A stretch of DNA of 64,000 nt from Acinetobacter sp. WCHA55 (GTDB lineage Bacteria; Pseudomonadota; Gammaproteobacteria; Pseudomonadales; Moraxellaceae), in contig NZ_CP032286.1 in NCBI RefSeq assembly GCF_002165305.2, positions 2,790,001-2,854,000 on the forward strand, in the 5' to 3' direction. The notes under the pieces are model-generated. The model was not told the origin of the DNA, searched no databases, and was given only the letters and a program-made list of their open reading frames with translations. Below, piece after piece: positions 1-64,000 of the stretch. The position numbers and the translations under genes are program-made. Every line of letters begins with the position of its first letter. Position 1 is the first letter of the stretch.

Positions 1-1352
<1,352 letters not shown>

Positions 1353-1691
1353 AAATCATTAGTAGCTTATGGCTACAAATCTTGGCTCATCAATTTTCTG
1401 ACATTAATTTCTCAAATAAACTTCGAGTAATTTCTACCATTCAATCAATGAAATATCTTCGATCGATCAATCAGTAAAAATCCACACAAGTTGTTCTTCA
1501 TAATCTCTTAATGATCTTCTTACTGATTCGTCATCAGCAAGCTAGGTCGGCTATACTACTCTCTTTCAAGAAGAAGTCAACTGGTAATTCAAATTATTTT
1601 AAACTCTCTTTCTAAAACCCAACTCAATCAATTCTAACTAAGCTACTGTTTTATCAGAAGTTTTAATCTTCATCACCGCCGATGGATGTGC
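1353..1691 (-). other. rRNA operon leader region
   Basis: This is AT-rich non-coding DNA between the proposed promoter and the 16S 5' end. It would be transcribed as the rrn leader and removed during processing. I could not confidently place a boxA antitermination element in it and see no gene. Confidence 0.6.
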
Positions 1692-1719
1692 ATTCTACAG
1701 TATTTCCAAACCAACACAA
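1692..1719 (-). promoter_or_regulatory. candidate rrn promoter
   Basis: On the minus strand TTGTGT (1714-1719) and TAGAAT (1692-1697) are separated by 16 nt and fit a sigma70 promoter (4/6 and 5/6 matches). An A/T-rich tract upstream (about 1720-1760) could serve as an UP element. The start site would lie about 330 nt before mature 16S. Inferred from motifs only. Confidence 0.5.
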
Positions 1720-1900
1720 CCCCTTTTCCTCAATTATTTATAAAAAATTCCTCAACTGTTTACTTATTCAGCAAAATGGCGCTTTTTTACTAACATTTCT
1801 TAAAATTTGATTTAACAATGAGCAATAAAGAGCTGTTAAGATAGTTAAAATATTATTTTTTATTTCACCTGCTGATTGTAAAGTTTCGGAACTCTTTTAT

Positions 1901-2803
1901 ATGCAACACATTCGCCACTTATGTGCTGGTCTACTTTTTGTAGGCTTTACAACATTTGCATTTGCTGAAGATGTAGCGCCTGCGGCTGCCAGCGAAATAG
2001 ATACCAGTGCTGATCCGCAAACGACTCAATCTTCTTCGCTTAAAGAATTAAAGAATATTAAAGCAAAAGATTTAAAAGTAGATGCCAATGCCGCACAACC
2101 TGATAATGTAAAAGATCCACTTCAACCCTTAAATAGACAGATTTTTGCTGTCAATGATGCTTTAGACCGTGCAATCGTTCGTCCAATTGCAGTGGAATAT
2201 AAAGAAAAGATCCCCTCTCCGATTCGTGACTCTTATAGTGGCTTCCGTAAAAACCTCGGCGAACCTTGGAATGCTGTAAACCAGCTTATACAAGGCCGAC
2301 CCGGCCGCGCTGCAAAAACCTTTGGTCGATTTACCATTAATACGGTAACTACTTTAGGTTTTGCAGATCCTGCTTCGCGCTTGGGCTTAGAAACTGAAGA
2401 TGAAAATTTTGGTACGACTCTGGGCTACTGGGGTGTTCCATCTGGCCCATATCTAGTACTTCCAATTTTTGGACCAAGTACTTTCCGTGATGGGTTTGGT
2501 TTGGTTGTTGATGGCTATGCACGCCCCCAAAGATACATATTAGAAGATGAAGAAGGCCTATATTGGGCGGAACAGGCTTTACGTGGTATTGATGTGCGAT
2601 CACAACTGATTGATATTGAAGGTGCGATTCAAGGTGATAAATATTCTTCAATTCGTGATATTTATTTACAACGTAAAAACTTCATTATTGCTGAGAAGAA
2701 AGGCCAAGAAGCCGAAGGGATGTTCATTGATGATGTCGGTGATGATGATTCATCTAACTCTCCATCGAGCAATGAATCGCATCAAATGTTAGATACGGAA
2801 TAA
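1901..2803 (+). CDS. mlaA: MlaA/VacJ family outer-membrane lipid asymmetry protein
   Basis: The 300-residue protein carries the MlaA domain at about 60-245, recognisable by DPLQPLNR, the NxGEPWNAVNQLIQG region and the TLGFADPAS and YLVLPIFGPST motifs. In the family, MlaA sits in the outer membrane with porins and removes phospholipids from the outer leaflet, handing them to MlaC and the MlaFEDB complex. The N terminus is a signal peptide ending in AFA-ED. It shows no lipobox cysteine at the cleavage site, unlike the E. coli lipoprotein; the only nearby Cys is residue 8. An acidic/Ser tail follows the domain. No other mla gene is adjacent. Confidence 0.93.
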   Translation: MQHIRHLCAGLLFVGFTTFAFAEDVAPAAASEIDTSADPQTTQSSSLKELKNIKAKDLKVDANAAQPDNVKDPLQPLNRQIFAVNDALDRAIVRPIAVEYKEKIPSPIRDSYSGFRKNLGEPWNAVNQLIQGRPGRAAKTFGRFTINTVTTLGFADPASRLGLETEDENFGTTLGYWGVPSGPYLVLPIFGPSTFRDGFGLVVDGYARPQRYILEDEEGLYWAEQALRGIDVRSQLIDIEGAIQGDKYSSIRDIYLQRKNFIIAEKKGQEAEGMFIDDVGDDDSSNSPSSNESHQMLDTE

Positions 2804-2901
2804 CAATGTATTGCGGCTAGTGTTGAATTTTTTTTCTCTGGCCGTAATTTGCTTGTTATAGTAAAGCAATAGCTTAATGCTAAGGATAAGCCATTTTTTT
2901 T

Positions 2902-3870
2902 ATGTATTTCATTCAACCCTCTCGCCATATTCCATATTTAGAACAGGTGCTAGACACACTACCAAGTGTGCAAATGATTCGCATAGAAGACATTGATCTT
3001 TATGACCCGACTATTATTGCTATTGCCGATATCCAAGATTATTTAGATTATAAATGGACACTGCCCACCATTGTCCTTGCCTTTGAAAATGAAGGTCGTG
3101 CTTTAGCCCAAGCGTGGGAACTCGGTGCTTTAGCAGGCTGGATGTGGAACAAACTCCCCAGCAATCCTCAACAGTCCTTACTCAAAATTGATGCACAATA
3201 TAAGCGAAATCAAGACAGTCGCGATCTGCCTTCCGCAGCAGAGTTACAAAAGCGACTTTTACCAAACCCTATAGAACTTCAAAACTACACCGTTGAAACG
3301 TTTTTTCAACCTTCTGCTTATTTGTCTGGAGACTGGTTTGATTATTGGAAAATCAGCGATAAAGAACTGATGTTTTATTTGGCTGATGTATCCGGTCATG
3401 GGGTCACCAGTAGTTTATTAACCTCTTGGATGGCGGCTTTTCATGGTCGTGCCAAAACACCACGTGGACTCATTAAGAAGCTCAATGGCATGTTAGTTCA
3501 AGAGAATATTGAAAAGCACATCACCATGATTGCAGGGATCTTAAACCTCGAAACACATCAACTTCGTTGGTCAAGTGCAGGACATTATCCCCCTGCTATT
3601 ATCTTCGAGCCAAATCAAGCTCCTAAAATATTACATACCAGTAGTTTTCCTTTGGGCCTTACTGAAGAACTGGAAGTTGAAGAGCATGAATGTGTACTCA
3701 ACCGTCATGCCCGCTTCATTATTTGTTCCGATGGCGCACTCGAACCCTTCAATGGCGGACTGAATGATCAGTTCACACAATTGGTCTATCATTTGCAAAA
3801 TCAATCCTTTGAAGCACCAGAGCATGTTGCAGACGATATTGCCATTTTAAGTTTACGTCGAATGAATTAA
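2902..3870 (+). CDS. gigA: PP2C-type (SpoIIE/RsbU-like) phosphatase, GigA
   Basis: The 322-residue protein ends in a SpoIIE/PP2C-like serine phosphatase domain (about 120-320). Its metal-binding acidic motifs are all present: SGDWFD, ADVSGHG, SDGALEPF and DDIAIL. The first ~100 residues resemble a shortened receiver domain but lack the N-terminal acidic pair. GigB follows after 112 bp on the same strand. In A. baumannii the homologous pair GigA/GigB has been described as a stress and virulence regulator in which the phosphatase dephosphorylates its anti-anti-sigma-like partner. The gene name is assigned from domain architecture and pairing, not from a database match. Confidence 0.85.
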   Translation: MYFIQPSRHIPYLEQVLDTLPSVQMIRIEDIDLYDPTIIAIADIQDYLDYKWTLPTIVLAFENEGRALAQAWELGALAGWMWNKLPSNPQQSLLKIDAQYKRNQDSRDLPSAAELQKRLLPNPIELQNYTVETFFQPSAYLSGDWFDYWKISDKELMFYLADVSGHGVTSSLLTSWMAAFHGRAKTPRGLIKKLNGMLVQENIEKHITMIAGILNLETHQLRWSSAGHYPPAIIFEPNQAPKILHTSSFPLGLTEELEVEEHECVLNRHARFIICSDGALEPFNGGLNDQFTQLVYHLQNQSFEAPEHVADDIAILSLRRMN

Positions 3871-3982
3871 TCAAATTATCAATAACTTATTACAATATCC
3901 TAGTTTCTAAGACTGTTAGATACTTGAGTAAGTATTTACCCTATGGGATAATTTCCTATCCTTCTCTGCAAATGGCATTTAT

Positions 3983-4504
3983 ATGTCAACAGGTCATGTT
4001 GAATATGCAAGCTTGAATGGAACGCATATTTTTAAGCTTATTGGCGAAGTGCGTGCCCAATCTTGTATCAGTCTAGACAAACTTTTAAACCGTATTGAAC
4101 AACAGTCAAATGTTGTTGGTGCAATCGTAGATTTAACTCAAACTACTTTCATTGACAGCACTGTGTTAGGCATTTTGGCAAAGTTAGGCTTAAAGCTTAA
4201 ACAGATCCATAATATCCAGGCTGTTATGTTGTCCACCAACTCTGATATTACTACCTTAGCCAACAGTATGGGGCTAGGGCAGGTTTTTGTGATTTTAAAC
4301 TACTGTGGCGATCCAAACGTTTGTACCCTCGAGCTGATGGAAGAGCACATTACACATCGTAATATGTTAAACACCGTACTAGATGCACATAAAACTCTGA
4401 TGGAGCTGAATCAAAGTAATCAAAATATGTTTGAACCTCTGGTCAAACAGTTGCAAAAAGAACAAGATAGCCTCGATCAAGTGTCACAGCAACAAAACGC
4501 ATAA
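3983..4504 (+). CDS. gigB: STAS-domain anti-anti-sigma-like regulator, GigB
   Basis: The 173-residue protein has a STAS domain over about residues 1-105 with the canonical FIDST motif (Asp58-Ser59-Thr60) where anti-anti-sigma factors are phosphorylated. It carries a ~65-residue Gln/Leu-rich C-terminal extension (VKQLQKEQD) likely to be helical, longer than a minimal SpoIIAA-like protein. It lies directly downstream of gigA. In A. baumannii GigB is reported to act on the nitrogen-PTS carrier NPr rather than on a classical anti-sigma kinase. An NPr gene (ptsO) is present at 40252-40521. No anti-sigma kinase gene is adjacent. Confidence 0.85.
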   Translation: MSTGHVEYASLNGTHIFKLIGEVRAQSCISLDKLLNRIEQQSNVVGAIVDLTQTTFIDSTVLGILAKLGLKLKQIHNIQAVMLSTNSDITTLANSMGLGQVFVILNYCGDPNVCTLELMEEHITHRNMLNTVLDAHKTLMELNQSNQNMFEPLVKQLQKEQDSLDQVSQQQNA

Positions 4505-4527
4505 CAACAAATTTTATAGGCCCATTT

Positions 4528-5352
4528 ATGACTTTACTTTCTGTTGTACAGATGAATTCTCAAAATGATATTGAAGCAAATTTCATTGTCATTGAGTCTC
4601 TGATTCAACAAAGTAAAGCAAATGGTGCTGAACTTATTGTGTTCCCCGAAAACTTCGTTTGTTTTGCTGCAGGCAAACAACGTGAGACTGCGGCCCAGTT
4701 CGAAGATATTCAAAAGCGTTTAGAAAATCTTGCTCATCAATATCAGATCTGGATCGTCGCGGGTACTCTCCCATGCCCGTTCCGTCCAGATGGTTCTGTG
4801 ATTGAAGATGGCCGTGTTCGTACAGCCAGTCTTTGCATTAGCCCTGATCGGACTGAAGCACGTTATGACAAAATTCATTTGTTTGACGTTCAAGTTGGCG
4901 ACGCTGTAGGTGGTTACCAAGAATCTAAGTTCTTTGAACCTGGTACAGATGTAATTGTGGCAAAAACACCCTTTGGTAATATTGGCTTGATGGTTTGCTA
5001 TGACTTACGCTTTCCTGAATTGGCTTTAACTTTACGCACGCGTGGTGCAAATATTTTGACGGCACCTGCTGCATTTACTTACACCACAGGTCAAATGCAC
5101 TGGCAGTTATTATTACAAGCCCGTGCGATGGACAGTCAATGTCAGGTTTTAGGCGCCGCACAACAAGGCTGGCATGGTGAAAAGAGACAAACTTGGGGAC
5201 ATGCAGCTGCAACCAATAGCCGTGGTCAAGTTTTGGATTTGATTCTTAACCCGGGCGCACAGTTGATTACTGTACCTTTTGACTTGGCTGAACAAGCTCA
5301 TATCCGTGAAAGTATGCCTTTGATGCAACATCGGAAATTAGTGCAGTTTTAA
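4528..5352 (+). CDS. carbon-nitrogen hydrolase (Nit/omega-amidase-like)
   Basis: This is a 274-residue nitrilase-superfamily enzyme with an intact Glu-Lys-Cys triad: Glu41 in FPENF, Lys115 in YDKIHLFD and Cys157 in MVCYDLRFPE. The YDKIHLFDV and CYDLRFPE motifs match the Nit1/Nit2-like branch. That branch removes the amide from deaminated glutathione or alpha-keto amides such as ketoglutaramate. The gene starts 23 bp after gigB and could be cotranscribed. Which amide it uses cannot be decided from sequence. Confidence 0.88.
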   Translation: MTLLSVVQMNSQNDIEANFIVIESLIQQSKANGAELIVFPENFVCFAAGKQRETAAQFEDIQKRLENLAHQYQIWIVAGTLPCPFRPDGSVIEDGRVRTASLCISPDRTEARYDKIHLFDVQVGDAVGGYQESKFFEPGTDVIVAKTPFGNIGLMVCYDLRFPELALTLRTRGANILTAPAAFTYTTGQMHWQLLLQARAMDSQCQVLGAAQQGWHGEKRQTWGHAAATNSRGQVLDLILNPGAQLITVPFDLAEQAHIRESMPLMQHRKLVQF

Positions 5353-5698
5353 TCAAGCTGTGATCATTTAGCACAACGTCATTCTTCGCACAAAAACTTC
5401 ATATTTGTTCACTATTGCTCTTTCATTGAGTAGCTTTAGCGCACTAAATGTATAAGTCTATAATCCCTTTTTCAGATTGATAAGATTTCCGATTACATTC
5501 AGTTTTTATTCACATTAACAAACCCCGATTGAGGCGGTTAAAAAAAACAATAATAGACATCCATATCATTGATTTTTAATTAACTAAACCCTCAACTTAA
5601 TCACAAGCACTCTCTGTATAAATTTACAAAAAAACTGCTTATTCTTTCTGCAATTTAGGACAGGATAAGAACTCAAATACAATATTCAGGGAATCACA
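5353..5698. other. intergenic region upstream of ohr
   Basis: These are 346 AT-rich bases without a credible ORF. The region should contain the ohr promoter. I see no ohrR regulator gene nearby and no convincing inverted-repeat operator. A weak ribosome-binding sequence (CAGGGAATC) precedes the ohr ATG. Confidence 0.5.
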
Positions 5699-6124
5699 AT
5701 GTCTTTAGAGAAAGTATTTTATACGGCACATGCTAAAGCGACAGGTGGCCGTGATGGTCGCGCAACCTCTTCTGATGGAGTTTTAGATGTAAAACTCACC
5801 GTTCCTAAAGAAATGGGCGGCGCAGGTGGTGGAACTAACCCTGAACAGCTTTTTGCCGCAGGTTATTCTGCATGTTTTCTAGGTGCGATGAAGTTTGTCG
5901 CAAACCGTGACCATTTAAAAATTACACCTGACGTATATATCGAAGGTGATGTTGGGATTGGTCCGATTCCAACAGGCTTTGGTATTCAAGTGACTTTAAA
6001 TATTCATTTAGAAGGTTTAGAGCAAGCAGAAGCGCAAAAATTGGTGGATGCAGCACATATCGTTTGCCCTTACTCAAATGCAACGCGTGGCAATATTGAT
6101 GTGACATTGAATGTGATTGTTTAA
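5699..6124 (+). CDS. ohr: organic hydroperoxide resistance protein (Ohr/OsmC family)
   Basis: The 141-residue length is typical for Ohr. The catalytic cysteines are Cys59 (YSACFLGA) and Cys123 (HIVCPYSN), and the conserved Arg18 and Glu49 that position the peroxidatic thiol are present. Ohr reduces organic and fatty-acid hydroperoxides with electrons from dihydrolipoyl groups, in the cytoplasm. The EMGGAGGGTNPEQLFAAGY region separates Ohr from OsmC. The gene is monocistronic, with a hairpin downstream. Confidence 0.95.
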   Translation: MSLEKVFYTAHAKATGGRDGRATSSDGVLDVKLTVPKEMGGAGGGTNPEQLFAAGYSACFLGAMKFVANRDHLKITPDVYIEGDVGIGPIPTGFGIQVTLNIHLEGLEQAEAQKLVDAAHIVCPYSNATRGNIDVTLNVIV

Positions 6125-6127
6125 GTC

Positions 6128-6169
6128 ATCTCTTCTATCCCGAAGTCATGGCTTTGGGATAGAGATTTT
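6128..6169 (+). terminator. candidate terminator after ohr
   Basis: CTATCCC (6135-6141) pairs with GGGATAG (6156-6162), with an inner AAG/CTT pairing, followed by AGATTTTA. The U-run is short, so termination may be partial. It may also serve the convergent minus-strand gene ending at 6168. Confidence 0.45.
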
Positions 6170-6746
6170 ATAACTTACAAGGGTTTGGAAATATCTTTTT
6201 AAATTTCTTTTGATCATCGATTTCATCTGCCAGCAAAATCAAATTTCCTTTTTGATCAAAATAGGAAGTGCCTTGAAACACAGTATATTGGGCAATATCA
6301 AAAATTGGGACATTTTGAAAAATAGGGTGCTGAGTGCTGATCAAGGTATGTCTTTTTTTTGAATTTAATTGGCGAGCTGTGATCTTATTGTGTTCAGAAT
6401 CAGTTTCAATTAAACAATTATTCTTCTTATCAATAGCGATAAATTCTTGAGTTGCATCATCTTCTCGTTTATTTCTTGATAGAAAACTATGGATTTGGCA
6501 TGGACTACCACATGACATTTGAACATGATAATAATTTTTATTTAAACGCTCAATGTTTGGTGATTTCATACCACGAAAAACTTTTTCTTTCTTGTCATTA
6601 GTGTTTCTAATGACATCACAAGACCATTCCATTTCATCATGGCATTGTTTATAAACATTCAAAGTTTCATCTTTTGCAAAACTGAGTGGAGTAAGAAATA
6701 CCATACCACTCAACACACCAAACAAGGCTAAGGATTTATTCATCAT
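6168..6746 (-). CDS. exported protein of unknown function
   Basis: I do not recognise this family. From the ATG at 6746 the ~192-residue protein begins with a signal peptide (MMNKSLALFGVLSG, cleavage near SFA-KD) and is predicted to be periplasmic. Four cysteines (two in the CHDEMEWSC segment, two in CGSPC) could form disulfides. The reading frame opens upstream to 6806, but an N-terminal extension would bury the signal peptide, so 6743 or 6746 is favoured. The frame is convergent with ohr and appears monocistronic. Confidence 0.65.
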   Translation of the reverse strand: MMNKSLALFGVLSGMVFLTPLSFAKDETLNVYKQCHDEMEWSCDVIRNTNDKKEKVFRGMKSPNIERLNKNYYHVQMSCGSPCQIHSFLSRNKREDDATQEFIAIDKKNNCLIETDSEHNKITARQLNSKKRHTLISTQHPIFQNVPIFDIAQYTVFQGTSYFDQKGNLILLADEIDDQKKFKKIFPNPCKL

Positions 6747-6869
6747 TATAAAGTTCTTTATTTTCATTCTAAAAGTAAAATGGACACTGTCATACAACCG
6801 CGTCACATAATTTCAGGATAATACAACTACACGCACACCTCGTATCCACGGCTTGGTATTTGACTTAGA

Positions 6870-8357
6870 TTATTCAGCTGCTTCATTGGTCACACGTAAT
6901 ACTTCTTCCAGTGTAGTCTTACCTGACAATACTTTGCGCAAACCATCATCGCGAATAGAGCCTGAATGTTGTCGTGCATAAGCTTCTAGCTCAAATTCAG
7001 CAGCATTACCATGAACTAAACGACGCATTTGATCATCCACAGGAACAATTTCATAAATTGCCGTCCGTCCTGTAAAACCCGTATGTGAACAACGTTCACA
7101 GCCGTTCGGTTGAGGTAACTGAAGTTCTGCTTTTGGATTCAAATGCTGAAACAGTTGTGTTTCAAAAGTATCGGCTTCATGCCATGTCACACAGTGACTA
7201 CATAACGTACGTACTAAGCGCTGTGCGATAACACCAATCAAAGAACTCGACAGCAAAAACGGCTCAATGCCCATATCTTTTAAACGAGTGACCGCACCAA
7301 TGGCTGTATTGGTATGCAGTGTAGATAAAACCAAATGCCCTGTGAGCGATGCTTGTACCGCAATTTCAGCCGTTTCCAAGTCACGAATTTCCCCCACCAT
7401 CACTACATCAGGATCTTGACGCAGCATGGCCTTTAAGGCTCTCGCAAAAGTCATATCAACTTTGGTGTTGACTTGGGTCTGTCCAATCCCTTCCAGTTGA
7501 TATTCAATCGGGTCTTCGGCGGTCAAAATATTTTTAGAGCCGTCATTGAGGTCTGAAAGTGCTGCATAAAGTGTCGTGGTTTTACCCGAACCTGTCGGCC
7601 CTGTGACCAAAATAATGCCGTGTGGTCGATGCACCAATTGAGTCAAACGCTCATAATCAGGCTTCAATAAGCCCAAATGGGTCATATTCAAACGACCCGC
7701 TTGTTTATCCAATAAACGCATCACCACTCGTTCGCCATGTGATGATGGCAAAGTCGAAACACGCACATCGACTTCACGCCCAGCTAAACGCAGTGAAATA
7801 CGTCCATCTTGTGGAATCCGTTTTTCCGCAATATCCAATTTAGCCATGACCTTAATACGTGATACCAAGAGCGGTGCCAACTCACGGCGTGGTTGGACAA
7901 TTTCACGCAATTGCCCATCGACACGTAAACGCACCGATAATTTCTTTTCAAAGGCTTCAATATGAATATCAGATGCGCCAACACGAATCGCTTCAGACAA
8001 TAAGGCATTAATTAAACGAACAATTGGAGCATCATCTTCCTGATCCATCAGGTCTTCAGCTTCAGGCACTTGGTCAGCTAAACTAAGTAAATCAGGATGA
8101 TCTTCTAAACCTGCGGCCACTTGTTGCGATTCGCCACTGTCCCCTGCATAGCTACTGCTTAAAAGCTGATGGAACTCTTCATCACTACACAGCTGATGTT
8201 GTGCTACCACACCTAAAAACCGACGTGCCTCTTGCACAGCCAACAACGGGGTACTTTCACGGCGCACAATAAAGGCTTGATCGCCTTCGTAACGCAACAG
8301 CACACCATGACGCTTCGCAAAACTATAGGGAATTTGTAATTGTTTAAGCACTTGCAT
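6870..8357 (-). CDS. gspE: type II secretion ATPase GspE
   Basis: The 495-residue protein has an N-terminal N1E/MshEN-like domain, Walker A GPTGSGKT at 253-260, Walker B VVMVGEIRD at 318-326, the His box TLHTNTA, and a zinc tetracysteine module (Cys386, 389, 420, 423). This is the GspE/PilB architecture. The short N-terminal domain and overall similarity favour GspE, which powers pseudopilus assembly for secretion of folded exoproteins. Start at 8357 (MQVLKQLQIPY) is chosen because it begins at the conserved domain; the frame stays open to 8435. No other gsp gene is adjacent. In Acinetobacter the gsp genes are scattered. Confidence 0.9.
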   Translation of the reverse strand: MQVLKQLQIPYSFAKRHGVLLRYEGDQAFIVRRESTPLLAVQEARRFLGVVAQHQLCSDEEFHQLLSSSYAGDSGESQQVAAGLEDHPDLLSLADQVPEAEDLMDQEDDAPIVRLINALLSEAIRVGASDIHIEAFEKKLSVRLRVDGQLREIVQPRRELAPLLVSRIKVMAKLDIAEKRIPQDGRISLRLAGREVDVRVSTLPSSHGERVVMRLLDKQAGRLNMTHLGLLKPDYERLTQLVHRPHGIILVTGPTGSGKTTTLYAALSDLNDGSKNILTAEDPIEYQLEGIGQTQVNTKVDMTFARALKAMLRQDPDVVMVGEIRDLETAEIAVQASLTGHLVLSTLHTNTAIGAVTRLKDMGIEPFLLSSSLIGVIAQRLVRTLCSHCVTWHEADTFETQLFQHLNPKAELQLPQPNGCERCSHTGFTGRTAIYEIVPVDDQMRRLVHGNAAEFELEAYARQHSGSIRDDGLRKVLSGKTTLEEVLRVTNEAAE

Positions 8358-8462
8358 CTTAAAATTATAATAATGATGAAAAATATTATTTTGAGTGTAC
8401 TCTAAGCATATGACAGCGTGAAGTCTGTTTTTCACTGATTTGCAATATAAGGAAATGTGCTG

Positions 8463-9284
8463 TTGCCTAATATGAATGAACTGTTTGAATCGGATAGCCC
8501 CAATTTAAAATGGTGGGGGGAATACAATTTTGAGTTGAATCAAGCCCGTGCGTGGCAGTTCGGCTCATTACTTTTTCGCCTCACCCGTGGCCTACAAGAG
8601 TGGCGTTTAGAGTTCCATCGGCCTCAAGTTCAGTATGACTATGAGCAAAAATGGCATGCGATAGAAGACCCACATTTCGCCTTTCCACAACCCGTTGAAA
8701 TTAAACGTTACATGTTTAAAAAAACTCACCATACGATTCAACTGATGCCACGTTTGGCCGATCGTTCAGTGGTGATTAAACCTGTCGATCCGATTTATAT
8801 TCCAGCTGGTCAGCGCGGGACGCTGTATATCAGCACCCCGTTATGGATTTCGGGTTTTATTGAAGGTCAGCGCGACCCCTTATTTGATATTCCTGTGATT
8901 TTACCCAAAGAAACGTGGTTTGGGCCAAACCACCGTACAGGTGAAATTGCCTATGCTACGGCTGTCGATGGTCGAACTGAATTACATCAACTCAAACCAC
9001 GTGCATTTCGTGCAGTGACGCCCATTGAGTTCCACAACACCAGCCATTTACAACTGCGCTTCGACCGAATGAACGTACCTGTTTCAGCCCTGCCTTTATT
9101 TTATAGTGAAAGTACGGATCGACTTTGGACATCGCAAATTAAAGTCTTGCATGAAGGTGCCGATCGGCCACCACGAATCCGTATCGAAAACCGTACGCCT
9201 CCGCATGCAGGCAAAGTGATTTATGTGCATCCACCGCGCTCTTCGGCGAGTGCATTATTTAATATGTTTGATTCATTCTTCTAA
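8463..9284 (+). CDS. DUF432-like protein paired with an MscS channel
   Basis: This is a soluble protein of about 273 residues, rich in beta-strand patterns, with no signal peptide or membrane segment. I believe it belongs to the DUF432 family, often found beside mechanosensitive channels, but this is from memory and tentative. It ends 9 bp before an MscS-family gene, so the two are probably one operon. The start is unclear. AAGGA at 8449-8453 best suits TTG at 8463; GTG at 8457 and ATG at 8472 are alternatives. Function is unknown; a channel-modulating role is only an inference from pairing. Confidence 0.7.
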   Translation: MPNMNELFESDSPNLKWWGEYNFELNQARAWQFGSLLFRLTRGLQEWRLEFHRPQVQYDYEQKWHAIEDPHFAFPQPVEIKRYMFKKTHHTIQLMPRLADRSVVIKPVDPIYIPAGQRGTLYISTPLWISGFIEGQRDPLFDIPVILPKETWFGPNHRTGEIAYATAVDGRTELHQLKPRAFRAVTPIEFHNTSHLQLRFDRMNVPVSALPLFYSESTDRLWTSQIKVLHEGADRPPRIRIENRTPPHAGKVIYVHPPRSSASALFNMFDSFF

Positions 9285-9293
9285 GGGGGACAG

Positions 9294-10217
9294 ATGCCAA
9301 ACTCAAATATTCCCCAAGAAATTACCAGTAGCCTAAAGGGCATTTTCACAAACATCAATACAGAACGATTAACGGAAATCTTAATTGCCTTAGTGCTGTG
9401 TTTTGTTGGTTTTCTCTTGGCACGTCTGGTTTCAAATACCTTTATCCGAACCATTGGCACTAAGTTTAACGCGCACCAACGACTGGTCTGGCGACGTGGT
9501 ATTTTTTACTTTATTTTCCTAATTTTTGTGATGGCCAGCCTCAAAGAAGCTGGTTTTAAACTGAGTGTGTTTTTAGGCGCAGCAGGTATTTTGACGGTTG
9601 CTTTAGGTTTTGCCTCCCAAACCTCTGCATCCAACTTAATCAGTGGATTGTTCCTGATTGGTGAGGGTTCCTTTGAAATTGGCGACACTATTTCAATCAC
9701 CCTTATTCGTGGCAATACTATTGAAGGTGAAGTCATTTCAATTGACCTTCTTTCGGTTAAGTTACTCACTCAAGACAACATTTATGTACGACTGCCGAAT
9801 GAACAACTGATTCGAGCCCCAGTTCATAACCTCTCTAAGTTTCCAATACGGCGCATTCCCATCACCTTAGCCATTAACTTCCATGAGAACATCATCAAAG
9901 TACGTGAAGTGCTGGTTGATGTGGCTAATAAATATCCTTTGGTTCTTGCTGACCCTAAACCTGCCGTCACCGTCACCGCTTTTCGTGAGTCTTCGATTGA
10001 ACTACTGTTTGCCGTGTGGTGTCAGCAAGAACACTTTTTACAAGTGCGCGATGAAATGCAGGAACGTATTCGCAATGGTTTCTTAGATAATCAAATCGAA
10101 ATTCCTGTGCCAAAAATGGGCTTTGTCGATCATCCGCTTTCAAGGCCATTATCCAATCAAGAAATCGATCAATATGCCAATGCACAAGCCTTGAAACGAG
10201 AACCGAATATCAAATAG
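9294..10217 (+). CDS. MscS-family small-conductance mechanosensitive channel
   Basis: The 307-residue protein has about three N-terminal membrane segments (roughly 28-48, 66-85, 89-115). The third carries the Ala/Gly-rich pore helix (LGAAGILTVALGFASQTSASNLISGLFL). A cytoplasmic MscS beta domain follows (FEIGDTISI, RLPNEQLI). Such channels open under membrane tension to release solutes on hypo-osmotic shock. A strong ribosome-binding site (AAGGGGGACAG) precedes the ATG. It is probably cotranscribed with the upstream DUF432-like gene. Confidence 0.9.
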   Translation: MPNSNIPQEITSSLKGIFTNINTERLTEILIALVLCFVGFLLARLVSNTFIRTIGTKFNAHQRLVWRRGIFYFIFLIFVMASLKEAGFKLSVFLGAAGILTVALGFASQTSASNLISGLFLIGEGSFEIGDTISITLIRGNTIEGEVISIDLLSVKLLTQDNIYVRLPNEQLIRAPVHNLSKFPIRRIPITLAINFHENIIKVREVLVDVANKYPLVLADPKPAVTVTAFRESSIELLFAVWCQQEHFLQVRDEMQERIRNGFLDNQIEIPVPKMGFVDHPLSRPLSNQEIDQYANAQALKREPNIK

Positions 10218-10227
10218 ATCAATGCAG

Positions 10228-10256
10228 CTCCTTATGATCCATCCAGACATAAGGAG
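10228..10256. repeat. hairpin between convergent genes
   Basis: CTCCTTATG (10228-10236) and CATAAGGAG (10248-10256) form a perfect 9-bp stem with an 11-nt loop, just after the MscS gene and before the convergent DUF2339 gene end. There is no clear U-run, so it may protect 3' ends or terminate weakly. Confidence 0.4.
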
Positions 10257-10266
10257 TTGAGCTAAT

Positions 10267-12972
10267 TTAATGGGTCTTTTCTTCAAGTTCAGGCATCGGC
10301 GCAATATACGCGATCACCAACATCACTAGGCCAGCACCCAAAAATGAAATCACACGGGTCAAGGTGCCAATATGAGACAAGTCAAATAAAACCAGCTTGA
10401 GCGTCACCAAAACCAAAATACAACCACCAAAAATCCACAATGAACGCAAGTTGCGTTTGGTTGCCGTCAGCATGCAAATGAAAGCCAAACTAACCCAAAG
10501 CAAAGTAAAACTCAGCTGCACTAAAGCGTTTTCCCACATTTCCCAGTCATTATAGGGTGTTAGGAAGTAGACATGCAGCGCACGTAGCACCACATAACTA
10601 CTGAGCCAAAGTAGACTCGACATCATCAAAATGGCACCCAGACTTTTTTCCAAGCCTGCTTTCATCTGTAAATTCAGCATCCAAATGAACCCGATCAGCA
10701 TCGCAATACTGATCAAGTCGAATGGGTTGAATATCGGCAACCAATATAGCTGAAAAGCTTGCAGGCTAAAAATCTGAGAACAGACGATCCAAAACAGCAT
10801 AAGCACTAAGGTATTACGTGCCTGCCAAAACTTTCGCCACAAGTTTGGAGTGGGCTGCGCATAACACCATACGGCAAAGGCGAGCGGTAAAATAACGATG
10901 CTCAGATATGGCATACTTGGGATGAGAGTTAAACTGGTCAGCGCCAAACTCAGTAAAGCACCCAAACTCACCCATTCCAGCTCATCCTCCACACCCTGTA
11001 GTGGGCGTAACCACAGCAAGGTGAGTAATCCACTCGTTAAAGCAAACAATAGACGGTCTAATCCAGAATGCCACATAATGATGCCATCATGGCTCAGGTC
11101 AACCAAGAAAATAAAGACAATGGCATAGAGCGGAATTAGGCCAATCCATTTGGGTAATAGCCATGACCAACTGGCTTTGCGGTAGAGCAGCCATTCATTT
11201 AGCACTGTATATAAAAGGACAATGATCATCAACGCTATTGTTACCTGACTTTTACTGTCGATTTCATCTAAAAGCAAAATAAACAACATGCTGGTTGCTG
11301 AAAGCAGTTGTAAGCAAAAAAAGGCAATCGTGGCAAAAGACAACTGTTGTCTAAAGCGCTCTACACTGTTGGCAACGGCAACCACAGCAAAATAACTCAG
11401 ACACAACGCCCAATAAACTTCCGTTGGAAAACGATTGAGCTCGACCACATAGTACAGACTCGACAGTCCTGCTACCGCCAATAAGCCCATTGCCAAATAA
11501 CGACTCAAGCTCGAGGTACGATACAAAGCGTAGATAAAGATAAGTGCACCCTCGACACTCCAACCCACCACACCCCATTGATCAGGCAGTAAAATAGGGG
11601 GAATCAGTGCCAAAAAGACCAAAGTCAAACTGAGATAACTTTGCGCAATCAACTCAACACTGTGGGCTTTTTTTAGCAGTTGATAAAGCATGGCATAGAG
11701 CGCTGCAAAGCCTAGACTAAAACCAGCCTGCCAAATCATCTCCTCAAAATACATCATATACAAAAAAGCAAATGCAACAATGGGGGCAGCAAAAATCAAA
11801 GCCATATCCAAGATCGGTTTCAACTTAAACTGAGTTAAATCCTCACGTGCCAACAGTTGACTATAACGAAAACTCAGCCAAATAAAGACGGCACTATGTG
11901 CTAAAACCAACAAGGTAAGCATGTCTCGCTCAGGCGCTTTACCTTGATAAAAAGCATACGCTCCGCCTACGACCACCGTCATTAAAAAAGCAATTTGATT
12001 GAGAACTTTCCACGGCCTAAACGTGCTTAAAACCGCAACTGCAATATTAATCACCAAGTAATAGACCACCAGCTCAATCGCAGTCGCATTTCGTACTGGC
12101 AAGGTAAAAGGTGCTAAATAAGCAATGACCATCGCCATTAACGCTAGCTCAATCGACTGCTGTCTTAAACTAAGCCAAAGTGTCACTGCCATCACCACCA
12201 CAAAGCACAGGCTTGCAATTGCTAAACTTGCAATCACACCGTTGTAGTAAGCAAAAAATAAGGTCAAAAATAAACCTGACAGTCCAAGTGCTTCCAAAGC
12301 CAAAGCAAAACTGCGGTTTTTGTGTTGAAGCACATAACCCAAGACCACAACAGACACACTCACCACTGCAACAAGACCCAGCTTAACCGCGAGACTCAAC
12401 TGCCAATGCTCGGTGGCAAAACGCAATAATAAAATAAGCCCAATCAACAGCACCACGATTGCAACTTTTAAGACTGGATTACCCTGCCACAGCCAGTGTT
12501 TCACTTGCTCACTGAGGCTTAAATCATCTGTGTTATTTAGAATGGTGGACTTCGTGGGTAAAGGGAGAGAGTTTTCAAATTCTGGGAAACGGTCGAATAT
12601 ACCCTGATGTGGCTGTACTTGCACAGATAACAATAGATATTCTAGGCGACGCAACCAGCGAAAGAAAAAGAACAACCAACCACTGATCCCCAACCCAATG
12701 AGTCCGCCCCATTGCCCCACCATCCCGATTAAAATAATGAAAGACGCAAGGTAAAGCGGCACTTTTGACGTTGGCTGAAAAGCAATGCCCCGTTGTTCCG
12801 CCAACGTCGTACTGGGCTTTTCAATACTATCAACATAGTGCATGACACTCATGACCCAAGCGATTCCACACAATGCACTTAACAGTGGCACGGCCAAAAA
12901 CCATGCTGCAATTGCAACAATGGTCAGCCCCATCAACCACATCATGCGAATTTCACGCTGTCCAGTTTGCAT
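10267..12972 (-). CDS. DUF2339 polytopic membrane protein
   Basis: This 901-residue protein is almost entirely hydrophobic, with more than 20 predicted transmembrane segments. The only clearly soluble stretch is near residues 110-165 (KSTILNNTDDLSLSEQVKHW). Size, topology and the GNPVLKVAIVVLLIGLILLLRFATEH segment match the DUF2339 family. Members are found in Acinetobacter and Pseudomonas, and I know of no established function. The gene stands alone, divergent from polA and convergent with the MscS gene. Confidence 0.8.
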   Translation of the reverse strand: MQTGQREIRMMWLMGLTIVAIAAWFLAVPLLSALCGIAWVMSVMHYVDSIEKPSTTLAEQRGIAFQPTSKVPLYLASFIILIGMVGQWGGLIGLGISGWLFFFFRWLRRLEYLLLSVQVQPHQGIFDRFPEFENSLPLPTKSTILNNTDDLSLSEQVKHWLWQGNPVLKVAIVVLLIGLILLLRFATEHWQLSLAVKLGLVAVVSVSVVVLGYVLQHKNRSFALALEALGLSGLFLTLFFAYYNGVIASLAIASLCFVVVMAVTLWLSLRQQSIELALMAMVIAYLAPFTLPVRNATAIELVVYYLVINIAVAVLSTFRPWKVLNQIAFLMTVVVGGAYAFYQGKAPERDMLTLLVLAHSAVFIWLSFRYSQLLAREDLTQFKLKPILDMALIFAAPIVAFAFLYMMYFEEMIWQAGFSLGFAALYAMLYQLLKKAHSVELIAQSYLSLTLVFLALIPPILLPDQWGVVGWSVEGALIFIYALYRTSSLSRYLAMGLLAVAGLSSLYYVVELNRFPTEVYWALCLSYFAVVAVANSVERFRQQLSFATIAFFCLQLLSATSMLFILLLDEIDSKSQVTIALMIIVLLYTVLNEWLLYRKASWSWLLPKWIGLIPLYAIVFIFLVDLSHDGIIMWHSGLDRLLFALTSGLLTLLWLRPLQGVEDELEWVSLGALLSLALTSLTLIPSMPYLSIVILPLAFAVWCYAQPTPNLWRKFWQARNTLVLMLFWIVCSQIFSLQAFQLYWLPIFNPFDLISIAMLIGFIWMLNLQMKAGLEKSLGAILMMSSLLWLSSYVVLRALHVYFLTPYNDWEMWENALVQLSFTLLWVSLAFICMLTATKRNLRSLWIFGGCILVLVTLKLVLFDLSHIGTLTRVISFLGAGLVMLVIAYIAPMPELEEKTH

Positions 12973-13134
12973 CCGTTCTCAATCTCTTTTTCTCATCTTC
13001 AAATAATACATCAGCTTGGCGTCACTATTTAAGCGCTGAACGGTAACCATCTATGCCAATCGGTACATCAATACACTTTGTTCTGTGGCAAAATCACGTA
13101 CAATGAACAGGTTATTTGGATAAGGAATCTTGCA

Positions 13135-15900
13135 ATGCCACCATTTGTCTTGGTCGATGGCTCATACTTTTTATTTCGTGCTTTTCATGCTTTGCCACCG
13201 CTCACCACGTCAACTGGCTTACATACCAATGCAATTCGTGGGGCAATTTCTGCCATCCAGAAACTGATGCGTCGTACTCAACCAACGCATATGGCGGTCA
13301 TTTTCGATACCCCTGAACCGACTTTCCGTCATGTGCTGTCGCCCATTTATAAAGGTGACCGCCCAAGTATGCCTGATGAATTATCGGAACAAATTCCATA
13401 CTTGCATGCCTTAATTCGTGCCTTGGGTATCCCTTTATACATGCTCCCAGGTGCAGAGGCAGATGACATCATCGGGACTTTAGCCAAACGTGCAGAAGCC
13501 GCGGGACAGCAAGTGCTGATTTCCACAGGCGATAAAGACATGGCTCAACTGGTGACCGATAAAGTCACCTTAGAAGACAGCTTTAAAGACAAGCCGATGG
13601 ATATAAATGGCGTGTTTGAAAAGTTTGGGGTGTGGCCCAACCAAATTATTGACTATCTGACCCTAATGGGCGATGCCTCTGACGGCATTATGGGTGTTCC
13701 AGGTGTCGGTGCCAAAACCGCAGCAAAACTGTTAACAGAATACGGCTCAATTGGTGGCATTTTAGAAAATGTCGATAAAATTAAAGGCAAAGTCGGTCAA
13801 AACATCAAAGAACATGCCGATGGAATTGCTCTAGATCACCAACTGGCAAGTATTGTCTGTGACTTAGAGACTGGGCTGACCTTTGACGATCTCAAACTGC
13901 AAGATCCGAATACCGAAGCCTTGCGTTCACTGTATACTGAGCTGGAATTTCGCCAGCAGTTGCAATCATTGGATCATCCAAACAATCCTAATAGTGCAAC
14001 CTACAAACAAGCAACGCAAGAAATTGTTAAATCAGCACAATCTGAAACCGTTATCAATACGGAAGATCAAGCCGTCCAAAGTAGTGTCGATGACCAACTG
14101 GGTCAAGCGAACTACCATACTGTGCTCAGTGCAGAACAGTGGGCATCATTATTCAAACGTTTAAGTACAGAAAAACGTTTTGCCTTTGATACTGAAACCA
14201 CCAGTTTAGACTATCGCTTAGCGCAAATTGTTGGTTTTTCGGTCGCGTTTGATGCTCAAGATGCATATTACGTTCCACTTGCGCATGATTATGAAAATGC
14301 ACCTGTGCAACTAGAGCGTGAACAGATCTTGGCACAAATCAAACCGATTTTAGAAGATGAGTCGGTTCAAAAAATTGGTCATCATTTGAAATATGATGCA
14401 CATGTCTTGGAAAATCATGGCATTGAACTCAAAGGTTGGTATTTCGATACCATGTTGGCATCTTATGTCCTCAATGCTGTAGCAACGCGTCACGGGATGG
14501 ATGACGTGTCACGTCTCTACCTCAGCCACTTAACCACCACGTTTGAACAAGTAGCAGGTAAAGGCGCAAAACAGAAAACCTTTAACCAAATTGAGATCGA
14601 AGCCGCTGCACACTATGCTGCCGAAGATGCCCATGTGACCTATCGCCTGTTTGAAGTGCTTGATGCCAAATTGCAAAAGCATCCCGAACTGGTCAATATT
14701 TTACACAATGTCGAAATGCCAGTGGCCCGTGTCCTGACCATCATGGAAGAAAACGGCATTGAGCTCGACTTAGACTTCCTCGACCAACTCGGTGTTGAGT
14801 TTGCCAATACCATGGCCAATCTTGAAAACCAAATCACAGAACTGGCAGGACAAAGTTTCAATGTTAGCTCGCCGAAGCAAGTCGGTGAGATTTTGTTTGA
14901 TAAACTCGGACTCAAGGGTGGCAAAAAAACCGCAACCGGTCAGTACAGTACCTCTGAAAGCGTTTTAGAAAAAATTGACCACCCGATTACCGAGCTCATT
15001 TTAGACTATCGCGGTTTATCTAAACTCAAAAGCACCTATACCGATGGCTTATTAAAACAAGCCAATAACGATACCCATCGTGTGCATACCAGCTACCACC
15101 AAGCACTGACCGCAACAGGCCGTTTATCTTCGACCGATCCAAACCTACAGAACATTCCTGTGCGTGAGGAAATTGGACGTCAAATTCGTAAAGCCTTTAT
15201 TGCACCGCAAGGTCGCGTGTTATTGGCAGCCGATTATTCACAAATCGAACTGCGTTTAATGGCGCATTTCTCACAAGATGAAGCCTTGGTTGATGCCTTT
15301 AATCATGGGCAAGATGTACACCGTCGTACTGCGGCTGAAGTCTTAGGTATCGCCCTCGAAGATGTCACGTCAGACCAACGTCGTCAGGCCAAAGCAGTCA
15401 ACTTCGGTCTACTCTACGGCATGTCTGAATTTGGCTTAACCCGTCAACTCGGTTTTAGCCGCGAAGAATCGCGTGGCTATATTGCGAAATACTTCCAACG
15501 TTATCCGGGCGTGCTCGACTATATGGAACGCACCCGCCAAATTGCACGCGAACAAGGTTTTGTCGAAACCATTTTGGGTCGTCGCTTGTACACGCCAGAT
15601 ATCATGGCAAGCAATAAAATGATCAAACAAGCGGCCGAACGTGCTGCAATTAATGCACCACTACAAGGTTCTGCTGCGGATATTATTAAAATGGCGATGG
15701 TTGCAGTTGATCAAATGCTACCGAAAGATCAGGCCAAAATGCTACTACAAGTACACGATGAATTGGTTTTTGAAGTCGATGAAGCTATTGCAGATGAATT
15801 GGCACCACAGCTTGCTAAAGTGATGCAATCGGTCTTGAATATTTCAGTCCCTCTTGTAGTTGAAGTTGGCAAAGGTCGAAACTGGGATGAAGCCCACTAA
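13135..15900 (+). CDS. polA: DNA polymerase I
   Basis: The 921-residue protein has three domains. The 5'-3' exonuclease is at 1-290 (VDGSYFLFRAFHALPPL). The proofreading 3'-5' exonuclease starts near 345, with its catalytic Asp352-Thr-Glu354 intact. The polymerase domain starts near 520, with motif C VHDE containing Asp875. It performs gap filling and RNA-primer removal in replication and repair. The start at 13135 is chosen because AAGGA lies 8 nt upstream and the protein then begins MPPFVLVDG; the frame is open 57 nt further upstream. The gene is monocistronic. Confidence 0.97.
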   Translation: MPPFVLVDGSYFLFRAFHALPPLTTSTGLHTNAIRGAISAIQKLMRRTQPTHMAVIFDTPEPTFRHVLSPIYKGDRPSMPDELSEQIPYLHALIRALGIPLYMLPGAEADDIIGTLAKRAEAAGQQVLISTGDKDMAQLVTDKVTLEDSFKDKPMDINGVFEKFGVWPNQIIDYLTLMGDASDGIMGVPGVGAKTAAKLLTEYGSIGGILENVDKIKGKVGQNIKEHADGIALDHQLASIVCDLETGLTFDDLKLQDPNTEALRSLYTELEFRQQLQSLDHPNNPNSATYKQATQEIVKSAQSETVINTEDQAVQSSVDDQLGQANYHTVLSAEQWASLFKRLSTEKRFAFDTETTSLDYRLAQIVGFSVAFDAQDAYYVPLAHDYENAPVQLEREQILAQIKPILEDESVQKIGHHLKYDAHVLENHGIELKGWYFDTMLASYVLNAVATRHGMDDVSRLYLSHLTTTFEQVAGKGAKQKTFNQIEIEAAAHYAAEDAHVTYRLFEVLDAKLQKHPELVNILHNVEMPVARVLTIMEENGIELDLDFLDQLGVEFANTMANLENQITELAGQSFNVSSPKQVGEILFDKLGLKGGKKTATGQYSTSESVLEKIDHPITELILDYRGLSKLKSTYTDGLLKQANNDTHRVHTSYHQALTATGRLSSTDPNLQNIPVREEIGRQIRKAFIAPQGRVLLAADYSQIELRLMAHFSQDEALVDAFNHGQDVHRRTAAEVLGIALEDVTSDQRRQAKAVNFGLLYGMSEFGLTRQLGFSREESRGYIAKYFQRYPGVLDYMERTRQIAREQGFVETILGRRLYTPDIMASNKMIKQAAERAAINAPLQGSAADIIKMAMVAVDQMLPKDQAKMLLQVHDELVFEVDEAIADELAPQLAKVMQSVLNISVPLVVEVGKGRNWDEAH

Positions 15901-15904
15901 AGCA

Positions 15905-15945
15905 TTTGCGCCTTCCTCCTCCAAGGAGGAAGGCTGGGATGGAAG
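15905..15945. repeat. REP-like palindromic intergenic repeat
   Basis: CCTTCCTCC (about 15911-15919) pairs with GGAGGAAGG (15925-15933), followed by CTGGGATGGAAG. The layout of a G/C-rich palindrome with an asymmetric tail is the same as in the pheS-pheT repeats at 26838-26940, suggesting one dispersed repeat family. Confidence 0.5.
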
Positions 15946-16000
15946 CTATTTGTCTCCTAAAAGTAAGATCAACGTCTTCATCTAAAAAATTTCAGCCGTA

Positions 16001-16030
16001 AAAAAAGGACTCGCAATCGAGTCCTTTTTT
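16001..16030. terminator. bidirectional terminator between polA and yggT
   Basis: GGACTCG (16007-16013) and CGAGTCC (16018-16024) form a stem with a CAAT loop. It is flanked by A6 on the left and T6 on the right, so it can act for polA (+) and the ppx-accA-tilS-proC-yggT cluster (-). Confidence 0.9.
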
Positions 16031-16043
16031 ATTCGCTACAATC

Positions 16044-16613
16044 TTATAAACCAGTGAGCAGAACAATCGCCACTTCATTCATAATCATTTCAGCAATATA
16101 CAGCGCCAAGAACGCTACAATTGGAGAAAGGTCAATCATGCCCATATTCGGCAATAAACGGCGAAACGGCGCCAGTAAAGGTTCCGCAAGCTCTTGAATC
16201 ACCTCAATATAAGGCGAGCGTGACTGCGTAAACATCACCACCCAACTTAAAATAATCGTTGCAAAAATCAAGTAACGACAGAAACGAATCAAGTCTTGAA
16301 TCATGGTCACAAAAGTTAAAATAACCAAATGCACAGGACTATTTGGCATCGCTCCAGAGAGATACATGACGCCAAAAATTTTCAGTAAATACAATAAAAC
16401 CAAAAGTACTAAAGCCGCTAAGTTCACACGACCTTTTGCTACATTTGGAAAAATACGACCAAACATATCCACAATTTTTGTGGCTTTTACGGTCGACATC
16501 ACCACTGGGTTATAAAAGTTAACCGCTGCCAACTGCATGAGAAAGCGGAAGAACACCAGTAAAATTGCAACGTTAATAATGATGCCAAAAATTAGCGCAG
16601 AGTTTGCACCCAT
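16044..16613 (-). CDS. YggT family integral membrane protein
   Basis: The 189-residue protein has two YGGT repeats, each with two hydrophobic helices. The second contains the typical motif RSPYIEVIQELAEPLLAPFRRLLP with PNMGMIDLSPIVAFL. The role of the family is not settled; links to osmotic tolerance and envelope or division have been proposed. The neighbour upstream is proC (25 bp), the common yggT context. Last gene of the minus-strand cluster. Confidence 0.88.
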   Translation of the reverse strand: MGANSALIFGIIINVAILLVFFRFLMQLAAVNFYNPVVMSTVKATKIVDMFGRIFPNVAKGRVNLAALVLLVLLYLLKIFGVMYLSGAMPNSPVHLVILTFVTMIQDLIRFCRYLIFATIILSWVVMFTQSRSPYIEVIQELAEPLLAPFRRLLPNMGMIDLSPIVAFLALYIAEMIMNEVAIVLLTGL

Positions 16614-16638
16614 ACTTGAACTTTCCTAAATAAAACGA

Positions 16639-17469
16639 TTATTTGCTACTTTCACTCAGCTCTTGAGCAAGTTCCTGACTGCGCTTTTGAGCAGCAGCCA
16701 ATGCAGCTTGGATATTTTGTGAAATTTGTGCACGATCAAACACTTCAAGTGCCGCTTGGGTTGTACCATTCGGCGAAGTGACATTTTTACGCAATTCAGC
16801 AGGTGTATTTGAGCTCGTGATTGCCATTTGTGCCGCACCCAGTGCAGTTTGCAACGTCAACGCCGTTGCTACTTTTTCATCTAGACCAAGGTTTTTACCT
16901 GCACGGATCATGCTTTCCATCATATAGAAAAAATACGCAGGACCTGAACCAGACACTGCAGTCACAGCATCAATTTGCGCTTCTTCGCCTACCCATAAAG
17001 TCAAGCCAGTCGCAGCAAGTACTTGGCTCGCCAAATCACGGTCTTCTTTATCTACAGCCTCAGTGGCATATAAACCATGCGCACCTGTTTGTACTAAAGC
17101 AGGCGTATTTGGCATTACACGCACAATACGATCACTGCCAGCGAGTGCAGCAATCGTAGCAATTTCAGCACCCGCAACAATTGAAATAATCAACTTACCG
17201 TCAAATAAACCGTTTAATGGTTTTAAAACATGGGCTAAAACTTGAGGTTTAACCGCTAAGACCACGACATCGGCTTCACGAATAGCAGATGCGTTATCCT
17301 CAGTCACCACCAAGTCTTTTTCAGCCAATAAATGACGAACTTGTTCAACAGGATCAGAAACCGTAATGCGAGTTGAAGGTAAACCACGTGAAATCAAACC
17401 ACCGATGAGGGCTTGAGCCATGTTACCACCGCCGATAAAACAAATATTACGATTCAACACTGCGCTCAT
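16639..17469 (-). CDS. proC: pyrroline-5-carboxylate reductase
   Basis: The 276-residue enzyme starts with a Rossmann motif (FIGGGNMAQALIGGL) and ends with the P5CR dimerisation domain (GSGPAYFFYMMESM and the SPNGTTQAAL motif). It catalyses the last step of proline synthesis, reducing 1-pyrroline-5-carboxylate with NAD(P)H in the cytoplasm. It lies 28 bp downstream of tilS and 25 bp upstream of yggT in a minus-strand cluster. Confidence 0.96.
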   Translation of the reverse strand: MSAVLNRNICFIGGGNMAQALIGGLISRGLPSTRITVSDPVEQVRHLLAEKDLVVTEDNASAIREADVVVLAVKPQVLAHVLKPLNGLFDGKLIISIVAGAEIATIAALAGSDRIVRVMPNTPALVQTGAHGLYATEAVDKEDRDLASQVLAATGLTLWVGEEAQIDAVTAVSGSGPAYFFYMMESMIRAGKNLGLDEKVATALTLQTALGAAQMAITSSNTPAELRKNVTSPNGTTQAALEVFDRAQISQNIQAALAAAQKRSQELAQELSESSK

Positions 17470-17497
17470 GATTATTTCTGTATCCTGAATTTTTTAA

Positions 17498-18844
17498 CTA
17501 AGCAATTAAATTTGGTTGCCATCCACCCGCTTCACAATAAGCCGACTCGACCAACCAAAATCCTTTAGGCGTAAAAACACCAAGCATAACATTATCTATG
17601 CTTAATATTTGTATTGTATGACGTTGCCACGGAAAAATTTGTGCGCTCTGAATGGCTTTTTTCAACGGCCAAGCCCCAACCCGCCCATACAAATGCAGCT
17701 TCTCCCCACCTACACGCGGTTTTATCTGTAAAGTCTGCTCTAACAATTTAGCAGACAGTCCATATTTTTGTGTTTCAATGCGATATTGCCCCGAAGCCAA
17801 TGCATAAGCTTGATCTAAACTAAAACGCTGCTGAATTGACTCAACCGTCTGAAATTGTTCCGCCAAATACTCTGCTTTACAAACACGAAATAGTTGCTGT
17901 TGATAACGCACATAATAGTATTGATTCCAATGCAAAGCGGCCTGAGCATCGACTTTAGATTCAATCACCTCATCAAATAGGCGTTGTACCATATCAAAAG
18001 CAGGACGATATAAGTCCTCACCTTTCATCCAAGCAGACAACAGCTGTCGCTGTCTCGGTGCAGTTAACTGACGAAATGAAGTTAAATTTAAAACCGAAGC
18101 ATCTCCACAACTGGCCCAGTCTTGAGCCAACACATCGGTCAAAATGGACTCAGCATCTTGCATCAAATAACTGGTACGTGCCAAAGCTTGCTGCATTTTC
18201 GGAAAGCGTTGTTCTAAGATCGGCCATAATTCGGCTCGACACCATGCCCGATCATAACTAGTATCAAAATTGGTTTGGTCTTGAATATTTCTCAGTTGCA
18301 TATCAGTAGCCCACAGCTCAATTTGCTGTCTGGACAAAGCCAATAGCGGGCGCCAAATTGTAAATTGCTCTCGTCTGTCGAGGCTCTGCATGGCGGCAAG
18401 TCCATGAATTCCCGCACCAGAGAATAATCGGAGTAAGACGGTTTCAGCCTGATCTTGTTGATGATGCGCGAGAACCAAAATTTCATTGGCAAGAAGATGC
18501 TTCTGAAAGGCCGCATAACGTGCACTGCGGGCTTGGCTTTCTACATTGCCTGTATCAACATCGACCGCTTGAATCACACATGGAACATCCAAGACATAGC
18601 ACTGTTCTTGAACAAAGCTACCCCACTGTGGACTGACATCCTGCAATTGATGATCAATATAAATGGCGCGAATACGCTTGGGAAATAAATGAGACATCAA
18701 ATGGAGTAGTAACATGGAATCCATGCCACCACTACATCCGATTAAAAAATGAGGCTGTTCAGGTGTATCCTGAAACTCGGTTAAGACGCTAGTCCTAAAT
18801 TGTCGCTGCCAAACTTCATTAAACGTTGGTAACGTGCTTCGCAT
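17498..18844 (-). CDS. tilS: tRNA(Ile)-lysidine synthase
   Basis: The 448-residue protein has the N-type ATP pyrophosphatase P-loop SGGMDS at 38-43, and the substrate-binding and C-terminal TilS domains follow. It lysidinylates C34 of the CAU-anticodon tRNA-Ile so that it reads AUA and is charged with isoleucine, an essential step. The start at 18844 places its first 64 bases inside the 3' end of accA in another frame. A GTG or TTG near residue 20 would shorten this overlap, but [10 protein letters not shown] looks like the family N terminus. Confidence 0.93.
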
Positions 18845-19605
18845 CGTTCATTCGCATCCATCGGTTGCAACTCAGCCAAAGCATCTTTTAAAACAGTTTT
18901 TAAAGCATGCATGACCTGTTCTGGGTGGAGGTGAGCACCTTCACCTTCATCGACCACGTATTCAACAACACCCATTTTCTGTAATTTTTCAGCAGTCAAT
19001 GCCAAAGCTTCGCTGGCCTGCTCTGCTTTTTCAGCTGTTTTCCATAAAATAGATGCACAACCTTCAGGTGAAATGACTGAATAAATACTATGGGATAACA
19101 TTACCACACGGTCAGCCACACCAATGCCCAGTGCACCACCTGAACCACCTTCACCAAGTACGGTTGCAATCACAGGCACTTTCAAGCTTGAAAGTTGTGC
19201 CAAAGACGTTGCAATTGCTTCAGCCTGACCACGTTCTTCTGCACCCACACCTGGATATGCACCCATGGTGTCAATAAAGGTAAAGACGGGTAGATTAAAA
19301 CGTTCAGCCATATCAAGTAAACGTTGTGATTTACGGTAACCTTCTGGGTTACTCATACCAAAGTTATGTTGTAACTTTTCACGCGTACTACGACCACGGT
19401 GTTGACCCACAATCATGACTGGCTGACCATCAAAGCGAGCTAATCCACCAATCATTGCACCATCATCACCAAATAAGCGATCACCATGCAAAGCATCAAA
19501 TTCGGTAAAAATTTCACTCACATAATCTAAAAATTGCGGACGCTCAGGATGACGTGCAATTTGAACCGTCGTCCATGCTTTGGATTGCGCAGCTTTATTC
19601 TTCAT
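18781..19605 (-). CDS. accA: acetyl-CoA carboxylase carboxyltransferase subunit alpha
   Basis: The 274-residue protein matches Acc[17 protein letters not shown], the glycine-rich oxyanion region [12 protein letters not shown], and [11 protein letters not shown]. With AccD it transfers CO2 from carboxybiotin to acetyl-CoA, giving malonyl-CoA for fatty-acid synthesis. At 274 residues it is a shortened form compared with the ~319-residue E. coli subunit, lacking most of the N-terminal segment. It overlaps tilS and starts 30 bp after ppx. Confidence 0.95.
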
Positions 19606-19635
19606 AGCTCAACCATAAATCCCTAATTGACCAAT

Positions 19636-21159
19636 TTATTCATCGACAAATTGTTCTGATTGGATATCCAACTCAACATCCCAATGCTTAAATTGCGCCT
19701 GCTCATCATGCAAGTCTGCAACCAGCAAAGGCCATTGCGCGGCATTACCAGAAACACTCAACTGCCATTGTTGCGCATTGCCTACTGTTAATTCAATGGC
19801 AGGAAGCATCTGATCGCTACGACTATGATTGAGTAAAACAGCAAGACGAAGTAGCAAACACAGATAGACTAATTTGTTACCGCCGACCTTCATCACGTCA
19901 ACACGGGCGTCACTGCGTAGCTTACGGCGATGATGCGCTACCAAATGTGACAGATGGTTCTGATCAATTTGCGAGAAGCCCGCAATGTCAGAATGTTGCA
20001 ATAAATATGCACCATGACGATGGTAGCCTGCATGGCTAATCGCTAAACCAATTTCATGCAGATAAGCCGCACGACGCAGTAAATCACTGTCTTCTGTGGT
20101 TAATTTCAATGAATCCGCCACACCATCAAACAAATGTTGAGCCATGTTCACGACCCGTTCAGCTTGTTTTGGATCGGCGTTATAACGGCCCATTAACGCT
20201 TGTACAGAACGATCTCGAATATCTTCATGTTGAAAACGTCCAAGTAAGTCATACATCACCCCTTCGCGCAGGGCACCATCTGAATACACCAATTTATCCA
20301 GTTCGAGTACATCAAAAATGGCATACAAAATAGCGATTCCGGCTGGCAAAACTGCTCGACGGTCTTCTTTTAAGCCGTCAAATTCCATCTCAGCGACGTG
20401 TTTATATTTGAGTAATTTTTCTTTGAGCTTATCTAAACCGTCACGGGTGAGTTCTTCTTTTTCATTACTCCAGCCCATATTCACGGTAATCTGACGACAC
20501 GCTTTAATGGTTCCACTCGAACCGACCACCGTATCCCAACCCGCTTCTTTATAGGTATTGGCAATACCAGACAGCTCCTTACGTGCTGCAACCACAGCTT
20601 TATCAAAACTTTTTTGGTTAATCTCACCATCAACAAAGAAGGCTTTGGTAAATGCTACACAGCCCATTTGTAAAGATTCGGTATGAATAGGTTCAAATTC
20701 TTCACCAATAATCAGTTCTGTTGAACCTCCACCGATATCAATCACAAGACGGCGTCCACTGTTTACCATGGTATGAGATACGCCCAAATAAATCAGACGA
20801 GCCTCTTCACGACCTGCAATAATTTCGATGTGCTTCGGCAAAATTTCTGCAGCTTTCTGAATAAATTCATGTCCATTTTTGGCTTGGCGTAGCGCATTGG
20901 TCGCCACAATTCTTAAACGATTTGGCTGAACCGAACCTAAGCGCCCAACAAAGCGAGATAAACAGGCCAAACCGCGCTGCTGTGCGGCTTCTGTTAAGTT
21001 TTTATTTTCATCTAAACCCGCTGCTAACTGTACTTTTTCTGACATTGACGCAACTTTTTTCACTTCGCCATGATCCACTCGCGCAATCGCCAAGTGGAAG
21101 CTGTTCGACCCCATATCGATGGCAGCAAGTAACTCTTCATCAATCAAAAAATCAGACAT
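19636..21159 (-). CDS. ppx: exopolyphosphatase (Ppx/GppA family)
   Basis: The 507-residue protein has the ASKHA-fold Ppx/GppA N-terminal domain (AAIDMGSNSFHLAIARV, DIGGGSTELI) and an HD-like C-terminal half (YLHEIGLAISHAGYHRHGAYLL). It hydrolyses terminal phosphates of polyphosphate; GppA relatives also convert pppGpp to ppGpp. Length favours Ppx. First gene of the ppx-accA-tilS-proC-yggT cluster. ppk is not adjacent. Confidence 0.92.
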   Translation of the reverse strand: MSDFLIDEELLAAIDMGSNSFHLAIARVDHGEVKKVASMSEKVQLAAGLDENKNLTEAAQQRGLACLSRFVGRLGSVQPNRLRIVATNALRQAKNGHEFIQKAAEILPKHIEIIAGREEARLIYLGVSHTMVNSGRRLVIDIGGGSTELIIGEEFEPIHTESLQMGCVAFTKAFFVDGEINQKSFDKAVVAARKELSGIANTYKEAGWDTVVGSSGTIKACRQITVNMGWSNEKEELTRDGLDKLKEKLLKYKHVAEMEFDGLKEDRRAVLPAGIAILYAIFDVLELDKLVYSDGALREGVMYDLLGRFQHEDIRDRSVQALMGRYNADPKQAERVVNMAQHLFDGVADSLKLTTEDSDLLRRAAYLHEIGLAISHAGYHRHGAYLLQHSDIAGFSQIDQNHLSHLVAHHRRKLRSDARVDVMKVGGNKLVYLCLLLRLAVLLNHSRSDQMLPAIELTVGNAQQWQLSVSGNAAQWPLLVADLHDEQAQFKHWDVELDIQSEQFVDE

Positions 21160-21422
21160 GATTTAATATAAACCTATACAGAATTGTGCTTAGATTAATT
21201 CACCTCCATGCAATTTAAAAGCCATTTATGGTCAGAAATTGACGAGCTTTTAAAATTTCGGCATTTATGACAATTGTGTTACACGATCAGTAACATCGTG
21301 AGCTTCAATTAGACAAATTCAAACTAAAGGTTGAAAATTTAGTAATCCATCTACTCAGTGATAGCAGGCTATGACATACTATTAGCCATAAAACTATCCA
21401 AAAATTGAAACTGGAGCTATCC

Positions 21423-21749
21423 ATGTCTGGCAATATCGTAAATACAACTGATACAAACTTCGACGCTGATGTACTTCAATCAGACGTTCCTGTGCTTGTT
21501 GACTTCTGGGCAGGCTGGTGCGCGCCATGTAAAGCAATTGCACCTGTATTAGAAGTATTGGCGAACGAATACGAAGGTAAAGTGAAGATTGTTAAAGTTG
21601 ACGTGACTTCTTGCGAAGCAACGGCTGTGAACTATAACATCCGTAACATCCCTGCATTACTCATGTTCAAAAATGGTGAAGTTGTTGCCCAACAAGTGGG
21701 CGCTGCACCAAAATCGAAATTGACTGCTTTTATTGAAGAAAACATTTAA
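21423..21749 (+). CDS. trxA: thioredoxin 1
   Basis: The 108-residue protein has the thioredoxin fold with active-site cysteines Cys33 and Cys36 in WCAPCK and the cis-Pro at 77 (RNIPALL). The usual WCGPC has Ala in place of Gly here. A third cysteine (Cys64, TSCEA) is near the fold's back side. It reduces ribonucleotide reductase, methionine sulfoxide reductase and other disulfides using NADPH via TrxB. Start at 21423 is set by GGAG 6-9 nt upstream; the frame opens at 21405. Divergent from ppx. Confidence 0.96.
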   Translation: MSGNIVNTTDTNFDADVLQSDVPVLVDFWAGWCAPCKAIAPVLEVLANEYEGKVKIVKVDVTSCEATAVNYNIRNIPALLMFKNGEVVAQQVGAAPKSKLTAFIEENI

Positions 21750-21771
21750 GCATCCATTTAGATTGAAAATG

Positions 21772-21804
21772 AAATACGCTGTCTAAACAACAGCGTATTT
21801 TTTT
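21772..21804 (+). terminator. trxA terminator
   Basis: An 11-bp stem, AAATACGCTGT (21772-21782) with ACAGCGTATTT (21790-21800), is followed by a T-run ending at 21804. Strong Rho-independent terminator. Confidence 0.9.
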
Positions 21805-22079
21805 CGGCTATAAATTGACAAGTCTGCCTTTCTCTCTTATATTGCATGATCAAGAGATAAAGGATTATTCAATCCTGTCATTTTCTTAAAAGACACAACA
21901 CATAAGATCGCCGCTCGGCAATACAAATTGTTTTGACACGTTTCTCTTCAAACAATGAATCAGTCCTCTGAATTGTTATAGTTCAAATACAATTGCGTTA
22001 CTTCATTGCATGTCTGCGGCTAAATGTTGCTTCCTTTTCATCCTGTAATTTAGAATTTTTGATTCTTATCTGACCTCCT
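21805..22079 (+). promoter_or_regulatory. rho upstream/leader region, no gene
   Basis: These are 275 non-coding bases before rho. The last ~60 are pyrimidine-rich (TTGCTTCCTTTTCATCC, then GACCTCCT directly before the ATG) and contain no purine-rich Shine-Dalgarno. Rho is known to autoregulate through its leader in E. coli, and a C/U-rich unstructured leader would suit this. That link is inference. Confidence 0.45.
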
Positions 22080-23348
22080 ATGAATTTAACCGAACTCAAG
22101 AAAAAACCGATTGGCGAACTCATCAAAATTGCTGAATTTATGGGCCTCGAAGGAATGGCTCGTAACCGTAAGCAAGACATTATTTTTGCCATCTTAAAGC
22201 GCCATGCAATGAATGGTGAAGAGATCTTTGGTGATGGCGTTTTGGAAATTCTGTCAGATGGCTTCGGCTTCTTACGCTCTGCAGCAGGTTCTTACCTTGC
22301 AGGCCCAGATGACATTTATGTTAGCCCATCTCAAATTCGTCGTTTCAATCTACGTACTGGTGACACCATTACGGGAACCATTCGCCCACCCAAAGAAGGC
22401 GAACGTTATTTTGCACTGTTAAAAGTGAACCAAATTAACTACGACACGCCAGAAAACTCACGTAACAAAATCTTGTTTGAAAACTTAACACCACTTTTCC
22501 CGACCGAGCAATTGGTAATGGAGCTTGGTAACGGGACGACAGAAGATTTAACTGCACGTGTGGTTGACTTGGTTGCACCTATCGGTAAGGGCCAGCGTTC
22601 AATTATCGTAGCGCCGCCAAAAGCGGGTAAAACAATGTTGTTACAAAACATCGCTCAGTCGATTGTGCGTAACAACCCTGAATGCTTCCTGATCGTTCTT
22701 CTGATTGACGAACGCCCTGAAGAAGTGACAGAAATGGAGCGTACTGTTCGTGGTGAAGTCATTGCGTCAACGTTTGATGAATCTCCTGCTCGTCACGTTC
22801 AAGTGGCTGAAATGGTGATTGAAAAAGCAAAACGTTTGGTTGAGCACAAGAAAGATGTTGTGATTCTGCTCGACTCCATTACCCGTTTAGCACGTGCTTA
22901 CAATACGGTTGTTCCTTCATCTGGTAAGGTTTTAACTGGTGGTGTGGATGCACATGCGCTTGAACGCCCTAAGCGTTTCTTCGGTGCAGCACGTAATATT
23001 GAAGAAGGTGGCTCACTAACCATCATTTCTACAGCTCTGATTGAAACAGGCAGTAAAATGGATGAAGTGATCTATGAAGAATTTAAAGGTACAGGTAACC
23101 AAGAAATTACACTGGATCGCCGTATTGCGGAAAAGCGTGTCTTCCCTGCGATGAACATCAAAAAGTCTGGCACCCGTCGCGAAGAGCGTCTAATGTCTGA
23201 GGATAATCTACGTAAGGTTTGGATTTTACGTAAGTTACTTCATACCCAAGATGAACTTGCAGCCATGGAATTTTTACTTGATCGCATGAAAGAAACCAAA
23301 ACCAACGATGATTTCTTTGATCAAATGAAACGTAAAGCAACCAGCTAA
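22080..23348 (+). CDS. rho: transcription termination factor Rho
   Basis: The 422-residue protein has the N-terminal helical domain ([22 protein letters not shown]), the primary RNA-binding OB fold with RNP1-like GFGFLR at 61-66, and a RecA-like motor with Walker A APPKAGKT at 178-185 and [13 protein letters not shown]. The hexameric ATP-driven RNA translocase ends transcription of untranslated RNA. The start is fixed by the conserved N terminus although no Shine-Dalgarno is visible. trxA upstream is the classic trxA-rho order of gammaproteobacteria. Confidence 0.97.
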
Positions 23349-23365
23349 TTCGACCTGCTTCATCT

Positions 23366-23396
23366 AAAAAAAGGCTGTCTTAACGACAGCCTTTTT
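23366..23396 (+). terminator. rho terminator
   Basis: GGCTGTC (23373-23379) pairs with GACAGCC (23385-23391), flanked by A7 and T5. Rho-independent terminator following the rho gene itself. Confidence 0.88.
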
Positions 23397-23761
23397 ATTT
23401 GGTTGACTTAACTTACACAAAGCAACATTTCATCCGATTCTCTGTAAACTTATTTACAAGTTTTTGATAAATAAAAATTTGAAATTAAAAACCTTCATCT
23501 TTTTAAATGTTTATTCAGTACTTCTCCAATACAAACCTCATCATTAATTGTTATTTTCTGTTAAAAAAGACCTGCTTTTAGACCTTTTTTATCACTTTTT
23601 TCATCCTAGCTAGTAGCAATTCAAAATGCGCAGTGATAGCATATTTGCAGACCAGTTAGGCTGCTCCTGCATTGTTAGTCCCTAGCAAAATTAGGAACAA
23701 TAAAAGCACACAACAGACTAACGTCGGTTTTTTTTAATCTCATATTTTAGAGAGTGATGCC
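23397..23761 (+). promoter_or_regulatory. structured leader upstream of alanine-rich lipoprotein
   Basis: There is no ORF in these 365 bases. At 23673-23724 GTTAGTC pairs with GACTAAC, enclosing a CCTA/TAGG mini-hairpin. GTCGG and eight T residues follow (about 23728-23735), 27 nt before the gene. It could be a leader hairpin of a highly expressed mRNA, or the end of a small RNA. No clear promoter could be assigned. Confidence 0.35.
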
Positions 23762-24019
23762 ATGTTATTCAAAAAAATCGCTATTGCTGCTGCAGTTGCT
23801 ACTACTTTAGCTTTCGTTGGCTGTGCTAAGAAAGAAGAAGCTCCTGCTGCTGCTGCTGCTTCTGAAGTTGCTGCTGCTTCTGAAGCTGTTCAAGCTGCTT
23901 CTGAAGTTGCTGTAGATGCTGCTGCTGCTGCTTCTGAAGCTACTGTTGCTGCTTCTGAAGCTACTGCTGCTGCTTCTGAAGCTACTGTAGCTGCTGCTTC
24001 TGAAGCTAAAGCTCACTAA
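23762..24019 (+). CDS. small alanine-rich coiled-coil lipoprotein
   Basis: The 85-residue product has a lipoprotein signal peptide with a FVGC lipobox, so the mature protein starts at Cys21 with 65 residues. After AKKEEAP it is nearly all Ala, Ser, Glu, Val and Thr. Ser-Glu pairs lie at 34, 40, 47, 58, 65, 72 and 80, a mostly 7- and 11-residue spacing that suits an alanine coiled coil. Ala codons are almost all GCT, a sign of high expression. The size and helix resemble Braun lipoprotein, but the C terminus (EAKAH) lacks the terminal Lys used for murein linkage. Function unknown. Confidence 0.85.
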   Translation: MLFKKIAIAAAVATTLAFVGCAKKEEAPAAAAASEVAAASEAVQAASEVAVDAAAAASEATVAASEATAAASEATVAAASEAKAH

Positions 24020-24040
24020 TCTTTTAGAGATTAGTCAAAA

Positions 24041-24065
24041 AGAGAGCCTCTGGCTCTCTTTTTTT
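24041..24065 (+). terminator. lipoprotein gene terminator
   Basis: AGAGAGCC (24041-24048), a TCT loop and GGCTCTCT (24052-24059) are followed by T7. Strong Rho-independent terminator. Confidence 0.92.
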
Positions 24066-24130
24066 ATGCTCAAAATTTATCGAATAAAAATCATCACAAC
24101 GCCTATCAACTACTGCTAATCATGCAATTG

Positions 24131-24160
24131 ATAAAAAAAAAAGCAGATCAATCGATCTGC
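24131..24160 (-). terminator. ihfA terminator overlapping the coding end
   Basis: On the minus strand GCAGATC and GATCTGC pair around a GATT loop, then ten U residues follow. The 5' arm covers the last sense codons of ihfA and the stop codon sits in the loop/3' arm, so the terminator is embedded in the gene end. Confidence 0.85.
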
Positions 24161-24444
24161 TCATTTCCCACACGCTGGCGGAATTTCTGCCCTGCGCGGA
24201 AGGTCACTACACGGCGTGCAGAAATCGGAATTTCTTCACCCGTTTTCGGGTTACGGCCTGGGCGTTGGCGTTTATCACGCAACTCAAAGTTACCAAAACC
24301 CGAAAGTTTAACTTGTTCACCAGAGATTAGCGCTTGGCTAATCTCATCAAAAAACAACTCGACCATTTGTTTAGCTTCACGACGGTTTAAACTCGTGAGC
24401 TCACTTAGATGGTCAGCCATTTCCGCTTTTGTTAATGCTGTCAT
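24148..24444 (-). CDS. ihfA: integration host factor subunit alpha
   Basis: The 98-residue HU/IHF-family protein has the DNA-intercalating beta arm, with [17 protein letters not shown] carrying the conserved Pro at the arm tip, and the N-terminal [13 protein letters not shown] of IhfA. With IhfB it bends DNA sharply at specific sites in transcription, replication and recombination. Its ATG overlaps the pheT stop by 4 bases, so translation is coupled; pheS-pheT-ihfA is the standard gammaproteobacterial order. Confidence 0.96.
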
Positions 24445-26822
24445 GAAGCCCTCAATGTCGCCTGATAAGTGTTTTCCAACACATGTAAAATATGATCCAT
24501 ACCGGATTTAATTTCAGCATCCTCAAGCGTACGTGATGGGTGTTGCCAAAGAAGCGCAAATGCCAATGAGCGCTTACCCTCTTCAACGCCTTGCCCAGTG
24601 TACACATCGAACAACCAAGTCGAGTCTAAAAGCTCACCACCTGTTTTTTCGATAAGTTGCTGAATTTCACTTACATTTATCTTATCACTAATTAAAAGCG
24701 CAATATCACGTCTAACCGACGGAAAACGTGATAATTCTGTAAAATTAGATACATAAGTTTGCAAAACAGCCGATTGATCAAGTTCAGCCACCCAAGTTGT
24801 GCTCAAATCCAGTGCATCTTCTAAAGATGGATGTAATCGACCAAAGTAACCAATAGATTGACCATGGACTAAAACCTCAGCAGACTGACCCGGATGCAAC
24901 CAACTACGTTCAGAGCGAACATATTCAACCTGCACACGACCTGCTGCCAATACTTCTTCAATTTCGCCTTTGAAATCAAAGAAATCCATAGCTTGAGGTT
25001 TAGCATGCCAAGTTTCTGACGTTTTTGCACCTGTTGCAATCACTGCAAGGGTAGGAATTTGTTTCAAATCATGAATAGATTCAGCATCTTGATAGTCGAA
25101 ACGTAAGCCGAGTTCAAAGAAACGCACACGACTTTGTTGGCGGTTTACGTTATATTGCACACACGGAATCAAACTAGAAAGCAGTGTTGAACGCATTACT
25201 GCTAAATCACTGGAAATCGGGTTAGCCAAAGCCAAAGGATTCACAGCCGCATTGAGTTGCTTCTCAAGCTTTAAGTCTGCAAAGCTAAAGCTAATTGCTT
25301 CTTGATAACCCAAAGTCACGAGGGTTTGACGAAGCTGAGCCACTTCAAATTGGTCTTGATATTGAGCCAATTGCGCTTCAATTTTTGGCAAACTGATTTG
25401 AATATTGTCATAACCATGAATACGCGCAACTTCTTCAATCAGGTCTTGGTAGATCGCCATATCATAACGGTGTGAAGGCGGAACCACTGACCACTGACCT
25501 TCTGCTTTAACCGTCACAGCACAACCTAAACGGGTCAATGCATCCGCAATAAATTCAGCATCTACGCGATAACCAAGCAATTGATCCACTTGCGCTTGTT
25601 CCAGCTCAATCGCTTCACGCTTCGGTAAAACTGCCGTTTGTTCTACAGTCGTAATCGGACCGAACTCACCACCCGCCAATTCTGCAATCAATTGTGATGC
25701 ACGATGCATCGCTAGCATTGGTAGTTCAAAATCGACACCACGTTCATAACGCTGCGACGCATCCGTATGTAAACCAAAACTACGCGCACGGCCCGCAATA
25801 GCTAATGGAGCAAAGAACGCAGACTCTAAGAAAATGTCTTGGGTTTCATCACTAACAGATGAAGACAAGCCACCCATGATGCCTGCAATCGCCAATGCTT
25901 TTTCATCATCCGCAATCACCATGACTTTTTCATTGAGCTCAACTTCTTGTTCATTCAGTAGAACCAATTTTTCAGTTGCATTCGCTTGACGAACTTGAAC
26001 CGAACCTTGAATTTTTGCCGCATCAAAAGCATGTAACGGTTGACCTAACTCCATCAGTACATAGTTGGTAATATCAACCAAAATACTGTGCTGACGAATC
26101 CCTGAGCGAACCAAGGCACGTTCCATCCACTCTGGGGTTGCTGCTTTGGTATTCACATTTTTAATCACACGACCTAAATAGCGCGGGCAGCCTTCCGTGC
26201 TCACTACGACTTTTTTCTCATCGGCAATGGTCGCAGCAACGGCATTAATTTCAGGTGCAGTCACGGTCAGTTGATTAATCACCCCAATTTCACGGGCAAT
26301 ACCACGAATACTGAAACAGTCACCACGGTTTGGCGTGATGCTGATATCAATCACATGATCATCAAGCTGTAAATACTCACGAACATCCACACCGATAGGT
26401 GCATCTGTAGGCAATTCTAAAAGACCATCAATTTTATCTTCTAAATCAATTTCAGATGCACCACACAACATGCCTTGTGATTCAATGCCACGAAGTTTGC
26501 CTTTTTTGATTTTGAAATCACCTGGAAGTACCGCACCAATGGTTGCCACAGGGGCTTTCATACCGACACGTACGTTTGGCGCACCACACACAATTTGTAA
26601 TGGTTCACCTGAACCAATATTGACAGTTGTCACACGTAAACGGTCTGCATCAGGATGTTGTTCTACGGTCAACACTTCACCAACCACCACGCCAGTGAAC
26701 GGTTTTGCCGCTGGTGATAAATCATCGACTTCCAAGCCCAACATGGTTAGTTGGTCAGATAACGTATTGCTATCAACGGCTGGGTTCACCCATGTACGCA
26801 ACCAATTTTCGCTAATTTTCAT
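24441..26822 (-). CDS. pheT: phenylalanyl-tRNA synthetase beta subunit
   Basis: The 793-residue protein has an N-terminal EMAP/tRNA-binding domain (about 40-150, [17 protein letters not shown]), B3/B4 editing and B5 domains, the class II-like core and a C-terminal ferredoxin-fold anticodon-binding domain ([16 protein letters not shown]). It forms the alpha2-beta2 enzyme with PheS and edits mischarged Tyr-tRNA-Phe. Start at 26822 follows an AAGGAAATTGA ribosome-binding site. Confidence 0.97.
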
Positions 26823-26837
26823 AAATTCAATTTCCTT

Positions 26838-26940
26838 AATCTCCCCCTAACCCCTTCTGTATAAAAGAGGTGAAAGCCACGTACTCTATTTTTGACTGTG
26901 AAAGTCCCCCTTTCTTAAAGGGGGATTTAGGGGGATTTCT
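26838..26940. repeat. inverted pair of REP-like repeats between pheS and pheT
   Basis: One copy, 26838-26877, reads AATCTCCCCCTAACCCCTTC then AAAAGAGGTGAAAG. The second, 26898-26940, is the same layout on the other strand (its reverse complement reads AAATCCCCCTAAATCCCCC then AAAGGGGGACTTTC). The second copy has a perfect CCCCCTTT/AAAGGGGG hairpin. Together they form a BIME-like unit inside an operon. Confidence 0.7.
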
Positions 26941-26976
26941 ATAAACCTTTAAATTGTTAAATTTGTATTTAAACCA

Positions 26977-27978
<1,002 letters not shown>

Positions 27979-28114
27979 TTATAAAATTAATAAAACCCCA
28001 TATTCTATCAGTTTTTAAGCGTGTTGATGAAGCTCTACGATCAGGAAAATTTATTTAGTACATGGTTTTATAATCAGGTTAAGATAGGGCCATCATAGAA
28101 GAGAACAATAAACG

Positions 28115-29131
28115 ATGTCGCTTGATCCTATTTGGCAACAACAACTTACTCTAGTGACTTATGGCAATGAATATTTGCGTCACAACCTAAGTTTCCAACG
28201 TTGGTTAGAACATGCCATTTTTGACCGACATTGCTTTCAGTTTCGTGATCTGAATAGCCAACATTTACTGGCTCAGCATTTTCAGGTATGGCTTGAAGCC
28301 TTAAAAAAGCAAGGGGTCAAACAGCTCAGTCTGCATAGCTCAACATTGCTAGCAGATGAAAAGAACCCAAACCCAAATATTGAACTCCTTGCCACCCCAC
28401 ATATTATTGTTAGCCACCAAGCACAGCAAAAAACAGCTTGGATTTTCGGTAAAGAACTGGCTGAGTGGTACAGCGCTGAACACGATTTTATAATTCCAAA
28501 AGCACAACAAAGCTCAATCCGTAGTGAAAATTTATGGCGTTTTGAACTGAATCATAAACTCAGCAAACGCATTGAAGCGGATTTACAAACGCCGAAATGG
28601 GATGAAATCGAAAACTTTACCGAACAAGAACTTTTTAGTGCGTCATTTGCACAAGGTTTAGTAGAGCCTGAGGTGGTAACCTTACCTTACTATGGACAAC
28701 AAGATGCCACAGATGAAGCCCACCATCTCTCTCTTTTACCGACAGACTACGCCGCTGATTATGCACACCAAACGCTGTATCGTTTAGATGCACTATCAGC
28801 ATTGATCCAGACTAAGATTCAACATCCTTACAATGCAGAAGGCCAAGTGCTCACGCCAGATGAGCAATTAAATCTACGTCATTTTGAACAAAAGATTGAT
28901 GATTTAAAGACCAAGTTCATTGTGAAAGTGGCCAATCACTATCAAACCGCACAGCTAAGCCCCAAAAATACAACTACACCACTTGATGCACGTCATCATT
29001 CATCACCTAAATTAAGTGCGATAGAGGCCAAGCCTCATGAAACACAGCATAAATCTGGAAAAACTGGGGTATTTGCTTTAATCCTGATTACGATTTTAAT
29101 TTGTGTAGTTGGCTATTATTTTGGCTTATAA
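28115..29131 (+). CDS. unknown protein with C-terminal membrane anchor
   Basis: I do not recognise this 338-residue protein. It lacks a signal peptide and is hydrophilic for about 310 residues. A Pro/Ser/His/Lys-rich linker follows (about 285-315) and then a single hydrophobic segment (GVFALILITILICVVGYYF) at the very end. That layout is of a tail-anchored inner-membrane protein with a cytoplasmic domain. Residues 225-265 contain charged helices that may be coiled coil. The gene is monocistronic, divergent from pheS and followed by a strong terminator. Confidence 0.75.
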   Translation: MSLDPIWQQQLTLVTYGNEYLRHNLSFQRWLEHAIFDRHCFQFRDLNSQHLLAQHFQVWLEALKKQGVKQLSLHSSTLLADEKNPNPNIELLATPHIIVSHQAQQKTAWIFGKELAEWYSAEHDFIIPKAQQSSIRSENLWRFELNHKLSKRIEADLQTPKWDEIENFTEQELFSASFAQGLVEPEVVTLPYYGQQDATDEAHHLSLLPTDYAADYAHQTLYRLDALSALIQTKIQHPYNAEGQVLTPDEQLNLRHFEQKIDDLKTKFIVKVANHYQTAQLSPKNTTTPLDARHHSSPKLSAIEAKPHETQHKSGKTGVFALILITILICVVGYYFGL

Positions 29132-29149
29132 GCTATTAGAAATATATCA

Positions 29150-29180
29150 AAGCGCTCCTATCAACGAGCGCTTTTTTTTT
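29150..29180 (+). terminator. terminator after tail-anchored protein gene
   Basis: AAGCGCTC (29150-29157) pairs with GAGCGCTT (29166-29173) and runs into a tract of about nine T residues. Confidence 0.88.
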
Positions 29181-29195
29181 ACGGGCTCAACTTTT

Positions 29196-29408
29196 TCAGG
29201 CAGTAATTAGAAGATTGAAAGGTCGGATTTTGATTTGCACCTTATGCTGATTGGCATGTTGATTAATATAATGATTAACTGAAACAACCTCACCTTCCAG
29301 CTTCGCATCAGGGCCATACATAATTTTGACTGACTCACCTTTTCTGGGAATCATTTGTAATTCCACTGTGATACTTCCCTGTCCCATCCCAGTAATTTCT
29401 GCAAGCAT
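29196..29408 (-). CDS. small uncharacterised protein (70 aa)
   Basis: This is a 70-residue basic protein with a mostly beta-strand pattern (GQGSITVELQMIPRKGESVKIMYGP, KLEGEVVSVNHYI) suggestive of a small beta-barrel; no family is recognised. The start is supported by AGGAG 6-10 nt upstream of ATG. It is convergent with the preceding plus-strand gene. It has no signal peptide or cysteine. A PilZ-like or SH3-like fold is possible but not shown. Confidence 0.65.
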   Translation of the reverse strand: MLAEITGMGQGSITVELQMIPRKGESVKIMYGPDAKLEGEVVSVNHYINQHANQHKVQIKIRPFNLLITA

Positions 29409-29552
29409 ATCCTACTCCTTTTCTTTTTAATCTTTTTATTTATTAGGCATCTATCACATTTCAGATTAAAGCAGATTTATGTAACCAAAGTTCAGCTATG
29501 GTTTTACATATAAGACTTCATTTTTTCATGTTTCATAAATTTAAGCTGTACT

Positions 29553-30092
29553 CTACTCAATCACCAATTGATCTAAAAAGTTTTTCACCTGTTTAGGTGT
29601 CTTTAGATGAATCCACTTTATATGCTGATATTCGGGCATCTGCATCATGTTTAAATATTTTTTTCTATTTTTAGCATGGGTTTTTACCATCCACCAAATG
29701 ATTGAATCCCGACCAAACATACGCAAGAGGCTTTCACGATTATTGGAGTTTGCCCATAAATCTTGTTGCGCCCATACACGTTGAACAGCACGTTTCACAG
29801 AACGATACAGATTGACCGGAAACGGCAAGTCCAACCAAATAACCGTGTCAATTTCCGCCCATTTCACAGGAATGGCTCGGGTATAGTTACCATCGATCAC
29901 ATAGCCCTGTGTCGCCTTTTGTACTTCTGACTCAATCTTGGCAAAGAACAACTCATCAGGACATTCTTGCCAGTCGTCTAACCAAAACAAATTATCCAAC
30001 TCGATATAGTGCAAATCTAATTTTTCGGCCAACGCTCTGGAAAATGTAGATTTTCCTGTAGCAGAAGTTCCTACAACATTGATTCTTTTCAT
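29553..30092 (-). CDS. P-loop kinase-like protein (adenylate-kinase/FlaR-like)
   Basis: The 179-residue protein begins with a Walker A motif, GTSATGKST at 8-16. ELDNLFWLDDW, GYVIDGNYTR and IDTVIWLDLP follow, as in the small P-loop NTPases annotated as adenylate kinase or 'topology modulation' FlaR-like proteins. A phosphotransfer reaction is likely but the substrate is unknown. It lies downstream of rplT on the same strand but behind its terminator, so it is probably its own unit. Confidence 0.8.
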   Translation of the reverse strand: MKRINVVGTSATGKSTFSRALAEKLDLHYIELDNLFWLDDWQECPDELFFAKIESEVQKATQGYVIDGNYTRAIPVKWAEIDTVIWLDLPFPVNLYRSVKRAVQRVWAQQDLWANSNNRESLLRMFGRDSIIWWMVKTHAKNRKKYLNMMQMPEYQHIKWIHLKTPKQVKNFLDQLVIE

Positions 30093-30200
30093 TGTACTGG
30101 CCTAACGCTGATGCGGTCTTTCTTATCATATGTAATTATGGTTGTATCACAGTCTCGCCTTTGACCCATAAAAAATTTGATTCAAAAAATAATAGGCCAT

Positions 30201-30231
30201 AAAAAAGACCGCTAAAAAGCGGTCTTTTTTT
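30201..30231. terminator. bidirectional terminator after rplT
   Basis: GACCGCT (30207-30213) and AGCGGTC (30218-30224) form a stem with an AAAA loop, flanked by A6 and T7. It ends the minus-strand rpmI-rplT transcript. Confidence 0.9.
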
Positions 30232-30244
30232 AAGCCTTAAAGAC

Positions 30245-30604
30245 TTATGCAGCTAATGCATCTTTAGCTTTAGAAGCTAAAGCAGCAAATGCAACTGCGT
30301 CATGCATAGCAATGTCAGCAAGTACGCGACGGTCGATAATCACTTGAGCTTTTTTCAAGCCAGCGATCATACGGCTGTACGATAAACCATTTAGACGAGC
30401 ACCAGCATTAATACGCGCAATCCATAGAGCACGGAATTGACGTTTTTTCTGACGACGGTCACGGTAAGCGTATTGACCCGCTTTGATTACTGCTTGGAAC
30501 GCTACGCGATATACGCGTGAACGAGCGCCGTAGTAACCTTTAGCACGAGCAAGAATTTTTTTATGACGGCGATGAGCCTGTACACCACGTTTTACACGAG
30601 CCAT
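30245..30604 (-). CDS. rplT: 50S ribosomal protein L20
   Basis: The 119-residue, very basic protein matches L20 throughout ([49 protein letters not shown]). It is an early 23S rRNA-binding assembly protein and, in E. coli, a translational repressor of rpmI-rplT. It follows rpmI after 11 bp. Confidence 0.98.
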
Positions 30605-30615
30605 TTATAATCTCC

Positions 30616-30810
30616 TTAGATGTATGGGCACATACGACGAACTGAAGCAACGTCACTCACGTGAACCATTACACAGCCGCGTAATTGACGAATACGCTTA
30701 GCAGATTTTTTGGTCAAAATGTGGCGTTTGAACGCTTGTTTACGCTTGAAACCGTTAGCAGTAGCTTTAAAACGCTTAGCTGCACCACGGCGAGTTTTCA
30801 TCTTAGGCAT
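30616..30810 (-). CDS. rpmI: 50S ribosomal protein L35
   Basis: The 64-residue basic protein starts [15 protein letters not shown], the L35 signature. It is translated with rplT. infC, usually immediately upstream, is about 4.2 kb away here, and this gene has its own apparent promoter and leader. Confidence 0.97.
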
Positions 30811-30882
30811 AACAACCTCTTTTGAACACCTGTTCGGAACGTTTGCACCATTGCAAAACGACCTGCAGGTAAGGGAGCGAAT
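30811..30882 (-). promoter_or_regulatory. structured rpmI-rplT mRNA leader (candidate L20 operator)
   Basis: On the minus strand the ~70-nt leader contains the palindrome ACCTGCAGGT. A TTTGCA/TGCAAA hairpin with an ATGG loop (30842-30857) and a GAAC/GTTC hairpin with an AGGT loop (30824-30835) follow, then AGAGG before the ATG. The AGGT loop could pair with the upstream ACCT to form a pseudoknot. L20 is known to control translation through a pseudoknot in E. coli; whether this leader does is inference. Confidence 0.4.
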
Positions 30883-30911
30883 ATTCTAATCGAACTTTGT
30901 CTAAAACAAAA
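30883..30911 (-). promoter_or_regulatory. candidate rpmI-rplT promoter
   Basis: TTTTGT (30906-30911) and TAGAAT (30883-30888) are 17 nt apart on the minus strand. This gives rpmI-rplT its own promoter, as expected if it is no longer read from thrS-infC. Confidence 0.45.
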
Positions 30912-31031
30912 GCAAATAATCAACAATAAAAGCAAGCTTAGTTTATTTCCCGACAAGCTTTAAGCGATGAATTTATAACCGAGGTTTAGTCCAAGTCGTA
31001 TAATGCCTCATCCATTCCATGCTGACCCCTT

Positions 31032-31756
31032 GTGAACGCTACACAGGATGCGTTTACTGCACTCCGCTACAGAGACCTCTCTATTGTTACACTGAATCAA
31101 TTTTGCCTGACGCTTGCCATTTTAATTCAGGAAATTATTGTGGCGTACTCCTTGTACACCCTCACTAAAGATCCACTGACTCTAGGTTTAATTGGTTTAG
31201 CAGAAGCAATCCCCTTTATTGCACTTTCCTTATGGGGTGGTTATTTTGCGGATCGTTTTAATAAACAAAGTATCATGAAAATCTGCTTATTCTTTGCCAT
31301 TCCACTGCCCTTGGTGCTATGGGGATTATTTCATGCTATGGCTTAAAGCACATCGAGCTCTCCACCCTGTCATGGAGTGTTTATGCCTTGTTCTTTGGCT
31401 TAGGAACAATTCGAGGTTTGTATAATCCATCCGCAACGTCTCTCAAACCCTTTTTAATTCCACGAGACATTTATGCCAACGGCGCCACATGGACCACCAT
31501 TGGTTGGTAAAGTGGGGGGATTATTGGCCCGATGCTGGGTGGGTTGATGTTGGCTTTTTTAGGTCGTGAAACCAGTTTCATCAGTGTAGCAGTACTGCTC
31601 AGCCTATGTTTCTTACTCGTCAATCTTTTAAGTAAACGCACGTTTCCTAAAATTGAAACGAAACGTGTACTACAAAGTTTAGGTGAAGACTTTCGCTTTA
31701 TTGCTAAAACCAAAGACTTATTTGGCGTCGACATTACTCAAGCCGAGCAGAAATAG
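31032..31756 (+). pseudogene. decayed MFS transporter
   Basis: Three consecutive frames add up to the N-terminal half of an MFS permease. The first is residues of helices 1-3 with the loop motif GGYFADRFNKQ (31032-31346). A frame change near 31320-31346 then gives LSWSVYALFFGLGTIRGLYNPS (to 31510). A stop in place of a Gln codon at about 31508 is followed by SGGIIGPMLGGLMLAF (to about 31700). The sequence ends after KTKDLFGVD with no second six-helix bundle, so the 3' half is deleted. At least three lesions make it non-functional. Confidence 0.88.
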
Positions 31757-31861
31757 TTTTTAATTTAACAATATAACTTGCGAGTCTTTTCAATTCAGGA
31801 AATACTCGCAACCATCATTTAAGTCATACGCACTGGATGCGTTATAAAAGAAATTGATCAT

Positions 31862-32593
31862 ATGAAACCACTCTTATTGCTTGCATTATCAACATTGCCC
31901 GTTCATTTAAGCCATGCAGCTCAGCCACCATTAGAACTCACCATTCAAAAAAGTTCAGCTCAATCAGCACATTTGACCACGCGTATTCAATGGGTCGATT
32001 TTCCCAAACCCCAATATAAAAATAGCGATTTAAATCAGCAAAACCGTGCAGCGATTATTCGTATCTATGCAGATGAAACAGGCGATGTGACCAAAGCCAC
32101 CGTACAGGAAAGTACTGGGCTCAAAGCTTTGGATGAAAAGTTGGTGAATGCTGTGCTTCAAGCCAAAGTAAAACCTTTTGTTGAAGATGATACTGCTTCT
32201 GCCGTCATTGGTTATCAAGTTTTTAATTTAAACTTAACGCCAGATGACGCCGAAGCATGTAACTACACCTTTGACTCTAAGAACTGGCTTGCGCAACAAC
32301 AGCAACAAAAAGTGCCTTTTCAATATCTGGTTCAACCTACGCTTGGATTAGATTCAACACAGTTAAATGGTCATGACCGTCAAGTTAAATTTAGCTTCAA
32401 AACAGATAAACAAGGCAACGTGAAAAAGCCCAAGATTACTAAAGGCTCTGGCATTTATGAGCTTGATCAGCAGGTTTTACACGCCGTTGCCAACAGTAAA
32501 GTCAGTGTTAAACGCACGGCAAGCACACTGTGGCTCTATAAAAAATCTAAATTTAAAGATGTGATTGAATTTGACCTTGAGTCTTGTCACTAA
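31862..32593 (+). CDS. periplasmic TonB C-terminal-domain-like protein
   Basis: The 243-residue protein has a cleavable signal peptide (ending SHA-AQ) and a TonB C-terminal-like unit at about 60-115 (RIYADETGDVTKATVQESTGLKALDEKLVNAVLQAKVKPF). A second, weaker copy follows at about 165-225 (FKTDKQGNVKKPKITKGSGIYELDQQVL). It lacks the N-terminal membrane anchor and Pro-rich spacer of a working TonB, and no exbB-exbD is adjacent. A periplasmic binding or scaffolding role is guesswork. Confidence 0.72.
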   Translation: MKPLLLLALSTLPVHLSHAAQPPLELTIQKSSAQSAHLTTRIQWVDFPKPQYKNSDLNQQNRAAIIRIYADETGDVTKATVQESTGLKALDEKLVNAVLQAKVKPFVEDDTASAVIGYQVFNLNLTPDDAEACNYTFDSKNWLAQQQQQKVPFQYLVQPTLGLDSTQLNGHDRQVKFSFKTDKQGNVKKPKITKGSGIYELDQQVLHAVANSKVSVKRTASTLWLYKKSKFKDVIEFDLESCH

Positions 32594-32631
32594 AATCTAA
32601 AAGGACACGAGTTTTCGATAGCTCGTGTCCT
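32592..32631 (-). terminator. terminator for the DedA-family cluster
   Basis: A perfect 10-bp stem, AGGACACGAG (32602-32611) with CTCGTGTCCT (32622-32631), is followed on the minus strand by TTTTAGATTTT. It also lies 9 bp after the plus-strand TonB-like gene and may stabilise that end. Confidence 0.7.
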
Positions 32632-32694
32632 GACTTCTTACAAACCTAAAAACCATTAAAAATCTGTTGGCCAATAACAGCATTTGAAGACCAA

Positions 32695-33123
32695 TTAGAA
32701 TTGACTAAACATCCAATACACAAAAAGATAGCGTCCTATTTTCGCAATACTCACCATCACGACAAAACGAACAAAATTTTCTTTGAGCAATCCTGCAATG
32801 AGGGTAATCGGATCACCAATGATGGGCACCCAACTGAGCAATAAAGACCAAAAACCATATTTCTGATAAATGCCCTGTGCCCGCAACATCTTTTCCTCTG
32901 AGACTGGAAACCATTTTTTGTTTTTGTATTGCTCAACTTTCAAGCCGAGCCACCAATTCACACAGCTACCTAAAATATTGCCAAGACTGGCAACAGCTAT
33001 CAATAACCACACTGAGTATTGCGTCTGAGCCAACAATCCCACCAAGACAGCCTCTGACTGCAAAGGTAGCAATGTCGCTGCCCCAAAAGCAGAAAGGAAA
33101 AGCAGTCCTAAGGCCCACATCAT
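32695..33123 (-). CDS. DedA/YqaA-like small membrane protein
   Basis: The 142-residue protein has about four hydrophobic segments and the SNARE-associated/DedA-like core (EAVLVGLLAQ, ASLGNILGSCVNWWLG, SWVPIIGDPITLIAGLL). It resembles the short YqaA branch. DedA relatives include lipid-carrier flippases; a role in envelope or lipid transport is plausible only by family. It starts 1 bp after the stop of the upstream small membrane protein gene. Confidence 0.8.
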   Translation of the reverse strand: MMWALGLLFLSAFGAATLLPLQSEAVLVGLLAQTQYSVWLLIAVASLGNILGSCVNWWLGLKVEQYKNKKWFPVSEEKMLRAQGIYQKYGFWSLLLSWVPIIGDPITLIAGLLKENFVRFVVMVSIAKIGRYLFVYWMFSQF

Positions 33124-33124
33124 T

Positions 33125-33418
33125 TTATGATTTTAAACCCAGCTTTTTCTTGGTTGAGCTATAGGCAAAACTTGACCAGATCAATGCCAAAATCAACAAA
33201 GCCCAACGTGACCATGAATACTTATCGGCAATCGGTTCAATTGCAGCACGGAGTACCGCCTGATCTTTGGTATTGAGCAGTTCAATTATTTTTTGAATAT
33301 GTACCGCTTCAGCTACAAATAGCACCAAACACCCTGCGATCCCTACAATAATACTGAGGTAGATTTTAGGATTCGCTTCAATAATACGGGTTAAATTGAG
33401 GAAAAACTCTTTTTTCAT
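33125..33418 (-). CDS. small two-helix membrane protein, unknown
   Basis: The ~97-residue protein has two hydrophobic segments (YLSIIVGIAGCLVLFVAEAV and WALLILALIWSSFAYS) separated by a ~35-residue charged stretch, and a basic C terminus. Start at 33418 is chosen because the longer frame, back to 33460, would translate through the gst terminator. It is almost fused to the DedA-like gene (1-bp gap), so the two are probably one operon. Family not recognised. Confidence 0.6.
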   Translation of the reverse strand: MKKEFFLNLTRIIEANPKIYLSIIVGIAGCLVLFVAEAVHIQKIIELLNTKDQAVLRAAIEPIADKYSWSRWALLILALIWSSFAYSSTKKKLGLKS

Positions 33419-33445
33419 TACGCTGATGTCCAAACAACCTTCAAC

Positions 33446-33470
33446 AAAAAAGCCACCCATCGGTGGCTTT
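33446..33470 (-). terminator. gst terminator
   Basis: On the minus strand GCCACC, a GATG loop and GGTGGC are followed by TTTTTTG. It closes the glutathione S-transferase gene upstream of the next minus-strand pair. Confidence 0.85.
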
Positions 33471-33532
33471 AAAGAATGGCTTATACCTTGAAGGCACTAA
33501 GCTTAACACAATTCAAGTCATTACTTTTGTAC

Positions 33533-34153
33533 CTAATTAACTCGAATCGCCAGTGCTCGTTGTACTGCAGGGCGTGCTTGAATACGCTCCATATAAGCTT
33601 TGACATTAGGATAATCATTTAAATCAATTTGTTGCCATTCATAACGCAAAATCCATGGGAAAATTGCCATGTCTGCAATTGAATACTCTCCAGCTACATA
33701 GTTTTGACCAAAAAGTTGCTTGTCTAATACAGCATATAGACGTTTGGTTTCATTAACATAGCGTTCAGTTGCATAGGCAATACGTTCAGGGGCAAATTTA
33801 CTAAAATGATGGTTCTGTCCAAGCATTGGACCGAAGCCACCCATTTGCCACATTAACCACTGCTCAACCTCAACTCGAGACTGTTCATCGCTTGGATAAA
33901 ACTGCCCTGTTTTACGCCCTAAATACTGCAGAATTGCCCCTGACTCAAACACCGAAATAGCTTCACCTTTGGGGCCATCTTGATCCACAATCGCAGGAAT
34001 TTTATTGTTAGGTGAAATACGAAGAAAATCAGGTTGAAATTGGTCATTTTCTAAAATATTAATGGGAAAGACTTGATACTCCAAACCCATTTCTTCTAAT
34101 GCAATGCTAATTTTATGTCCGTTGGGTGTTCCCCAATAGTACAAATCAATCAT
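33533..34153 (-). CDS. glutathione S-transferase family protein (YfcG/Nu-class-like)
   Basis: The 206-residue protein has a thioredoxin-fold N terminus (MIDLYYWGTPNGHKISIALEE, with NKIPAIVDQDG and ESGAILQYL for glutathione binding) and a helical C domain (YSIADMAIFPW). The TPNGHK motif points to the Nu-class/YfcG group. These use Thr/Asn rather than Tyr or Cys and can have disulfide-bond reductase activity. Substrate unknown. It stands inside the block that separates infC from rpmI. Confidence 0.88.
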   Translation of the reverse strand: MIDLYYWGTPNGHKISIALEEMGLEYQVFPINILENDQFQPDFLRISPNNKIPAIVDQDGPKGEAISVFESGAILQYLGRKTGQFYPSDEQSRVEVEQWLMWQMGGFGPMLGQNHHFSKFAPERIAYATERYVNETKRLYAVLDKQLFGQNYVAGEYSIADMAIFPWILRYEWQQIDLNDYPNVKAYMERIQARPAVQRALAIRVN

Positions 34154-34272
34154 TCTTATTTCCTAAGTTTATTCGCTTATTTTAGATACACGATATCATA
34201 ATTAAACGTGATTATTTTTATGTAATTTTATATATTATTTAGCACATATTTGAATAAAAACCACCCAACAAA

Positions 34273-34923
34273 ATGAATAAAATCATTGATATTCCAAGCC
34301 CGATCAATTTAAAAGACCCGCTTGAAGCGACTCAATGGGCAAAAGAAGCGAATATTAAACGTCCTTACCGGTTGGAGTTCTTCAAACACTATATTTCACA
34401 AATTCTAAGTCACCCAAAGCCTGATTTTCGTATTTTAGAATTAGGCTCGGGCCCTGGTTTCTTTGCATATGAACTCTTAAGTAGACAACCTAATATTAAT
34501 TATACCGCCGTCGATTTTTCAGCAGCTATGCATAACTTAGCCAAACAACGTTTAGCCACTATTCCCCATACATTCGTAGATTTCTTCCTAGCTGATTTTA
34601 AACAACACGATTGGTATACAGTTCTGAATGGTCAACGCTTTGACTATATCGTGATTCATCAAGCTTTACATGAACTTCGCCATAAAGCATATGCTTATGA
34701 ATTTCATAAAAGTATTGCACAACAAGTCGTCCAACTCGATGGCTACTACTTCATCACTGATCACTTAGCTCAACCTGATGGAAATATGAAGAATCTCGAA
34801 CTGTATATGACCAAAGATGAACACATGCAAAGCTTAAGTAACGCTAACTTTAGGAATATTCAGATTGGACTTGAGATAGAAGGCTTATGCACTCTGCAAG
34901 CAACGTTATCAAGTCATAATTAA
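34273..34923 (+). CDS. class I SAM-dependent methyltransferase
   Basis: The 216-residue protein has motif I ILELGSGPGFFAYELL at about 53-68, an acidic motif II (YTAVDFS) and YIVIHQALHEL as motif IV. This is the Rossmann-fold methyltransferase pattern. No conserved substrate domain is seen, so the acceptor is unknown. The gene is divergent from gst and convergent with infC, with a shared bidirectional terminator. Confidence 0.82.
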   Translation: MNKIIDIPSPINLKDPLEATQWAKEANIKRPYRLEFFKHYISQILSHPKPDFRILELGSGPGFFAYELLSRQPNINYTAVDFSAAMHNLAKQRLATIPHTFVDFFLADFKQHDWYTVLNGQRFDYIVIHQALHELRHKAYAYEFHKSIAQQVVQLDGYYFITDHLAQPDGNMKNLELYMTKDEHMQSLSNANFRNIQIGLEIEGLCTLQATLSSHN

Positions 34924-34955
34924 ATTGGTTAGTAAACTTCTCTTCATGTTGCAAT

Positions 34956-34987
34956 AAAAAAAGCACTGCATAGGCAGTGCTTTTTTT
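34956..34987. terminator. bidirectional terminator between methyltransferase gene and infC
   Basis: GCACTGC (34963-34969) and GCAGTGC (34974-34980) with an ATAG loop, flanked by A7 and T7. It ends the thrS-infC transcript, which shows that rpmI-rplT cannot be fed from it efficiently. Confidence 0.92.
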
Positions 34988-35002
34988 AAGATCAATGAAT
35001 CA

Positions 35003-35554
35003 TTACTTTTTCTTTTTAGGACCAAGCAACATACCCATTTGACGACCTTCCATTTTTGGTGATTGCTCAACAACACCAATTTCAGCCACATCGGCTTCAA
35101 CTTTTTGAAGTTGAGCCAAACCAAGCTGTTGGTGCGCCATTTCACGACCACGGAAACGAAGGGTAATTTTTACTTTGTTACCTTCTTCAAGGAACTTAGT
35201 GATTGCACGTAGTTTCACGTTGTAATCACCAACATCAGTACCCGGGCGGAGTTTGATTTCTTTCACCTGTACTTGATGCTGTTTTTTCTTCGCTTCTTTC
35301 TGCTTTTGCTTTAGATCAAACAAATGCTTGTTGAAGTCCATGATTTTACAAACAGGCGGTTCAGCATTTGCTACGATCTCAACAAGATCAAGCTCAACAC
35401 TTTCAGCAGCGCGCAATGCTTCTGCCAAGCTAACAATACCTTTTTGCTCACCATTTTCGTCTACAAGACGGACTTCTTTCGCACGAATTTCATCATTCAA
35501 AGCAGGACGGTTTGATTTGTTACCGCCCTGTTGATTACGGTCAGGCTGTTTAAT
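35003..35554 (-). CDS. infC: translation initiation factor IF-3, AUU start
   Basis: The 183-residue protein starts [11 protein letters not shown] and continues through [19 protein letters not shown] to the C-domain ([30 protein letters not shown]). There is no ATG. ATT at 35552-35554 is the natural start: GGAG lies 8 nt upstream and overlaps the end of thrS, and the N-terminal ~18 residues fit IF3. The in-frame TTG at 35500 would cut the conserved N terminus. In E. coli the AUU start lets IF3 repress its own synthesis. It starts 5 bp after the thrS stop. Confidence 0.93.
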
Positions 35555-35559
35555 CGCTG

Positions 35560-37482
35560 TTACTCCACAATGTACCGGCCGCGTTCGGCAACGGCTGCTT
35601 TTACTAGGTCAACGAAAGCGTCGATTGACATAGTACCCAAATTTGTTCCAGAGCGGGTACGCACGTTTACTGTACCTTCCTCTACCTCACGATCCCCAAG
35701 TACCAGTAAGTAAGGAATACGCTCTAATGTACGTTCACGAATCTTAAAGCCGATTTTCTCATTTCTCAAGTCTGAAATCGCTCGGAGGCCGTTTTCTTTA
35801 AGTTTAGCGACGACTGACTCACATGCTTCCGCTTGTGAATCGGTAATATTCATCACACACGCTTGGATTGGTGTTAACCAAGGTGGCATAAAGCCCGCAT
35901 AGTGTTCGATTAGTATACCAATAAAACGTTCAAAACTGCCAAGTATTGCACGGTGCAACATTACAGGCTGATCACGATCATTGTCTTCAGTGACATATGA
36001 TGCTTCTAAACGTTCTGGTAAATTGAAGTCACATTGGATTGTACCACATTGCCATACACGGCCTAAGCAGTCTTTCAGTGAGAATTCAATTTTCGGACCA
36101 TAGAATGCACCTTCACCTGGCTGAAGCTCCCACTCTAAACCAGCAGCATCTAAAGCATCTGCTAAAGATTTTTCAGCCATATCCCAAAGTGCATCATCAC
36201 CCACACGTTTCTCTGGACGTGTAGATAACTTCATTTGTACATCTTCGAAACCGAAGTCTTTATATACATCTAAAGTCAGTTGAATAAAGTCAGCCACTTC
36301 TTGACCAATCTGCTCTTTGGTACAGAAAATGTGTGCATCATCTTGAGTAAAGCCACGCACACGCATAATACCGTGCAATGAACCCGATGGTTCGTTACGG
36401 TGACACGAACCAAATTCAGCTAAACGAATTGGCAAATCACGGTATGACTTTAGACCTTGATTGAACACTTGTACGTGACAAGGACAGTTCATCGGTTTAA
36501 TAGCATAGTTACGGCTTTCTGAATGCGTCGTGAACATACCATCTGCATAGTTTGCAGCATGGCCTGATTTTTCCCAAAGGGTGAAATCAACCACTTGCGG
36601 TGTACGAATTTCGAGATAGCCATTATCTTGTTGTACTTTGCGCATGTATTGTTCAAGTACTTGATAAATGGTCCAACCGTTTGGATGCCAGAACACCATA
36701 CCTGGTGCTTCTTCTTGCATATGGAACAGGTCTAAAGCTTTACCAATTTTACGGTGGTCACGCTTTTCAGCTTCTTCAATACGTTTGATATAAGCCGCAA
36801 GCTGTTTTTTATCTGCCCACGCTGTACCATAAATACGTTGTAACTGTTCATTCTTCGCATCGCCGCGCCAGTAAGCGCCTGACATTTTAGTGAGCTTGAA
36901 TGCTTTTAAAAATTTAGTATTTGGCACGTGCGGACCACGGCACATATCCAAATAATCTTGATGGTAGTACAAGCCCATTTCTGTTTCTTCAGGCATGTCT
37001 GCAATCAAGCGTAATTTATAATCTTCACCACGCGCTGTGAACTCCGCTATCACCTCATCACGTGGTGTCATTTTTTTGATGACATCATAGTCTTGATCGA
37101 TGAGCTTTTTCATACGCTCTTCAATGGCTAGCATATCTTCTGGTGTAAATGGCTTTGCGCTAAAAATATCGTAATAGAAGCCATCTTCAATGACAGGACC
37201 AATCACCATTTTCGCTTCGGGGAACAATTGCTTCACTGCATGTCCCACCAAGTGCGCGCAAGAGTGACGAATGATTTCGACCCCTTCTTCGTCTTTAGGC
37301 GTAATAATTTGAAGGCTGGCATCCGTGGTAATCAAGTCAGATGCATCAACTAAACGACCATCGACTTTTCCTGCAACTGTATTTTTCGCAAGACCCGGAC
37401 CGATGCTCAGTGCAACGTCCATCACAGATACAGCTTGATCAAATTGTTTTTGATCGCCATTTGGCAAAGTGATAATTGGCAT
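35560..37482 (-). CDS. thrS: threonyl-tRNA synthetase
   Basis: The 640-residue protein has an N-terminal TGS domain (1-60), the editing domain ([20 protein letters not shown]) and the class II core with zinc-ligand motifs MNCPCHVQ and [30 protein letters not shown] motif 2. It ends in an anticodon-binding domain ([19 protein letters not shown]). It charges tRNA-Thr and hydrolyses Ser-tRNA-Thr. The leader carries a hairpin resembling a tRNA-Thr anticodon arm just upstream of AAGGA. infC follows directly. Confidence 0.97.
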
Positions 37483-37488
37483 AAAAAA

Positions 37489-37555
37489 TCCTTAAGGAGT
37501 GATGCCCCGTACCATGGAGCATGTCACCGCGAGATTATGATCGAGGCAAAACCTC
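37489..37555 (-). promoter_or_regulatory. candidate thrS translational operator (tRNA-Thr anticodon mimic)
   Basis: On the minus strand ATGCTCC and GGGGCAT (37502-37522) make a 7-bp stem with a 7-nt loop AUGGUAC. Read as an anticodon loop this is U33, GGU at 34-36 and A37, that is a tRNA-Thr(GGU) loop. It ends 8 nt before the Shine-Dalgarno AAGGA (37489-37493). A second hairpin, GAGG/CCTC (37543-37555), lies 20 nt further upstream. E. coli thrS is repressed by ThrRS binding a similar two-arm tRNA-like leader. Function here is inferred. Confidence 0.6.
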
Positions 37556-37560
37556 AAAAG

Positions 37561-37980
37561 ATAAAAACGGTGGATAAATAAAATCAGTCGAATTTTACAC
37601 GTGTTATCCACAGGATTAAACCTTTTCCCCTAGAAAATTCATGTTTCAGCGCATTTTGAATTCATTTGCCAATCCATCAGCCACCCAAGAATGAGGGAAT
37701 TGATACGCCGCAATCCTGATAACTACATTTTAGAATGACTTTACTGGTCACTTTTTATTGAACAATGCAGTAACACAAGCACACACATTTTGTTTAAAAA
37801 GCAAGCTAAAATCGACCAAAAAGCGCTTATATCGTACAGAATTCATAGATTCAGTTTAGATAAACTAAACAAAAAAGTTCAATAAATTCATCTAAAAAGC
37901 GCAACTCGACTAAAGCATAAATGCAAGATTTCTGAAAAATGCATATCTTTTAAGCAATGAAAAAATAATACTGAATTTGG
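37561..37980. other. intergenic region with DnaA-box-like sites
   Basis: About 420 AT-rich bases without a gene. A perfect DnaA box TTATCCACA lies at 37604-37612 and a one-mismatch inverted copy (TTATCCACC, minus strand) at 37569-37577. The rest must hold the thrS and acyl-CoA ligase promoters, which I could not place with confidence. Confidence 0.4.
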
Positions 37981-37990
37981 AGTGATAAAC

Positions 37991-39634
37991 ATGGTCAGTG
38001 CTTATGACGAACTACCAAGAACCCCCGCAAACTTTGTGGCTTTGTCACCGCTGCGTTATTTAGAACGAGCTGCCTATATTTATCCCCATCAAGACGCCAT
38101 CATACATGGACACCGTCATATTTCATGGCGTGAAACTTATCAACGTTGTCGTCAATTTGCTTCTCAGCTGCAAAAACTGGGGATTACCAAAAATGATACT
38201 GTCTCGGTACTATTACCCAACATCCCTGCAATGATCGAAGCACATTTTGCAGTACCTATGACAGGTGCTGTGCTCAACACGTTGAACACGCGCTTAGATG
38301 CCAAAACCATTGCATTCATGTTAGAGCATGCCGAAACCAAAGTCCTTTTGGTCGATCCTGAGTTTGCATCGGTTGCACAAGAAGCTTTGGCTTTGGTCAA
38401 GCGCGACATTTTTGTGATTGATGTAGATGATGCTGAGTACGAGAACTGTTTTGCAGCTCCGATTGGTCAGATTGAATATGAAGACTGGTTAACCGAAGGT
38501 GATGAAAACTTTGAGTGGCATTTACCTCAAGATGAATGGGATGCCATTAGCCTAAATTACACCTCGGGAACGACAGGCAACCCGAAAGGGGTGGTCTATC
38601 ATCACCGCGGCGCTTATATCAATGCAGCCAGTAACATCATTGCTTGTGGCATGACACCTCGTGCGACCTACTTGTGGACCCTACCCCTGTTTCACTGCAA
38701 CGGTTGGTGCTTTGCATGGACTATGGCCGCCAATGGTGGCACCAACATCTGTTTACGTAAAATTGACCCTGAACTCATTTTCAAACTCATTGCTGAGCAC
38801 AAAGTCGATTATTTCTGCGGTGCACCAATTGTGTTATCAATGCTGATCAATACCCCTGAAGAGCAACGAGTTCACTTTGAACACCGCGTTGAAGTAATGG
38901 TGGCAGGTGCTGCACCTCCCGCTGCAATCATTGAAGGCATGCGCCATATTGGCATCAATGTCACCCATGTCTATGGACTGACTGAAACCTATGGCCCTTC
39001 TGCGCTTTGTGCCTCTCAAGCAGGTTGGTCTGACTTATCGATTCAAGAACAAGCGCAACTGCACTCACGCCAGGGGGTGCCATACCCACTGCAAGATGGA
39101 ATGAAAGTGCTGGATCCAGACACCATGCAACCTGTACCGCATGATGGCCAAACCATGGGTGAAATTATGTTCCGTGGCAACATTGTAATGAAAGGCTATC
39201 TCAAAAACCCTGAAGCGACCGCAGAAGCCTTTGCAGGTGGTTGGTTTCATACAGGCGATCTTGCAGTCTGCCAACCCGATGGCTATGCCAAAATTACTGA
39301 CCGCTCTAAAGATGTGATCATTTCTGGAGGCGAGAATATTTCATCACTCGAAGTGGAAGAAATTCTCTATCAACACCCTGCTATTTTAACGGCTGCGGTG
39401 GTCGCGAAACCCGATCCTCGCTGGCAAGAAGTGCCATGTGCATTTATTGAACTCAAAGCAGGTAAAGAAACCACACCTGAAGAAATTATTGAATTCTGTA
39501 AGCAACATCTGGCACGTTTTAAAGTTCCCAAAGATGTAGTGATTACAGAAATCCCAAAAACGTCGACAGGCAAGTTACAAAAATTTGTTCTACGCGATTG
39601 GGCCAAAGAGCGTGCAACTGGCGAATTTAGCTAA
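37991..39634 (+). CDS. fatty acyl-CoA ligase (AMP-binding, AlkK-like)
   Basis: The 547-residue ANL-superfamily enzyme has the P-loop-like YTSGTTGNPKGV, the VYGLTETYGP A5 motif, GGWFHTGD and the C-terminal lysine motif PKTSTGKLQKF. The RGAYINAASN and LPLFHCNGW motifs match medium-chain acyl-CoA synthetases of the AlkK type. It activates fatty acids to acyl-CoA through an acyl-AMP. Start at 37991 is set by GGAG 8 nt upstream; the frame is open to 37982. Monocistronic, with a strong terminator. Confidence 0.92.
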   Translation: MVSAYDELPRTPANFVALSPLRYLERAAYIYPHQDAIIHGHRHISWRETYQRCRQFASQLQKLGITKNDTVSVLLPNIPAMIEAHFAVPMTGAVLNTLNTRLDAKTIAFMLEHAETKVLLVDPEFASVAQEALALVKRDIFVIDVDDAEYENCFAAPIGQIEYEDWLTEGDENFEWHLPQDEWDAISLNYTSGTTGNPKGVVYHHRGAYINAASNIIACGMTPRATYLWTLPLFHCNGWCFAWTMAANGGTNICLRKIDPELIFKLIAEHKVDYFCGAPIVLSMLINTPEEQRVHFEHRVEVMVAGAAPPAAIIEGMRHIGINVTHVYGLTETYGPSALCASQAGWSDLSIQEQAQLHSRQGVPYPLQDGMKVLDPDTMQPVPHDGQTMGEIMFRGNIVMKGYLKNPEATAEAFAGGWFHTGDLAVCQPDGYAKITDRSKDVIISGGENISSLEVEEILYQHPAILTAAVVAKPDPRWQEVPCAFIELKAGKETTPEEIIEFCKQHLARFKVPKDVVITEIPKTSTGKLQKFVLRDWAKERATGEFS

Positions 39635-39668
39635 ATATTCAGCAGTCTATACAAGCAAATATTCTCAT

Positions 39669-39700
39669 AAAAAAAAAGCGACCTTAAAGGTCGCTTTTTT
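39669..39700. terminator. bidirectional terminator after acyl-CoA ligase
   Basis: GCGACC (39678-39683), TTAAA loop and GGTCGC (39689-39694), with A8 before and T6 after. It serves both this gene and the convergent rapZ-ptsO-darP cluster. Confidence 0.88.
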
Positions 39701-39715
39701 CTATTTCTAAATGGC

Positions 39716-40249
39716 TTAATTATCTGAAATTAAAGCCACTTGCTGGATGTAATTAAACAACTTCAAACGTGACGCTTTAAGTTGTTCTTCATCCGCCTGC
39801 TGTTTCATATCACGGTGAATCCGCAAAACATGTTGGCGAATGGTATGACGCTCAGCTGCATTATAGGTTTTGGAAAACTCATTAATCACAGGGTCACCAT
39901 CTTTGATCATACGATCAACCCAACGTAGCAATTGAGCGGTTTTTTTCGCGCCTTGTTGCGGTGTCAAATAAGACAAAATCACTGTTTCATCTTCATTACG
40001 CAGCAACTTACCAATGCGTAAAAATTGGCGACGACGAGCTTCATTTGATGTAATCAGTTTCACATCCAAAAGGGCTTCAATCAAACGCTCTTCAACAGGT
40101 AAGTTTTGAATTTGTTTAGTATTCAACTCTGCCAGTTGTGCACCCAAAGACGCCATACGTTGTACGGCTTTTTTCTGTTCGGTTTTACTTGCACGTCCTT
40201 CTAAAGATTCAAAGTCTTCTTCAGTAAAACTATGCGGTCGACGTGCCAC
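39716..40249 (-). CDS. darP: ribosome-associated protein DarP/YjgA
   Basis: This is a 177-residue basic, helical protein of the DUF615/YjgA family (MARRPHSFTEEDFE, KTEQKKAVQRMASLGAQLAEL, WVDRMIKDGDPVINEF). In E. coli DarP binds the 50S precursor and helps peptidyl-transferase centre maturation. It lies 2 bp after ptsO and is the last gene of the cluster. Confidence 0.92.
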   Translation of the reverse strand: MARRPHSFTEEDFESLEGRASKTEQKKAVQRMASLGAQLAELNTKQIQNLPVEERLIEALLDVKLITSNEARRRQFLRIGKLLRNEDETVILSYLTPQQGAKKTAQLLRWVDRMIKDGDPVINEFSKTYNAAERHTIRQHVLRIHRDMKQQADEEQLKASRLKLFNYIQQVALISDN

Positions 40250-40251
40250 GA

Positions 40252-40521
40252 TTAATCTGCCTCGTAAAATTTTGCTGCAAATAGTGCCTGAATCTCAGAT
40301 AAAGCTTGTTCTTCATCTGCACCTTCAAGCACCAAGCGTAAAGTGGTTCCCTTTCCTGCGCCTAGCATCAGGAGGGACATAATATTTTTGGCATCCACCA
40401 ATTTATCTCCTTTTCCAATTTGGATTGAAGAACGGAATTTGGTGGTCACTTCAATGAGCTTGCCAGATGCACGCGCATGTAACCCTAGTTTATTAATTAC
40501 GTCAACAGTTGTGTCAATCAT
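40252..40521 (-). CDS. ptsO: HPr-family phosphocarrier NPr
   Basis: The 89-residue HPr-fold protein carries the phospho-acceptor His15 in KLGLHARAS and the [12 protein letters not shown] helix. Its association with rapZ identifies it as NPr of the nitrogen PTS, which relays phosphate from PtsP to PtsN, rather than the sugar HPr. Start ATG at 40521 overlaps the rapZ stop (ATGA), so translation is coupled. An upstream in-frame codon at 40563 would lie in rapZ. GigB of this window is reported to act on NPr in A. baumannii. Confidence 0.93.
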
Positions 40522-41369
40522 GCCCAGTGCTTCATTTCTCGATGGAGGACCTGAATAGACCATTTTGCCTCAAGGGCTTTTTTGAGTCTATCCACAATAT
40601 ATACAGAGCGATGCTGCCCACCCGTACAACCAATTGACACGGTCATATAGTGACGATGCCCTTCAGCAAAAGCTGGTAACCATTTATCTAAAAATTTATA
40701 AATATCTTGGAACATTTCGTGGGTTTGCTCACTTTGTTCCAAAAATTTTTGCACAGGAGCATCTAGTCCAGAATACTTCCGTAGCTCTAAATCCCAATGC
40801 GGATTAGGTAAATGTCGGACATCAAACACATAGTCAGCATCCAACGGAATACCATGTTTAAAACCAAAAGACTGCAAAATCAAAATCAGCTTATCTGACT
40901 GCCCCAATTTTGACAGCAAGGTATGCTTTAAATCGTGCACACTTTTATCTGTGGTATCAATATGCACAGTTGAGCGCAAATTAATCGGCAATAAAAGGGT
41001 TTTCTCTTCTTGAATACACTGGTTCAAACTTTGAAAGCGTGTCGCCAACGGATGCGGACGACGTGAAGCACTAAAGCGCGCAATCAGCTCTTGGTCACGT
41101 GTGGTCAAATAAATAATATCGACCGTACCATGCCTTTGCAATTGTTCAAACACCAAGTCGAACTCTTGCAAATCTGCACGTGTACTGCGCACATCCACAC
41201 CAAGCGCCAACTGCTCAAGGTTGTTTTCCCGATCCAGCTTAGCAACAATCTCTGGGAGTAAGGCCAAAGGCAAATTATCAATACAGTAATAACCGAGGTC
41301 TTCCAACACTTGCAATGCAGAGGATTTACCCGAACCAGACTGTCCTGTAACAATTAAAATGCGCTTCAT
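40518..41369 (-). CDS. rapZ: RNase adapter RapZ (nucleotide-binding)
   Basis: The 283-residue protein has the N-terminal Walker [12 protein letters not shown], Walker B-like region ([11 protein letters not shown]) and the C-terminal domain motif [19 protein letters not shown]. In E. coli RapZ senses glucosamine-6-phosphate and guides RNase E to the GlmZ sRNA. In this genus the target RNA is unknown. The rapZ-ptsO pair is a common relic of the rpoN-ptsN cluster, but rpoN and ptsN are not adjacent here. Confidence 0.95.
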
Positions 41370-41395
41370 CTTAATCCTTTGAGAGGTGAGCTTGC

Positions 41396-42238
41396 CTAAA
41401 TATGTTTCACTTTCAAGTTATCAATTAAACGAGTTGCCCCGAGTTTTGCCGCAACAAAAAGCACCACATCTTGGTCAAACGCATCCAATTTCTGCAATGC
41501 AGGTGTACGTGCTTCCACATAATCCACAACAAAACCAGCCTGTGTCAATGTCGCCTTTATATTTGCTAACACATCCGCTAAAGCTGTACCGGCTTGTAAC
41601 GACTGTTCTGCTGCTTTTAAGCTTTGATAAATGGTCGGTGCCTTTTGACGGTTTTCTTCGCTTAAATAACCATTACGAGAACTTAAAGCCAAACCATCTT
41701 CAGCACGGGCAATTGCTACACCCATTACTTCAAGCGGCATATTCAAATCACGAACAAATTGACGAATCACAGCCAACTGTTGATAGTCTTTTTCACCAAA
41801 GAAAGCAAAATTAGGTTGCACAATATTGAATAGTTTCGTCACCACAACCGCGACACCATCAAAATGCCCTGGACGTTGTAGACCACACAAATCATTGGTG
41901 ATATCTGAAACGGTAATATTTGTCAAACGTGGGCTGCTGCCATACATTTGCTCAACCGATGGTGCAAACACAATGTCACAACCAACCTCGGCCAACAAGC
42001 GCTGATCTTGCTCCAAGGTGCGTGGGTAACTGTCAAAATCTTCATTGGGTCCAAATTGAATAGGGTTCACAAAAATGCTGACTACAACCACATCACAGAG
42101 CTTTTTCGCTTCGCGTACAAGGTTCAAATGCCCCTGATGCAAGTTCCCCATGGTCGGGACGAAACCAATACTTTTTCGAGCCGTTCGCGCAGGGTTCAAT
42201 GATGCTGATAGGCCTTGGATCGTGGTTTCAGTTTTCAT
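41396..42238 (-). CDS. panC: pantoate-beta-alanine ligase
   Basis: The 280-residue protein has the HIGH-like nucleotide motif [15 protein letters not shown] and the KMSKS-like region ALSSRNGYL. It joins pantoate and beta-alanine with ATP to make pantothenate. It starts 3 bp after panB in the pcnB-folK-panB-panC cluster. Confidence 0.97.
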
Positions 42239-42241
42239 GTT

Positions 42242-43054
42242 TTACAGCTCGACTTGGAATGTTTGTTCTTTCGCAGGGAATGAGCTATCTAGCACTGCTG
42301 CATGGTATGCCTTGAACGCATCCAAAATCGCAGTTTCCCCTGCTTGTTCTTTCATAAAGTTACGTACAAATTTTGCAACACGACCAAAAGTCAGTCCAAG
42401 CATGTCTTGTACTACTAAGACTTGACCATCGGTATCCACACCTGCGCCAATGCCAATGACAGGTACATGTGGGAACAATTCACTAATTTCTTTACCGAGC
42501 TGCGCAGGCACACACTCTAATAACAATAGCGCAGCGCCCGCATCAACTACCGCTTGGCAGTCCGCAATCAGTTGGTCTGCCGCTTCACGTGTGCGTGCTT
42601 GTAATTTATAGCCACCAAACACATGTACAGACTGTGGAGTTAAACCTAAGTGTACACATACAGGAATACCGTTGCGCGTCAAAACCTGAACTGTTTCAGC
42701 CAGCCATGCACCACCTTCGACTTTGACCATTTGCGCGCCCGCTTGCATCACCACTTTTGAGCTTTGCAAAGCATCATTTAAAGTGGCATAGCTCATAAAC
42801 GGTAAATCGGTCATGATCAAGGCATGCTGGTTACCTCGGCGTACAGCTGCGGTGTGGTAAGCCATATCTTCAACTGTAACAGGTAAAGTGGAATCACGAC
42901 CTTGAATCGCCATACCTAGCGAATCGCCAATTAAAATGGTATCAATTTCAGCAAGTTCCATTGCCTTTGCCATACTTGCATCATAGCAAGTCAGGCAGGA
43001 AAATTTGCGACCTTCTGCTTTAAATTTTCTTAAGTCATTTAAACTAATCATCAA
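42242..43054 (-). CDS. panB: 3-methyl-2-oxobutanoate hydroxymethyltransferase
   Basis: This 270-residue TIM-barrel enzyme has the family motifs LTCYDASMAKAMELAEIDTILIGDSLGM, VKVEGG and HLGLTPQSVHVFGGYK. It adds a hydroxymethyl group from 5,10-methylene-THF to ketoisovalerate, the first step to pantothenate and CoA. It is encoded between folK (33 bp upstream) and panC. Confidence 0.97.
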   Translation of the reverse strand: MMISLNDLRKFKAEGRKFSCLTCYDASMAKAMELAEIDTILIGDSLGMAIQGRDSTLPVTVEDMAYHTAAVRRGNQHALIMTDLPFMSYATLNDALQSSKVVMQAGAQMVKVEGGAWLAETVQVLTRNGIPVCVHLGLTPQSVHVFGGYKLQARTREAADQLIADCQAVVDAGAALLLLECVPAQLGKEISELFPHVPVIGIGAGVDTDGQVLVVQDMLGLTFGRVAKFVRNFMKEQAGETAILDAFKAYHAAVLDSSFPAKEQTFQVEL

Positions 43055-43087
43055 ACTATTCCTTTCAACATCTTTAGCTCGGCTAAA

Positions 43088-43576
43088 TTAAATCTCTGCC
43101 CAATTGCCTGCATCCAGCACGCTCAACGTGGGTTGTTGTACAACAGGCAACTGTTTCAACGCAATACCATCAATGTGTAAATCTGGGTCTAAATCCAACA
43201 ATGGAATCAACACAAAATCACGCTCCATCACACCGATATGTGGCACGGTTAAGCGTTCATGCTGAATTTTCTCTTCTGCATAGATCAGTAAATCTAAATC
43301 TAAAGTGCGCTCACCCCAATGGCGTAAACGTACACGTCCCGACTCTTGTTCAAAACGTTGCAATTCATCCAGCAAAGCCAACGGCGCCAAGTTTGTGCTG
43401 AGTTGCACCACGGCATTTAAATAATTGGGTTGGTCTTGCGGTCCCATTGGTGGGCTTTGATACAGCTTGGAGGTCTTCACATCTCCAAGACTGGCCAACT
43501 TGTGCACCGCTTCAGTCAAAATCACTTTCGAGTCGCCTAAGTTGCTACCTAGACCAATGTACGTAACGATGCTCAT
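43088..43576 (-). CDS. folK: HPPK, dihydropterin pyrophosphokinase
   Basis: The 162-residue protein has the HPPK signature (YIGLGSNLGDS, YLNAVVQL, RHWGERTLDLDLLIY). It transfers pyrophosphate from ATP to 6-hydroxymethyl-dihydropterin for folate synthesis. Its ATG overlaps the pcnB stop by 4 bases. Confidence 0.96.
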   Translation of the reverse strand: MSIVTYIGLGSNLGDSKVILTEAVHKLASLGDVKTSKLYQSPPMGPQDQPNYLNAVVQLSTNLAPLALLDELQRFEQESGRVRLRHWGERTLDLDLLIYAEEKIQHERLTVPHIGVMERDFVLIPLLDLDPDLHIDGIALKQLPVVQQPTLSVLDAGNWAEI

Positions 43577-45042
43577 TGTGTCGGTCCAAAAATCACGCTA
43601 CTTAAATCACGCTGAACACGTTTACGTTTTAAAATTGGGTGATCTTCGCCAATCTCGGTTGAGCTATGACCTGCTCCCTTACCAGTCTGAGTACGAGCTT
43701 CAGCGTGTTGCTTCGGTTTACGTGCACGACGACTGCGTGATTCTTGCTCTTGTACCAAAGGCTCAATTTCATGACTTACCGTTTTGGCAGTCACCGCTTC
43801 TTCGGCACTTACTTTACCACTGCGACGTGATTTTGCGCGTTGGCGATTATATTGGCTGATAGCACGTTCTTTTTCATCGGTGCTCATCAACTGATATGCA
43901 TCCCACCACTGGCCCATACCAAGCGTACCCTCATCACCGGCTTTTTCGCGAAGCAACAAGAAGTCAAAGCCTGCACGGAAACGTGCATGGCTAGATAAGG
44001 CTTGAATTTGCTGTGCTTTCGGATTGAGTAAACGCGTTTGCATTTCCCACACTTCGCGAATGAAGGTTTCGGCAAAGCGCGGAATAATGGTCCGTGTGGC
44101 TTGGCGTTTCAATACATCAAGTCCTGCTTGTGCACGAGCTTCAGCCGCAACCACACCTTTATTGCTATAAAACTCACAACGCTCTAAGAATGGTTGCCAC
44201 AACAATACAGCATAGAAAAATGCAGGGTTGATGGTCTTGCCCACTTGAATACGCTGATCGGTATTTTTAGCAGCACGTTCAATAAATGGGGTGATATTCG
44301 GTTGGATATCTGCAAATAACTGCTTCCAAATACCGAAATCGATCAGCATTGGCAACACACGATTTAAATGTCCCATCGTGAACAGTTTCTGAGATTCATC
44401 ATATAAACGGTGCGGCGAAACATCACGCAGCAACTGCGTCATTTCCAAGGTGAAAACGTCGAGAATTTGCTGATCGATTGAGAAACCTAATTTTGCAGCA
44501 AAACGTAAAGTCCGCAACATGCGCACTGGGTCTTCTTCAAAACGCGTTTGCGCATCGCCCAGTAGACGTAAGGTTTTATGTTTAATGTCATCCACAGCAT
44601 GACAGAAATCTAAGACTACACCCTTACGTGGCTGATAGTACATTGCATTGATTGAAAAATCGCGGCGGGCAAAGTCTTGCTCAATCGTACCCCAATTATT
44701 ATCACGCAAAATCATACCTTGCGCAGAGGTGACTTCTTTCTTCGGCGGTGCACGGAAAGTTGCAACTTCAACCAACTCACGACCTGAATAGACATGAGCC
44801 AGCTCAAAACGGCGCCCGATAATACGGCAACGTCTTCCGAAAACTTCTTTTACCTGTGACGGTGTTGCATTGGTCACTGCATCAAAATCTTTGGGATTTA
44901 GGCCAAGCATCATGTCACGGACACCGCCACCGACGATATATGCTTCATAGCCTGCCTTAGTTAATGCATCGATCACATCTAAAATGTAAGAAGGTAATTG
45001 AGCGGTTGATAAACCACATTTTGACGCGCGCAAAGTTTGCAA
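43573..45042 (-). CDS. pcnB: poly(A) polymerase I
   Basis: The 489-residue class II nucleotidyltransferase has a GG-R motif and catalytic Asp-x-Asp (VGGGVRDMMLGLNPKDFDAVTNATP). The PcnB RNA-binding body follows. It ends in a ~80-residue Lys/Arg-rich disordered tail (RQRAKSRRSGK, SRRARKPKQ). It adds poly(A) tails that promote RNA decay and controls RNA I-type plasmid copy number. The start at 45042 is TTG (LQTLRASK) with GGAG about 10 nt upstream; no ATG is near. First gene of the cluster. Confidence 0.93.
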   Translation of the reverse strand: MQTLRASKCGLSTAQLPSYILDVIDALTKAGYEAYIVGGGVRDMMLGLNPKDFDAVTNATPSQVKEVFGRRCRIIGRRFELAHVYSGRELVEVATFRAPPKKEVTSAQGMILRDNNWGTIEQDFARRDFSINAMYYQPRKGVVLDFCHAVDDIKHKTLRLLGDAQTRFEEDPVRMLRTLRFAAKLGFSIDQQILDVFTLEMTQLLRDVSPHRLYDESQKLFTMGHLNRVLPMLIDFGIWKQLFADIQPNITPFIERAAKNTDQRIQVGKTINPAFFYAVLLWQPFLERCEFYSNKGVVAAEARAQAGLDVLKRQATRTIIPRFAETFIREVWEMQTRLLNPKAQQIQALSSHARFRAGFDFLLLREKAGDEGTLGMGQWWDAYQLMSTDEKERAISQYNRQRAKSRRSGKVSAEEAVTAKTVSHEIEPLVQEQESRSRRARKPKQHAEARTQTGKGAGHSSTEIGEDHPILKRKRVQRDLSSVIFGPTQ

Positions 45043-45179
45043 AAGCCGCTGTCTCCTACGCCTAAACGTAAAATTCTAAGATGACGCTAATCATATATCT
45101 AACACAATCAAAGGGCAATTTGATTATCGAAAGCAAAGCAGGATTCTGCTCAATTCACGAATAAATGACACTGCTTTTT

Positions 45180-45578
45180 TCACAAGCTTAAACGGGCTTT
45201 ATTTTTTGCAAAAATTGCCGGTCCAATCCCGCGCACCTGCTGTAACTCATCTATAGTCTTAAATGGCCCTTGTTTCTGGCGATAAGCCACAATTGCCTGC
45301 GCCTTTTTTAGGCCCACACCCTGAAGTTGCTGTAATTGATCAACACTGGCCTGATTTAAACTAACTTTATTTGTGCTCAACACAGGTTGGGCCTGAACAG
45401 GAAACACAGCACGTTTCACGCTCTTGGACGCTTGAATACGATCATCCCACGTCTGCTGCTCTGCTTTCCAGTTCAGGTAATTCTGATCAAAAGATTGTGC
45501 ATAACTGCTGGGCATCCAAGCCAGTAAACTCAGTAATAACAACGCAATGATCAACAAACTTACTTTTATTTTTATCAA
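45180..45578 (-). CDS. comEA: ComEA-like helix-hairpin-helix protein
   Basis: The 132-residue protein has an N-terminal signal/anchor segment (about 5-26) and a C-terminal pair of HhH motifs at about 75-130 (VSLNQASVDQLQQLQGVGLKKAQAIV and FKTIDELQQVRGIG). ComEA-type proteins bind incoming DNA in the periplasm during natural transformation, for which Acinetobacter is well known. It lies 18 bp after mazG on the minus strand. Some short HhH paralogues are not competence factors. Confidence 0.82.
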   Translation of the reverse strand: MIKIKVSLLIIALLLLSLLAWMPSSYAQSFDQNYLNWKAEQQTWDDRIQASKSVKRAVFPVQAQPVLSTNKVSLNQASVDQLQQLQGVGLKKAQAIVAYRQKQGPFKTIDELQQVRGIGPAIFAKNKARLSL

Positions 45579-45596
45579 TTTAAGCCACCATTTTTA

Positions 45597-46358
45597 TTAT
45601 TTCAGTTGTAATTTGGCTTGCTCCCACAGTTGATCCATTTCTTCTAAAGACATTTGCTCAATATTTTTGTTTTGTTGCAAAGCTTGATCTTCAATGAAAG
45701 CAAAACGAGTGCGAAATTTATGAATCGTACTCAAAAGCGATATTTCGCTTGAGACGCCCAGTTTACGTCCAACATTGATCATTGAAAATAAACAATCGCC
45801 AAATTCATCTGCTATTTCATCGGAATTTTGCTGCTGAACCGCATGTTTCAATTCAGCTAATTCTTCTTCAAGCTTGGCACAAGCACCTGCCACATCAGGA
45901 AAGTCAAAACCGATCTGTGCTACATTTTTTTGAATCTGTTCCGCCTGCTGTAAGGCAGGCCCGTGTTTGATACTGTCAAGTCTAGACTGTGCCTTACCTT
46001 GCTTTTCCTGCTGTTTAATTTGCTTCCAAAGCTCGCCCACATCTTCGGCCGACAACGCCGAAAACTGCTGTGCTTGAAAGACATGGGGATGACGACGAAT
46101 TAGTTTTTCTGTGATAGCATTTACCACATCTTGAAAATTAAAAGCCCCTTGCTCAGCATACATCTGTGACTGGAACACCACCTGTAGCAGCAAATCCCCC
46201 AACTCATCACGCACCTCATCAGCTTTACCTGAACGCACAGCGGCTTCAACTTCATAAGCCTCTTCAATGGCATAGCGGGTTAAACTTTCTGGGGTTTGCT
46301 GTTGATCCCATGGACATTTTTCACGTAACTCACGCATCACGTTCAGCAATTGTTCCAT
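45597..46358 (-). CDS. mazG: nucleoside triphosphate pyrophosphohydrolase MazG
   Basis: The 253-residue protein has two MazG-like domains, each with the acidic metal-binding pattern (AIEEAYEVEAAVRSG with DELGDLLLQVVF, and KLEEELAELKHAV with DEFGDCLFSMIN). It hydrolyses NTPs to NMP and PPi, with a housekeeping role and a link to ppGpp in E. coli. relA lies 0.9 kb away but is separated by an oppositely oriented SDR gene, unlike the relA-mazEF-mazG order of E. coli. Confidence 0.93.
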   Translation of the reverse strand: MEQLLNVMRELREKCPWDQQQTPESLTRYAIEEAYEVEAAVRSGKADEVRDELGDLLLQVVFQSQMYAEQGAFNFQDVVNAITEKLIRRHPHVFQAQQFSALSAEDVGELWKQIKQQEKQGKAQSRLDSIKHGPALQQAEQIQKNVAQIGFDFPDVAGACAKLEEELAELKHAVQQQNSDEIADEFGDCLFSMINVGRKLGVSSEISLLSTIHKFRTRFAFIEDQALQQNKNIEQMSLEEMDQLWEQAKLQLK

Positions 46359-46476
46359 GTTTATCTCTCTTCAAAAATCATATTGATAATAATTACATTA
46401 TGACGGCATACATTTGTTATGCTCAATCCAATCACAACAATAACATTAAGAAAAATAGCAACAAGGAGCAGTTTCG

Positions 46477-47244
46477 ATGCGCAGTATTTTGATTAGTGGT
46501 GCAGCTCAAGGGATTGGTGCAGCCATCGCACGCTTATTTTATGCACATCACTATAAAGTAGGGATTTATGACATCAATATCGCTCAAGCCCAACAGCTTG
46601 CTGACAGCCTTGGATCCAACGCCAAAGCAGGTCAACTCGATGTTTCTAACTATCAAGACTGGCAAACCGCTTTAGCCGAGTTTGTTGCATGGGCGGGCGA
46701 GCTCAATGTTTTGGTCAATAATGCAGGGATTCTATTCTCAGGGCCTTTTGAACACACAGAGATCAGCGCACATCACAAAACCATGTCGATTAATATCAAT
46801 GGTGTACTGAATGGCTGCCACGCTGCATTGCCCTATCTCAAACAAGCAAATTTTGCTCGTGTCATCAACCTTTCATCGGCTTCAGCCATCTATGGTCAAG
46901 CTGATTTGGTCTCGTACTCTGCCAGTAAGTTTGCAGTACGCGGTATCACCGAAGGCTTAGATACCGAATGGCAAAAATATGGCATTCGCGTGCTCGATGT
47001 CATGCCACTATTTGTACAAACTGCCATGGTACAGGATATGCAAGCGAAGAGTATTCAAAACATGGGAGTACACTTAACTGCGGAAGATGTAGCACAACAT
47101 GTTTTTCAACGCGCTGTTGCAAAAGATACGGTACTCACTCCAACCCATCAAGCCGTGGGCGCTAAAGCCAAGCTTTTATTTCAACTGAGTAAAATCAGTC
47201 CCCAATGTCTGAATCGCCTGACCAACTTATATCTTTCTAAATAA
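46477..47244 (+). CDS. short-chain dehydrogenase/reductase
   Basis: The 255-residue classical SDR has the cofactor motif GAAQGIGAAIA (8-18), the NNAG motif (81-84), catalytic Ser133/Ser134 region and Tyr147-x3-Lys151 (YSASK). The Asp at 32 after the second strand (IYDIN) suggests NAD preference. Substrate unknown. Strong ribosome-binding site (AAGGAGCAG). It stands alone between mazG and relA, both on the other strand. Confidence 0.87.
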   Translation: MRSILISGAAQGIGAAIARLFYAHHYKVGIYDINIAQAQQLADSLGSNAKAGQLDVSNYQDWQTALAEFVAWAGELNVLVNNAGILFSGPFEHTEISAHHKTMSININGVLNGCHAALPYLKQANFARVINLSSASAIYGQADLVSYSASKFAVRGITEGLDTEWQKYGIRVLDVMPLFVQTAMVQDMQAKSIQNMGVHLTAEDVAQHVFQRAVAKDTVLTPTHQAVGAKAKLLFQLSKISPQCLNRLTNLYLSK

Positions 47245-47275
47245 AAAAGAGCCTGCAATTGCAGGCTCTTTCTTT
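47244..47275. terminator. bidirectional terminator between SDR gene and relA
   Basis: AAAGAGCCTGC (47247-47257) and GCAGGCTCTTT (about 47261-47271) form an 11-bp stem with a short loop, A6 before and T's after. Serves both convergent genes. Confidence 0.9.
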
Positions 47276-47284
47276 TCAATTCGC

Positions 47285-49591
47285 TTAGTTACCTTGCACA
47301 AGACGACGCGCACTAATAATGCCCGGTTGTTGCTCCAATCGTGCTAACAGTTTCGACAGTTGCGATAAGCCTTTAACTTCAATCAACAATTTCATATTGG
47401 CAATACCGTCTGCTTCAGAAATGGTATTGACCTGACGAATATTGATTTGATCGGAGAAAATCACTTGGGTCAAATCTTTGAGCAAACCACGGCGATCATA
47501 AGCTTCCACCACAATTTGCACACTCTGACCACGTGTTGGCTGCATTTCCCAATCAGCTTCTACCGCACGCTCAGGTTCATTTTGAATCATGCGTAAGTAG
47601 TCAGGACATGCCACTTTATGGATGCTCACCCCACGGTTCAAGGTGATATAACCCGCGATTGACTCGCCATGCACAGGTTGACAACACTGCGCTACATGTA
47701 ATTCAACATTATCTAAACCATCAATCAGAATGCCATGCGCTGACAAGGTATGACTAGCGCGTGGATTCAACGTCGGCTTCAGCACCAGTTCAGGTTCGTC
47801 CTGATCCAAATGCATATGACGGTTCACCTGATTGATCAAGGCATGCAGACTAATGTCACCATTGACCAGTGCAATCAGAATGTCTTCACCCGCTTTGACA
47901 TTGAAATGATTACAGTAATCATTCAAATCAATACTTTTTGGGTGAATCGCTAAACGTGAAAGTTCTTTGTTGAGCAGTTCGCGGCCCACTTCCAAGTTTT
48001 TGCTACGATCTTGTTGTCTAAACCAGTGACGCAGCTTGTCACGTGCACGTGCTGTCTTGATATAACCTAAAGAGTTCACTAACCAATCACGGTTCGGCTC
48101 ACGGTCTTTTTTGGTTAAAATCTCAACTTGCTCACCCGTTTTTAAGGTATAAGTCAGCGGAACATAACGCTGATTCACCCGCGCGGCATAACACTTGTTA
48201 CCGACTTGAGTATGCACATGATAGGCGAAATCGAGTACCGTCGAACCACGTGGTAGTTCTTTAATATCGCCATCTCGGCTAAATACATAAATCTTCTCAA
48301 AATCTTCAAAATCTTGAATTTGCTCAAAATTTTCAGAGTCCTCATCCGACTTATGTACATTCGCATCATTGCGCTCTTGGTAATGTTCAAGTACTGCACG
48401 CAATGAATGTAAACGATGGTTGAAAGAGCGATCGGTATTCTTACCGCCCTCTTTATAGTTAAAGTGCGAACACACCCCAAGCTCTGCTTCTTCATGCATG
48501 CTCTTGGTACGAATTTGAACTTCAAGTGACTTATTTTCAGCAATCACAGCCGTATGCAGTGAGCGGTAACCATTGGCTTTCGGATTGGTAATATAGTCAT
48601 CAAACTGATGCGGAATATGCCGCCAAATTTGATGCACGATCCCCAACGAGTGATAGCACTCAGGTACGGTTTTAACCAAAACCCGAACGGCGCGAATATC
48701 ATAGAGCTGATCGAAACTCAGGTTCTTACTTTTCATTTTTCGATAAATCGAATAAATGTGTTTTACCCTACCACTAATTTCAGCTTCAATACCATGCTCA
48801 TTCAAAGATGCACGCAGTGTATCAATCACGAACTGAATATATTGTTCACGCTCCAGTCGCTTTTCATTCAGCAGCGTCGCAATTTCTTTATAGCGATCAG
48901 GCGCTAAATAGCGAAAGGCTAAATCTTCCAGCTCCCACTTTAACTGCGCAATTCCTAAACGGTGTGCCAAAGGTGAGTAAATGGTTAAGATTTCTCTTGC
49001 TACACGCTCTTGACGTTCTTTAGACGAAGTCGCCAATTCACGCAGTGCATAAGTTCGCTCGGCCAATTTGATCAGTACAACACGCACGTCTTCCGTCACC
49101 GAAATCAACATTTTATAAATGCCGTTTAAGTGCTCGCGCTGATTGTTATTAAAGTGATCTTCGAGGCGTTTATTCTGCTCAATAAGGTCGGACAACTTAC
49201 CCATAGCCAAAGTACCTTTGACCAGTGCGTGCACCTGTTCGCCAAAATGCTCTTGTACTTCTGCCAGAGGAATCACGCCTTCACGCACCCCCCGATAGAG
49301 CATCGCAGCAGCTAAGGTATCTTCATCGACATGCAAATGGGCCAGAATATCCGCCATTTCAATACCGGTATAAAAGATATTGGAACGATGATTAACCGTG
49401 GTTTCTAACTCTTTTTGTAAAGTCAAATTGGCAACTTCTTCGAGTTGCTCAAGCTTCGCATCATCTAATATGCTTCGAACACGATCTAACCATTCAGCCA
49501 AATCATGTTGAGCTTGTTCGGCATGCTCTACAGTCGCCTCCTGAGACAACTCATTGAGTCGTCCAGGTAGTTGCTCACGTACTGTGACCAT
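47285..49591 (-). CDS. relA: (p)ppGpp synthetase RelA
   Basis: The 768-residue RelA/SpoT protein has a degenerate N-terminal hydrolase domain. The HD metal-binding motif is replaced around AAMLYRGVREGVIPL, so this is the synthase-only RelA rather than SpoT. The synthase domain (DIRAVRVLV, GYRSLHTAV, VQIRTKSMHEEAE), a TGS domain (IYVFSRDGDIKELPRG) and a C-terminal ACT domain follow. It makes pppGpp on stalled ribosomes. It follows rlmD by 33 bp. Confidence 0.95.
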   Translation of the reverse strand: MVTVREQLPGRLNELSQEATVEHAEQAQHDLAEWLDRVRSILDDAKLEQLEEVANLTLQKELETTVNHRSNIFYTGIEMADILAHLHVDEDTLAAAMLYRGVREGVIPLAEVQEHFGEQVHALVKGTLAMGKLSDLIEQNKRLEDHFNNNQREHLNGIYKMLISVTEDVRVVLIKLAERTYALRELATSSKERQERVAREILTIYSPLAHRLGIAQLKWELEDLAFRYLAPDRYKEIATLLNEKRLEREQYIQFVIDTLRASLNEHGIEAEISGRVKHIYSIYRKMKSKNLSFDQLYDIRAVRVLVKTVPECYHSLGIVHQIWRHIPHQFDDYITNPKANGYRSLHTAVIAENKSLEVQIRTKSMHEEAELGVCSHFNYKEGGKNTDRSFNHRLHSLRAVLEHYQERNDANVHKSDEDSENFEQIQDFEDFEKIYVFSRDGDIKELPRGSTVLDFAYHVHTQVGNKCYAARVNQRYVPLTYTLKTGEQVEILTKKDREPNRDWLVNSLGYIKTARARDKLRHWFRQQDRSKNLEVGRELLNKELSRLAIHPKSIDLNDYCNHFNVKAGEDILIALVNGDISLHALINQVNRHMHLDQDEPELVLKPTLNPRASHTLSAHGILIDGLDNVELHVAQCCQPVHGESIAGYITLNRGVSIHKVACPDYLRMIQNEPERAVEADWEMQPTRGQSVQIVVEAYDRRGLLKDLTQVIFSDQINIRQVNTISEADGIANMKLLIEVKGLSQLSKLLARLEQQPGIISARRLVQGN

Positions 49592-49624
49592 ACCCTTCTC
49601 CTACACTTTTACGCTTCATATTCT

Positions 49625-51013
49625 TTAATCGTTTATCTCATTATCTTTTTCAAACAATGCTATCGACTCAACGTGACCCGTGTGGGTAAACATGTCCATC
49701 ACACCGGCTTTGATTAATCGATAACCCTGCTGTACCAACAGCCCCGCATCCCTTGCGAGTGTCGCTGGATTACACGACACGTAAACGATTCTTTTTGCAC
49801 CAAAGTTAGGCATATAATGCATTATTTCCTCTGCGCCTGCACGTGGAGGATCTATCAATAATGCATCAAATCCTTGATTTGCCCAAGAATGATGCGAGAA
49901 ATCTTTTGTTAAATCTTGTGAAAAGAACTTCAGCTGGCCAAGATCATTACGTTCCGCATTTTCTGCACCACGTTGAACCATGTCTTCACTGCCTTCAACA
50001 CCAACCACTTGTCCTGTTGCGCCCACGCATCGAGCCAAAGGCAAAGAGAAATTTCCTAGACCACAGAACAAATCGAGAACACGTTCTCCTTGTTTTAAAT
50101 CTAGCAAGTCACATGCCAATTTCACCATTTGCGGGTTAATGGTTGAGTTTACCTGCGTAAAGTCGTGTGGGTTAAATCCAAATGCCACATCAAAATCATT
50201 TAAACGATAATGTAAACGCATCTCTGCATTTTCATCATCCATACGCTTTAGACTGTCTGGGCCTGCATCTTGTAAATACAATTGCCACCCTCTGTCTAAC
50301 GCAAATTGTTTTAATCGGTTGACATCCTCTGTGTTTAATTTTTCAGTATGTCGTACCGTAAGGGCAATATCACAATCCCCCATGGCCAATTCTATATGAC
50401 CAATGGCCGCTTTGGCTGTTAGACTTTGGAGTAACTGCTTTAAGCGTGTGATCGAACCAAACTCTTGATCTAAGACCAAACAGCGATCAATTGAAGTTAG
50501 TTTATTGGTTTGACGCTCTCGAAAACCCACGACCAATTGGTCTTTATGAGGCAAATAACGCACCCCAATGCGTGCTTTACGGCGGTAATCTTCACGTAAA
50601 GAGCGTAAAGGCGGCAACCATTCTTCAGGTTGAATCCCCGCAAAATGCTGCAAATGTGATTTAAGCACATCTTGCTTTAAACGAATTTGTTCATCGGGAT
50701 GAATGTGCTGCATATTACAGCCACCACAGCTTTTAAAATGCGGGCACTTTGGCTCAACACGAAAAGTAGAGGCTTCACTGAGGAGTTGAATAGCATCGGC
50801 TTCCTCTAAACGCTTTACTGCATGGGTAATCTGCGCTTTGACCGTTTCACCCGGCAACGCATAGCTAATAAAGACTTTTTTACCCTGCTTGTCCGCAGGA
50901 TGATCTGGATGCGAACCATAGTGCGCTATGCCGCGTCCTTCATGCGAAAGTGACTCAACCTGAAAGATATAACTGGGCTGTTGAGTGGGACGAGGTTTGG
51001 CTCTATGTTTCAT
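49625..51013 (-). CDS. rlmD: 23S rRNA (uracil-1939-C5) methyltransferase
   Basis: The 462-residue protein has an N-terminal TRAM domain, the iron-sulfur cysteine cluster ([14 protein letters not shown]), SAM motif [15 protein letters not shown] and the catalytic-Cys motif [12 protein letters not shown]. It methylates U1939 of 23S rRNA. Upstream neighbour ends 6 bp away; relA follows, as in many gammaproteobacteria. Confidence 0.95.
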
Positions 51014-51019
51014 GTGTAC

Positions 51020-51841
51020 CTAAAGATGGGAAGGGGAAAAATCAGCAACAGTAAAGGCTGTCTGCTGTGAGGTCTCACGCCACACCGACAAAAAGTCTTG
51101 ATGCTGCGGTTGAGCCTGTAAAAACTGGATAGTTTGATTGATAAAATGACGGTGGTCTTGAGCTAACAATTGCCCTTTGAGCAAAAGCCAACGCAAATAT
51201 ACCAGCCATGTATTAAGTACATCACCTTCACAATAACTGGTGAGTTTGAGCCACTCCTGTGCCCGAACATATTCAGGTACATGATACGCCCCATCGCCTC
51301 TTTTACCGGGATACCCCAATAAATGGGCTACATCATCTAGTTTTTGGAAATGACGTCCATTAAACATTGCCATCACATCCATCAGGTCGATGTGACGCTG
51401 ATGATAACGGTTCTGATAGTTATTATAGCGCTTTTGTGTGTCAATTTCGCCCTGATCGAACAACGCAGGTGCAGTTAAACCATGATACATAGCGCGAAGC
51501 ATGATTACAGGTAAGTCAAACTGAGCGCCATTCCAGCTCACTAAAGTTGGTAAGCGCTTATCAAATATAGATAAAAACTTACTGAGGATTTCTGCTTCAG
51601 AGTATTGTTCACGACTAAAAGAAAACAGTTTCATCTGGCCTTGGTCATCTAGCCACAAGCCAGAAATACACACAATTTCATGCAAAGCCAAACGCTGAAA
51701 ATCCATGCCTGACTCTTGACGACGCAATTTAGTCAGGGCCGCCTCCAAATCTGCTTCAGGCAAATCTAAACCATATAAATGCGCCCCCGATCTCAAATCA
51801 GTCATGGTTTCAATATCAAAGGTGAGAACAGGTAAGCGCAT
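51020..51841 (-). CDS. 3'-5' exonuclease, PolB-exonuclease-like DEDD fold
   Basis: The 273-residue protein has ExoI LTFDIET (Asp-x-Glu), ExoII SWNGAQFDLPVI, HIDLMDVM and the ExoIII-like YCEGDVLNTW motif. This is the DEDD exonuclease pattern of predicted 3'-5' exonucleases related to the PolB proofreading domain. A single-strand DNA or RNA 3' end is the likely substrate. It lies between cysM (20 bp) and rlmD (6 bp), so likely cotranscribed. Confidence 0.85.
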   Translation of the reverse strand: MRLPVLTFDIETMTDLRSGAHLYGLDLPEADLEAALTKLRRQESGMDFQRLALHEIVCISGLWLDDQGQMKLFSFSREQYSEAEILSKFLSIFDKRLPTLVSWNGAQFDLPVIMLRAMYHGLTAPALFDQGEIDTQKRYNNYQNRYHQRHIDLMDVMAMFNGRHFQKLDDVAHLLGYPGKRGDGAYHVPEYVRAQEWLKLTSYCEGDVLNTWLVYLRWLLLKGQLLAQDHRHFINQTIQFLQAQPQHQDFLSVWRETSQQTAFTVADFSPSHL

Positions 51842-51861
51842 AGCAGGACTCTCTTTTTGTT

Positions 51862-52791
51862 TTATTCAGGATCAACCACAGAGAAAAGTCCCGTCGATAA
51901 ATAACGGTCACCACGGTCACAAATAATGCACGCAATGATAGCACCAGGGTTTTCTTCAGCAATTTTAATGGATGCCCACACCGCACCACCTGAAGAAGTT
52001 CCTGCACTAATCCCTTCTTTTTGCGCCAATTTACGCATGGTTTTTTCCGCTTCAATTTGTGGAATATCAATAATCTGATCAATCCGGCTGCGGTCAAAAA
52101 TCGTTGGTAAATATTCTTCAGGCCAACGACGAATCCCCGCAATACTTGAACCATCTGATGGCTGTAAGCCAATAATTTGAACGTCGGGGTTCATCTCTTT
52201 GAGATATTTAGAGACCCCCATAATGGTGCCTGTAGTGCCCATTGAGCTCACAAAGTGAGTGATTTTGCCACCCGTTTGCTGCCAAAGTTCAGGCCCTGTC
52301 GTTAAATAATGCGCTTCAACATTATCAGGATTACCAAACTGGTTGAGTACATGCCCTTTGCCTTCTTCTTGCATTTGCAAAGCCAAATCACGTGCACCTT
52401 CCATGCCCTGTTCTTTGGTCACTTCAATCAGTTCCGCGCCATAAGCACGCATTGCATCTTTACGCTCTTGGCTCATGTTGTTGGGCATAATCAGTTTCAT
52501 CTGATAGCCACGCATCGCGGCAACCATCGCCAATGCAATGCCGGTATTTCCACTGGTCGCTTCAATCAAGGTATCGCCTGGCTGGATTTGCCCTCGCTTT
52601 TCCGCTTGCATAATCATGTTATACGCGGGACGGTCTTTGACAGAACCTGCGGGGTTGTTGCCTTCTAACTTTGCCAATACTGTTGCTTGAGTGTGACTAG
52701 CCAGACGCTGTAAACGCACCAGTGGAGTTTTTCCAACATAGTGATCTAACAAAAATTCGTCTGCTTGAAAATCAGTGGATGTAGTACTCAT
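51862..52791 (-). CDS. cysM: cysteine synthase B
   Basis: The 309-residue fold-type II PLP enzyme has the Schiff-base Lys in AGSVKDRPAYNMI and the cofactor phosphate loops TSGNTGIALA and GTTGTIMG. CysM uses O-acetylserine with sulfide or thiosulfate. The VKDRPAYNMI form rather than CysK's VKCRIG points to CysM. Start at 52791 (MSTTSTDFQAD) is preferred; the frame stays open to 52851 without a family-like N terminus. Confidence 0.94.
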   Translation of the reverse strand: MSTTSTDFQADEFLLDHYVGKTPLVRLQRLASHTQATVLAKLEGNNPAGSVKDRPAYNMIMQAEKRGQIQPGDTLIEATSGNTGIALAMVAAMRGYQMKLIMPNNMSQERKDAMRAYGAELIEVTKEQGMEGARDLALQMQEEGKGHVLNQFGNPDNVEAHYLTTGPELWQQTGGKITHFVSSMGTTGTIMGVSKYLKEMNPDVQIIGLQPSDGSSIAGIRRWPEEYLPTIFDRSRIDQIIDIPQIEAEKTMRKLAQKEGISAGTSSGGAVWASIKIAEENPGAIIACIICDRGDRYLSTGLFSVVDPE

Positions 52792-52944
52792 TCTTTGCAC
52801 CTTGATCGAGGTGCGCCTATTGTATGGAAAAATGCCTGTCCCTGCACTCATTTAGCGTGCTTTTTCGTGAAAGTGATTAAAGCACCATCGATTTTTTATA
52901 AAGCATGCTACACTTCAAAGCATAGGGAATAAATCACTTGCACC

Positions 52945-55758
52945 ATGTCAAATATCAATAAAAAGTTATTTAATCGTCTGCACTTAAACCATGCTTATGG
53001 ACAGCTCATTGCACTTATTTTCGTGCCGATTATGATCTTGGCTTGTGTAGGTGCATTACTGGTCATTACCGAAACATCGAATGCCGCCAAAGCCCAGCAG
53101 CGACAAATGGCGATTGCGATTTTAACGCGCTACCAGTTGGATGCAGAAGCAGCGATCAATTTAGTGAATGCTTCCCCTTGGCAATATGAAAATGCACGTT
53201 ATTTGATGCAAAAAATGTTAGATGAAAAACATCTGATTCGTGCTGCAATTATTGATGACAAAGGCAACAACAAACTTAGCATTGGCTACCAAGACCAAGC
53301 GCCGTGGCCCGCGCTGAAAAAAAATACTGATTTTTTTGGCCCAATGAATTTTAAAGGCAATACAGTATATGGTTTGCCCATCAACCAATTTACAGGTACG
53401 CCTGCGCAGTTGGTGGTTGAATTAGATAACCAGCCCTTACAAATTGCCCGTTATCGCGTGTTGATTGTGTTGATTGCGACAGGTCTGTTGACACTCTTAT
53501 TGCTTTTACTCTGTTTAAATTTCTACTCGCGTCGTTGGATTGCGCCGATGTATGAAATTCGCATGCAACTGCAACGTTTAAATGCCGACACCCTCGATCA
53601 ACATATGCTGATTAACAGTACCGGTGAATTACGTTTGCTACAGCGTGATATTGCCAATGTGGTGAAACGCCTGCATTTTAGTTTTTTAGAATTGAAAGAA
53701 CATACTGAGCAGACGGAAGACGATTTGCGTCGAACCCTTGACACTTTAGAAGTACAAAACATCACCTATCGTCAAGCGCGTGACCAAGCCATTTCAGCAA
53801 GTCAGTCCAAGTCTGTATTCTTGGCCAATATCAGCCATGAACTGCGCACGCCACTGAACAGTATTGATGGTTTTATTCACCTATTACTGCGTCAAGACAA
53901 CCTCAACAATGATCAAAATCTGTATTTACAAACCATCCGCAAATCATCTGCACACTTACTGGCACTGATTAATGATGTTTTAGATTTTTCAAAAATTGAT
54001 GCTGGTAAGCTCGAACTCGATACTGCCACTTTTGATTTAGAAGAGGCAATTTTTGATGTTATGGATATGCTGTCTCCTCTCGCCGCACAAAAGCATATTG
54101 ATATGGCCTTTTATTATGCCGACAATGTACCCAAGCATGTGGTTGGAGATGCCCTCCGCTTTAAACAAATTTTAACCAATCTGATTTCCAATGCCATTAA
54201 GTTTACTCCTGATGGCGAGATCATCGTCCGTGCAAGAATGGAGCAAGATGATATTGGACAGTGCCTATTGCACTTTAGTGTACAGGACAGCGGCATCGGA
54301 CTCAGTGGAACCGACCGTAAAAAATTGTTTGAGTCTTTTTCGCAAGGCGATGCTTCAGTCACGCGTCAATTTGGCGGTACAGGTCTGGGCTTAGCGATTT
54401 CCAAACAACTGGTGCATTTGATGCAGGGGCAAATTGGATTTGAGGACAACCAAGAACGTGCACCCACCGAAAAAGGTTCCACCTTCTGGTTTACAGCCAT
54501 GTTTATGGTCAATGAAGAAGATGAATACGTCGAGCATCCTCAGTTTAGCGATATGCAAGTGGTTTCGTATTTGGCGCATCCAGCAACGGCCAATATTCTG
54601 CGTCATTATCTTGAAGACTATACTGTGCAACACATCGAATCGAGTTCAATTCTAGACTTGTTCAGTCATCTCAACAGACTGCCTCAAGATGTGGAAAACA
54701 CATGGTTGATTGTTGACCATAGTGGTGATACCGAAGCTTTATTAAAAGAAATTCGTCAGCGTTATAGCGGTAACCTTGCGGTTTATGGTTACCAGATGTC
54801 ACTTGATTTGACCACACTGAATGAGTATCGCGCACGACCATTATACCAACCGCTCAGTCGGAGTGCTTTGATTCAATTACTCAGCAACCAACCGCTATTT
54901 GAAGAAGACGAAATGGAGTCCTTCAATGGCCAAGGCTTACATATTTTAGCGGTAGATGACCATCTCCCTAACCTGATTGTCCTTGAAGCCCTACTAGGCG
55001 AGTTGAATGTCAAGACAACAAAAGCTTTAAGCGGTCAACAAGCTTTAGAGATTCTACAAGAGCGCGCTGAACACGACAGTAAAACTTTTGATTTGGTGTT
55101 TATGGATATTCAAATGCCTGTCATGTCGGGTGTCGACACCACACGTGCCATTCGGGCGCTAGAGTCAACCATCGAAAACCATAAGCGTTTGCCCATTATT
55201 GCCCTGACCGCACATGCATTGGCTGATGAAAAACAAAAACTATTGCAAGTCGGTATGGATGACTATGTTACCAAACCAATTCAAATTGATCAGATTATTC
55301 AAATCCTGACCCATTGGACCACTGATCGTTTCAACAAAGGCTCACCTATTGAAAAAGCAATCGTGATTGAAGCACTCGACCCTAAGGTTCTCGACTGGCA
55401 GCAAAGCTTACAGTTAGCCGCCAATAAAGAAGACTTAGCAGTCGACTTGCTACGTATGTTAATGGATAGTTTTGATACTGAGCTGCATGAAATGAAACAG
55501 TTGATTGAAATGGAAGATTTCCCACAGTTGGAGCATGTGCTACACCGTATGTATGGCGCAACACGCTATGTCGGTGTACCCAACTTACAAGAAGCAACAG
55601 GAACTTTTGAACAGTTTGTTTCAACCTTACGTAAAGAACGTCGTAAAGCTGATGAACAGTTTATTCAAGAAACCATAAAACGTTTCAATGAGCTCAAAGT
55701 CGTGATTGAACAAGTACAACATGCGGCACAGCAAATTTTAATCAAACATAGCCCATAA
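52945..55758 (+). CDS. gacS: hybrid sensor histidine kinase GacS/BarA
   Basis: The 937-residue protein has two membrane segments (about 20-42 and 172-194) around a periplasmic domain. HAMP, HisKA with His298 (ANISHELRTPLNS) and HATPase (DSGIGL, GGTGLGLAI) domains follow. A receiver with Asp721 (FMDIQMPVMSG) and a C-terminal Hpt with His867 (LHRMYGATRYVG) complete it. All phosphorelay residues are intact. GacS signals to GacA, which in relatives controls csr/rsm RNAs, motility and virulence. gacA is not in the window. Confidence 0.95.
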   Translation: MSNINKKLFNRLHLNHAYGQLIALIFVPIMILACVGALLVITETSNAAKAQQRQMAIAILTRYQLDAEAAINLVNASPWQYENARYLMQKMLDEKHLIRAAIIDDKGNNKLSIGYQDQAPWPALKKNTDFFGPMNFKGNTVYGLPINQFTGTPAQLVVELDNQPLQIARYRVLIVLIATGLLTLLLLLLCLNFYSRRWIAPMYEIRMQLQRLNADTLDQHMLINSTGELRLLQRDIANVVKRLHFSFLELKEHTEQTEDDLRRTLDTLEVQNITYRQARDQAISASQSKSVFLANISHELRTPLNSIDGFIHLLLRQDNLNNDQNLYLQTIRKSSAHLLALINDVLDFSKIDAGKLELDTATFDLEEAIFDVMDMLSPLAAQKHIDMAFYYADNVPKHVVGDALRFKQILTNLISNAIKFTPDGEIIVRARMEQDDIGQCLLHFSVQDSGIGLSGTDRKKLFESFSQGDASVTRQFGGTGLGLAISKQLVHLMQGQIGFEDNQERAPTEKGSTFWFTAMFMVNEEDEYVEHPQFSDMQVVSYLAHPATANILRHYLEDYTVQHIESSSILDLFSHLNRLPQDVENTWLIVDHSGDTEALLKEIRQRYSGNLAVYGYQMSLDLTTLNEYRARPLYQPLSRSALIQLLSNQPLFEEDEMESFNGQGLHILAVDDHLPNLIVLEALLGELNVKTTKALSGQQALEILQERAEHDSKTFDLVFMDIQMPVMSGVDTTRAIRALESTIENHKRLPIIALTAHALADEKQKLLQVGMDDYVTKPIQIDQIIQILTHWTTDRFNKGSPIEKAIVIEALDPKVLDWQQSLQLAANKEDLAVDLLRMLMDSFDTELHEMKQLIEMEDFPQLEHVLHRMYGATRYVGVPNLQEATGTFEQFVSTLRKERRKADEQFIQETIKRFNELKVVIEQVQHAAQQILIKHSP

Positions 55759-55773
55759 AACATGCAAAAGAGC

Positions 55774-55820
55774 ATGACACCAAAGACAAGTTTCGACGTG
55801 ACTCTTGGTGTCATTTATCC
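55774..55820 (+). terminator. hairpin after gacS, possible terminator
   Basis: ATGACACCAA (55774-55783) and TTGGTGTCAT (55805-55814) form a perfect 10-bp stem around a 21-nt loop, followed by TTTATCC. The U-run is weak, so it may be a 3' stabiliser instead. Confidence 0.5.
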
Positions 55821-55871
55821 GCACAAGAGCTATGCTATGCTCCGTGCGAGCAAAAAATAAGAGTTCCCATC

Positions 55872-56660
55872 ATGGCTTTACTTCGCATTGAAAAGAAAAA
55901 TGGCATTGCCACTGTTTCACTTAACCGTCCAGACAAACGCAATGCGATGAGTTTCGACCTGTTGCGTGAATTGGTTAAAACTGCTGAAAAAATTAAAAAA
56001 GACCGCAGCATTCGCTGTGTCATCCTTACTGGTGAAGCGCAAGTCTTTAGTGCAGGCATTGATCTTGCCGATTTGAACAACCCGAAGAATCGCGCCTATG
56101 CTGCATGGGAACTGATCAAACCCGGACAAAGTCTATTTCAAAAAGCCTTCCTGATTTGGCAAGAACTGCCTGTTCCCGTGATTGCCGCGATTGAAGGATT
56201 TTGCTTTGGTGCTGGTATGCAATTGGCTTTAGCGGCGGATATTCGTGTGGCACACCCTACAACCAAAATGTCGATTATGGAAAGCCGCTGGGGACTCGTT
56301 CCAGATATGGGGCTGACGCGTTCTTTGAAAGGTTTAATCGGTCTCGATCTTGCTAAAGAACTCACGCTTACAGCACGTATTTTCGATGCAACTTATGCCA
56401 AAGAAATTGGCTTAGTCACCCATCTTGATGACTCACCGCTTGCTCAAGCCCAAGCCATTGCAGAAGAAATGTTACAACGCTCACCAGATGCGCTCATGGC
56501 CTCAAAATATGTGCTGGATGCCATGCAGCATGAGCCTAAAAAATCCTTACGTTTGGAAAAAATTTGGCAGCTCAAATTACTATTAGGGAAAAATAGCCAA
56601 ATCGCCCGTAAGAAAGATAAACAACCCGAAGTGCAGTATCTACCACGCCAATACAAATAA
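55872..56660 (+). CDS. enoyl-CoA hydratase/isomerase family protein
   Basis: The 262-residue crotonase-fold protein has the oxyanion motifs VFSAGIDLADLNN and IAAIEGFCFGAGMQLALAADIRVA and the WGLVPDMGL segment. It carries the acyl-CoA fold but shows an Asp where a hydratase Glu is expected in the second catalytic segment. It may thus be an isomerase. 35 bp before the next gene on the same strand. Confidence 0.88.
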   Translation: MALLRIEKKNGIATVSLNRPDKRNAMSFDLLRELVKTAEKIKKDRSIRCVILTGEAQVFSAGIDLADLNNPKNRAYAAWELIKPGQSLFQKAFLIWQELPVPVIAAIEGFCFGAGMQLALAADIRVAHPTTKMSIMESRWGLVPDMGLTRSLKGLIGLDLAKELTLTARIFDATYAKEIGLVTHLDDSPLAQAQAIAEEMLQRSPDALMASKYVLDAMQHEPKKSLRLEKIWQLKLLLGKNSQIARKKDKQPEVQYLPRQYK

Positions 56661-56694
56661 CAGTATTTAACCACTGACAATCAAAGAGGGTTCC

Positions 56695-57570
56695 ATGAAT
56701 TTCGATCGACACACTAAAATTGCATTTCTCGGCATGGGACTCATGGGAAGCCGTATGGCCACCCGCTTACTTCAAGCAGGTTTCGAGGTTGCTGTATGGA
56801 ACCGTACCAGTAGTGCCTGCGATGCACTCCTTGATTTGGGGGCGACAGCCTTAGCACTCCAAAATATTGCCGAATATCCAGTAGTTCTGACCTGTTTAGC
56901 TGACGACAAAGCTGCACTCAGCGTTTATGATCAAATCGAACCATTTTTGACGGCGAAGCAAGTGATCATCGACTTTTCCAGTCTTTCGGTGGAGCAAACC
57001 CTGAGTCTTGCAACACGTGCCGAACAAAAACAGGTGCAATGGATCGACTCACCTGTTTCGGGAGGGACTGTCGGTGCAGAACAAGGGACACTGGTCATCT
57101 TTGCTGGTGGCGATGCACAGATGATTCAAGACTTGTCTTTGATTTATAATATCTTGTCGCAACGTGTCACCTGTATGGGCAGCACTGGAACAGGACAAGC
57201 CACAAAAATTTGTAATCAACTGATTGTGGCTGCCAATAGCACCTTGATTGCTGAAGCGGTAGCTTTAGCTGCTAAAGCTGGCGTAGATACTCGCTTACTC
57301 GCACCTGCGCTTGCAGGCGGTTTTGCCGATTCGAAACCCTTCCAAATTTTAAGTCCACGTATGGCGATGCACCTGTTTGAGCCCGTACAGTGGAAAGTTC
57401 AAACCCTATCCAAAGACTTGAACAATGCCGTGCAGCTTGCCGCACAACAGCAACTCGATATTCCTGTTGCAGTGCGAGCACTTCAGCAATTGCAAGCACA
57501 CCAACAACAAGGCTATGCTGAAGCTGATCTTGCCTCAGTCATATTACAAGTAGAACAAAAAGCCAAATAA
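56695..57570 (+). CDS. beta-hydroxyacid dehydrogenase (GlxR/3-hydroxyisobutyrate type)
   Basis: The 291-residue protein has the Rossmann motif FLGMGLMGSRMATRLLQAGF, substrate motif DSPVSGGTVGAEQGTL and the catalytic Lys in GTGQATKICNQLI. This fold reduces tartronate semialdehyde (GlxR/GarR) or oxidises 3-hydroxyisobutyrate (MmsB). Its neighbour, a hydroxypyruvate isomerase-like gene 15 bp downstream, favours tartronate semialdehyde. Confidence 0.88.
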   Translation: MNFDRHTKIAFLGMGLMGSRMATRLLQAGFEVAVWNRTSSACDALLDLGATALALQNIAEYPVVLTCLADDKAALSVYDQIEPFLTAKQVIIDFSSLSVEQTLSLATRAEQKQVQWIDSPVSGGTVGAEQGTLVIFAGGDAQMIQDLSLIYNILSQRVTCMGSTGTGQATKICNQLIVAANSTLIAEAVALAAKAGVDTRLLAPALAGGFADSKPFQILSPRMAMHLFEPVQWKVQTLSKDLNNAVQLAAQQQLDIPVAVRALQQLQAHQQQGYAEADLASVILQVEQKAK

Positions 57571-57585
57571 AATCAGGAGAAAATC

Positions 57586-58380
57586 ATGACCAAACTTGCT
57601 GTAAATTTATCCATGATTTTTACCGAAGTGCCGTTGATTGAGCGTTTTACTTTAGCTCAAGCCGCTGGCTTTAAACATGTGGAAATCCAATTTCCTTACG
57701 AGCTCAGCATTGAACAAATTCAAACCCAACTTACACTACATGACTTAAGCCTTTGCCTCATTAACGTTCCCGCGGGTGACCTAATGACTGGTGGAGATGG
57801 TCTTGCAGGTGTCCCTGGTAAAGAGCTAGAGTTTCATCACGCACTCCAGTTGGCAGTGCAATATGCCAACGCACTCAAAGTGCCAAGTGTGAATATCCTT
57901 GCTGGTAAACAACCCCTAGATGCCGACCTCCTACCTTGTCTAAATACCTTATCCAAAAACCTGAAACTGGCCTGCCATATGTTTAGTGAACATAACATTC
58001 GCCCTGTTTTTGAAATGATCAACGGTACAGATATGCCACGCTTTTTAGTACAAAATATTGCCCAAGCACAGGAAATGTTAGAAGCCGTACAACACCCTGC
58101 ACTTAAAATGCAATATGACTGCTATCACATGGCCATGATGGGTGAAGATGTGCTGCAAGGGCTACAAGAGAATATTCAAGATATTGGTCACATCCAATTT
58201 GCAGACTGTCCAGGACGGCATGAACCAGATACTGCACAAATTATGTATGCAAATATTTTTGAATGGCTACAACACAGCTGTTATGACGGTTATATTGCGG
58301 CTGAATATCGACCAAAAACTGTTTCAACTCAATCCTTTGCATGGAAGGCAAAATACTTTACTGCACACCCTCAAAGTTGA
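57586..58380 (+). CDS. hyi: hydroxypyruvate isomerase-like TIM-barrel protein
   Basis: The 264-residue protein is a xylose-isomerase-like TIM barrel with the Hyi-type N terminus (LAVNLSMIFTEVPLIERFTLAQAAGFK). Metal-ligand candidates are Glu in FEMINGTDMP, Asp/His in QYDCYHMAMMGED and Glu in YIAAEYRP. Hyi converts hydroxypyruvate to tartronate semialdehyde. With the preceding reductase it would give glycerate. Glyoxylate carboligase, usually the third gene, is absent. Confidence 0.85.
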   Translation: MTKLAVNLSMIFTEVPLIERFTLAQAAGFKHVEIQFPYELSIEQIQTQLTLHDLSLCLINVPAGDLMTGGDGLAGVPGKELEFHHALQLAVQYANALKVPSVNILAGKQPLDADLLPCLNTLSKNLKLACHMFSEHNIRPVFEMINGTDMPRFLVQNIAQAQEMLEAVQHPALKMQYDCYHMAMMGEDVLQGLQENIQDIGHIQFADCPGRHEPDTAQIMYANIFEWLQHSCYDGYIAAEYRPKTVSTQSFAWKAKYFTAHPQS

Positions 58381-58455
58381 ACTGTTACGGATTTGAAATT
58401 TTCGCCTAAAAACGCTATATTACAAGATGAGTTATTGTCCGGAAAAATTCCCTTT

Positions 58456-58860
58456 ATGAATTTAGAACCATCGCCCAGCGCTTCTAATTCTCACGATTTC
58501 GCAATGAATACCCAAGCTGCCGACGTACAAGCTTGCTTAAAAGTTGTACATGAAGCCCTTGAAGATGTAAAAGCAAAAGATATTTTAGCGATTGATGTCA
58601 GCCTAATCAGCAACGTCGCTGATGCAATTGTGATTGCAAGCGGAACATCAACGCGTCACATTAAAGCACTTGCTGATAACGTAGCTGAAGAAGCACGTAA
58701 AGCAGGCTTCCGCCCTCTCGGTGTCGAAGGCGAACGTGATGCAGAATGGATCTTGATTGATCTGGGCTTTGTTGTTGTGCACGTGATGTTGCCAACAGCA
58801 CGTCGTTTCTACGACCTAGAAAGCCTTTGGCGTGCAGCCCCAGAAGAGACTGTAGCCTAA
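58456..58860 (+). CDS. rsfS: ribosomal silencing factor RsfS
   Basis: The 134-residue protein ends in the RsfS domain (KAKDILAIDVSLISNVADAIVIASGTSTRHIKALADNV and GVEGERDAEWILIDLGFVVVHVMLP). It binds uL14 and blocks 30S-50S joining in starvation. Start at ATG 58456 is chosen; another ATG lies at 58504. An upstream TTG at 58393 is unlikely. It is 76 bp after hyi and likely has its own promoter. Confidence 0.93.
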   Translation: MNLEPSPSASNSHDFAMNTQAADVQACLKVVHEALEDVKAKDILAIDVSLISNVADAIVIASGTSTRHIKALADNVAEEARKAGFRPLGVEGERDAEWILIDLGFVVVHVMLPTARRFYDLESLWRAAPEETVA

Positions 58861-58863
58861 TAT

Positions 58864-58893
58864 AAAAAAAGCGACCTGTAGGTCGCTTTTTTT
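58864..58893. terminator. bidirectional terminator after rsfS
   Basis: GCGACC (58871-58876), TGTA loop and GGTCGC (58881-58886), with A7 before and T7 after. It lies between two convergent transcripts. Confidence 0.9.
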
Positions 58894-58907
58894 ATATCTA
58901 ATTTTAT

Positions 58908-59516
58908 TTAAATTAAGCGATGCATGTCGACCATTGGGTAGCGCTCTTTCACTTGGCGCTTCACATGGGCATAAAGCTGATCTGCTTTTGCTGGACCATA
59001 AAACTCACAATAATTTTCATAACAGACCGTCAAGACCTGTGCATATTGAGTTATGGGCAAAGCTTCGAGTACAACTCGATCATTCAAAGCCTGATGTTTA
59101 TCAATCACAATTGATAAAGGCTCTAGCTGCATTTTCACTTCACTTTCAAACTCCTGCACATCAACGACTTTGACTGCTTGATAGACATTTTGCATAAAAA
59201 AGGTCAACGCATCGAGCAATGCTGCTCCCCCTTGTTCACTTTTCGATACTTTTGTAGATGGGTTCAACAACACTTGTTTTTCAACATGTGCCATCTCTGC
59301 CAAGACATTTTTGAGCATGTCTTTTCGGAAATAACGTAATTCCTCAGTGGTACAGATTTCACTCAAAAAACGGTTCAGGACAAAGGACGGTTGATCACCA
59401 TATTTCACTTCCCAGTGATTCAATACTTGCTCTAAAAGTGTTCCTTGTAAGTATTGACTCAGTCCACGTTCGATCGCTTGGCGTTTTTGTAAAATAGTTA
59501 ATGTTTCGGTCGACAT
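58908..59516 (-). CDS. uncharacterised helical protein downstream of amtB
   Basis: I do not recognise this 202-residue, soluble, apparently all-alpha protein. It has no signal peptide or membrane segment and is rich in charged heptad-like helices (RKDMLKNVLAEMAHVEKQVLL). It ends KERYPMVDMHRLI. It lies 16 bp after amtB on the same strand and is probably cotranscribed, so a link to ammonium is possible only by context. Confidence 0.7.
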   Translation of the reverse strand: MSTETLTILQKRQAIERGLSQYLQGTLLEQVLNHWEVKYGDQPSFVLNRFLSEICTTEELRYFRKDMLKNVLAEMAHVEKQVLLNPSTKVSKSEQGGAALLDALTFFMQNVYQAVKVVDVQEFESEVKMQLEPLSIVIDKHQALNDRVVLEALPITQYAQVLTVCYENYCEFYGPAKADQLYAHVKRQVKERYPMVDMHRLI

Positions 59517-59532
59517 AAGCTATCCTCTTTCA

Positions 59533-60870
59533 TTAATGACGTTTGGTCATATCATCAGTTTCAAACGTCACATCACGCTGAAACTCAGGATAAGACAGTT
59601 CTGCATGTTCGGTATAGTCCAAGCCACGTTGTTCATGTTGTTTACTCACTCGCAAACCACCAAGAACGAGGTCTAAGACTTTAAAAACGATCAACGCCAC
59701 ACCAAAACCCCACGCAAAGGCTGTCAAAATACCCAAGCCTTGTACCGCAATAATCCCCGCATTAAACATTTGGTTTTCAAAAAATAACCCCGCAGCCAAT
59801 GTGCCCCATGCTCCACAAAAACCATGTACAGTCACTGCATCGACTACATCATCCAAGCGGAGTTTTTCCATCACCACTGGTAAAATACTGACCAACACAC
59901 CTGCAACCGCACCACTGATAATGGCATACAATGGACTCATGGTTGCACAGCCCGCCGTAATTGCAACCAGCCCACCCAAGGAGGCATTAATGGTGCCGCG
60001 CATTAAAATTGCTTTGCCACGTATTAGGGTATACACCATATAGGCAACTGCCGAAGCACACGCTGCTAAATGCGTATTCAAGGCAATCCGCCCAATACTC
60101 ACATCTGCCTTCACAGTAGAGGCCGCATTAAAACCAAACCATGCCAACCATAGAACAAAACCACCTAGCGCCACCAACGGTACATTATGTCCTGCCAAGT
60201 AATGGACTTGCCCATTACGTCCAAAACGCCCTAAACGGGGTCCCAGCACAATAATTCCAGCTAAGGCTACCCATCCACCAATCGAATGCACCACCGTTGA
60301 ACCTGCAAAGTCAATGAAGCCCATGGCTTTTAGCCAACCTTCGCCATCAAATAAGCTCCCCCAAGCCCATGCACCAAAAATCGGGTAGATCATGCCACTG
60401 ACCACCGCAGCACTCACGATATATGCCACAAAGTGAATCCGCTCAGCCATCGCCCCACTGGCAATTGTCGTGGCGGTCGCCGCAAACATCATTTGAAAAA
60501 ACAAGAGGTTCCAGTGCCAGTCATCCATGGAGTTGGGTGCAAAATGCGAGGTTCCTATCCAACCACTCGAATTGACACCAAACATCAAACCAAAGCCAAC
60601 CAACCAAAACACCAAGCCCCCTAAACAGGCATCCATATAGTTTTTCATGAGTACATTAATGGTGTTTTTAGAACGTACCGAACCACTTTCAATCAAAGCA
60701 AAACCTGCTTGCATGAAAAACACCAAAATGCCACCGAGCACCACCCAAACACTGTCGAGCGAGAGACGAATTTCTTGAATATTTTGAGCCTGTGTTGGCA
60801 TGGACTCCGCAGCAAAACTGGGTAAAGCAATACAGCACACAAAGAAGAGTAAGTATTTTATTTTTTTCAT
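59533..60870 (-). CDS. amtB: ammonium transporter
   Basis: The 445-residue protein has a signal peptide-like N terminus (FFVCCIALPSFAAES) and about 11 membrane helices with Amt signatures (LVFWLVGFGLMFG, FAGSTVVHSIGGWVALAG, TVHGFCGAWGTLAAGLFF). The pore His pair is in VVHSIGG and VTVHGFCGAW. It conducts NH4+/NH3. No glnK (PII) gene is adjacent, unlike the usual glnK-amtB pair. A leader hairpin lies directly before the start. Confidence 0.93.
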   Translation of the reverse strand: MKKIKYLLFFVCCIALPSFAAESMPTQAQNIQEIRLSLDSVWVVLGGILVFFMQAGFALIESGSVRSKNTINVLMKNYMDACLGGLVFWLVGFGLMFGVNSSGWIGTSHFAPNSMDDWHWNLLFFQMMFAATATTIASGAMAERIHFVAYIVSAAVVSGMIYPIFGAWAWGSLFDGEGWLKAMGFIDFAGSTVVHSIGGWVALAGIIVLGPRLGRFGRNGQVHYLAGHNVPLVALGGFVLWLAWFGFNAASTVKADVSIGRIALNTHLAACASAVAYMVYTLIRGKAILMRGTINASLGGLVAITAGCATMSPLYAIISGAVAGVLVSILPVVMEKLRLDDVVDAVTVHGFCGAWGTLAAGLFFENQMFNAGIIAVQGLGILTAFAWGFGVALIVFKVLDLVLGGLRVSKQHEQRGLDYTEHAELSYPEFQRDVTFETDDMTKRH

Positions 60871-60893
60871 GAATAATCCCCCAAAGATTATTC
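60871..60893 (-). promoter_or_regulatory. amtB start-proximal hairpin
   Basis: On the minus strand GAATAAT and ATTATTC (60871-60877 and 60887-60893) form a 7-bp stem with the G-rich Shine-Dalgarno-like GGGGG in the loop, ending directly before the ATG. It could modulate initiation. Confidence 0.35.
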
Positions 60894-61024
60894 ATCACAA
60901 TTGCAAAATCAATGCCAGTGTTTCAACTCCCTAAAGATATTTAAAAATGAAACCAGATCTGATTTATGTTCATCTTGTTTTCTTATGGAAGAGATACACA
61001 TCATCTTAGCAAAAGCTGTAAACA

Positions 61025-61047
61025 TAAAAAAACCACCCGAAGGTGGT
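61025..61047 (-). terminator. pnt operon terminator
   Basis: On the minus strand ACCACC, a TTCG loop and GGTGGT are followed by seven U residues. Strong terminator after pntB. Confidence 0.9.
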
Positions 61048-61070
61048 CTTTATACAATCCAGGAGGAGGA

Positions 61071-62525
61071 TTAGTGTCCACCACCATTGATTGCTTTGGT
61101 CATATCTTCAACCACTTTCTTCGCATCACCAAAGATCATCATAGTTTTTTCGTTATAGAACAAGTCGTTGTCTAGACCTGCATAACCTGTCGCCATAGAG
61201 CGTTTGATGACCATAATAGTACGTGCTTTATGTGCTTCAAGAATTGGCATGCCATAGATTGGAGATGTTGGATCATCTTTCGCCGCAGGGTTTACCACGT
61301 CGTTCGCACCAATCACCAGTACCACATCTGTTGCAGGGAAGTCTGAGTTAATTTCATCCATTTCTAAGATATCTTCATATGCAACATCTGCTTCAGCCAA
61401 AAGTACGTTCATGTGACCCGGCATACGACCTGCAACTGGGTGAATGGCAAAGCGTACTTTTACACCTTGTTCTTTCAAGATTTCACACAGTTCTTTCACC
61501 GCATTTTGTGCACGACCTTGCGCCATACCATAACCCGGTACGATCACAACGCTGTCTGCATTTGACATCAAGAAACCAGCGTCATCTGCTGAACCAGAAC
61601 GATGGTTACGCTGTGCTTGTTCGCCTTTGTCCGCAGAAGCTACCGCTGTTCCACCCATTGCACCACCAAACAAAACGTTGATGATTGAACGGTTCATGGC
61701 TTTACACATGATGTAAGACAGAATCGCACCTGAAGAACCGACCAGTGAACCCGCAACGATCAACATATTGTTTTCAAGTGTGAAACCAATACCTGCTGCT
61801 GCCCAACCAGAGAAAGAGTTCAAAAGTGATACCACGACTGGCATATCACCACCACCGACTGGTGCAATCCATACCCAACCGAATGCAAGCGCAAGTGCAG
61901 TCATAGCCCAGAATGCATTCATGTTGCCTGTTGTGAAGAAGTACACACCACATGCCAACATTGCAATGAAAATCAGCGCTTGTACAGGTTTAACCCATGT
62001 ACCAGAAATGGTTTTTGCCCATTTTTTCGCAGCCAATTTACCATAAGCGAATACAGACGCTGTAAAGGTAATCGCACCGACGAAACAGCCCACGAACAAT
62101 TCAAATAAATGAACCTTGCTCATGTGTGCATGTTGCACACCCGCAGCAGCTAATGCAGCTTCATTTTGTGCAAATAACGCAGTCAATTGGTTATTATGTA
62201 GAATTGCAGCAATTGCAATTAATACCGCAGCGAGACCCACCAAAGAGTGCATCAATGCGACCGTTTCAGGCATCTGTGTCATTGGAACAGTACGAGCACG
62301 GGCAATACCTACTATTGCACCCAGCACCATCGCACCGCCAATCATCCAAATCACAGGATGATCTGCCACGAAGAAGGTGGTCACTACAGCAATCGCCATC
62401 GCGATCATACCGTAACGGTTACCTTGAATTGCCGTCTTCGGACCAGATAAACCACGTAAAGTTAAGATAAAGAGGACAGCACCAATCAGGTAGAACCAAT
62501 CCGCATAGTCTCGAATGAATTCCAT
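61071..62525 (-). CDS. pntB: NAD(P) transhydrogenase subunit beta
   Basis: The 484-residue protein has about nine membrane helices (domain II part) and a C-terminal NADP-binding domain III (VVIVPGYGMAQGRAQNAVKEL, HPVAGRMPGHMNVLLAEA, NDVVNPAAKDD). With the alpha parts it couples proton import to hydride transfer from NADH to NADP+. It starts 3 bp after pntAB. Last gene of the operon. Confidence 0.96.
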   Translation of the reverse strand: MEFIRDYADWFYLIGAVLFILTLRGLSGPKTAIQGNRYGMIAMAIAVVTTFFVADHPVIWMIGGAMVLGAIVGIARARTVPMTQMPETVALMHSLVGLAAVLIAIAAILHNNQLTALFAQNEAALAAAGVQHAHMSKVHLFELFVGCFVGAITFTASVFAYGKLAAKKWAKTISGTWVKPVQALIFIAMLACGVYFFTTGNMNAFWAMTALALAFGWVWIAPVGGGDMPVVVSLLNSFSGWAAAGIGFTLENNMLIVAGSLVGSSGAILSYIMCKAMNRSIINVLFGGAMGGTAVASADKGEQAQRNHRSGSADDAGFLMSNADSVVIVPGYGMAQGRAQNAVKELCEILKEQGVKVRFAIHPVAGRMPGHMNVLLAEADVAYEDILEMDEINSDFPATDVVLVIGANDVVNPAAKDDPTSPIYGMPILEAHKARTIMVIKRSMATGYAGLDNDLFYNEKTMMIFGDAKKVVEDMTKAINGGGH

Positions 62526-62528
62526 ATA

Positions 62529-62852
62529 TTAGCCCTCTTTTTTCTTTTGCTTTGGCTTGAACATTTCAAGCATACGCGCTGTTACTGCGAAGCCACCGAA
62601 AATATTGATACTTGCCAAGAACACCGCAATTGCACCTAAGATGCTCACCACATTCACACTTTGGAATGCAACATTCGCATCAACACCAATTGCAGGAATT
62701 CCTACAGTTTGAATCATTGCCCCCACCACGATGATCGATGACAGCGCATTGGTTACTGCCATAAGCGGTGTATGTAGTGCTGGCGTAACGCCCCACACGA
62801 CGTAGTAACCTACAAAGATGGCAAGGACGAAAATTGTAATTGTTTCAACCAT
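62529..62852 (-). CDS. pntAB: NAD(P) transhydrogenase alpha-2 subunit (membrane part)
   Basis: The 107-residue protein has three hydrophobic helices and a basic C terminus ([14 protein letters not shown]). It matches the membrane portion of PntA, encoded separately. This three-gene arrangement (as in Rhodospirillum) differs from the two-gene E. coli operon. It lies 11 bp after the alpha-1 gene and 3 bp before pntB. Confidence 0.92.
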
Positions 62853-62863
62853 GATCTATCTCC

Positions 62864-63991
62864 TTAACCACGCTTCAGCAGTACTTGACCGCCATGAGTT
62901 ACTAGAAGGGCTTTTTGAATTTCTTCTTCAGGATTGATGGCAAAGTTTTTTTCTGCATCAAATAATGTATCTAAGAAGTTCAAAACATTTCGTGCATACA
63001 AAGCAGAAGCTTCAGTTGAAACTGTAGACGGAATGTTTGGAATCCCTAAAATGGTCACACCGTTGTCAGTCACAACATTTTCACCATTCTTAGAACCTTC
63101 AACGTTACCGCCTGTTTCAACCGCCATATCAAGGATGATTGAACCAGGTTTCATTTTGGCAACCGTTTCCGCTTTAATCAGACGTGGCGCATTGCGACCT
63201 GGTAAAAGCGCAGTGGTAATCACGATGTCAGCATTCGATACAGCTTTATCCACAATAATGGCTTGATCGCGGATATAGTCTTCGCCTGGCATCCAGCCAT
63301 AACCATTTTTCGCAGCATCGGCTGCTTTTTGCTGTTCTTCCGCTGACATAGGTACGTCTAACCATTTGCCACCCAAAGACTCCACCTGATCTTTCGCCGT
63401 CGGACGTAAATCCGTTGCTTCAACCACAGCCCCCAAACGTTTTGCTGTCGCAATCGCTTGTAGACCTGCAACACCTACACCCATGATCACGACACGTGCA
63501 GGTTTTACAGTACCCGCAGCCGTCATTAACATTGGGAACATGCGCTGGTACTCAGCCGCAGCCAAAAGTACAGATTTATAACCTGCAAGGTTGGCTTGAG
63601 AAGACAACACATCCATGTTTTGAGCACGAGACAAGGTACGTGGCAGCAGCTCCAAAGCAAATGCAGACACTTGTTGTGATGCAAATTGATCAAGCTCCGT
63701 ATTACGGTACGGGTCAAACATGGCAATAACCGATGTATTTGGCGCAAGCTTTTGAATTTCAGCACCCTGAGGGGCACGTACTTTTAAAATCATTTGGCTA
63801 CCGGTATAGGCATCATCAGCCAACGTAGCACCGACTTGCTCATAAGCACTGTCGATATAAGCAGCTTTGACACCTGCTCTACGTTCAATCACTACACTAT
63901 GACCAGCACTGATCAACTTTTTTACCGTTTCTGGCGTTGCGGCTACACGATTTTCACCGACGACAGTTTCGGCTGGAATTCCGATCTGCAT
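62864..63991 (-). CDS. pntAA: NAD(P) transhydrogenase alpha-1 subunit (NAD-binding)
   Basis: The 375-residue soluble subunit holds domain I with PntA signatures (MQIGIPAETVVGENRVAATPE, VVIMGVGVAGLQAIATAKRLGA). A Rossmann GxGxxG binds NAD(H). First gene of the operon; its ATG at 63991 lies inside the window, so it is complete. The promoter lies beyond the window end. Confidence 0.95.
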   Translation of the reverse strand: MQIGIPAETVVGENRVAATPETVKKLISAGHSVVIERRAGVKAAYIDSAYEQVGATLADDAYTGSQMILKVRAPQGAEIQKLAPNTSVIAMFDPYRNTELDQFASQQVSAFALELLPRTLSRAQNMDVLSSQANLAGYKSVLLAAAEYQRMFPMLMTAAGTVKPARVVIMGVGVAGLQAIATAKRLGAVVEATDLRPTAKDQVESLGGKWLDVPMSAEEQQKAADAAKNGYGWMPGEDYIRDQAIIVDKAVSNADIVITTALLPGRNAPRLIKAETVAKMKPGSIILDMAVETGGNVEGSKNGENVVTDNGVTILGIPNIPSTVSTEASALYARNVLNFLDTLFDAEKNFAINPEEEIQKALLVTHGGQVLLKRG

Positions 63992-64000
63992 GAGCGTCCC

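Follow-up and report, generated by a model that had tools for sequence, protein, structure and literature searches.

The thrS Locus

The window (the whole 64,000-nt stretch of DNA that was analysed) carries thrS on its minus strand. The gene encodes a full-length threonyl-tRNA synthetase (ThrRS) with TGS, SAD, class II core and anticodon-binding domains, and the protein shares 63% identity with E. coli ThrRS across 636 aligned positions; both the N-terminal domains and the conserved anticodon-binding domain are thus present. After thrS comes infC (≈35500–35560, minus strand), the frame of which appears to begin at AUU (AUU AAA CAG CCU GAC CGU); E. coli infC likewise begins at an AUU codon. A 16S rRNA gene occupies positions 1–1352 on the minus strand and runs off the start of the window. 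The features discussed below are as follows:

35560..37482, minus strand: thrS, the proposed repressor and target, identified by its domains and by its identity to E. coli ThrRS
37489..37493, minus strand: Shine-Dalgarno sequence AAGGA, inside the palindrome UCCUUAAGGA (37489–37498)
37499..37501, minus strand: CAC side of an internal loop, found in each of the 116 distinct aligned rows, in part because rows were selected for it
37502..37522, minus strand: anticodon-arm mimic with a 7-bp stem and a 7-nt loop (loop 37509–37515; GGU 37511–37513), supported by sequence, conservation and covariation
37496..37526, minus strand: core operator as modelled (31 positions), supported by covariation and held-out matches
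37523..37534, minus strand: 5′ flank UCUCGCGGUGAC, a Moraxellaceae consensus
37541..37557, minus strand: second hairpin, UUGAGGU-UUU-GCCUCGA, at genus level and with no anticodon-like loop

The initial annotation described a hairpin in the thrS leader that mimics the anticodon arm of tRNA-Thr. Rereading of the minus strand confirmed its position, stem, loop, GGU triplet and spacing to the Shine-Dalgarno sequence. The hairpin consists of AUGCUCC (37522–37516), the loop AUGGUAC (37515–37509) and GGGGCAU (37508–37502), giving seven stem pairs, one of them U-G, and a loop with U33, GGU at 34–36 and A37. Eight nucleotides (CACUCCUU) separate it from AAGGA (37493–37489), and the ATG of thrS is at 37482. 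The window thereby has, 5′ of thrS, the hairpin of the E. coli type of thrS operator, with seven stem pairs and NGU at positions 34–36 of a 7-nt loop. Outside the stem, a 1 × 3 internal loop (C37523 against CAC, 37501–37499) is followed by two outer pairs, the clamp A37524-U37498 and then G37525-C37497. The palindrome around the Shine-Dalgarno sequence is perfect and is found in 52 of 52 aligned Acinetobacter leaders; UCACUCCUUA also resembles the 3′ end of 16S rRNA.

Single-sequence folding of the window leader gave equivocal results. The hairpin was present, with six of its pairs, in a 241-nt fold and was missing from the energy fold of 101 nt. A 56-nt fold kept six hairpin pairs and placed the outer strand in a different register: its lowest-energy form favoured GGUGA/UCACU, which breaks the conserved internal loop. 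We dropped single-sequence folding as proof of the hairpin and built the case on comparison rather than on energy. Among 5000 dinucleotide shuffles of its leader, 17 held an xUNGUxx hairpin with seven of seven pairs within 150 nt, so the window hairpin taken by itself would be suggestive, and the comparison of relatives decides.

Conservation and Covariation in Related Leaders

Leaders were collected from the genus, the family and the order, together with that of E. coli K-12. The resulting 199 rows represent 198 thrS leaders, as the window was entered twice (once as the window and once as L001), and nearly all are from Pseudomonadales. The first set came from 58 of 60 genomes, leaving out G030 (thrS without a start) and G031 (no thrS found); the second from 70 of 144 other genomes (29 as loci, 40 others and G094); and the third comprised 70 regions from 119 genomes, to which the E. 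coli leader was added. A further leader, L450, was fetched later and stands outside the 199 rows. A perfect seven-pair xUNGUxx hairpin was found in 124 of the 199 rows, compared to 0.44% of 9950 shuffles, and one with at least six pairs in 164 rows, compared to 4.0% of the shuffles.

The two alignments, one of Moraxellaceae and one of the other rows, contain 173 of the 199 rows (116 distinct). Entry required GU and a CAC or CGCC flank, and the constancy of those letters in the alignments is therefore partly by construction. We also made a pick in which, of the hairpins with CAC or CGCC after them, the best was taken whatever its loop letters. With no demand on the loop, GU was found at positions 35–36 in 173 of the 199 rows; among the 180 picks with at least six pairs, G35 was present in 174 and U36 in 173, and the handful of picks that lack GU seem to be hairpins of other kinds. 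U33 is not invariant, being found in 107 of the 116 distinct aligned rows.

The stem covaries between genera. Among the 58 distinct Moraxellaceae rows (of 113 aligned), 97.1% of the cells were paired, compared to at most 56.9% when one strand was slid along the other, and 133 cells were double-changed, compared to 36.4 in shuffles, a count in which the kinship of the sequences is ignored. The 58 distinct rows from outside the family (of 60, with E. coli among them) had 96.4% of cells paired and 20 double-changed, compared to 2.8 in shuffles, and a mix of 80 of the 116 distinct rows had 96.1% paired and 148 double-changed, compared to 42 (kinship again ignored in both). The 5′ strand reads AUGCUCC in Acinetobacter-type leaders, AUGUUUG, AUAUUUG or AUGAUUG in other Moraxellaceae genera, and most often GUGGCCU elsewhere. 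Inside Acinetobacter, the operator stem had one-sided changes only; the covariation thus comes from comparing genera, and it is across genera that compensatory changes were found in relatives. The alignment across Moraxellaceae that had been proposed as a check on the mimic bore it out, with compensatory stem changes seen and G35-U36 held, the latter in part through the entry requirement.

Outside the stem, 114 of the 116 distinct rows have A-U at positions −2/+4. Positions −3/+5 covary in Moraxellaceae (G-C in 32 rows, C-G in 13, U-G in eight and U-A in five, 58 of 58 paired) and are paired, mostly as C-G, in 55 of the 58 rows from elsewhere. The 1 × 3 internal loop, in which a single N faces CAC, separates the stem from these two outer pairs. 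Both this loop and the outer A-U clamp thus emerge from the comparison, the lowest-energy fold of the window itself being in another register. The fixed signature of the element is A(−2)…[stem-loop]…CACU, in which the A-U clamp has the covarying pair on its outer side and the 1 × 3 internal loop on its inner side.

The Wobble Position

The initial annotation had proposed that this genus uses a GGU version of the mimic, and this did not hold. Among the at least 118 Acinetobacter-type matches to an exact pattern, those listed have G at position 34 in 45 cases, U in 37, C in 34 and A in two (G35-U36 being preset by the search pattern). Since position 34 varies within Acinetobacter-type leaders, GGU is one of several versions. 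The 180 picks made with no demand on the loop agree, with G in 80, C in 50, U in 32 and A in 18. The identity rules of ThrRS are compatible with a constant G35-U36 and a free position 34.

The tRNA-Thr genes found in the window’s genome were one with GGU and two with UGU (several equal-scoring Ile/Ala loci were left out of the rescan). The anticodon arm of the tRNA-Thr(GGU), CUCCC-UUGGUAA-GGGAG, is near the operator’s CUCC-AUGGUAC-GGGG: the two share U33-G34-G35-U36-A37 and a C-rich/G-rich stem, whereas the tRNA has a 5-bp stem and A38, and the operator a 7-bp stem and C38.

The Upstream Hairpin

A second hairpin, with a GAGG/CCUC core, lies 20 nt upstream of the operator hairpin. It had been likened to the second arm of the E. 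coli operator. The hairpin itself is real and present in most of the genus: a GAGG-type stem was found in 64 of 68 genus rows (absent in L082, L089, L093 and L095), and its closing pairs differ between leaders and yet complement (UG, UA, AU, CG and GC; GAGG/CCUC and GAGC/GCUC). RNAalifold puts it inside a longer arm closed by CACCG/CGGUG. Covariation is thin, since only one of the 24 pairs of the genus leader was double-changed (in this hairpin, with none in the operator stem) and the covariation term was −0.36. What did not stand is the likeness to a second anticodon mimic. The best loop of the upstream hairpin is 3–6 nt long and not NGU-like, GU occurs anywhere in the best loop in only nine of the 68 rows, and no anticodon-like loop of the domain IV kind was found at this hairpin in the 68 genus rows. 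The CACCG/CGGUG arm with the GAGG hairpin was considered as the E. coli domain IV arm and rejected as a mimic on its loop.

We therefore claim class membership for the domain 2 element only. The alternative is a full two-arm operator of the E. coli kind, in which the GAGG/CCUC hairpin would be the second ThrRS site. The wide occurrence of the hairpin in the genus, its complementary closing pairs and the RNAalifold arm would fit such an operator; its short loop without NGU and the lack of the stem in four genus rows argue against it, and we consider it quite unlikely.

Distribution of the Operator

A covariance model of 31 positions was built from rows that included the window and one row from outside the order (E. 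coli). The window operator, being part of the model, scored E = 2.4e-6 against it. The 41 Acinetobacter genomes searched gave 41 model matches, and 39 of these genomes had one at 13–16 nt upstream of thrS. No match was obtained in G030 (65% complete), where thrS is represented by its C-terminal part alone, or in G031 (91% complete), where the gene was not found. Two weak further matches, in two of the 39 genomes (E = 0.29 and 0.54), were considered as extra ThrRS targets in the genus and taken as chance. In a scan of the exact leader-type pattern, a thrS start followed in 118 of the 118 matches listed (of at least 118), and 80 of these at least 118 comprised 73 from Acinetobacter, two from Alkanindiges and five from Moraxellaceae or gammaproteobacterial MAGs.

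Across the class, 40 of 134 genomes had a match at E = 0.01 or better, one apiece, in a scan that was run, like all those of more than 40 genomes, with strict filters that miss weak matches; the thrS gene was located in 126 of these genomes. All 40 matches sit 8–19 nt upstream of thrS, and all except that of the window come from outside its order. In a sample of 299 genomes from the phylum, 43 had matches. Two of these, outside the class and with E ≈ 0.004, are about at chance level and were set aside; thrS adjacency was checked for part of the other 41. Confident operator sites are single in each genome searched.

The 35 matches outside the order for which loci were returned were aligned by fitting to the model, an alignment that leans towards the model structure; 94.8% of their cells were paired and 20 were double-changed, compared to 4.9 in shuffles (kinship ignored). 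They keep A(−2), CACU and an outer pair that is C-G or U-G, letters that are favoured by the model used for finding them.

These results bear on whether the hairpin could have a structural role in ribosome standby, in mRNA stability or in RNase processing and resemble an anticodon arm only by chance. Hairpins beside a Shine-Dalgarno sequence are common, and conservation of the stem alone might fit such a role. However, the constancy of G35 and U36 (174 and 173 of 180) in picks made without any demand on the loop, and the confinement of confident model matches to thrS in the genomes checked, make this explanation highly improbable. A transcription attenuator or T-box-like leader sensing tRNA-Thr directly might be suspected from two hairpins in the leader of an aminoacyl-tRNA synthetase gene, but is extremely unlikely, as no intrinsic-terminator-like site or terminator/antiterminator was found in the scan of 37470–37990, no Rfam family, T-box included, reached its gathering score in the leader, and the conserved part adjoins the Shine-Dalgarno sequence.

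With Rfam 15, neither the window leader (T-box again included) nor the E. coli K-12 thrS leader reached the gathering score of any family; the sole match in the E. coli stretch (L202) was the Phe_leader of pheST. The covariance model thus provides a searchable description of an element unmatched by Rfam 15.

A second thrS-like gene, 45–46% identical, was seen in two Acinetobacter genomes, G051 (L090) and G042 (L091). No operator was found in the 5′-end stretches of these paralogs, in which the start codon was not located.

Relation to the E. coli Operator and Proposed Mechanism

In E. coli, hairpins II and IV of the thrS leader imitate the anticodon arm of tRNA-Thr; ThrRS binds them, and binding of the 30S subunit is blocked; changing the mimic to that of Met passes control to MetRS, and competition with tRNA-Thr sets the ThrRS level (PMC7373986, PMC11088916, PMC3858243). 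It is also reported that deletion of the N-terminus of ThrRS abolishes regulation (PMC7373986) and that the second hairpin, domain IV, belongs to the operator architecture (PMC11088916).

Folded without constraints, the E. coli thrS leader gave the same stem, 1 × 3 internal loop and outer pairs as found here. The window element shares with E. coli domain 2 the 7-bp/7-nt NGU hairpin, the A-U clamp, the 1 × 3 CAC internal loop and the location just upstream of the Shine-Dalgarno sequence. It differs in its loop triplet (GGU in the window, CGU in E. coli), its outer pair (G-C in the window, U-G in E. coli) and the number of anticodon-like arms (two in E. coli, one found in the window); in addition, Moraxellaceae have an invariant G-C beyond an unpaired U and a conserved flank. 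The assignment to an E. coli kind of thrS operator was upheld by this common layout, by the covariation across genera and by the model matches at thrS. We conclude that the window element is very probably the Acinetobacter ortholog of the gammaproteobacterial thrS translational operator, with self-repression by ThrRS as its proposed function.

Torres-Larios et al. reportedly described, in 2002, a characteristic RNA motif that thrS operators share in some Gram-negative bacteria. The fixed CAC and A-U clamp fit this motif, and the entry 1kog is the ThrRS-operator complex. Since that work reportedly generalised thrS control to these bacteria, the window operator is assigned to a known kind. Self-control of thrS is already known; the present analysis adds counts of how freely position 34 varies, how the clamp covaries and how often the operator is lost or displaced. 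No thrS operator or experiment from Acinetobacter or Moraxellaceae was found in the literature searched by title and start of abstract, mostly outside subscription papers.

By analogy with E. coli, Acinetobacter ThrRS is probably able to bind the thrS mRNA and turn it off. When ThrRS is in excess of tRNA-Thr, the anticodon-binding domain of the free enzyme would take the NGU loop, reading G35 and U36 with little regard to position 34, and the angle of the stem on ThrRS may be set by the CAC-containing internal loop together with the A-U clamp. Bound ThrRS would cover the Shine-Dalgarno sequence and keep the 30S subunit off, repressing its own translation, and tRNA-Thr would compete for the same site and relieve the repression. 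For Acinetobacter, we infer the binding, the competition with tRNA and the 30S subunit, and the repression from this analogy. Control of thrS is a textbook example of tRNA mimicry, and comparison makes a natural mutation experiment of the E. coli operator: position 34 differs between leaders, G35-U36 stay constant, and CAC and the clamp are as firm as the anticodon.

Lineage Variants

The 5′ flank of the Moraxellaceae operator contains UCUCG in 37, UCU in 47 and GGU in 51 of the 58 distinct rows; no flank consensus was found in the other distinct rows, from outside the family. Beyond the unpaired U (A in three of the 58 rows), G8-C39 is invariant in Moraxellaceae, and such invariance does not show that the two bases pair.

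In one Moraxellaceae genus, the operator is displaced. In all four of its sampled leaders, it starts 99–161 nt before the ATG (L151, −113; L152, −128; L153, −99; L450, −161), compared to 34–55 nt in the 170 other rows with the element. The operator of L450, which was not used for the model, scored 41.1 bits. In each of the four leaders, the stretch inserted between operator and Shine-Dalgarno sequence folds into an arm of its own, with complementary ends and differing sequence; the folding z-scores of these arms are modest (−0.95 to −2.66). A small ORF seen in L152 was absent by eye from L151 and L153 and was dropped.

One reading of these variants is that the Moraxellaceae operator has been rebuilt: the second anticodon-like arm would be gone, the 5′ flank (mostly UCUCG.GGU, with the unpaired U) would provide a second contact, with the other ThrRS subunit or the ribosome, and in the one genus the operator would act from 99–161 nt before the start codon via a bridging arm. 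We regard this as unlikely, if conceivable.

In the pick without a demand on the loop, the element was missing from 26 of the 199 rows (19 of 132 from Moraxellaceae and seven of 67 others), and the operator can thus be lost, as has happened repeatedly. Lineages with loss or displacement are places to test the mechanism. When the leaders without the element were rescanned with the filters off, the best scores were 13.1 and 12.8 bits (L178 and L196), the rest reaching 8.6 bits at most. These two leaders have the NGU loop and no CAC match, and look like decayed copies of the operator.
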